Source: Prevotellaceae bacterium (GTDB lineage: Bacteria > Bacteroidota > Bacteroidia > Bacteroidales > Bacteroidaceae). Taken from it: 35,773 bases of DNA. The notes under the pieces were generated by a model. The model saw nothing but the letters and a program-made list of their open reading frames with translations. It was not told where the DNA came from and did no database searches. The translations under genes and the position numbers were made by a program. Below are positions 1 to 35,773 of the stretch, one piece after another. The stretch is taken from contig JAFLUV010000002.1 in assembly GCA_022508635.1 (NCBI GenBank), positions 1 to 35,773 on the forward strand, read 5' to 3'. Within the stretch, counting starts at the first letter, position 1. Every line of letters starts with the position of its first letter.

Positions 1-711
1 TCAGCCATTTATGATGGTGCGTACCAGTTCTGCATCGGTATGTCCGTTATTGCGCAGGGATCCGTGTATTTCGTATGCACCTGTCTGGTCAAGGATATGT
101 CGGGCATTCTGGGCGTTGACTCCTGCTCCCGGCATGATGGATATACGACCTGCTGACAGTTTCACTAACTTTCGGAGCAGGGGAATGCCTTGTTCTGCCG
201 TGGCGGCCTGACCGGAGGTGAGCAGGCGATGACAGCCCAAGGATATAATTTGTTCCAGAGCCTCTTCCGGCCGTACACAGACATCAAATGCACGGTGGAA
301 GGTGATGTTCATGCCTTCTGCTTCACCTGCAAGGCGGCGTATCGTTTCTTCGTCAATGCTACCGTCCGGTCTTAATGCACCGATTACTACGCCACCTGCT
401 CCCAACTCCCGTGCATGCCGTATGTCGCGTTGCATGCAGGACACTTCGTCCCTGTCGTACATGAAATTCCCTTCGCGGGGACGGATGAGTACCTGGACGT
501 GTATGCCCATATCCACAGCCTGTTCTATCATGCCTGCAGACGGTGTCAGGCCGTCCAAGGCAAGGGCTTGGCATAGCTCTATACGATGGGCACCTCCTTC
601 TACGGCTGCACGAACGCTCTGTAAGTCGGCGCAGCAGACTTCTAACGTCAGTTTTTGTATCATATCTGTTCTATGTTGACTTGTCTGTACTATTCTATTA
701 TTGGTTTTCAT
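1..711 (-). CDS. cutC: Copper homeostasis protein CutC
   Basis: 236-aa ORF with the CutC pattern (LEVCCADLQSVRAAVEGGAHRIELCQAL..DGLTPS, ITFHRAFDV, MPGAGVN). Alternative start MIQKLTLEVC at 663. Confidence 0.92.
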   Translation of the reverse strand: MKTNNRIVQTSQHRTDMIQKLTLEVCCADLQSVRAAVEGGAHRIELCQALALDGLTPSAGMIEQAVDMGIHVQVLIRPREGNFMYDRDEVSCMQRDIRHARELGAGGVVIGALRPDGSIDEETIRRLAGEAEGMNITFHRAFDVCVRPEEALEQIISLGCHRLLTSGQAATAEQGIPLLRKLVKLSAGRISIMPGAGVNAQNARHILDQTGAYEIHGSLRNNGHTDAELVRTIING

Positions 712-761
712 TCACTTTTAATGCACAGGCCGCGCTTCATCCCAAAGATTGGAGCGGACCA

Positions 762-795
762 TAAAAAAAAGAGAGTGGCTTCACAGCTACTCTCT
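762..795 (-). terminator. Intrinsic terminator downstream of the BadF-type kinase gene
   Basis: 11-bp stem (agagagtggct / agctactctct, one G-U) with 4-nt loop; on the minus strand followed by a T-run (TTTTTTTT). Confidence 0.75.
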
Positions 796-943
796 TCCAC
801 TTTGGTATTAGCTTTTGTTTAAGGTAAAAAGATTGTTTTCAGGATAACTGATGCAAAGGTACGGCATTTTTATGCACTCTGCAAGGTTTGGTTATATGTT
901 TTGTAACATATTTTGTTGTTTTTGTGCTTAACAGGGTAAAAAA

Positions 944-1792
944 TCATGTGAAACAGTGATATTTCGCGATCTCTTCAATGGGTCGGCGCAAAATTCTGCC
1001 CATTATCATGCCTGTTGCAGTGGTAGCCTTGGTTAGTTCTTCAGCAAATTGATAAGCGATGCCGCCGACATAGTGAACAGGCATGGCGGACTGTCCGTAA
1101 GCAGCAACGTTTCGTGTCAAAAACAGGCGAAAGGCATTGACCAGCATGTCGTGGATGGCAGGATGTGTGCGATGTTCTGCAATGAAGGGCACAAAAGAAG
1201 CCAGAAAGGCATTGGCAGCAGGTTTGCGATAGACATGCTCTATGATGTCTGCCTGTGAGAACTTGTACTTGCTGTTGAAGTCTTGCCTGAGCGTATCGGG
1301 CAGAATACCCTTGAAGAGGTCTGAGAGCAGCGTCTTGCCCAGCATGGCTCCGCTGCCTTCATCGCCCAAGATATAGCCCAAAGGCGGTGTGTTGCGCGTA
1401 ATCTTCTTGCCGTCATAGAGACAGCTATTGGCACCTGTACCCAGGATGCAGGCAATGCCCGGTTCATGTGCGCAAAGGGCTCGTGCGGCTCCAAGCAAAT
1501 CACTTTCTACCTCTATCCTACAATCAAGCATGAGTTCATGAAGGACGCTTTTCACATTGCTGCTAAACGGTTCTATACAACCTGCGCCATAGAAATAAAC
1601 GGTTTGCAACTCTGCGCGAAGCGGAAGCCTGGGTAGTAGTTGTTGATGTATTACATTATATATAATAGCGCGCGCGTCGCGCGCGGGATTGATGCCATCG
1701 GTGTGCAGTTCAGTGTATGTTCCGTCGGGACGGACAAGAAGCCAATCGGTCTTGGTGGAGCCGCTGTCAGCAATAAGTATTCCTTTAGTCAT
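944..1792 (-). CDS. BadF/BadG/BcrA-type ATPase, N-acetylglucosamine kinase-like
   Basis: 282 aa; ILIADSGSTKTDWLLV phosphate-binding motif, ACILGTGANSCLYDG, GYILGDEGSGAMLGK. Confidence 0.88.
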   Translation of the reverse strand: MTKGILIADSGSTKTDWLLVRPDGTYTELHTDGINPARDARAIIYNVIHQQLLPRLPLRAELQTVYFYGAGCIEPFSSNVKSVLHELMLDCRIEVESDLLGAARALCAHEPGIACILGTGANSCLYDGKKITRNTPPLGYILGDEGSGAMLGKTLLSDLFKGILPDTLRQDFNSKYKFSQADIIEHVYRKPAANAFLASFVPFIAEHRTHPAIHDMLVNAFRLFLTRNVAAYGQSAMPVHYVGGIAYQFAEELTKATTATGMIMGRILRRPIEEIAKYHCFT

Positions 1793-1805
1793 GGCGGATA
1801 TAGAG

Positions 1806-1840
1806 AAGGGGCAAGAAACAGAAACTGCTCCTTGCCCCTT
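1806..1840 (-). terminator. Perfect 10-bp hairpin between secG and the BadF-type gene
   Basis: aaggggcaag ... cttgcccctt; lies 14 nt upstream of the BadF start codon on the minus strand. T-tract on that strand is weak. Confidence 0.5.
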
Positions 1841-1859
1841 TTGTGCTTACTCTGTGAGA

Positions 1860-2207
1860 TTACTGGGCAGGAGCCTCAGTAGGTGCATCGGTAGCAGCAG
1901 GCTGTTCCATGGCAGGAATGTTGCCGGGATTGGTGGGAGCCTGTTCGATGGCTTGCTGCATGATGACAGAGTCGGAACTACCCGATCCAGGCAAGCAAGC
2001 GACACTGATAACGCTCAGGGCAATCATGGTGATGGCAAGACCCCATGTTGCCTTCTCAATGAAATTAGTTGTTTTGGGAGCACCCAGAATCTGGTTGTTG
2101 CTGGCGTAGTCTGCAGCTAAGCCGCCGCCTTTTGATTCCTGAATCAGTACGATAAGGCACATGAAGATGGAAGCCAGTACAATCAGGATTACGATAGATG
2201 TGTACAT
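1860..2207 (-). CDS. secG: Preprotein translocase subunit SecG
   Basis: 115 aa; LIVLIQESKGGGLAADYASNNQILGAPKTTNFIEKATWGLA typical of Bacteroidetes SecG. Confidence 0.93.
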   Translation of the reverse strand: MYTSIVILIVLASIFMCLIVLIQESKGGGLAADYASNNQILGAPKTTNFIEKATWGLAITMIALSVISVACLPGSGSSDSVIMQQAIEQAPTNPGNIPAMEQPAATDAPTEAPAQ

Positions 2208-2210
2208 GTG

Positions 2211-2948
2211 TTATTTGTGTTTATTATTTATTATTAGTTTCTCAAGAAAACGTATTTGGTCTGCAAAGTAACGATTTTTTTTTGGATATTTCAAGGAAAG
2301 CTGCCTGATAATTTTGACTGCGTTCTCATATTTGCCTTGTTTGATGTAAATGCCAGCCATTATTTCAGTCAGAATTTCATTCTCTCCGCCTTTTGGGGAT
2401 GTTTTTTCCGCTTGCGGTTCATTCTTCTCGGCCACTCGCTCGACCGCCTCATCCAGGATGATTCTTCCGGGTTCATTCTCCAGGAACTCCTCTACGACTC
2501 CGCCACCGTTCATAGGGAGTGCTTCCTGGCTTTCGCGTCCTTCCTGGCTTTCACGCTGCAGTAGGTAGCCAATGTAGTCCTGTGTAGCATCGATGGGATG
2601 GCTGACAGGTGCAATGGGTGTCTGTGCTTCAAGGAAGTTGTCTATCAGACTTACCGTGCGTGAGGCAGATGGTTCGCTCACGTCATCATAGCGTTTGCGT
2701 TCTTCGGCATGCGTATAGTGAGGCTCCTCTGTGAGCCGGAAGATGGCTTCTCGCTCGGGCACAAGAATGGCAGTTCGGCGCAATGTCTCATCATAGGCAG
2801 GAGCGTGCATTTTATAAAGAGCCTGCAGGAGCAGGATGCGGGCTATGTGGAAATAGGGATGCTCCTGCGTGAGGGCGAGTAAATGTGCCGCAGCATCTTC
2901 GTCAATGGTGTCGGGGCGCCGGATATAGTCTATGAGTTGTCGTTGCAT
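2211..2948 (-). CDS. Conserved TPR-like protein of unknown function
   Basis: 245-aa ORF between secG and lptE; C-terminal TPR-like MAGIYIKQGKYENAVKIIRQLSLKYPKKNRYF. Confidence 0.75.
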   Translation of the reverse strand: MQRQLIDYIRRPDTIDEDAAAHLLALTQEHPYFHIARILLLQALYKMHAPAYDETLRRTAILVPEREAIFRLTEEPHYTHAEERKRYDDVSEPSASRTVSLIDNFLEAQTPIAPVSHPIDATQDYIGYLLQRESQEGRESQEALPMNGGGVVEEFLENEPGRIILDEAVERVAEKNEPQAEKTSPKGGENEILTEIMAGIYIKQGKYENAVKIIRQLSLKYPKKNRYFADQIRFLEKLIINNKHK

Positions 2949-2985
2949 AGTCTTCTTGCAGAGGTGAAATGAGTATGTGGGACGT

Positions 2986-3498
2986 TTACCAATTGGCTAC
3001 CGTAGCATTAAATATCTGGTCGGTGATGTCTTTAACCATTTGTGTGACAAGTTCTTCCTGCACAGCCGTGAGTTGTTGCGAGGCATCGTACTCCGCAGTT
3101 GCGGAGAACTGACGTTCAAAATCATCGGTATGCTTCTTGTTGTTGACGAAACGAACGTTGACAGTCATCTTAAGCTGTACCTGGCTGCTGTAACCATCGC
3201 TGGAAATACCCTTGTTGTATTGGTCGAATCCTGTTATCTCGCCGGCGAGCTGCATGTCACCGTTCTTTTTTACTTGTTGTAGTTTTGTCTGGCTGGCGTA
3301 GATGTCTGTGAGCTTGTTCTGGAATATACTTTGCATGGGAGCCCAGACATAGGTGCTGCGTATGGGAAAGTTGTCAATCTGGATGGTCTTTGTCGTCTCA
3401 TAGTCGATGCTGGCACCATTGAAGCGATAGCTGATGGTACATGCCGATACAAGCAGTGCGGCGAGCAACGGCAAAGTGCGAACCAAGCGTTTATTCAT
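2986..3498 (-). CDS. lptE: LPS assembly lipoprotein LptE-like
   Basis: Trimmed to MNKRLVRTLPLLAALLVSACTISYRFNGASIDYETTKTIQIDNFP (lipobox LVSAC). The upstream part of the ORF is antisense-frame extension into the activator gene; true overlap is 8 nt. Confidence 0.82.
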   Translation of the reverse strand: MNKRLVRTLPLLAALLVSACTISYRFNGASIDYETTKTIQIDNFPIRSTYVWAPMQSIFQNKLTDIYASQTKLQQVKKNGDMQLAGEITGFDQYNKGISSDGYSSQVQLKMTVNVRFVNNKKHTDDFERQFSATAEYDASQQLTAVQEELVTQMVKDITDQIFNATVANW

Positions 3499-4750
3499 CG
3501 ATACCATAGGCTTTGATTTTCCGATAGAGTGTGCGTTCGCTGATGCCAAGCTCTTCAGCAGCCAGTTTGCGCCGGTAGTGGTTGCGCTGAAGTGCAAGCA
3601 GAATGTTTCGTTTCTCCATGTCGCCGATATTGAGCGTCTCATCATCAATGATTTCCTCAGCAGTAGGGATATCCACGTCAAGAGGATGGGTATTTCTGCC
3701 TTCATGCAAGGAACGATAAGTATGTGCTATCGGTGGTGTACCTTTCTGAGTATTAATGGGCACAGGCATTGTCGTGCCGGTCTGTGCGTCGTGCCATGCT
3801 TCGCCTCCGTGCAGCTTCTGTTTGAGTTCCTGCACCTCAGAGCGAAGTTCAAAGACGGCATGAGCCAAAATTTTTATCTCCTGTTCGTAATCATGCTGGG
3901 TGCTCGATTTGTTACTCCCTTCTATGGTAGCAATGCCGGTGTCAGCCTCGGAGTTAGGGGTAATGCCATGCTTGGCAAGCATTTCCGGCGTGATGTTGCG
4001 ACTCTGGGAGAGGATGCTCAGCTGTTCCGTGATGTTGCGCAACTGTCGTATATTGCCAGGCCATTTGTAGGAATTGACGACGGCCTCCGCCTCCGAAGTG
4101 AGGCGTATGGGCTCTGGAATGTTGTAGCGTTGTGCAGTGTCGAGGGCGAACTTCTTGAAAAGAAGAACGGCATCTCCCTGGCGGTCGCGAAGGGGCGGTA
4201 TTTTGATGTTGATGGTGCAGAGGCGATAGTAGAGGTCTTCGCGGAAACGTCCCTGCTTGATGGCGTTGGGGATGTCCACGTTGGTCGCAGCCACGATACG
4301 TGCATTGGTCTTGCGTGGCATGCTGCTGCCTACTCGCAGGTATTCGCCTGTCTCCAAGACGCGCAGCAATCGTGCCTGCGTACTCATAGGCAGTTCGCCT
4401 ACCTCATCAAGGAAAAGCGTACCGCCGTCAGCTGTACCGAAATAACCCTCGTGTTCACCAATAGCGCTGGTAAAGGATCCCTTTTCGTGTCCGAAAAGCT
4501 CACTGTCAATAGTTCCTTCGGGTATGGAACCGCAGTTAATGGCAATGTATGTTTTGCCGCGTCTTTTGCTATAGTCGTGTATGACACGTGGAATGACTTC
4601 TTTACCCACGCCGCTTTCGCCCTGTATGAGGACGGAGAGGTCGGTGGGTGCCACGAGAACGGCTGTGGCGAGAGCTTCACGCAGTGCTTCGTTGCGTCCC
4701 ACTATGCCATAGCGGTTCATCAACGTCTGCATATCGGGATTTGTAGTCAT
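3491..4750 (-). CDS. Sigma-54-type AAA+ transcriptional activator with Fis-like HTH, no receiver domain
   Basis: Walker A GESGVGKE, ELFGHEKGSFTSA, GGTLFLDEVGELP, C-terminal KRNILLALQRNHYRRKLAAEELGISERTLYRKIKAYGI. Confidence 0.92.
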   Translation of the reverse strand: MTTNPDMQTLMNRYGIVGRNEALREALATAVLVAPTDLSVLIQGESGVGKEVIPRVIHDYSKRRGKTYIAINCGSIPEGTIDSELFGHEKGSFTSAIGEHEGYFGTADGGTLFLDEVGELPMSTQARLLRVLETGEYLRVGSSMPRKTNARIVAATNVDIPNAIKQGRFREDLYYRLCTINIKIPPLRDRQGDAVLLFKKFALDTAQRYNIPEPIRLTSEAEAVVNSYKWPGNIRQLRNITEQLSILSQSRNITPEMLAKHGITPNSEADTGIATIEGSNKSSTQHDYEQEIKILAHAVFELRSEVQELKQKLHGGEAWHDAQTGTTMPVPINTQKGTPPIAHTYRSLHEGRNTHPLDVDIPTAEEIIDDETLNIGDMEKRNILLALQRNHYRRKLAAEELGISERTLYRKIKAYGIDE

Positions 4751-5556
4751 GATGCCGTTTCTGTATTATCAGTTTTCTTATTTGCCTGTGCTGCCTCATC
4801 TCTCTTGCGCTCGTCTCTCTTGTCGCGGAAAAGCTTGGGAAGGATGTTTTTTCGTGCCTCGTCATAAAAAACACGATTTCGGATAACGTCGATGGCAGTA
4901 TAAAAAGGATGCGTCAGCCAGGAAACATCGGCTATTCCTTCTTCAATTTCTTTCGTCTGTCCCGGCAGACAGATAGCAGTAATGACCGTATTTCCGCCGG
5001 CATAGTAGCAGACGGGGGCTTCCTGCGCAACTTCTACAATGATATGTTGTGCAAGTTCTTTGCCTCTGACGATGATGCCGTCGAAATGTATTATTGTGTC
5101 CTCTGCCAAAATCTGTTCTAAGGTATAGGGGCCATAGGTATTGATGCCCTGCTCTATTGTGACTTGATTGGCAAGGTCTGGGTTTTGCATGCCAGTCTCC
5201 TGGACAATGGCAATACGCGGCGAACGCAGGTCAAAGTCACGTTCAAGGACGTTGCGAAGCTTGATGACATCTTCTGCGGTCGGCTCCTCTGCAGTTGGCA
5301 TGACATGTGTCCTTCCAGTTACTATAATCTCGGTGGCATTGGCAAGATACTTTGCCGGTTCGTTTGTCTGACCAAGTACCAACGCGGCTACCTTACCATC
5401 GTTGAGGTCGTTAAAGGCTGTTTCCTCTTGCCCTGCACCATAGACAATGGGTGTGCAGATCTCATGCATGGCAGGATCTTCGAAGAGTTTATCCGCGAGT
5501 TCCTGAGTTGTGGCATCGTAGTTGCCTTGGATGATGGCTATCTTGAGTTTCTCCAT
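4747..5556 (-). CDS. Divergent, shortened PdxA-like protein (probable pseudoenzyme)
   Basis: 269 aa; N-terminus (MEKLKIAIIQG..DPAMHEICTPIVYG) and C-terminal half (FDLRSPRIAIV, YGPYTLEQIL..HFDGIIV, FYTAIDVIRNRVFYDEARKNIL) resemble Bacteroidales PdxA, but catalytic His motifs are missing. 4-nt overlap with the activator gene. Confidence 0.75.
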   Translation of the reverse strand: MEKLKIAIIQGNYDATTQELADKLFEDPAMHEICTPIVYGAGQEETAFNDLNDGKVAALVLGQTNEPAKYLANATEIIVTGRTHVMPTAEEPTAEDVIKLRNVLERDFDLRSPRIAIVQETGMQNPDLANQVTIEQGINTYGPYTLEQILAEDTIIHFDGIIVRGKELAQHIIVEVAQEAPVCYYAGGNTVITAICLPGQTKEIEEGIADVSWLTHPFYTAIDVIRNRVFYDEARKNILPKLFRDKRDERKRDEAAQANKKTDNTETAS

Positions 5557-5595
5557 GTATGTCTGGTTATTGTGTCACGTTCTTATATGAGCAGT

Positions 5596-6636
5596 TCATT
5601 GTTGTGTGGGGGCTTTCTCCTCTTCCATCCCTGTGTCAATGAGCGAGAATTGTTCCTCTGGAAGTTGCAGCGTATAAAGCGATCCTTCAAGGCGGCGAAT
5701 CAGTCCGCGCTTCATCTTTTCTGGAGCATAGACAAAGCCCTCGACTACAATGACACGGTTCGTCTCAGTGTCAACACGGAAATGACTGACGAAGGGACCG
5801 CCCATGCAATCGTTCTCCATGTACCAGAGGCCGCGTGCCTCCATCGCATAGCGGTTGTGTACTACGATAGGCTTGACCATTGAGCACAGTGTATCAGTCT
5901 TCATATACATACCGGGCTTTTCGCCAGGGAGGTTTGCCTTCATGACCGAGTCACGCTTGGCAAGCATGTATTCCTTGTTGAACGTTTCCGGACCCTCATA
6001 GGGATAGCTGTACATGACAATGTTTTCCAGTCCGCTGGCCGTGTTGTTACTTGTCCAGAAAAAATGTTCGCCTTCCTTGTAACTGGTGAGTTCCTTGGGA
6101 GCATAGAAACGACATGTGAAAATTTGCCAAGCCAGATCATAAGTGACTTTTGAGTATTTTTTCTCCAGTTCCTTGATGAGACGGTTCATTTCAGAGCGTG
6201 TCAGAAAGTCAATCACATCCTGTTTGTGGTCGATGCAGAACTGCCTGAACTCTTCCTCGCTCGGACTATTGATGGTGAGTACAATCTGATCCATGGCATA
6301 CTTGTTGCGCATGAAGCGCATGCCGGTGCGGGAGTATTGTGTCTTGTCAATGTTGACCTGTATAATATTTCGGAAGATGCTGAAGGCCTGGTCGAGGTTT
6401 TTCGGCTCAATCTGCATGATACGGAATGAACGTTCGCTCTGCGGCAAATAAGGAACATCGGTGTCAAGGATGTCAAAGAGAGCCCGTCCTGCTGGGTCAT
6501 TCCACGTCTTGTTGTCAAGCACGACAAGTACTTCATATGGACGTCCGCTGGCTTGTGGAAAGAAGTGCTCCCTCTTGCAGCTGCCTAAAAGAAGCAGGCA
6601 CAGGAACGCTGTTAAGGAGAATAAATAGTGTTTCAT
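5596..6636 (-). CDS. DUF4837 family lipoprotein
   Basis: 346 aa; lipobox LLLLGSC; sequence and position next to rlmN recall Bacteroidales DUF4837. Confidence 0.8.
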   Translation of the reverse strand: MKHYLFSLTAFLCLLLLGSCKREHFFPQASGRPYEVLVVLDNKTWNDPAGRALFDILDTDVPYLPQSERSFRIMQIEPKNLDQAFSIFRNIIQVNIDKTQYSRTGMRFMRNKYAMDQIVLTINSPSEEEFRQFCIDHKQDVIDFLTRSEMNRLIKELEKKYSKVTYDLAWQIFTCRFYAPKELTSYKEGEHFFWTSNNTASGLENIVMYSYPYEGPETFNKEYMLAKRDSVMKANLPGEKPGMYMKTDTLCSMVKPIVVHNRYAMEARGLWYMENDCMGGPFVSHFRVDTETNRVIVVEGFVYAPEKMKRGLIRRLEGSLYTLQLPEEQFSLIDTGMEEEKAPTQQ

Positions 6637-6651
6637 AATCTGTTATTACTT

Positions 6652-7707
6652 TTATGATGTGGCATTACATTCTTCATGAGTCCCTAATTTCCCGGCAGAA
6701 ACCGAGTGCAGTAGTCCGCAGGCTGCATAGATGTCCTGTCCACGGCTGGCGCGAATGGTGGTGGTCACACCGTGATGTGTCAGGTAGTCGCGCAGCCAGA
6801 CCATCTTTTCCTCCGAAACGCCATGGTAAGGTGTGTCAGGTATCTCATGGAAACGAATCAGGTTGATGCGGCATTCCAGAGGGGAGAGCAAGCGTACCAA
6901 TTCGCGGGCATGACGCTCTGTATCGTTGAGACCGTCAAAGACGATGTACTCAAAACTGAGTCTTCGTTGGTGACTCCAGTCTTGTTGCCGGAGTAGTGTC
7001 AGTAACTGGGTGATGCCGTATGTTTTCTCTGAGGGCATCATTTTGAGGCGTTCATCTGGGAAAGGATTGTGCAGGCTAATGGCAAGGTGGCAATTGCTCT
7101 CTAAAAGGAAACGTTCCACACTTTGTCGTACACCAACCGTGGAAACAGTGATACGCTTGGGGCTCCATGCCCAGCCCTCAGGAGCAGTGAGCAGACTGGT
7201 GGCTCGTAGTACGGCATCCAGGTTGTCCATTGGCTCGCCTTGGCCCATGAAGACAATGTTGGTGAGTAGCTCGCTGTTTGGCACGGAATAGACTTGGTTA
7301 AGGATGTCTGTTGCAGAGAGGTTTCCTCCGAAGCCTTGCCTGCCTGTCATGCAGAAGCGGCATCCCATTCGGCATCCGACTTGCGAACTGACACATAGTG
7401 TGGCGCGGTCGCCGTCGGGGATGAAGACGCATTCCACTTCCTGACCGTTTTCTGTGGGGAAGAGATATTTTGCTGTCCCGTCAATGCTTTGTTGCACGTC
7501 ACATGGCGGCACACAGCCTATGGTGTAGCGTTCTGCCAGAACCGTGCGGCTTTTAAGCGACAGGTTGGTCATCTCTTCGATGCATTTTACCCGCTTGCCG
7601 TAGATCCACTCTGCTATCTGCTTTGCTGCATAGCCAGGCAACCCCTCCTCGGTACAGATCGTCTTCAGTTCGTCCAGCGTTTTGCCAAGCAGTTTCTTCT
7701 TTCCCAT
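6652..7707 (-). CDS. rlmN: Dual-specificity 23S rRNA/tRNA adenine-C2 methyltransferase RlmN
   Basis: Radical-SAM CRMGCRFCMTGRQG, NIVFMGQGEPMDN, AISLHNPFPDERLKMMP. Confidence 0.95.
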   Translation of the reverse strand: MGKKKLLGKTLDELKTICTEEGLPGYAAKQIAEWIYGKRVKCIEEMTNLSLKSRTVLAERYTIGCVPPCDVQQSIDGTAKYLFPTENGQEVECVFIPDGDRATLCVSSQVGCRMGCRFCMTGRQGFGGNLSATDILNQVYSVPNSELLTNIVFMGQGEPMDNLDAVLRATSLLTAPEGWAWSPKRITVSTVGVRQSVERFLLESNCHLAISLHNPFPDERLKMMPSEKTYGITQLLTLLRQQDWSHQRRLSFEYIVFDGLNDTERHARELVRLLSPLECRINLIRFHEIPDTPYHGVSEEKMVWLRDYLTHHGVTTTIRASRGQDIYAACGLLHSVSAGKLGTHEECNATS

Positions 7708-7867
7708 TTCACTAATTTAATTATGCAAAGATATACATTGTTATGTGTATATAGTACGGTGCGGTAGAAGAAGTTTGAATTTATGTTTTTTTTGCATAAA
7801 TAATGTGTTTGTTTAGAGAAAATTCCTTATCTTTGTTCCGAATAAAACCATAAAATCACGAAAAACA

Positions 7868-9451
7868 ATGAATCTAAAACCTATTTTTGCCGTTTCTCTT
7901 GCGGTAGTTCTCTCTTGTTCTGCATCATTTGCACAGAGTCTCAGTCCCAGCACCAAGACACATTGGGATAAGGGAACCCTCGTTGTTGAATCTCCTGTCC
8001 GTCCTGCTGGTCAGCAGAATGTCTTAGGACTTACGGCTCCGAAACTTGCCACCGTACGTGTTGCTTTCGTTGGACTTGGCATGCGTGGTCCTGGTGCTGT
8101 GGAGCGTTTTACTCACATTCCTGGTGTACAGATCGTTGCTCTTTGCGACTATGTGGAGGCACGTGCTGAAGGTTGCCAGAAGTATTTGCGCAATGCCGGA
8201 CTTCCACCTGCAGACATCTATAGCGGTGAAAATGGCTATGAGGAGCTTTGCAAGCGTCCTGATATCGATCTCGTCTATGTCGCTACTGACTGGGATCATC
8301 ATTTCCCTGTTGCCAAGTGTGCCCTGCAAAATGGAAAGCATACTGCTATTGAGGTGCCCAGCGCCATGAATTTGGAGCAGTGCTGGGAACTCATTAACTT
8401 AAGCGAACAGACTCGTAAGCATTGCATGATTCTTGAAAATTGCTGCTACGACTGGTATGAGCTTAATACGCTCAATATGGCTCAGAATGGTGTGTTTGGC
8501 GAAGTGCTTCGTGGCGAAGGTGCTTACATTCATAACCTTGATGATTTCTGGGATTATTATTGGAAGAATCCCGATGGCAGCGATCCCGACAAACTGGGCT
8601 GGCGCATGAAGTACAACATGGAGAACCGTGGCGATGTCTATGCCACCCACGGCCTCGGTCCTGTTGCTTTGGCTATGAATATCCATCGCGGTGACCGCTT
8701 TACAACCCTTGTTGCGATGGACACGAAGAGTGCTCATGGTAAAGAGTATGTGGAGAAGAAGACCGGACGTCCTTGTACGAATTATCGTAATGGCGACCAG
8801 ACTACGACTCTTATGCGTACGGCTGAAGGCAAGGTTGTCGAGATTCAGCACAACGTTATGAACCCTCAGCCCTACAATCGCCTTTACAAGCTGACAGGTA
8901 CCAAGGGTTATGCTACCAAATATCCCGAGCAGCACTATGCCCTCGACAAAAGTCAGCTTGCAGCAAGCGGTGTTGCACCAAAGGTGGACGACCTGAGCAG
9001 TCATGGTTTTCTGCCTGCCGCAGAGCAACAGGCTCTTGTTGCTAAGTATCAGCATCCCATCATCAAAAAGTATGGTGAGATGGCGCAGAAGGTAGGCGGT
9101 CATGGCGGTATGGACTTCTTTATGGATGCACGTCTTGTCTATTGCTTGCAAAATGGTCTGCCTCTCGATATGGATGTCTATGATCTTGCCGAGTGGTGCT
9201 GCCTGGCAGAGCTTGGCTCTCTCTCGATGGACAATAACTGCTGTTCTGTAGCATTCCCTGATTTTACCCGTGGATATTGGGATGTACAGAAGGGTTTCCA
9301 GTTCGCTTGGGCGTCTCCCGAGGATGAGGCTGCTGCTGAAGCTGCTGCGCAAGCCAGCACAGAGGCACAGAAGGAGCTTGTTATCAAGAAGAAGCTTTGG
9401 GAGAAGTACGACAAGGATAAGGAGAAAGCTGCAAAGAAAGCAAAGAAGTGA
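7868..9451 (+). CDS. Secreted Gfo/Idh/MocA-family protein, GH109-like (alpha-N-acetylgalactosaminidase family)
   Basis: Signal peptide MNLKPIFAVSLAVVLSCSASFAQ; nucleotide-binding VRVAFVGLGMRGPGAVERF; GH109-like ILENCCYDWYELNTLNMAQNGVFGEVLRGEGAYIHNL and YATHGLGPVALAMNIHRGD. Confidence 0.85.
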   Translation: MNLKPIFAVSLAVVLSCSASFAQSLSPSTKTHWDKGTLVVESPVRPAGQQNVLGLTAPKLATVRVAFVGLGMRGPGAVERFTHIPGVQIVALCDYVEARAEGCQKYLRNAGLPPADIYSGENGYEELCKRPDIDLVYVATDWDHHFPVAKCALQNGKHTAIEVPSAMNLEQCWELINLSEQTRKHCMILENCCYDWYELNTLNMAQNGVFGEVLRGEGAYIHNLDDFWDYYWKNPDGSDPDKLGWRMKYNMENRGDVYATHGLGPVALAMNIHRGDRFTTLVAMDTKSAHGKEYVEKKTGRPCTNYRNGDQTTTLMRTAEGKVVEIQHNVMNPQPYNRLYKLTGTKGYATKYPEQHYALDKSQLAASGVAPKVDDLSSHGFLPAAEQQALVAKYQHPIIKKYGEMAQKVGGHGGMDFFMDARLVYCLQNGLPLDMDVYDLAEWCCLAELGSLSMDNNCCSVAFPDFTRGYWDVQKGFQFAWASPEDEAAAEAAAQASTEAQKELVIKKKLWEKYDKDKEKAAKKAKK

Positions 9452-9984
9452 CCAAACAAGACCTGCGTCGACAGATTCGGGCACAGAAGAAACAATGTAC
9501 CGCTGCTCAGTTGGCAGCGATGTCTCAAAAAATATGTAACAGAGTGCTTACTACTGCTTGGTGGCAGGAGTCAAGCACTCTGCTACTTTATTATCCCCTT
9601 TCCGACGAAGTAGATGTGCGCCCCCTTATTCATAGTGCATACGAGTGTGGCAAGCGGATTCTGCTGCCTGTCGTAAAGGGTGAGGAGTTAGATCTGCATC
9701 TCTATGAGGGTGAGGGTTCTTTGGAGCAAGGAGCCTATGGTATCATGGAGCCTGTGAGATCTTTGTTTGCAGAGGAACAGTATGGCGAGGTAGGGTTAGC
9801 CCTCATTCCGGGAATGGCGTTCGACAGGGCGGGGCATCGCTTGGGTCGGGGCAAAGGCTATTACGACCGTCTTTTGCCAAAATTGACGGCTGCAAAGTTG
9901 GAAGGCATCTGCTTCCCTTTTCAGCTCTTGGAAGAAGTGCCTGTTGATGAATACGATATTCAAGTGCATGAAGTGATTGCCTGA
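9448..9984 (+). CDS. 5-formyltetrahydrofolate cyclo-ligase
   Basis: 178 aa; GTG start overlapping the previous stop (GTGA); LLYYPLSDEVDVRPLI, GLALIPGMAFDRAGHRLGRGKGYYDRLL. Confidence 0.92.
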   Translation: MTKQDLRRQIRAQKKQCTAAQLAAMSQKICNRVLTTAWWQESSTLLLYYPLSDEVDVRPLIHSAYECGKRILLPVVKGEELDLHLYEGEGSLEQGAYGIMEPVRSLFAEEQYGEVGLALIPGMAFDRAGHRLGRGKGYYDRLLPKLTAAKLEGICFPFQLLEEVPVDEYDIQVHEVIA

Positions 9985-10011
9985 ATGCGTTTTCTTATGC
10001 TTGTTTTGCAA

Positions 10012-11166
10012 CTATAAGAGAACTTGTTGCATCTCCAGCAGTTTCTCTAACAAACGGGGGAGGGCATAGCGGTCAAGGTCGGACTCACGTATCCATTGTG
10101 CATTGGCTATTGAGGGGTCTTCTGTTGAGACTTCAGGCTTCGGGTGCAGGCTTTTGTCCGAAGACTGGGGAACAGGAATGCTTACGGGAAGGGAGAGACA
10201 ATAGAAGTCTGCGTGAAGTCGTTGGTGAGTGAGTTGATGACGAACGTCTCGGGCAATGGGTGTCAGCCAATTACCATTTCCTGATATTTCCTTGTCATTC
10301 CCGGTCAGGAGTCCTAAGCCTAATAATCCTGAAGTCAATATGTGCCTTTCCACTTCTGACTGCATGAGGGGTTTCTCCGATTCTATCAGGGGGAACTCGA
10401 AGAGGCCTTGCCAGATGTCGCCGCTGCCACGGCGGTGGAGCAGGGTGTGTCCATCCTTTGTGCGTATATATATATAGGTAAGGAAGCGGTCGCGGATGGC
10501 GGTGCGTTTTGACTTGACGGGCAGTATGTCTACTTGGTGTGTTTCCAGAGCAATGCAGGTGTCGGAGAGAGGACAGACGGAACAGGCCGGCGATGTGGGC
10601 TTGCACTGCAGGGCACCGAAATCCATGATGGCTTGATTGTAGAGGGCGGCATGACGATGGTCGAGCATTTCGTCGGCAAGGGCACGCAGGAGTTTCTTTC
10701 CTTTCGTGGTATCGACAGGTTCGCTGATGCCGAAGTAGCGGGAAAGGACGCGTTGCACGTTGCCGTCGATTACTGCATAGGGCTGGTCGAAGGCAAAGCT
10801 CATGATGGCAGCTGCGGTGTAGTCACCTACGCCAGGCAAGGCTCTGACGGAGGCGTAGTCCTTTGGGAAACATCCTGCCTGAGCTATCTGTTTTGCAGCG
10901 GCATGCAGGTGGCGGGCTCGGCTGTAATAGCCTAAGCCTTGCCAGAGCAGCAGTACCTCTTCCTCGCTTGCGGCAGCCAGGTGCTCGGCTGTGGGGTAAC
11001 GCTCCGCAAAGCGTAGGTAGTAGTCCATGCCCTGGCTGACCTGTGTCTGTTGCAGGATGAGCTCCGAAAGCATGATAAGATAGGGGTCTCTGGTGTGACG
11101 CCAAGGCAGGTCGCGCCCCGAAACGGCGTACCATTGTTCCAAAAGGCTGGAAAATGCAGATGTCAT
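10012..11166 (-). CDS. mutY: A/G-specific adenine glycosylase MutY
   Basis: LPWRHTRDPYLIMLSELILQQTQVSQ, LPGVGDYTAAAIMSFAFD, Fe-S cysteines CKPTSPACSVCPLSDTC, C-terminal NUDIX-like region. Confidence 0.95.
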   Translation of the reverse strand: MTSAFSSLLEQWYAVSGRDLPWRHTRDPYLIMLSELILQQTQVSQGMDYYLRFAERYPTAEHLAAASEEEVLLLWQGLGYYSRARHLHAAAKQIAQAGCFPKDYASVRALPGVGDYTAAAIMSFAFDQPYAVIDGNVQRVLSRYFGISEPVDTTKGKKLLRALADEMLDHRHAALYNQAIMDFGALQCKPTSPACSVCPLSDTCIALETHQVDILPVKSKRTAIRDRFLTYIYIRTKDGHTLLHRRGSGDIWQGLFEFPLIESEKPLMQSEVERHILTSGLLGLGLLTGNDKEISGNGNWLTPIARDVRHQLTHQRLHADFYCLSLPVSIPVPQSSDKSLHPKPEVSTEDPSIANAQWIRESDLDRYALPRLLEKLLEMQQVLL

Positions 11167-11170
11167 GGTG

Positions 11171-11178
11171 CAAAAGTA
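11171..11178 (-). promoter_or_regulatory. -7 box TACTTTTG, 4 nt from the mutY start codon
   Basis: + strand caaaagta at 11171-11178; start codon 11164-11166. Confidence 0.5.
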
Positions 11179-11263
11179 CTGCTTTTTGTGTATCAGACAG
11201 ACTATGATGCAACTTTTTTTTCAATAAATGTGCAAAAGTCTTTCTACTAAGAAAAAATAATTG

Positions 11264-11271
11264 TACCTTTG
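11264..11271 (+). promoter_or_regulatory. -7 box TACCTTTG for the small basic ORF
   Basis: TACCTTTG with TTTC 19 nt upstream (near-consensus -33). Confidence 0.6.
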
Positions 11272-11323
11272 CAGTCCGAAAAGGTGTAGATATAAATAGT
11301 ACTAACCATAAATACTCCAAATT

Positions 11324-11413
11324 ATGCCAAACGGAAAGAAGCATAAGAGACACAAGATGTCAACGCACAAGCGTAAGAAAAGACTGAGAAAGAACAGACA
11401 TAAGAGCAAGTGA
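11324..11413 (+). CDS. 29-aa AURKAIP1/COX24-domain (mS38-like) ribosome-associated protein
   Basis: ATG..TGA encodes MPNGKKHKRHKMSTHKRKKRLRKNRHKSK (19 of 29 residues K/R/H), downstream of a promoter and followed by a terminator; absent from the ORF track because of length. Confidence 0.85.
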   Translation: MPNGKKHKRHKMSTHKRKKRLRKNRHKSK

Positions 11414-11430
11414 CGCACTTCTCAGAGCCC

Positions 11431-11467
11431 AAAAAGGTGGCAGTATTCAGTTCTGTCACCTTTTTTT
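11431..11467 (+). terminator. Intrinsic terminator between the COX24-like ORF and RNase G
   Basis: ggtggcag / ctgtcacc stem (one G-U) flanked by A5 and followed by TTTTTTT. Confidence 0.8.
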
Positions 11468-11489
11468 ATAGTATAACAAGTACAAGCAA

Positions 11490-13064
11490 GTGACAAGCGA
11501 ATTATTCATTGACGTACATCCGAAGAAGATCTCTATTGCCCTGACCGAGGACAAGCGTCTGGCAGAGTATCAGGAGGAAGAGCAGAGTGTCTCTTTCTCC
11601 GTGGGGAATATCTACCTTGCCAAGGTGCACAAGCTGATGCAGGGGCTCAATGCCTGCTTTGTCAACGTGGGGCACGAGCGCGATGCTTTCCTGCATTATC
11701 TGGACATGGGTACGCAGTTCGCTTCATATGCCAAGTATCTCAAGCAGGTACAGAGCGACCGCAAGAACCTTTACCCTTTTGAGAAGGCCGCGAAGCTGCC
11801 CGATCTTCCCAGGGATGGCAGTGTGCAGACTTTCCTGCAGCAGGGACAGGAGGTGCTGGTGCAGATTGTGAAAGAGCCTATCAGCACCAAGGGACCGCGA
11901 CTGACCTGTGACATTTCTTTTCCGGGACGCTTCCTTGTCTTTACGCCGTTTGGCGACAAGGTTTCGGTCTCTACCAAGATAAAGAGTGCGGCAGAGCGTG
12001 CGCGGCTCAAGCAGATCATCCAGAGTATCATGCCGGCTAACTGCGGCATCATCGTTCGCACTGTGGCAGAGGGTAAGAAAGCGAGCGAGCTGGATGCCGA
12101 GATGAAGCTTCTCGTGTCGCGATGGGAGGATACGCTGCGCAAGGTGCAGCTGGCAAAAGAAATGCCTGTGCTTGTGTACGAGGAGACGAGCCGCTCCGTC
12201 GGCATGCTGCGCGACCTCTTCAATCCGAGCTTCGAGAATATCTACGTGAACAGCGTGGCGGTCTATCATGAGGTGCGCGACTATGTGAGCCTCATTGCTC
12301 CAGAGTGCGTCGAGGTGGTGAAGCTCTACAAGGGCAAGCTGCCTATTTTTGATAACTTCGACATTACGCGCCAGATTAAGTCGGGCTTCGGCCGCACTGT
12401 TTCCTACAAGCATGGTGCCTACCTCATCATCGAGCATACCGAGGCGCTGCATGTCGTCGACGTGAACAGCGGAAACCGTACTCGCAACAAGGACAGCCAG
12501 GAGAGCAATGCCTTGGAGGTCAACCTTGGTGCTGCCGAGGAGCTGGCGCGGCAGTTGCGCTTGCGCGATATGGGTGGCATCATCGTCGTTGACTTTATCG
12601 ACATGAAGTCGGCGGATGACCGTCAGCAGCTCTACGAGCACATGTGCGAGCTGATGAAGCGCGATCGTGCCCGCCACAACATTCTTCCTTTGAGCAAGTT
12701 CTGCCTGATGCAGATAACGCGCCAGAGGGTACGTCCCGTCATGAACGTGGCTGTCGAGGAGACGTGTCCTTCCTGTCACGGGACGGGCACCATCAAGAGC
12801 AGCTTCCTTTTCGAGAGCGTGCTGGAGGGAAAGATCAAGTTCCTCTGCTACAAGCTCGGCATCAAGCGTTTCACGCTGCACGTGCATCCCTACGTGGCTG
12901 CCTTCCTGAGTCAGGGATTCTTCAGTATCCGCCGCAAGTGGCAGCTCAAGTATGGCTTCGGCGTGAAGGTCATCCCCAGTCAGAAGCTCGCTTTCCTGCA
13001 ATATGAGTTCTACGACAGGAACGGGCAGGAGATTGACATGAAGGAGGAGGTAGAGATACGCTGA
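11490..13064 (+). CDS. rng: Ribonuclease G/E family endoribonuclease
   Basis: 524 aa, GTG start; S1-like GNIYLAKVHKLMQGLNACFVNVGHERDAFLHY; GGIIVVDFIDMKSADDRQQLY; CPSCHGTG zinc-link motif. Confidence 0.95.
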   Translation: MTSELFIDVHPKKISIALTEDKRLAEYQEEEQSVSFSVGNIYLAKVHKLMQGLNACFVNVGHERDAFLHYLDMGTQFASYAKYLKQVQSDRKNLYPFEKAAKLPDLPRDGSVQTFLQQGQEVLVQIVKEPISTKGPRLTCDISFPGRFLVFTPFGDKVSVSTKIKSAAERARLKQIIQSIMPANCGIIVRTVAEGKKASELDAEMKLLVSRWEDTLRKVQLAKEMPVLVYEETSRSVGMLRDLFNPSFENIYVNSVAVYHEVRDYVSLIAPECVEVVKLYKGKLPIFDNFDITRQIKSGFGRTVSYKHGAYLIIEHTEALHVVDVNSGNRTRNKDSQESNALEVNLGAAEELARQLRLRDMGGIIVVDFIDMKSADDRQQLYEHMCELMKRDRARHNILPLSKFCLMQITRQRVRPVMNVAVEETCPSCHGTGTIKSSFLFESVLEGKIKFLCYKLGIKRFTLHVHPYVAAFLSQGFFSIRRKWQLKYGFGVKVIPSQKLAFLQYEFYDRNGQEIDMKEEVEIR

Positions 13065-13126
13065 CTCCACGGCAGTTCTGCCTGTAGAGATAAATAATCC
13101 GCCTATATGCGATATGCATGAGGGTG

Positions 13127-13152
13127 CGGCCAGGCCTTGGGAGGTCTGGCCG
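13127..13152 (+). terminator. GC-rich hairpin downstream of rng
   Basis: cggccaggcc / ggtctggccg, 10-bp stem with one G-U, no clear U-tract. Confidence 0.45.
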
Positions 13153-13244
13153 TTGCCGTATCTATGGGGTTGCTGTGTCTATATGGGGTGGCAAATGTAA
13201 CGGTATCGTAACATGGTTTTCTTGCCTTTCTGCGCGAGAGACCG

Positions 13245-13252
13245 TACCTTTG
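13245..13252 (+). promoter_or_regulatory. -7 box TACCTTTG upstream of the Na/Pi cotransporter
   Basis: TACCTTTG 26 nt upstream of the ATG at 13279. Confidence 0.5.
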
Positions 13253-13278
13253 CGGCTAAAATAAAGACAAGTTAGGCT

Positions 13279-14937
13279 ATGGAAGAGAATCAAGGCTATG
13301 TGATGGCAGTGTTCAAGCTGCTGGGTTCGTTGGGACTGCTGATCTACGGTATGCGAATGATGAGCGAGGCGCTGCAGAAGATGGCAGGGCCGGGGCTGCG
13401 GCACGTGCTGGCGAAGATGACGACGAATCGCGTGACAGGCATGCTGACAGGTATTCTGGTGACGGCGGCTGTGCAGTCGTCTACGGCTACGACGGTGATG
13501 ACCGTCTCCTTCGTCAATGCGGGACTGCTGACGCTGGCACAGGCCATCTCCATCATCATGGGGGCGAATATCGGCACGACGCTGACGGCGTGGATCATGT
13601 CGGCGGGCTTCACATTCAACATCACGGACTTCGTCTTTCCCGCCTTCATCGTCGCCATGTTCCTCATCTACCGCAAGCAGCACCGCATCATGGGCGACTT
13701 CCTCTTCGGCATCGCCTTCCTCTTCCTCGGACTCGGTACGCTGCGGCAGACGGGCATGGACATGCACTTGGGCGAGAACGAGGCGGTGCTGCGGTTCTTC
13801 TCCTCGTTCGATCCGGACAGCTTCTCCACGACGCTGATCTTCCTCCTTATGGGCGGCGTGCTGACCATGTGCGTGCAGTCCTCGGCAGCCGTCATGGCAA
13901 TAACGATGATACTCTGCTCGAGCGGTGCACTGCCTATCTATCAGGGCATTGCACTGGTGATGGGCGAGAACATCGGCACCACCGTCACGTCGAACGTGGC
14001 CGCCCTGTCGGCTTCCACGCAGGCGCGCCGGGCAGCCTTCGCCCACATGTTCTTCAACGTCTTCGGCGTGCTGTGGATGCTCTTCGTCTTCCATCCTTTC
14101 ATCGACGGCGTTTGCAGTCTGGTCGGCGATGCATCTCTCAGCGTCGTACTGGCCATGTTCCATACGGCCTTCAACCTCATCAACACGTTCCTGCTCATCT
14201 GGTTCGTGCCGCAGATAGAGCGCATTGTCTGCTTCGTCATCCGTGAGAAGGACGATGCCGAGCCCTTGCGCCTGCAATACATCCATGCCGGACTGATGCA
14301 GACGCCCGAGATATCCGTCCTGCAGGCACAGAAGGAGACGGCAGCCTTTGCCCAGCGCGTACAGCAGATGTTCGGCAAGGTGCGCCAGCTCTCTGCCGAG
14401 GGCGACGGCAAGGCCTTCGAGGAGCTCTACAGGCAGATAGAGCACGAGGAGGATCTCTCCGACAGGATTGAGATTGAGATAGCGCACTACCTGGAACAGG
14501 TGAGCGACGACCACCTGAGCGACGAGACGAAGCAGAAGATACGCCAGATGATGCGCGAGGTCAGCGAGCTCGAGTCGGTCAGCGACGCCTGCTACAAGCT
14601 CGCCCGCACGCTCGAGCGGAAGCAGGATGGCGGCAAGGAGTTCACGCCTCGCCAGACCGCGCGTCTGCAGGAGATGATGGATCTGGCCGACAGCGCCCTC
14701 ACGCAGATGAACGTCATCATGGGCGGCCACCGCAGCGACCACGACATACGCGAGACCTTCCGCATAGAGAACGACATCAACCAGCTGCGTCAGCACCTGA
14801 AGACAGAGAACGTGCAGGCCGTCAACGACCATGAGTACGACTATGCCGTCGGCACCCTCTACGTCGACATTATCAACGAGCTGGAAAAGCTGGGCGACTA
14901 CGTCGTCAACGTCGTGCAGGCGCGTTTCGGCAAGTAG
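13279..14937 (+). CDS. Na+/phosphate cotransporter family protein with C-terminal PhoU-like domain
   Basis: 552 aa; duplicated QSSTATTVMTVSFVNAG / QSSAAVMAITMILCSSG, GANIGTTLTA / GENIGTTVTS; helical PhoU-like C-terminus. Confidence 0.92.
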   Translation: MEENQGYVMAVFKLLGSLGLLIYGMRMMSEALQKMAGPGLRHVLAKMTTNRVTGMLTGILVTAAVQSSTATTVMTVSFVNAGLLTLAQAISIIMGANIGTTLTAWIMSAGFTFNITDFVFPAFIVAMFLIYRKQHRIMGDFLFGIAFLFLGLGTLRQTGMDMHLGENEAVLRFFSSFDPDSFSTTLIFLLMGGVLTMCVQSSAAVMAITMILCSSGALPIYQGIALVMGENIGTTVTSNVAALSASTQARRAAFAHMFFNVFGVLWMLFVFHPFIDGVCSLVGDASLSVVLAMFHTAFNLINTFLLIWFVPQIERIVCFVIREKDDAEPLRLQYIHAGLMQTPEISVLQAQKETAAFAQRVQQMFGKVRQLSAEGDGKAFEELYRQIEHEEDLSDRIEIEIAHYLEQVSDDHLSDETKQKIRQMMREVSELESVSDACYKLARTLERKQDGGKEFTPRQTARLQEMMDLADSALTQMNVIMGGHRSDHDIRETFRIENDINQLRQHLKTENVQAVNDHEYDYAVGTLYVDIINELEKLGDYVVNVVQARFGK

Positions 14938-14994
14938 TCCTCCGCCGGACTCGGCCTCAATACGCGCGCCCTCGTCCGGAAAACTCCCGATACA

Positions 14995-15026
14995 TTTGGC
15001 ATATTGCATACTTCGTCGTACCTTTG
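14995..15026 (+). promoter_or_regulatory. Bacteroidetes promoter TTTG-N20-TACCTTTG
   Basis: TTTG at 14995-14998 and TACCTTTG at 15019-15026; response-regulator ATG at 15035. Confidence 0.65.
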
Positions 15027-15034
15027 CATCCGGA

Positions 15035-15721
15035 ATGGAACAAAAGCGGATACTTATCGTCGACGACGAGCAGGACTTGTGCGACATACTGCTCTTCAAT
15101 CTTCGTGCAGCAGGCTACGGAGCCGAGGCTGTCCGTTCGGCCGAGGCTGCGATGCAGCTTGGCGCAGAGGGCTACAGCCTGCTGCTGCTTGACGTGATGC
15201 TGCCGGGCATGTCGGGCCATGAGCTCGCCAGGCGCCTGAAGGCCGACCGGCGGACACGGCACATCCCCATCATCTTCCTTACTGCCAGGGACACGGAGGA
15301 GGACACCTTGCAGGGCTTCGGCCTCGGTGCAGACGACTACGTGACCAAGCCCTTCTCCGTCCGCGAGGTGATGGCAAGGGTAAGAGCCGTGCTCGGCAGG
15401 ACCACAGGCTCCGGGAGCAGGCAGCTCGCCTACGAGGGGCTGAGGATAGACACCGACAGCAAGGTGGTGGTGGTCGACGGCGATACGGCCAGCCTCACGC
15501 GCACGGAGTACGACCTGCTGCGTCTGCTGCTCGAGCATCGCGGGCAGATGTTCAGCCGTCAGCAGCTGATCGAGAGCGTGTGGCCGCAGGACGTCATCGT
15601 CACGGAGCGGACAGTCGACGTCAACATCGCCCGCCTGCGCAAGAAGTTGAACAGCTATGCCGCCTGCATCGTCTCCCGCATAGGCTTCGGCTACAGCTTT
15701 GAACCGAAGCCGCATGAGTGA
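15035..15721 (+). CDS. OmpR/PhoB-family response regulator
   Basis: Trimmed to MEQKRILIVDDEQDLCDILLFN; LLLLDVMLPGMSGHELARRL phosphoacceptor, LGADDYVTKPFS, winged-helix TRTEYDLLRLLLEHRGQMFSRQQLIESVWP. Confidence 0.93.
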   Translation: MEQKRILIVDDEQDLCDILLFNLRAAGYGAEAVRSAEAAMQLGAEGYSLLLLDVMLPGMSGHELARRLKADRRTRHIPIIFLTARDTEEDTLQGFGLGADDYVTKPFSVREVMARVRAVLGRTTGSGSRQLAYEGLRIDTDSKVVVVDGDTASLTRTEYDLLRLLLEHRGQMFSRQQLIESVWPQDVIVTERTVDVNIARLRKKLNSYAACIVSRIGFGYSFEPKPHE

Positions 15722-16625
15722 GGGACGCAAGATGTGGCTCAGCGTCATGGCAGTCTTCCTCGTCTATGCCACATTCTTTATCATCCTGAAGGACTACGAC
15801 TGGAAGCTGCTCTCCCAGCACGACGAAGGCGCCTACTGGCACCTCCTGCTCCTCTCCCTGGCCGTCATGGCGCTGCTCGGCTTCCTCCTCTACCGCTATG
15901 CCAGGCGCATGGACGAGCGCATCAGCCTCGAGCAGGCAGCGAAGGAGAACCGCGTGCGCCGCGAGCTGACGCAGAACATCGCCCACGAGCTCAAGACCCC
16001 CGTGGCCAGCATCCTCGGCTACACAGAAACCATCCTCGACAACCCCGGACTCAGCGACGATGTGCGCCGGCAGTTCATCGTCCGCACCCACTCGCAGGCG
16101 CAGCGTCTGACAGCTCTCCTGCAGGACATCTCCACGCTCAACAAGATGGACTATGCCCCGGAGCTGCTGAAGATGGAGCGCGTGGACGTGTCGGCCCTCT
16201 TCGCGGACATCGTCGAGGAGACCGCCCTTGCCGTAGGGCGCCGCCGCATGTCCCTGCACAACTGCCTGCCCAGCGACATTGTCTTACGGGGCAACCCATC
16301 GCTCCTCTACAGCATCTTCCGCAACCTCCTCGACAATGCCGTCAACTATGCCGGCGAGGGCACCACCGTCGAAGTCTCCGCCGTGCAGCAGCAGAACCAC
16401 TGGCACTTCACCGTCAGCGACGACGGCGCCGGCATCCCTGCCGAACACCTGCCCCGCATCTTCGAGCGCTTCTATCGCATAGAAAAAGGGCGCAGCCGTG
16501 AGATGGGCGGAACGGGGCTCGGCCTCTCCATCGTCAAGAATGCCGTCCTGCTGCACGGTGGCACCATCACCGTCCACAGCCCCTCCACGGGCGGCCTCTC
16601 GTTCCGCTTCACCCTCCGTATATAA
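15714..16625 (+). CDS. Sensor histidine kinase, PhoR-like, minimal sensor region
   Basis: ATG at 15714 overlaps the regulator; two TM segments; H-box NIAHELKTPVASILGYTETIL; N-box FRNLLDNAVNYA; GTGLGLSIVKNAV. Confidence 0.93.
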   Translation: MSEGRKMWLSVMAVFLVYATFFIILKDYDWKLLSQHDEGAYWHLLLLSLAVMALLGFLLYRYARRMDERISLEQAAKENRVRRELTQNIAHELKTPVASILGYTETILDNPGLSDDVRRQFIVRTHSQAQRLTALLQDISTLNKMDYAPELLKMERVDVSALFADIVEETALAVGRRRMSLHNCLPSDIVLRGNPSLLYSIFRNLLDNAVNYAGEGTTVEVSAVQQQNHWHFTVSDDGAGIPAEHLPRIFERFYRIEKGRSREMGGTGLGLSIVKNAVLLHGGTITVHSPSTGGLSFRFTLRI

Positions 16626-16759
16626 TAGCCCTCGCGCCTTCCTTCCCCTCTCCCGCAATCCTGCCGCACCCCTTGAGACCAACCATTTGCGCTTTTCTCA
16701 TTTCTTGCATGGGGAGATATAGCTTCGCGGTGTGTCTTTGTCGTATAGTTTCATGAGAG

Positions 16760-16806
16760 CTGATTAATAAAAAACAAGAGGCAAACACTAACAAGGTGTT
16801 TGCCTC
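16760..16806 (-). terminator. Intrinsic terminator downstream of the GGGtGRT gene
   Basis: Perfect 11-bp stem gaggcaaacac / gtgtttgcctc (16778-16806); on the minus strand followed by TTGTTTTTTATTAAT. Confidence 0.85.
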
Positions 16807-16844
16807 CTGATTGTTGAGCTTCTTTTGTAAGAAAGAATAGCGTC

Positions 16845-17864
16845 TTACTTTTTGTTCAAGTAGAGGTCGGCCTGCACTGCGCAAGCTACGGAGCAACCTA
16901 CCATCGGGTTGTTACCGATGCCGAGGAAGCCCATCATCTCTACGTGAGCTGGTACTGAGCTGGAACCTGCGAACTGTGCGTCGCTGTGCATGCGACCCAG
17001 GGTGTCGGTCATACCGTAGGATGCAGGACCGGCTGCCATGTTGTCGGGATGCAGGGTGCGACCTGTACCGCCACCGCTGGCTACGCTGAAGTATGCCTTA
17101 CCTGCACGGATGCGTTCCTTCTTGTAGGTGCCTGCAACGGGATGCTGGAAGCGGGTGGGGTTGGTGGAGTTGCCTGTGATGCTGACGTCGACGTCTTCCT
17201 TCCAGAGGATGGCAACGCCTTCACGAACGTCGTCGGCACCGTAGCAGTTCACGGCGGCACGGGGACCGTTGCTGTAGGCAGTACGCTTCACTTCTTTCAG
17301 TTCGCCAGTGAAGTAGTCGAACTGTGTCTGTACGTATGTGAAGCCGTTGATGCGGCTGATGATCATAGCTGCGTCCTTGCCCAGACCGTTCAGGATACAA
17401 CGCAGGGGCTTGTCGGCTGGTCTTGACTTGTTTGCCATCTGGGCAATCTTGATGGCACCCTCGGCAGCTGCGAAGCTCTCATGGCCTGCGAGGAAAGCGA
17501 AGCACTTTGTCTCGGGGCTGAGCAGACGGGCAGCGAGTTCGCCGTGACCGATGCCGACCTTACGGTCGTCGGCAACGGAACCGGGTATGCAGAAGCTTTG
17601 CAGGCCTTCGCCGATGTAGTTGGCTGCTTCTACGGCATCCTTTGCCTTTTCCTTCAGGGCGATGGCAGTGCCTACGACGTAGGCCCACTTGGCATTCTCG
17701 AAACATATCATCTGTGTCTCTTCACATGTCTTGTAGGGGTCAAGGCCTGCTGCCTCACATATCTGGTTGGCCTCTTCGATAGAAGCAATGCCGTGCTTGT
17801 TCAGGCAATCAAGTATCTGCTTGATGCGACGATCCTGTGACTCGAATTTTACTTCACGTATCAT
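16845..17864 (-). CDS. GGGtGRT family protein (function unknown)
   Basis: 339 aa containing the family signature YFSVASGGGTGRTLHPDNMAAGPASYGMTDTLGRMHSDAQFAG. Confidence 0.9.
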   Translation of the reverse strand: MIREVKFESQDRRIKQILDCLNKHGIASIEEANQICEAAGLDPYKTCEETQMICFENAKWAYVVGTAIALKEKAKDAVEAANYIGEGLQSFCIPGSVADDRKVGIGHGELAARLLSPETKCFAFLAGHESFAAAEGAIKIAQMANKSRPADKPLRCILNGLGKDAAMIISRINGFTYVQTQFDYFTGELKEVKRTAYSNGPRAAVNCYGADDVREGVAILWKEDVDVSITGNSTNPTRFQHPVAGTYKKERIRAGKAYFSVASGGGTGRTLHPDNMAAGPASYGMTDTLGRMHSDAQFAGSSSVPAHVEMMGFLGIGNNPMVGCSVACAVQADLYLNKK

Positions 17865-17876
17865 ATTTTTTCCTCC

Positions 17877-18578
17877 TTATTCTTTGCGTGGGTCAATACT
17901 CTTCACTGCACCGTCTTCGGCCTTTGTGCGGCCGTAAGTGCCTGTGACACTCTTCAGGGCTTCGTCTGCGGGAACACCTTTCTTTACGGCATCCATGAAC
18001 TTGCCCATGTGAACGAACTCGTAGCCGCAGACCTGGTCGTCCTTGTCGAGGTACATCTTGGTGATGTAGCCCTCGGTGAGCTGCAGGTAGCGTGTGCCCT
18101 TGACCTTGGTTCCATAGAGTGTTCCGGTCTGGGAGATGAGACCCTTGCCGAGGTCTTCGAGGCCGGCGCCTATCATCAGGCCGCCCTCGGAGAAGGCGCT
18201 TTGTGTGCGACCGTAGACAATCTGGAGGAAGAGTTCGCGCATGGCTGTGTTGATGGCATCGCAAACGAGGTCGGTATTGAGTGCCTCGAGGATGGTCTTT
18301 CCGGGCAGAATCTCACTTGCCATAGCTGCGGAGTGGGTCATGCCGGAGCAGCCGATGGTCTCCACGAGTGCCTCTTCGATGATGCCGTCCTTTACGTTGA
18401 GGGTCAGCTTGCAGGCACCTTGCTGGGGAGCGCACCAGCCCACACCGTGGGTTAGGCCGCTGATGTCCTTGATTTCTTTTGCCTGAACCCACTTGCCTTC
18501 TTCTGGAATGGGAGCAGGACCATGGTTGGGGCCTTTGGCTACGCAACACATGTTCTGTACTTCGTGTGAATAAACCAT
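17877..18578 (-). CDS. NifU/IscU-like iron-sulfur cluster assembly scaffold protein
   Basis: 233 aa; GWCAPQQGACKLTLNVKDGIIEEALVETIGCSGMTHSAAMASEILPGKTILEAL; adjacent to GGGtGRT gene. Confidence 0.85.
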   Translation of the reverse strand: MVYSHEVQNMCCVAKGPNHGPAPIPEEGKWVQAKEIKDISGLTHGVGWCAPQQGACKLTLNVKDGIIEEALVETIGCSGMTHSAAMASEILPGKTILEALNTDLVCDAINTAMRELFLQIVYGRTQSAFSEGGLMIGAGLEDLGKGLISQTGTLYGTKVKGTRYLQLTEGYITKMYLDKDDQVCGYEFVHMGKFMDAVKKGVPADEALKSVTGTYGRTKAEDGAVKSIDPRKE

Positions 18579-18638
18579 AGTTGATTAACTTTTTTTGTAG
18601 GTTATTTATTGATTATGGATTTGTTTGCTTTGCGGGTG

Positions 18639-19526
18639 TCAGTATCCGAGCTCTCTTACTATCTGGCTTATCTTTTCCATTGTGGTGAGCCGGGTGGGGA
18701 CGAGGGGCAGTCGCAGGACGTTCCGGATGAGTCCCATCTCGCTGAGCATTGCTTTTACGCCGGCAGGGTTGCCGTCCACGAAGAGCAGTTTGAAGAGCTC
18801 TGTGAATTTGTGGTGGATGGTCAGCGAGGTGTTGTATTCTCCCTTGAGGGCGAGCCTTACCATGCGGCTGAATTCGGCGGGAAGTGCGTTGCCGATGACG
18901 CTGATAACGCCTACTGCGCCGAGGGTGATGAGGGGGAAGGTGATGCCGTCGTCGCCGCTGATGACGTCGAAGTGTTGTGGCTTGTTCTTGATGATGTCGT
19001 CCATTTGGGTGATGTTGCCGCTGGCTTCTTTTATGGCAACGATGTTCTGGAAGTCGCGTGCAAGGCGGAGCGTTGTCTCGGCGGTCATGTTTACTCCCGT
19101 CCTTCCGGGCACGTTGTACAGTACGACTGGCACGGGGCTGACCTTTGCTATGGCGGCGAAGTGCTGGTAGAGGCCTTCCTGCGAAGGCTTGTTGTAATAG
19201 GGGCAGACGCTCAGGATGCCGTCTATTCCTTTCCAGTCTTCGTTTTGCAGCTCATCCATGATGGCGGCCGTGTTGTTTCCGCCGCACCCCATCAGCAGGG
19301 GTACGCGCCCGGCTACACGTTCCACCAGTCGCTGCTTTAGCTGGCGCTTTTCTTCGCGGCTCAGGGTTGGTGTTTCTGCCGTGGTGCCCATGATGCAGAG
19401 GAAGTCTGCGCCTCCTTTTATCTGGTACTCTACCAATCGGTCGAGGGCATCGAAGTCGATGCTGCCGTCTGTCTGGAAGGGAGTGATGAGGGCGATGCCA
19501 AGGCCGCGGAATTTATTTTGTGCCAT
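18639..19526 (-). CDS. dapA: 4-hydroxy-tetrahydrodipicolinate synthase
   Basis: 295 aa; GIALITPFQTDGSIDFDAL, GTTAETPTLSREEK, VVLYNVPGRTGVNM, IVAIKEASGN. Confidence 0.95.
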   Translation of the reverse strand: MAQNKFRGLGIALITPFQTDGSIDFDALDRLVEYQIKGGADFLCIMGTTAETPTLSREEKRQLKQRLVERVAGRVPLLMGCGGNNTAAIMDELQNEDWKGIDGILSVCPYYNKPSQEGLYQHFAAIAKVSPVPVVLYNVPGRTGVNMTAETTLRLARDFQNIVAIKEASGNITQMDDIIKNKPQHFDVISGDDGITFPLITLGAVGVISVIGNALPAEFSRMVRLALKGEYNTSLTIHHKFTELFKLLFVDGNPAGVKAMLSEMGLIRNVLRLPLVPTRLTTMEKISQIVRELGY

Positions 19527-19560
19527 ATATTCGGGTCGTCTGTGTCTGATTATTTCGCTG

Positions 19561-19592
19561 CAAAATTACAAAACTAATCTGACACTACCAAA
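19561..19592 (-). promoter_or_regulatory. Bacteroidetes promoter for dapA (TTTG-N20-TAATTTTG)
   Basis: + strand CAAAATTA at 19561-19568 and CAAA at 19589-19592. Confidence 0.55.
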
Positions 19593-19710
19593 TGTTATAT
19601 GTGTTTTTCTGTGCTTTTTGCCCGACGGGCGGCGTTGTTCTGCCCGATGATTATATTGGGCGAGCCGGGACGAACTGGCTTGTGATTATCATACGGATAA
19701 ATGATGTGTG

Positions 19711-19798
19711 CTAAGCACCATGTTGCTAATGCTTAAGCACCATGTTGCTAACGCCTAAGCACCTTGGTGCTAATACCTAAGCACCATGTTGCTTAATA
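19711..19798. repeat. Four tandem 22-bp repeats, consensus CTAAGCACCATGTTGCTAATGC, each with an internal dyad
   Basis: Units 19711-19732, 19733-19754, 19755-19776, 19777-19798 read directly from sequence. Confidence 0.9.
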
Positions 19799-19814
19799 TT
19801 GAAGGATTAAAGCG

Positions 19815-22298
19815 TTAGTGATGATGGTCTTCTCCGTATCCGCCGGTATCAATATGGTTGTGCGGGTCATGGTCATGGCTGTGCGTCTTTCCGAAGTTGT
19901 ATGTTACGGCCAGACGGAGCGTGCGTCCGCCTGTCCACTTGGCAATGGACTGGGTGTAGCCGTTGCCGTAGAGGATGTTGCGGGTCTCCTTGGAGTTGAA
20001 GATGTCTTTGCACAGGAGGGAGATTCCCCATGCCTTGATGTCCTTGCGCAGTCCTGCCTCTACGTCCCAGTCTGGTTCGAGCGTGCCCTGAGCCGTCACG
20101 CTGCGTGAGTTGTAGCGTCCTGTTGCCTGTAGCGTCAGGTCCCATGGCAGGCGCACCGATGCCATGCAGCGTGCGTCCCAGACAAAGCGGTTCTGTCTGT
20201 TGCCACGCACGGCATAGAAGTCGGCATGCAGGGGATAGTCGGCGCTCCACGCCTTGAGGTGGCTGTTGTAGAGGTTTACGGTCGTCGTGAGCGTCAGCCG
20301 GCTGAAGAGCGTGTTGCGGGAGATGACCTCGATGCCGGTGTTTCGCATGTTGCCCACGTTGGCATGTCCGTAGTACATCGTGTTGACGTCGGGCGTGGAT
20401 GCCATCGGTGCAAGGAAGCTGATGTGGCTTATCATGTCTGTGTTTGAACGGAGGTAGCCGGACACGGACAGTGTGTGGCTGTTCCAGTTGTGGACGTATG
20501 ACAGTTCGACGGCATTGCTGTACTCTGGCTGAATGAGCGGATTGCCGAGGTGGACTTCCGAGGGGTCGGATATGTTCTCGAACGTATTCAGCTGCGGTCC
20601 GTATGGGCGGTGGATTCGGCGGGAATAGTTAAGCTGCAACTCATTCCTGTCAAAGAACGTCCAGCCGATGGATGCCGACGGGAAGAGGGCAAAGTCATTC
20701 TTCTTGAACTCCGGCACGTCACTGTCGCTTTGCCCATAGCCCAGTGAGCGCGTGCGTATCTGCCATGCCTCGCCCCGGAGACCGGCAGAGAAGGTCAGCT
20801 TCTCGTACTCGCCGGAGAAATTGACATAGAAGGCTGAGATGTCCGTATCGTACTTGAATCGGTTGTAGAGGTCGTTGAGAGGGACGAGGTTGTCAGCCGT
20901 CGGCCCTGCCGAATATGAGGCGGGGCTGTTCTCGTGATTATAGTTGCCCTTGTAGCCAGTCTCAAGGCTTAGCCATGGCAGGAACTTATAGGAGTAGTCG
21001 AGTTCGGCTTCCCAGTTGCTGATTCTTACGTCCTGATGCTGGCTCTGCCAGACGGAGCTCGTCGAGCCGTCGTCCCACGTCTCGCTTTCATAGAACCTGT
21101 TGTCGTTGGGTCCCTGCCAGACATTGTAGCTGGCATTCATGTCAATGTAGTGTTCCTGACCGAACAGGTGCTTGTATCCGAGCATGATGTTCGCACCGCG
21201 TGTGTCACCGCTCTCATGTGAGTCATTGACATTGCTTGCCCATTGTCCTGGAAGGTTGCAGAGATGGGTCGTGGTGATGTCTCCCCACTTATGCCCGATC
21301 GTCCCTATGGCACTAAGGTACAGTGTATTGCTCTTGTCAGGCCTATAGTTCGTGCCTAACCGCAGGAATGCGCTGTTCTCATGACGCTTGTTGTCGCCGT
21401 CGGAGTTCAGGTGATAGCCTTCGTCGTAGGTGCGACGCGATGTGACACCTCCCGGATTATGGTGCGACTTCAGCCCGAGTCCGGCAAATGTCTCGAACTT
21501 TCCTTCATTGACATTGATGTTGAAGTTGACATTGGCGTTGCTGCGTGTATCGATGTTCGCTTCCGCACTGCCAAAGTATCCGCGACGCTGGTCTTCCTTC
21601 AGCCGTATGTTGATGATACCCGCTGTCCCTTCGGTGCTATGCTTCGACGAAGGATTGTTCATGACTTCAATGCTTTCAATCGACTCTGCAGGAATCTGGC
21701 GCAGGAGCTGGGCACGATTGTCGGCAGTCATTCCCATCTCTTTCCCGTTAATCCATACAAGGACATTAGAGTTGCCGCGTAAGGATATTTCTCCGTCACT
21801 GTTCACGTTTACCGACGGAACGGAAGCCAGAAGCTCGTCGGCAAACGTACCACTGGTTGCAATGTTCGAGCTGACATTGAAGACTCTGTGCTCAGGATTG
21901 ACAGTGACTTGGCTCTTCTGCCCCGTCACGACTACTTCCTGTAGCAGCTTCGAATCCTCTGCAAGCACAATTTTACCAAGACTGATATTTGAGTTTGCCA
22001 CTGTGATTTCACGCTCCTGGGGGATGTTCCCCATCATGCTGAAGCGTATGATGTATTTCCCCGATGGAGCGTTATGAATGATGAATGCCCCGTTCTCGTC
22101 CGTCGTAGTGCCAATGGAGAGTGGCACACCTGTTTCCGGATTCACGAGGGCGACCGTTGCAAAGCCAAGAGGTTCGGATGTACTTTTATTAAAAACAAAG
22201 CCTGTTATGTTGCCGTCTGCGTATATGCTTCTGGCTATCAAGAAGGATGCAGCTAATAATACTGGTAGTTTTACTCTCATCTGGTGTATCAGTTTCAT
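19815..22298 (-). CDS. Outer-membrane beta-barrel (TonB-dependent receptor-like) protein with His-rich C-terminus
   Basis: 827 aa; CarboxypepD_reg-like N-terminus (GNITGFVFNKSTSEPLGFATVALVNPET), plug VPSVNVNSDGEISLRGNSNVLVWINGKEM, barrel; tail THSHDHDPHNHIDTGGYGEDHHH. Confidence 0.88.
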   Translation of the reverse strand: MKLIHQMRVKLPVLLAASFLIARSIYADGNITGFVFNKSTSEPLGFATVALVNPETGVPLSIGTTTDENGAFIIHNAPSGKYIIRFSMMGNIPQEREITVANSNISLGKIVLAEDSKLLQEVVVTGQKSQVTVNPEHRVFNVSSNIATSGTFADELLASVPSVNVNSDGEISLRGNSNVLVWINGKEMGMTADNRAQLLRQIPAESIESIEVMNNPSSKHSTEGTAGIINIRLKEDQRRGYFGSAEANIDTRSNANVNFNINVNEGKFETFAGLGLKSHHNPGGVTSRRTYDEGYHLNSDGDNKRHENSAFLRLGTNYRPDKSNTLYLSAIGTIGHKWGDITTTHLCNLPGQWASNVNDSHESGDTRGANIMLGYKHLFGQEHYIDMNASYNVWQGPNDNRFYESETWDDGSTSSVWQSQHQDVRISNWEAELDYSYKFLPWLSLETGYKGNYNHENSPASYSAGPTADNLVPLNDLYNRFKYDTDISAFYVNFSGEYEKLTFSAGLRGEAWQIRTRSLGYGQSDSDVPEFKKNDFALFPSASIGWTFFDRNELQLNYSRRIHRPYGPQLNTFENISDPSEVHLGNPLIQPEYSNAVELSYVHNWNSHTLSVSGYLRSNTDMISHISFLAPMASTPDVNTMYYGHANVGNMRNTGIEVISRNTLFSRLTLTTTVNLYNSHLKAWSADYPLHADFYAVRGNRQNRFVWDARCMASVRLPWDLTLQATGRYNSRSVTAQGTLEPDWDVEAGLRKDIKAWGISLLCKDIFNSKETRNILYGNGYTQSIAKWTGGRTLRLAVTYNFGKTHSHDHDPHNHIDTGGYGEDHHH

Positions 22299-22351
22299 TT
22301 TCCAGCTGCAAAGTTACTTCAATGCCAATGCAAACCGTTTACAAAATAATA

Positions 22352-22382
22352 CGGAGGCAAATCCATAAGGGAAAAGCCTCCG
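22352..22382. other. Hairpin in the intergenic region between the HMA-protein gene and the beta-barrel gene
   Basis: Perfect 7-bp stem cggaggc / gcctccg with 17-nt loop. Confidence 0.4.
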
Positions 22383-22461
22383 CGGGAACGATAGTTCAGG
22401 ATTCAAGGTAACGAAACAAAGATAAGTCAGTCCTGAACCGATATGAGTTGTTTAGCACCTG

Positions 22462-22761
22462 TCATTTCTTGTCTGTTGATGGCTTAATCTGATAACCTAT
22501 TTTGCGGAAAGCGGCAGTGTAGTCATCATAGCCAGACTTCTGCTTGTCGTAAACGATAGTGACTGTTTGCTGCGGCAGGGATACGATAATGTTCTTGGTG
22601 CCTTTCACGAAGCGTATGTTCTGTTTGATCTTCTTCACGCAGTTTTCACAAGTCATGCGGGGATTGGGAATAACGACGAGCGTGTCGGCTTTCGTCTCTG
22701 CCAATGCATTCAGCGAGAACAGTGTGGCGAAAGCCATGGAAAATAATTTAATGCGGTTCAT
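22462..22761 (-). CDS. Exported heavy-metal-associated (HMA) domain protein
   Basis: 99 aa; signal peptide MNRIKLFSMAFATLFSLNALAETKA, MTCENC metal motif, HMA-like IIVSLPQQTVTIVYDKQKSGYDDYTAAFRKIGY. Confidence 0.87.
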   Translation of the reverse strand: MNRIKLFSMAFATLFSLNALAETKADTLVVIPNPRMTCENCVKKIKQNIRFVKGTKNIIVSLPQQTVTIVYDKQKSGYDDYTAAFRKIGYQIKPSTDKK

Positions 22762-22808
22762 AGTTAAGGTAGTTAAGGGTAATATTTAATATATTAGGAC
22801 ATGTTTGT

Positions 22809-24776
22809 TTAATACTTTTCTAATTTATACCTCAGCCCGATGTATGCCATCGCGCCAGTGACCGGTCCCCATATCTGTGTGGCATCAAAAGCTGCCGACC
22901 AAGGGTTGTCGGCATTGATGACAGGGTCGTGCATCTTGTAGTTCGTCAGGTTTTCACCGCCAAGATAGACCGAGAAGCGTCGGAACTCGCGCGTCACCTG
23001 AGCCTGAAGCTGGAAGTAGGCTGGGAAGGCAGTGCGGTCATATAGCTCTCCGCCGCCGTTAAACTGACCAGTAATGTCGAATTGCCACAATTCAAGCGGT
23101 GTCTTGTAGGACAGGGTGAGTAGTCCCTTGTGGCGTGAGGTAAGTGGTTTTGGCCGCAGTATGTCGTCATAGGTGCATCTGACATCATTGAGGCGGAAAG
23201 CTGCAGTAGCGGTGAATCCGTCGAAAAAAGGATAGGTTGCATCTATCTGGAAGCAGTGACCTCGACTATTACCGTCAAGGTTTTCGAACGAAAGTGTGTG
23301 CATTCCCTTTCTTCCATCGAAGTTGATAACCATCTGATGGAGGAAATACGTATAATAGTACTCTGCGTTCAGTTCGAGGTTCCTGCCATGAAGGGGAATC
23401 GCCAGTCCGACGGAGCCTCCTGTGTTCCAAGCCTCTTCCTGTTGTATGTCGTCTGAGACGATGACGGTGCGTCCGCTTGCCAACAGCGACACATTTTCTG
23501 CCAGGGCATGCGGCGAGCGGTATCCTTTGCCTGCCGAGGCACGGAGCGTTAGTATTTCTGTTGGAGAGTACTTAATGTGCAGGCGTGGTGTGACGAACGA
23601 GCCGTAATAGCTGGAACAGTCCCATCGTATGCCAGGCATTACGGTCAGCTTATCGTCGAGCTTATAGGTGTATTGGGCATAGAGTCCCGTAGTCGTCTCG
23701 TTGGGTGGCGTAAGCAGAAGATTTGCAAGTGACGTACGTTCGTTGTAGTTGTCGTGATTGACGGATGCCCCGAGGCTGATGTTATGGTTGTCAGTGAAAT
23801 CCGTTTCGAACATCAACTGTGCGTAGGCGTTGCGCTGTGTAACATCGTACCGGGTTTGCCCAAAACGGTTCCAGGCATCGTGCCATGACCCTTGCAGCAT
23901 CAGAGCCAGTGAGGTGTTGTGTCCGTCGTCGAACGTGATACCGTTCTTCCACTGAGCTTCATAGCGGTTGGTGGTGTTTTCGGTGGTGTATCCATGTCCC
24001 ATGCCTGTTTGTCCGCCGTTCCTCTCATCGCGTAGGAAACGCACAGATAACTGGCTGATAAAGTTCTGTGAGACGTATGCCCAGCGATTCATGACATTGT
24101 ACTGTCGTAGTTGAGGCATGTCCATGAAACCGTCACCATTTGCATCGTGGTGAGTCTGGCGGTTCTCAAAGTGCAGGAGCAGGCTTGTGGAGAGGCGGTC
24201 GTTCAGGTGGATGCCGGCGTCGGCGTTTGCTTCTAATTTCAGATCGCTGTCGAAGTATGCGTTGGCATGGACACCATCGATGCCTTGAGGTTTCTGGTAT
24301 TCAATGTTAATTTGTCCTGTAGTACTTTCATAGCCGTTCTTGACACTTGTCGCACCCTTGCTTACCTGAATGGACTGCATCCATGGTCCCGGTACAAAAC
24401 CAAGCGAATAGGGGAGGGCTGCACCTCGCAAGTTCGGAACATTCTCGGTGAGCATCTGTACGTATGTTCCGTTTAGACCGAGTAACTTTATCTGCCGGGC
24501 ACCTGTGGTTGCATCTGTGTAGCTGACATCTACGGAAGGATTCGTCGTGAACGACTCTCCAAGGTTGCAACATGCGGCACGGACAAGTTGTTGCTGACCG
24601 ATGAGGTCAACATTTTCCACCCTGCCTCGCGAGCGTGAGTAACTTATGCCTTTTACCTCGACACTGTTCAGTTCTTGTTCTGCCATGATGGTGTCGGGCA
24701 CCACATGTTCTGCAGATTGTGCCTGTATTTCAGCGTTTATGCAGAGGACAAAAAGTGTGATGAGGATATATTTCAT
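22809..24776 (-). CDS. TonB-dependent receptor, HMA-associated type
   Basis: 655 aa; plug RAACCNLGESFTTNPSVDVSYTDATTGARQIKLLGLNGTYVQMLTENVPNLRG..GPWMQSIQVSKGATSVKNGYESTTGQINIEY. Confidence 0.9.
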   Translation of the reverse strand: MKYILITLFVLCINAEIQAQSAEHVVPDTIMAEQELNSVEVKGISYSRSRGRVENVDLIGQQQLVRAACCNLGESFTTNPSVDVSYTDATTGARQIKLLGLNGTYVQMLTENVPNLRGAALPYSLGFVPGPWMQSIQVSKGATSVKNGYESTTGQINIEYQKPQGIDGVHANAYFDSDLKLEANADAGIHLNDRLSTSLLLHFENRQTHHDANGDGFMDMPQLRQYNVMNRWAYVSQNFISQLSVRFLRDERNGGQTGMGHGYTTENTTNRYEAQWKNGITFDDGHNTSLALMLQGSWHDAWNRFGQTRYDVTQRNAYAQLMFETDFTDNHNISLGASVNHDNYNERTSLANLLLTPPNETTTGLYAQYTYKLDDKLTVMPGIRWDCSSYYGSFVTPRLHIKYSPTEILTLRASAGKGYRSPHALAENVSLLASGRTVIVSDDIQQEEAWNTGGSVGLAIPLHGRNLELNAEYYYTYFLHQMVINFDGRKGMHTLSFENLDGNSRGHCFQIDATYPFFDGFTATAAFRLNDVRCTYDDILRPKPLTSRHKGLLTLSYKTPLELWQFDITGQFNGGGELYDRTAFPAYFQLQAQVTREFRRFSVYLGGENLTNYKMHDPVINADNPWSAAFDATQIWGPVTGAMAYIGLRYKLEKY

Positions 24777-27700
24777 TTCTTTTTCTTGTTATTTTTTTTG
24801 CTTGCTCGGTGGAAGAGTCCCTTCCATCTGTTGAAGTCGCGCTGGAACTGTATGCCTATTCCTTGTGTGGTAAGGGACGATTGCGTGAAATAGCGGTCGT
24901 TGGTCAGGCTGTAGGCTTTCAGTGAAAAGGGACTGCGTGGCGAGAGCTTGTACTGGATGTCGAAGTCGCCGATGAAGTTGCTCTGGCTTGTATTGTATTT
25001 GCTTTCCCTGTAGCCGAAATTGCCGTTGAAGAGAAGTCGTCCGCTAAGCATGCGTCCGCTGAGCATGCCTTCGACATCTAATTGCTCCCATCCCACCTGT
25101 CCTGTTTGCAGGTTTGTGCCGAAGGACCAGTTGCTTCCGCCCAATGCTTGGGACATGATTTGGTTGAAACGCGAGCTGAGTACGCTGCTCAGCATCGAGT
25201 TCATTGCCATGCTTCCCTGTGTCTGGTTCTTCTCGAATACGGTGCCGTAGCTGTAGAAGCGTCCTACGCCGAGCAGATAGATGGTTTGCATGTCGCGCTC
25301 TTCATTGCTGCTGAGCATGGAGCGTACCATTTGTTTTTCGTCTTCGTTGGCGTTGGGTATGTCAAAGTCGAAAGAGATGACGGGTTCACGAGCTATGCCA
25401 CTAATGTTCATGATGCAGTCAACGCGTGTATTGGAGAGTCCCAGTCCTGTCGTCGACAAATCGTCGAGCGAGACGTTGTGAACGGTGTGCTTTGCTTTCA
25501 GGTTGAGTGCTGCCTGCATGGCATCGCCTCCGAAGATGATGGTTCCGTCGGGCATGAAGGTAAAGTCTCGGCGTATGAGGTCGCGAATAGACATACGATA
25601 GCTGCCTTCACTGACTCGATATGTGCCGAAGAGCTGGAATCGTCCCTTGTTGTAATAGTTCGCCAGCATGCGTCCGTTGCCGTTCAGGGTAATGTTGTCG
25701 CCAGTGGCAGGATCCATGATGAGCAGGATTTGTGCGTTGGGATTGACATCGATGTCAAAGTTTATTCGCAAGTCGTCGGATGTTTTTTCCTGTGCTGTCT
25801 GGATGTCGGCTGTCTTTGCCTGTGCGGTATCGCTCAGCGAGACGTAGGTCACGAACTCTGTCTCGTCGACGGCTCCCGGGGTGGAGACATTATATATTAT
25901 GGTAGTCCCGGGCATCGGGGTAGCGGATACATTGATATCAATTTTTCCCGGTTCGCCCTGCATGTGCATTTCTGCATCGGCATAGACTGTCCCATAGAAG
26001 TTGGAGCCGCCTTGGGCTGAGGTGTCATAGCAGAGTATATTGTATGCCTCGACGTTGAAGTCATAGCTCATATTCTTGAAGTTTTCGTGCTTGAGGTGCA
26101 TGTCCAGTGTGGCAATGTGTTCGTTCATGCCTGGTATACCCATGTTATCGTAGATGGTTGCATTGCGGAGCCAGATGTTGTCTGGGCGCATGGTGACGCT
26201 GTCGCCGTAGAGTTGGTAGTCTGTGTTCAGGGCGATTACGTGCGTCTTCAGTTCATTGATGAACATGTCACCTTCTAAGTTGATAGCCTTGAACGGTCCG
26301 AAAATGCGAGCTTGTCCTGAAGCACTTCCTTGCAGGTTGCTTAGGATGTTGCTCGTATACTTGCTGAGGAAAGTGAGGTCAATGTGATTCGTCTGGATGT
26401 TCAGGTTGAGTCCGTCGTTCTTTCCGTTGCCTGGTATGATTGTGCCGTGCAGTTGCGTGTGGTGTTGTGGTGTGGGACCTCGCATGTCTGCTTCCAGCAG
26501 GATGGCTCTTTCTTGTTTTCCCCAGTTGGCATAGAGATCCATGTTGCCAAGTCTGGCGGTGTTGAAGGTGAAGTCTTTTACTTGCAGGTAGGCATCTGCC
26601 TGGGCGTGCTTCATGAGTGAGGTGCCGTAGATGTTGCCTGTTACGTCACCTGCGAAGTCTATGTTGCGGACGTTGAAGAGATCCATTATGTATGCGAGGT
26701 CAATGTCTGCCAGTTCTGCTTTCAGGGAATCGGAGGCGTGGTCGGAGATACGTCCGTTGATGCTGATGTGTCTTTCTGCCTGACTGACGGAGAAGTCTTT
26801 TATGTCGATGACGCCGTCGTGATAGCTGATGGTGGCAGGCTTGATGTGCCATGTCGTGTCGCCGACGATGATGTCCGATGCTTTCAGTGCGGCGTTGATG
26901 GCGGTGTGACTGGAGAGGTCGCGCTGGATGTTGCAGGTCAGGCTGATGTCGCCGGTGTAGGCTATGTCGCGTTTGTTGTCCCAGCTGAGGCGTGATGTTA
27001 CTTTGTCGTCTTTGGCATAGGCATCAAGGTTGACTTCAACTGTGGAGTTGCCTTTTATGATACGTTTGCATTGCAGGCTTGCTTGCAGGGAGGCGCTGTG
27101 GCTTTCTATGCGGCAGTCTATGTCTTGCAGTCGTTGTCCGGAGGTTGTGAGACGTGGAATGTGGAGCTGTAGTGCTATTTGCCCTACGGCGTCGCTAATG
27201 GTGCCTTCGAGCGTGCTTTTGTCGGGTAGGTGGAGGTTTGTTCCTAACAGACGTTCGATGAGGATGGTGTCTTTTGCCTGAATGAGGAAGTGAAAGTCGT
27301 TGCCTGCCGGTTGCTGGCGGTTCTTGTCATTGCGGAAGAGGCTTGGGAGGTTTTGCCTGACGGGATGCAGGAATGATTGTGCGAGGTTTTGCCAGAGTAT
27401 GTTGCCGTCGGCTTTGATGTTGAGGAAGTCGCTTTGCACTTGCAGGTGCTGGCTGTTGTTTTCTTCTTGCTGGCTGCTGAGTGTTATGTTGCCTATATGG
27501 AGTGGTTCTTGCCGGTCTGATGTGAGTTCTATGTCGGTGAGGTGAAGGTTGCCTTGCAGGTATCTGGGGTCGATGTTGCTGAATTCGGCTTTTAGGTTAC
27601 CGGAGAAACGTTCGCCTTCGTAGCGTTCCGTCAGGTTCATGTTCCAGGGTGCGAGGTCTTTTACTTGTGCGTTGCATTGCAGGGTTCGGCTGCCTTGGTG

Positions 27701-29371
27701 CCTGGTTGTCTGTAGTTGCAGGTGTGCTGTGCCGTTGGGTTCTTCTTTTGTGATTTGTGCGCTGTATGCATCGCCGTCGATGGTTGCGGTGAAATTTATG
27801 TTGCGGTGTTCATAGCCTCGGTAGATGAGGCTTTTGAGTGTGCCCGTTGCTGTGAGTGCTGTTTGTTTGTCTTTTCCGGGGAGGTTGCCGCTGAGTGTGG
27901 TTTCAAGTGTCAGGGTTGTGTTTTTTCTTGTGTCGGCCGGGTGGAGCAGTTTGCTGAGATTGAGGTTGGTGACAGACAGACGGGCTTCTATCCTTTGCAT
28001 GTCGTGCAGGGTAGCGTCTATGTCGAGGTTGCTGCCTTGTTCTGTGCGGGTCTGGGTCTTTGCTTGCAGGGTATTGTCCCGGAGGCTGATGGTGCCGCTG
28101 GTCTTTGTGCTTCCGATGTATGTGAGGATGGTGCTGGCTTCGCGAGCCTTTTCTTGGAGGTTTCGGGTGAGGAATTGCTGGACGGAGGAGCCAGTGCGCA
28201 ATTCTGTGATGTCGGCGTGCAGGTCGGGTGTGTGGTGGATGCCGGTCAGGGTGAGGTTGCAGAGCAGGGAAATGTTGCCTGTGTCATCAGCGATGTTGAG
28301 ACTTGTCAGTTGCAGGGTACTGTCCTTTTGCTGTATGTTGGTGCTGAGGCTGATGTGGTCGCTGAAGGTTGACAGTCCGGGGATGATGCTTTGCAGGTCG
28401 CTGGGAGAGATGCGGGCGGTGAGTGTACCAGCAAGGGGAGCTGTTGCTTCTCGCCAGTCTTTCTGGAAGAGGGCTCCGCGAGGTTTTCGTGCTGTCGGGT
28501 GCGAGGGGTGTTTGCTTGCGAGGGTGGGGATTGTGAGGGTTGTAGCGGGGAGTTCGAGCTTGAGGTCGTGCAGGGCGAGTGAGTGTCGTCCGGCTTCTGC
28601 CTGCAGAGAGAGGTGGCGGAGCTGTAATCCGCTCTGTTCGCTGAAGGAGAGGTTGCGCAGGTCCAGGGCGAGTGTGTCGGGCATTTCGGAAAGGATGCGT
28701 GCGGTGAGCGTGAGATCCTTGAGGTGCAAGTGGGCGGGATTGAGCCGTCCGGGTGTGCGGGGCTGTCCGATGTGGTCGTAGCGCAGCTCGCAGCGGCGCA
28801 TCAGGAGTGCGCCGATGGAGAGTGGGGCAGAGGTGGTGTCGGTTGAGGAGAACGCATCGACGAGGTACTGGAAGTTGCAGGGCTCGTCTCCGTCCTTGTA
28901 GAGTACGACGCGTGCGCCGATGAGCTGTGCGTTGTCGATGTGCAGCCGCTTCTCCATGAGGGGCAGCAGGCTGATTTTCGCTGCAATGCGTGAGGCCTGT
29001 AGCATGAGTGTGTCGCGACGGTCGTAGAGCCGGACGTTGTCCAGTATGACGCGTCCCGGCAGGCTCAGCCGCAATCTGCCGACGGTGACTCTGCTGCCTG
29101 TCCGCTCGCTCAGCAGCAGAGAGATCTTCTCTGCTCCCCAGGTCTGGAAGGCTGGGTGCGAGGTCAGCAGCAGCAGGGATAGGCAGACGGTGCTCAGCAG
29201 GCCGACAATCAGGCGGAGTATGTATTTGGTAGCTTTGATAGGAGTCTGGTCTGTGTTTTCTGATGTGCAAAGATACGATAAAATGGGCGAAAGGCAAAGG
29301 AAAACTCCCATTTCTTTCGACTTCTTCGGGACAGGACGGGCAGAATCTGCATAAAATCCCTGCACCTGCAC
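24773..29371 (-). CDS. Translocation/assembly module TamB-like (DUF490) protein; start uncertain
   Basis: ~1500-aa AsmA/TamB-like protein; C-terminal FGTNLQTGQVGWEQLDVEGMLSGRMLSGRLLFNGNFGYRESKY. The 5' part of the ORF (about 29240-29371) overlaps a promoter and is probably not coding. Confidence 0.88.
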   Translation of the reverse strand: MQVQGFYADSARPVPKKSKEMGVFLCLSPILSYLCTSENTDQTPIKATKYILRLIVGLLSTVCLSLLLLTSHPAFQTWGAEKISLLLSERTGSRVTVGRLRLSLPGRVILDNVRLYDRRDTLMLQASRIAAKISLLPLMEKRLHIDNAQLIGARVVLYKDGDEPCNFQYLVDAFSSTDTTSAPLSIGALLMRRCELRYDHIGQPRTPGRLNPAHLHLKDLTLTARILSEMPDTLALDLRNLSFSEQSGLQLRHLSLQAEAGRHSLALHDLKLELPATTLTIPTLASKHPSHPTARKPRGALFQKDWREATAPLAGTLTARISPSDLQSIIPGLSTFSDHISLSTNIQQKDSTLQLTSLNIADDTGNISLLCNLTLTGIHHTPDLHADITELRTGSSVQQFLTRNLQEKAREASTILTYIGSTKTSGTISLRDNTLQAKTQTRTEQGSNLDIDATLHDMQRIEARLSVTNLNLSKLLHPADTRKNTTLTLETTLSGNLPGKDKQTALTATGTLKSLIYRGYEHRNINFTATIDGDAYSAQITKEEPNGTAHLQLQTTRHQGSRTLQCNAQVKDLAPWNMNLTERYEGERFSGNLKAEFSNIDPRYLQGNLHLTDIELTSDRQEPLHIGNITLSSQQEENNSQHLQVQSDFLNIKADGNILWQNLAQSFLHPVRQNLPSLFRNDKNRQQPAGNDFHFLIQAKDTILIERLLGTNLHLPDKSTLEGTISDAVGQIALQLHIPRLTTSGQRLQDIDCRIESHSASLQASLQCKRIIKGNSTVEVNLDAYAKDDKVTSRLSWDNKRDIAYTGDISLTCNIQRDLSSHTAINAALKASDIIVGDTTWHIKPATISYHDGVIDIKDFSVSQAERHISINGRISDHASDSLKAELADIDLAYIMDLFNVRNIDFAGDVTGNIYGTSLMKHAQADAYLQVKDFTFNTARLGNMDLYANWGKQERAILLEADMRGPTPQHHTQLHGTIIPGNGKNDGLNLNIQTNHIDLTFLSKYTSNILSNLQGSASGQARIFGPFKAINLEGDMFINELKTHVIALNTDYQLYGDSVTMRPDNIWLRNATIYDNMGIPGMNEHIATLDMHLKHENFKNMSYDFNVEAYNILCYDTSAQGGSNFYGTVYADAEMHMQGEPGKIDINVSATPMPGTTIIYNVSTPGAVDETEFVTYVSLSDTAQAKTADIQTAQEKTSDDLRINFDIDVNPNAQILLIMDPATGDNITLNGNGRMLANYYNKGRFQLFGTYRVSEGSYRMSIRDLIRRDFTFMPDGTIIFGGDAMQAALNLKAKHTVHNVSLDDLSTTGLGLSNTRVDCIMNISGIAREPVISFDFDIPNANEDEKQMVRSMLSSNEERDMQTIYLLGVGRFYSYGTVFEKNQTQGSMAMNSMLSSVLSSRFNQIMSQALGGSNWSFGTNLQTGQVGWEQLDVEGMLSGRMLSGRLLFNGNFGYRESKYNTSQSNFIGDFDIQYKLSPRSPFSLKAYSLTNDRYFTQSSLTTQGIGIQFQRDFNRWKGLFHRASKKNNKKKK
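29268..29298 (-). promoter_or_regulatory. Bacteroidetes promoter for tamB-like gene (TTTG-N19-TATCTTTG)
   Basis: + strand CAAAGATA 29268-29275, CAAA 29295-29298, 19-nt spacer. Confidence 0.65.
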
Positions 29372-29480
29372 AGGGCGGTTAGGAAAAATCCCGATAACTT
29401 ATCTCCTGATTCCCGCCCTCTGCAGGACGAAGCCTTCCATCCTCTGCAACAGGCAGGGACCAAAACTTCAGGCAGACTTA

Positions 29481-29512
29481 TTTGGCGTTTCGCCCGATTC
29501 TTCGTAACTTTG
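29481..29512 (+). promoter_or_regulatory. Bacteroidetes promoter for map (TTTG-N20-TAACTTTG)
   Basis: TTTG 29481-29484 and TAACTTTG 29505-29512; ATG at 29541. Confidence 0.65.
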
Positions 29513-29540
29513 CATCCCGAAAAATAAAGGAACGCACGCA

Positions 29541-30419
29541 ATGGCATTCGCTAAGAACAGAAAGAAGCAGCAGCGATGGATCGTCCCCTCCGGTTTGGAA
29601 CCAACGGAAATGGATCGTCGCATTATCGCATGGGAGGCAAAAGGAAAGCTCGTACCCACACCCCAGCTGATTAAGACAAAATCCCAGATAGAAGGCATAC
29701 GCAAGGCCGGACAGCTTAATACGGCCGTGCTCGACACCGTGGCCGAAAAGATACGCGAAGGCATGAGCACCGCCCAGATAGACCGCATCGTCTACGACTA
29801 TACTACCGCCCACGGCGGTACGCCTGCACCGCTGAACTACAACGGATTCCCCGGTAGCTGCTGCACCAGCCTGAACGATGTCGTCTGCCACGGACTGCCC
29901 TCTCAGGACGAAATACTGCAAGAGGGTGACATCATCAACGTCGACTGCACCACCATCCTTGACGGATACTACGCTGACGCCAGCCGTATGTTCGTCATCG
30001 GACACACCACGCCCGAGCGACAACGACTTGTAGACGTAGCATGGGAATGCCTCAAGACAGGACAGCAAGTCTGCTCGCAGCCCTACGTCTTTGTCGGAGA
30101 CCTCGGCAACGCCATCGCCCGGCACGCACACGCCAACGGATACACCGTCGTGCGTGACCTCTGCGGACACGGCGTCGGACTACAGTTCCACGAAGAGCCC
30201 GACGTCGAGCACTACGGACGTAAAGGCAGCGGAATGCTCCTCGTCCCGGGTATGACCTTTACCATCGAACCGATGATCAATGCCGGCGACTGGCAAGTCT
30301 GTGGCGACGAAGAAGACGAAACAGGATGGATCGTACTCACCGAAGACGGCTCCGACAGCGCACAATGGGAACACACATTTCTCATGACGGAAAACGGAGT
30401 GGAAATCATAACGCATTGA
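29541..30419 (+). CDS. map: Type I methionyl aminopeptidase with N-terminal extension
   Basis: 292 aa; LNYNGFPGSCCTSLNDVVCHGLP, IINVDCTTILDGYYADASRMF, CGHGVGLQFHEEP, GMTFTIEPMI; ~45-residue basic N-terminal extension. Confidence 0.93.
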   Translation: MAFAKNRKKQQRWIVPSGLEPTEMDRRIIAWEAKGKLVPTPQLIKTKSQIEGIRKAGQLNTAVLDTVAEKIREGMSTAQIDRIVYDYTTAHGGTPAPLNYNGFPGSCCTSLNDVVCHGLPSQDEILQEGDIINVDCTTILDGYYADASRMFVIGHTTPERQRLVDVAWECLKTGQQVCSQPYVFVGDLGNAIARHAHANGYTVVRDLCGHGVGLQFHEEPDVEHYGRKGSGMLLVPGMTFTIEPMINAGDWQVCGDEEDETGWIVLTEDGSDSAQWEHTFLMTENGVEIITH

Positions 30420-30465
30420 ACCCTCACCTTCACCCCAACTCGCATATCCGCTCAGACAAGAAACT

Positions 30466-31533
30466 ATGAAAGTAACGGACTACGACACCCCACGCCCCGA
30501 AACACATCGGACAGGCACCACATACATCCTCGGCATAGAGTCAAGCTGCGACGACACCTCAGCTGCAGTCCTCCGTAACGGCATATTGCTCAGTAACGTC
30601 ACCGCCAGCCAGGCCGTCCACGAAGCCTATGGCGGCGTAGTGCCTGAACTGGCAAGTCGCGCACACCAGCAAAACATAGTTCCCGTAGTTGACGCAGCCC
30701 TCAGGCAAGCCGGCATCCAGCGTGAACAGCTCAGCGCCATCGCCTTCACGCGCGGACCGGGTCTTATGGGATCGCTCCTTGTCGGCGTATCCTTCGCCAA
30801 GGGACTCGCTGCATCGCTCGGCATCCCCATGATAGACGTCAACCACCTGCACGGACATATCCTCGCACACTTCATACATACCGAGGACGACGACTATGTA
30901 TCGCCCAGTTTTCCCTTCCTCTGCCTGCTCGTCAGCGGAGGCAACAGCCAGATAGTCCTCGTTAAAAGCTATCGCGACATGGAAATCATCGGACAGACCA
31001 TCGACGACGCAGCCGGCGAGGCTATCGACAAATGCTCGAAAGTCATGGGACTCGGCTATCCCGGTGGCCCCGTCATTGACAAGTTGGCGCGACAGGGCAA
31101 CCCTGAAGCCTTTACTTTTGCCAAGCCCAACATCGCCGGATACGATTACAGTTTCAGCGGGCTCAAGACAAGCTTCCTCTACAATCTGCGCCAGTGGATC
31201 AGCGAAGATCCGGACTTCATCGAGCACCACAAGTGCGACCTCGCTGCATCACTCGAACACACTGTCGTTGACATCCTCATGAAAAAACTCCGTCTTGCTG
31301 CCAAGGACTTGAAGATAAAGCAAATCGCACTGGCAGGCGGAGTCTCTGCCAACAACGGACTGCGCAATGCATTCCGCGACCATGCCCGTCGCTACAAGTG
31401 GGACATCTTCATACCACGCTTCAGCTACACCACGGACAATGCTGCCATGATAGCCATGACAGGCTACTACAAATACCTCGACCATGACTTCTGTCCCATG
31501 TCGGCACCGGCATACAGCAGAGTAGCAGACTGA
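30466..31533 (+). CDS. tsaD: tRNA N6-adenosine threonylcarbamoyltransferase TsaD
   Basis: 355 aa; ILGIESSCDDTSAAVL, VNHLHGHILAHF, DDAAGEAIDKCSKVMGLGYPGGP, IALAGGVSANNGLR. Confidence 0.96.
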   Translation: MKVTDYDTPRPETHRTGTTYILGIESSCDDTSAAVLRNGILLSNVTASQAVHEAYGGVVPELASRAHQQNIVPVVDAALRQAGIQREQLSAIAFTRGPGLMGSLLVGVSFAKGLAASLGIPMIDVNHLHGHILAHFIHTEDDDYVSPSFPFLCLLVSGGNSQIVLVKSYRDMEIIGQTIDDAAGEAIDKCSKVMGLGYPGGPVIDKLARQGNPEAFTFAKPNIAGYDYSFSGLKTSFLYNLRQWISEDPDFIEHHKCDLAASLEHTVVDILMKKLRLAAKDLKIKQIALAGGVSANNGLRNAFRDHARRYKWDIFIPRFSYTTDNAAMIAMTGYYKYLDHDFCPMSAPAYSRVAD

Positions 31534-31573
31534 GAAACATTCACAGCCCAATACTACATATATATAATAAGGT

Positions 31574-32266
31574 ATGGCAAAGAAGACAATAGGCATTCTC
31601 ACGGCAATGAGCGTAGAATACCGCCAGGTGGCAGCTATGCTGCATGACGCGGAGACATTTCAGTCCGGCCCGCAGGAATTCCTCGTCGGAACATTAGGAG
31701 AAAACAAAATCATACTCCTGCAATGCGGCATAGGCAAGACCAATGCCGCAGCAGGTACGACAAATCTTATCATGGCCTTCCATCCCGACTGCGTCATCTC
31801 GACAGGCGTTGCAGGAGGTATCGACACACGTCTTGACGTAATGGATATCGTCGTAGGCAGCGAAGTCTGCTATCACGACGTCCATTGCGGTGACGACTGC
31901 GACCCGGGACAAGTGCAGGGATTGCCAAAATTCTTCAGTGGCGACCAACGCCTGACAGACGTAGCACTCGCATTGAACACAGACGTTCGCATCATTCCGG
32001 GGCTGATCTGTACAGGCGACCAGTTCATCACCAACCGTGCAGAACTGGACGACATTAAGAAGAGATACCCGTATGGACTGGCTGTGGACATGGAAAGCGC
32101 TGCCATTGCACAAGTGTGCCACCTTTGGAAAGTACCTTTCCTTAGTTTCCGTATCATCAGCGACACACCGGGCATTAAAGGACATTTCGACCAATATCTC
32201 AATTTCTGGGAAACGATGGCAGAGAAAAGTTTCGGTGTTACCAGTGAATTACTCAGTAAGATATGA
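31574..32266 (+). CDS. 5'-methylthioadenosine/S-adenosylhomocysteine nucleosidase
   Basis: 230 aa; IGILTAMSVEYRQVAAML, LLQCGIGKTNAAAGTTNLI, STGVAGGID, AVDMESAAIAQVCH, FRIISDT. Confidence 0.93.
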   Translation: MAKKTIGILTAMSVEYRQVAAMLHDAETFQSGPQEFLVGTLGENKIILLQCGIGKTNAAAGTTNLIMAFHPDCVISTGVAGGIDTRLDVMDIVVGSEVCYHDVHCGDDCDPGQVQGLPKFFSGDQRLTDVALALNTDVRIIPGLICTGDQFITNRAELDDIKKRYPYGLAVDMESAAIAQVCHLWKVPFLSFRIISDTPGIKGHFDQYLNFWETMAEKSFGVTSELLSKI

Positions 32267-32811
32267 AAAAGATACCCAGCTTCAGCATCGACCACGAACG
32301 CCTGCTCCGCGGCATCTATGTAAGCCGTCGTGACAAAGTTGGCACAGAGGAAGTCACAACCTTCGACATACGCATGAAGGAACCTAACCGCGAACCTGCC
32401 CTGCATCCCGGCGCTCTCCACACCATTGAGCACCTTGCTGCGACCTACTTGCGCAATGAACCTCAGTGGGCAGACCGCATCGTCTATTGGGGACCGATGG
32501 GATGTCTCACCGGGAACTACCTGCTCATGCGCGGTCATTTGGAACCGTCTGATATCCTTTCACTCATGCAGGACACGTTCCGTTTCGTCTCCGAATATAG
32601 TGGCGAAGTGCCTGGTGCCGCACCAAAGGACTGTGGAAACTGGCTTTTGCACGACCTCCCGATGGCACGTCTCGAAGCACGCCGCTACCTTGACGAAGTG
32701 CTCCTCTGTTGCAAGACGGAAAACATGAACTACCCTTCGGAAGAAATCACGCCGGACATGACTGCGGAACCATGCAACGTGAAGAAGCACACGCCTGATA
32801 GTATTATATAG
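32263..32811 (+). CDS. luxS: S-ribosylhomocysteine lyase LuxS
   Basis: 182 aa; IPSFSIDHERLL, HTIEHLAATYLRN (HxxEH), GPMGCLTGNYLL, DCGNWLLHDL; ATGA overlap with the nucleosidase. Confidence 0.94.
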   Translation: MKKIPSFSIDHERLLRGIYVSRRDKVGTEEVTTFDIRMKEPNREPALHPGALHTIEHLAATYLRNEPQWADRIVYWGPMGCLTGNYLLMRGHLEPSDILSLMQDTFRFVSEYSGEVPGAAPKDCGNWLLHDLPMARLEARRYLDEVLLCCKTENMNYPSEEITPDMTAEPCNVKKHTPDSII

Positions 32812-32818
32812 ATAAGAA

Positions 32819-33742
32819 ATGCGCGGCGAACTGCTTTCATTTCTTGTGGCCGTGATGTGGACCTTCACCGCCATTTTTGCCGAAATAGCTGGCAAGCGTA
32901 TAGGCACTCTTGTCCTCAATGTCTGGCGTATGATACTGACCATCGTCCTCCTTGGCGGCTTGCTCTGGCTGACTTGTGGAAAGCCTTGGCCTCAATATGC
33001 CACACCTGAAGTCTGGAAATGGTTCTTGGCGAGTGGTTTCATGGGATTCGCTTTTGGTGACTATTGCCTGTTCAATGCCTATATCATCATTGGTAGCCGC
33101 TATGCCCAGCTGTTCATGACGCTTGGATCTCCTTTTGCTGCTATTACCGCCTGGCTTTTGATGGGCGAGGCGATGAGTGTGCTCGGCCTGCTCGGCATGA
33201 TGGTCACGCTCACGGGTATCGGCATCTCTATCTTGGGAAAAGACGATACAGGCAGCAGACATGTCACATTGCCGCTTAGGGGCATCTTGCTTGGTATCGG
33301 GGCAGGACTGGGACAAGGCGTTGGGATAGTCCTCAGCAAGCAAGGTATGTTGCACTATGGATCAGTCGTTCCTCCCGAGGCCGGCGATGTCGCTTCGATG
33401 ATGCCGTTTGCAGGAACACAGATACGTGCCATGATGGGGCTCCTTGTCTTTGGCATTTCGCTTCTGCTTGCTCGTCGTTTTGGTGATTTCCTTCGTGCGG
33501 CGACCGATCTCCGAGGTGCAGCCGCAGCAATGGGGGCGATTCTGCTTGGCCCCTTTTTCGGTGTTAGCTTCAGCATTATGGCAGTCAGCATGACGACGGC
33601 CGGTGTGGCGCAGACCCTTATGTCTCTTACCCCCGTCCTTATCCTTTGGCCTTCCCGCCTGATTTTCGGCAAGAAGGTCAGCATGCAGGAAGTCGTTGGT
33701 GCTCTCATTGCTGTAGCCGGTGCATCCCTCTTCTTTATATAG
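32819..33742 (+). CDS. DMT-superfamily EamA transporter
   Basis: 307 aa, about 10 hydrophobic segments in two EamA-like halves (FLVAVMWTFTAIFAEIAGKR; AAAMGAILLGPFFGVSFSIMAV). Confidence 0.87.
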   Translation: MRGELLSFLVAVMWTFTAIFAEIAGKRIGTLVLNVWRMILTIVLLGGLLWLTCGKPWPQYATPEVWKWFLASGFMGFAFGDYCLFNAYIIIGSRYAQLFMTLGSPFAAITAWLLMGEAMSVLGLLGMMVTLTGIGISILGKDDTGSRHVTLPLRGILLGIGAGLGQGVGIVLSKQGMLHYGSVVPPEAGDVASMMPFAGTQIRAMMGLLVFGISLLLARRFGDFLRAATDLRGAAAAMGAILLGPFFGVSFSIMAVSMTTAGVAQTLMSLTPVLILWPSRLIFGKKVSMQEVVGALIAVAGASLFFI

Positions 33743-33796
33743 AGAGTCATTGATAGGATAAAATCTCAAGTTTCCACTAAATTTGAAAGCATTAAT

Positions 33797-33827
33797 TTTG
33801 AATTTTGGATTAACCTTTGTACCTTTG
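33797..33827 (+). promoter_or_regulatory. Bacteroidetes promoter for tRNA-Ser (TTTG-N19-TACCTTTG)
   Basis: TTTG 33797-33800; TACCTTTG 33820-33827. Confidence 0.7.
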
Positions 33828-33863
33828 CAGTGCGATTGGAGAAATCACGTTCGTAAAGGCAAA

Positions 33864-33950
33864 GGAGAGATGCCAGAGTGGTCGAATGGACCGCACTCGA
33901 AATGCGGCGTACCCTTGCGGGTACCCTGGGTTCGAATCCCAGTCTCTCCG
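33864..33950 (+). tRNA. tRNA-Ser(CGA)
   Basis: 7-bp acceptor ggagaga/tctctcc, anticodon stem ccgca/tgcgg with loop CTCGAAA (anticodon CGA, 33898-33900), long variable arm gtacccttgcgggtac, T-loop GTTCGAATC. Confidence 0.96.
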
Positions 33951-34022
33951 CAAAATGTGCGTGAAAGTCAGCGAGTTGAAAAATTTCGCCCAAATGAACG
34001 CACAGCGTAGTAGATTTTATGT

Positions 34023-34058
34023 AAAAAACAGCAGGAAAAGCAACATTCCTGCTGTTTT
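34023..34058 (+). terminator. Intrinsic terminator after tRNA-Ser (may act bidirectionally)
   Basis: aaaaacagcaggaa - aagcaaca - ttcctgctgttttt stem; T-rich on + and A/T-rich on -. Confidence 0.75.
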
Positions 34059-34111
34059 TGTTTTGTACGGCGCAGGTGTGGAAAAATGGCCGCTGTCCAT
34101 ACATGAATTTC

Positions 34112-35773
34112 CTATGGCTGTGCGCGGAGGTCGGCTACGCTATGTGTGCACACTGCGGTGCGACAACCTGTCACGTGGTTATCGTTTACGAAGACATGAT
34201 TGGCATTGCCGAGATAGATGCCGCAGTCGTTGCCAGATCCGGCGATATGGTTGCGTTCGATGCGTATGCTGTCATGTAGGAAAGAAGCCGATGCATCGGG
34301 TGCCGTGATGTTGAGTGCAATGCCGCAAGCTCCGTTCTGGCGTCCGGCTCCGAGTCCGCAACCGAGGATAGTGTTGTTTTCCACCAGCACATTTTTTGCA
34401 TACGTACCTTCATGCCATGGACCTTCAGCGCCGATGTGAATGGCCGTTCCGGTGCCATGACGGAAGACATTGCCACGAATCACGACATCGCGTGTCTTGA
34501 CGAGCACGCCTCTTGCCAGATGGCTGTCGACAAGCGAGTTCTCGAAAACGAGGCTCGGAAGCTTGGTCACGTTCATCAGATAGTAATCGTCAATGCGCTG
34601 TGGCAGGGTGTCGGAAAGCGTGACCGTACAACCTCTTTGCGGCACCATGTGATGTGCTTCCACCACCTCATAGGTGCGAACCAGCTTGAGAGTTGTACGC
34701 TCAACAAGCTCCATGCAATCTCCTGGCCGGGGCACATCGGCAACTTGTGCGTGGGTATACGTAGGGGCTTTCACCTCAAGGTCAGCCTCCTTCCCTCGTG
34801 CTGCTACGATACATTGGTAGTAGCCGTGTACGTTAGTGGCATCGTCCCCTTGTCCACGGAAACGGCATGCGTTTAGCCGTAGCATTCCTTCACAGCATGC
34901 AAAGTGCGTGGCATCCGTATTGGTCGAAAAGCATTGGCCGGGAGCCGGCACGACTTGCAATCTTTCAATGTCAATGTCGCGGCTGTCAAAGCCCACAATG
35001 CCCATGCCCGGTTGAGCGTGTATGGTGACATCTTCTATCGTCGTGTTTTGACTTCGGTGAATAAGGATAGCGGGACGGAAATGAAAAGAGTGGAGCACAC
35101 CAGCCGTTGCACCGAGCAATTGTTCGGGTACTGTGTGGTGGAAGCGAATACGTCCGTTACCTAACAGTTCACGTTTGGGGAAGTATATAGGATCCGGATA
35201 CAGGCGGTTTTGCTCGTGAATCCAGAAAGTCATACGTGTAAGCGGCATGGTCTCGGTGATTTCACGCTCTGTCGGAAATTCCACTTCGAAGTATTGGGGT
35301 GTGACGGCCACAACCTTACCTGCCGAAAACGGCCGTCGGGCATAGTCGATCGTGAGGCCGCACAGACGTGTATTCGTGCAGTCCTCAATTGTGATGGGTT
35401 CCATCCACCCTTCGCACAAGAGCGTAGCTCCTTGCGCCATGATGGTAAGTCCTTCGGAACCCGCCAGGTCAAGTCCGCGTACATAAGAGAAATAGGGTGT
35501 GAAAATCTTTTGTTCAGGGTTGGCGCCCATCTTTCCTTCTAACACGTCGCGTTCAAGTTGTTCCGCCTGTGCATCCTTGAGTCGATAGACACCGGGCGGG
35601 AAGGTCAGCGTGGCACTTGGCGTATGGCGTGCCCACTCGATGGCGGCACGGAGTGCACGCGTGTCATCGCGTCCGTCATCAGGACGTGCCCCGAATTCTG
35701 TCACGCTCTTTTCCTTAATGTTGTGGTCGGCTGCTATGGTTGTCATGCTCAGACTGCATAGGAACAGGCTGAG
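34112..35773 (-). CDS. Secreted right-handed beta-helix protein, GH110-like (alpha-1,3-galactosidase family); 5' end cut by window
   Basis: Beta-helix with GH110-like FSTNTDATHFACCEGMLRLNACRFRGQGDDATNVHGYY. Frame stays open upstream of the ORF-track ATG (35746), encoding LSLFLCSLS-MTTIAADHN, a signal-peptide-like stretch reaching the window edge. Confidence 0.72.
   Translation of the reverse strand, partial: LSLFLCSLSMTTIAADHNIKEKSVTEFGARPDDGRDDTRALRAAIEWARHTPSATLTFPPGVYRLKDAQAEQLERDVLEGKMGANPEQKIFTPYFSYVRGLDLAGSEGLTIMAQGATLLCEGWMEPITIEDCTNTRLCGLTIDYARRPFSAGKVVAVTPQYFEVEFPTEREITETMPLTRMTFWIHEQNRLYPDPIYFPKRELLGNGRIRFHHTVPEQLLGATAGVLHSFHFRPAILIHRSQNTTIEDVTIHAQPGMGIVGFDSRDIDIERLQVVPAPGQCFSTNTDATHFACCEGMLRLNACRFRGQGDDATNVHGYYQCIVAARGKEADLEVKAPTYTHAQVADVPRPGDCMELVERTTLKLVRTYEVVEAHHMVPQRGCTVTLSDTLPQRIDDYYLMNVTKLPSLVFENSLVDSHLARGVLVKTRDVVIRGNVFRHGTGTAIHIGAEGPWHEGTYAKNVLVENNTILGCGLGAGRQNGACGIALNITAPDASASFLHDSIRIERNHIAGSGNDCGIYLGNANHVFVNDNHVTGCRTAVCTHSVADLRAQP

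Follow-up and report, generated by a model that had tools for sequence, protein, structure and literature searches.

The open reading frame (ORF) under study lies on the minus strand of the window, that is, the whole 35,773-nucleotide stretch of DNA that was analysed, where the following features are found.

1860–2207, minus strand: SecG (Pfam)
2986–3705, minus strand: LptE (Pfam)
3491–4750, minus strand: sigma-54-type AAA+ activator with a Fis-type HTH, the downstream neighbour (Pfam PF00158, PF02954)
4747–4750, minus strand: 4-nt overlap (ATGA) between the end of the ORF and the start of the activator (coordinates)
4747–5556, minus strand: PdxA-derived ORF of 269 aa, intact, with its catalytic site lost (ORF call, alignments, profile comparison)
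4810–4911, minus strand: residues 216–249, C-terminal helix and LPKLFRDKRDE tail, the most constrained segment, also present in the full PdxA of the genus (omega 0.048, alignment)
5053–5070, minus strand: residues 163–168, VRGKEL, where PdxA has the MYHDQG metal motif (alignment)
5074–5241, minus strand: residues 106–161, conserved core running from RDFDLRSPRIAI through YGPY to HFDGI (omega 0.073, alignment)
5440–5556, minus strand: residues 1–39, PdxA N-terminal strand and EDPAMHEICTPIVY segment, loosely conserved (alignment, omega 0.237)
5596–6636, minus strand: DUF4837 protein, the upstream neighbour and the anchor by which the slot was found in other genomes (Pfam PF16125)
6652–7707, minus strand: RlmN (Pfam)

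Pfam gives the order RlmN-DUF4837-ORF-activator-LptE-(unnamed ORF)-SecG and so confirms the pdxA-type slot that a first-pass annotation of this DNA had proposed; in a genome of the same family (G195) the arrangement is RlmN-DUF4837-full PdxA-activator. No paper naming the DUF4837 family was found in the open-access literature.

The ORF descends from PdxA (4-hydroxythreonine-4-phosphate dehydrogenase; PF04166, TIGR00557). Taken alone, the window protein matches no Pfam family above cut-off and no NCBIfam family, PF04166 and TIGR00557 included, and searches of the PDB with the protein and with its profile returned nothing meaningful, which would suit an unrelated gene that came to occupy the slot of PdxA and has only a chance resemblance to it. 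That explanation is refuted by the intermediates, by direct PF04166 matches of a sister group and by the profile comparisons, and we give it practically no weight. With the window protein as a tblastn query, close orthologues of ~265 aa were found in same-genus genomes at 52–61% identity, and full-length PdxA of the same genus (G026 and G021) was matched with E-values down to about 1e-18, over residues 1–44 and about 60–258 of the query. When the slot protein, defined as the ORF adjoining DUF4837, was taken from 124 same-genus genomes, a graded series was obtained: full PdxA of 354–467 aa, divergent forms of 331–369 aa, a group of 279–294 aa, the window's own group of 260–293 aa, and two groups of 214–246 aa. 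The sister group (280 aa) clears PF04166 directly with 40 bits against a cut-off of 27, and 7 of the 26 members of the window's group have a PdxA-family match at E ≤ 0.1, the best being 2.8e-5. In profile-profile comparison the window's group matches full PdxA with a probability of 100 and an E-value of 7e-41, and three other degenerate groups give 2e-34, 2e-15 and 2e-56; these values are supportive and not calibrated, because profile depth was low and no unrelated pair served as a negative control. The AlphaFold model of the window protein, built on an alignment of only two sequences (the window protein and L001), has a pLDDT of 41, too low for interpretation.

Besides descent and slot, the window protein shares with PdxA the N-terminal segment, the RDF..PRI and YDG strands, the C-terminal helix and the genus-type tail. 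Unlike PdxA, it lacks the three metal histidines, GHTE and HGTAYD, occurs in PdxST genomes, and is ~90 residues shorter (269 vs 355–360). The PdxA-like ends and the shrinkage claimed in the first-pass annotation are borne out through the intermediates, the loss being ~90 residues.

PdxA binds its metal through H166, H211 and H266 (E. coli numbering), and alignment to E. coli PdxA places these histidines within THLPL, NPHAG and MYHDQG, respectively. In the window protein the positions of H166 and H211 fall in deleted stretches, the NPHAG site having lain between PRIAI and YGPY, and MYHDQG has become VRGKEL. All three metal positions are therefore gone, as had been claimed, but two of the motifs then named as metal sites, GHTE and HGTAYD, are active-site motifs other than metal ligands. 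Every one of the 57 PdxJ-positive slots of the genus retains H166, H211 and H266 as well as H136, D267, the histidine of HGTA and the arginine of VRTSP; at least one metal histidine is missing from 63 of 64 degenerate slots, G107 being the sole keeper of all three. The earlier description of the window protein as a putatively non-catalytic positional orthologue of pdxA is supported.

The ORF is nevertheless under purifying selection. A codon model fitted to the window's group (n = 26) gives an omega of 0.172, close pairs agree with it at about 0.1–0.3, and a model with omega fixed at 1 is worse by 888 lnL, which settles in favour of selection the dN/dS check proposed for this intact ORF. The three other degenerate groups have omegas of 0.112, 0.171 and 0.076, and the comparators are 0.072 for full PdxA and 0.03–0.04 for DUF4837. 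Along the protein of the window's group, from N to C terminus, the segment omegas are 0.237, 0.194, 0.073, 0.248, 0.048 and 0.166, and the C-terminal helix and tail are again lowest (0.037) in the group of 214–239 aa. Synonymous divergence in the tail of the window's group is 0.41, vs 0.49–0.57 in the main other segments, and in the shortest group it is not lowered; since this effect is mild in the one group and missing in the other, the constraint on the tail acts at the protein level. Besides Met1, seven residues are kept at 100% in 64 of 64 degenerate forms (R203, D260, D324, R329, L340, K342 and L343 in G032 numbering), of which L340, K342 and L343 belong to the tail.

Slow decay of a pseudogene, or retention of the DNA for the sake of its nucleotides (a promoter or coupling, for instance), finds some encouragement in the faster evolution of the window's group relative to full PdxA and in its loose N-terminal and middle segments. 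Against this stand the rejection of omega = 1, the intactness of all 64 degenerate ORFs, the synonymous divergence of the tail in the shortest group and the variation of neighbouring genes, so that this reading is largely refuted and very improbable. By the same comparisons of sequences, the window protein is very probably a retained pseudoenzyme.

The charged C-terminal tail had been regarded as new on the first pass. It is ancestral: full-length PdxA of the genus already ends in an NPLPKLYxDKRxD-type tail, which differs from the PdxA tails of other families, and the variable part of the tail of the window protein is confined to its last ~20 residues. In full PdxA the constraint on the tail does not exceed that on other parts of the protein.

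The loss of the active site coincides with a change in the supply of vitamin B6. One survey recognises the DXP-dependent route by PdxJ and the other route by PdxST (PMC9997740), and in gut genomes PdxAJ and PdxST have been handled as two alternatives (PMC6593275). PdxJ was detected in 66 and PdxS in 52 of 139 same-genus genomes, the two never together, and full-scoring PdxA never occurs with PdxS. Intact PdxA was found in all 57 PdxJ-positive slots examined, and an intact yet degraded ORF of 214–369 aa in all 64 PdxJ-negative slots that lack a full-scoring PdxA. These 64 are accompanied by PdxS in 49 cases and by no detected PdxS or PdxJ in 15, and some of the gaps may be assembly gaps, because most of those genomes are an estimated 60–97% complete or so. 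Only two genomes have a full-scoring PdxA without PdxJ: G131, where the lack may just reflect incompleteness, and G108, in which the HGT histidine has already been lost. In the window's own genome (84.5% complete), where a second pdxA, pdxJ and pdxST had been suggested as a check, no PdxJ and no PdxA above cut-off were detectable, and PdxS and PdxT lie adjacent on contig C151. The lineage has swapped the DXP-dependent route (PdxA/PdxJ) for PdxS/PdxT.

Several further observations concern these genomes. Seven of them (G015, G017, G101, G105, G109, G129 and G149) have PdxJ without detectable PdxA or slot-type DUF4837; the locus was probably missed in assembly, which fits a completeness of about 85%, the alternative being that PdxA was lost and PdxJ kept. 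The C-terminal domain of PdxH (PF10590) was found in 0 of 139 same-genus genomes, including those with PdxA and PdxJ, and the PNP-to-PLP step is therefore a pathway hole in the genus. PdxS lies in frames of 580–582 aa, about twice the usual length and possibly PdxS-PdxT fusions, in G034 (C98:41839-42453) and G133 (C71:2959-3573). A second DUF4837 paralogue is encoded elsewhere in most PdxJ-positive and many other genomes, and the window's close group has the slot copy only.

A fast tree of DUF4837 suggested that the degenerate forms arose at least twice within the genus, but a single clade was not rejected (AU p 0.167; 0.778 with G107 left out), and an independent-pairs test in the genus, with 4 pairs, was uninformative. 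Since a single origin in the genus is not rejected, independence rests on other families.

Across the order, PdxA scores over the cut-off in 243 of 247 genomes. A PdxA is still present in each of the nine PdxS-positive genomes from other genera, scoring 42–339 bits vs roughly 360–390 for a typical one. Six further low scorers and, as controls, five genomes with a normal score were added to these nine; the set was picked by PdxA score and PdxS, and PdxJ was examined in it afterwards. PdxJ is missing from all 15 genomes with low-scoring PdxA and was found in all 5 controls. Each of the 15 low-scoring proteins has at least one broken catalytic motif, and a metal histidine is missing in 12. In three of the four family comparisons the degenerate protein keeps the family-specific tail of its PdxJ-positive relative, namely ELEADKKIC in G191 and G363 (two members of one genus), NPLK.QY..RG.DNE.LDLTK in G311 and G382, and PLRKQYYEK.DDSDKLK in G364 and G287; the fourth comparison, G278 vs G179, shows a loss of the tail. 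The most degraded non-genus PdxA (42 bits) belongs to G225 (L231), a 1.2 Mb genome of another family with PdxS and no PdxJ; its reading frame, about 330 aa long, is still open. Some PdxA domains of other families lie within frames of 511–731 aa and are possible fusions (G044:C21:9987-10862, G182, G281 and G359).

The remaining three of the 15 (G323, G238 and G336), which likewise lack PdxJ, retain H166, H211 and H266 and show changes in other active-site motifs, so that altered catalysis is possible in them. Together with G107 inside the genus, they favour the idea that the degenerate proteins are still enzymes, with a different substrate or chemistry. In the window's group, however, H166 and H211 are deleted and H266 is replaced, and no invariant new cluster of His, Asp or Glu stands out in the alignments at the lost metal positions, which makes a surviving enzyme an unlikely reading of the alignments. 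The PdxA2 or D-threonate 4-phosphate dehydrogenase type of paralogue, which serves organic acid catabolism and is cited as PdxA2 in PMC9997740, resembles the present case in being a PdxA relative outside B6 synthesis; those paralogues, however, are active enzymes with a metal site (PDB 6e85), whereas the window protein is the positional orthologue of pdxA and has none.

Another possibility is that the ORF gained a lineage-specific function as a ligand- or protein-binding regulator of the sigma-54-type activator that it overlaps. The 4-nt overlap in the window, which confirms the arrangement claimed at first sight, and the presence of the activator beside the slot in many genomes, including the same-family genome with full PdxA, speak for such a role. 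On the other hand, catalytic PdxA also precedes the activator, and degenerate forms are kept equally well beside other genes: within the genus the gene 3′ of the slot can resemble (by eye) a flippase, a CDP-alcohol phosphotransferase or a nucleotidyltransferase, and in other families the flanks of degenerate PdxA are unrelated. Because the neighbouring genes differ in this way within and outside the genus, coupling to the activator, or any other effect of neighbours, is ruled out as the cause of retention, and a regulator of the activator, as judged from gene order, seems improbable. In the group of 214–239 aa (L103, L124), CDP-alcohol-phosphotransferase-like and IspD-like genes lie between the slot and the activator.

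What, then, has kept the protein? Once PdxS/PdxT had replaced PdxA/PdxJ, PdxA would no longer have been needed for B6; its active site was deleted or overwritten, and the remainder is still under purifying selection. PdxA with a broken site was likewise kept in PdxJ-lacking genomes of other families, amid different neighbours. Because the active site was lost after the pathway switch and the protein is still under selection in several families, a second job of PdxA is probable; it would be non-enzymatic, would reside in the structural core and the C-terminal helix and tail, and would have kept the trimmed protein alive as a pseudoenzyme after the need for B6 had ended. The core with the C-terminal helix and tail would probably dock onto a protein partner; for the tail itself as the docking element, which its conservation suggests, the chances appear about even. 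The whole explanation, a retained pseudoenzyme that implies a second, non-B6 job of Bacteroidales PdxA, is the one we moderately favour. Several observations weigh against it: the lost tail in G278 vs G179, the three PdxJ-lacking genomes with intact metal histidines, the unexceptional constraint on the tail of full PdxA, the seven PdxJ-positive genomes without PdxA, and the possible single origin within the genus. It is an evenly balanced question whether PdxA is bifunctional throughout the Bacteroidales, with a conserved non-catalytic role that would be weighty enough to preserve the protein when B6 synthesis is lost or replaced, and that would be exposed at each switch of the B6 pathway as the enzyme is stripped away. 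As in pseudoenzymes in general, catalytic residues have been lost and the protein kept by selection; the present case differs in that the loss follows the replacement of an entire pathway, is seen again in several families and goes with strong shrinkage.

No description of a retained non-catalytic PdxA in Bacteroidales was found in the open-access literature, and the main text of PMC9997740 contains no word beginning "Bacteroid". In Porphyromonas gingivalis, pdxA is listed among the genes essential in vitro (PMC3547785); that list cannot tell a need for B6 synthesis from a need for some other role, and B6 alone could explain the essentiality. A gene that is kept after the need for its catalysis has gone is a natural experiment, which separates the enzyme chemistry from any other job of the protein. 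If the proposal is true, a textbook vitamin enzyme would have an unrecognised function across an order of major gut bacteria, annotation would be misled, as a PdxA match in a Bacteroidales genome would be no proof of B6 synthesis, the graded series would show which parts of PdxA serve it, and the essentiality of pdxA in P. gingivalis would be worth a second look.
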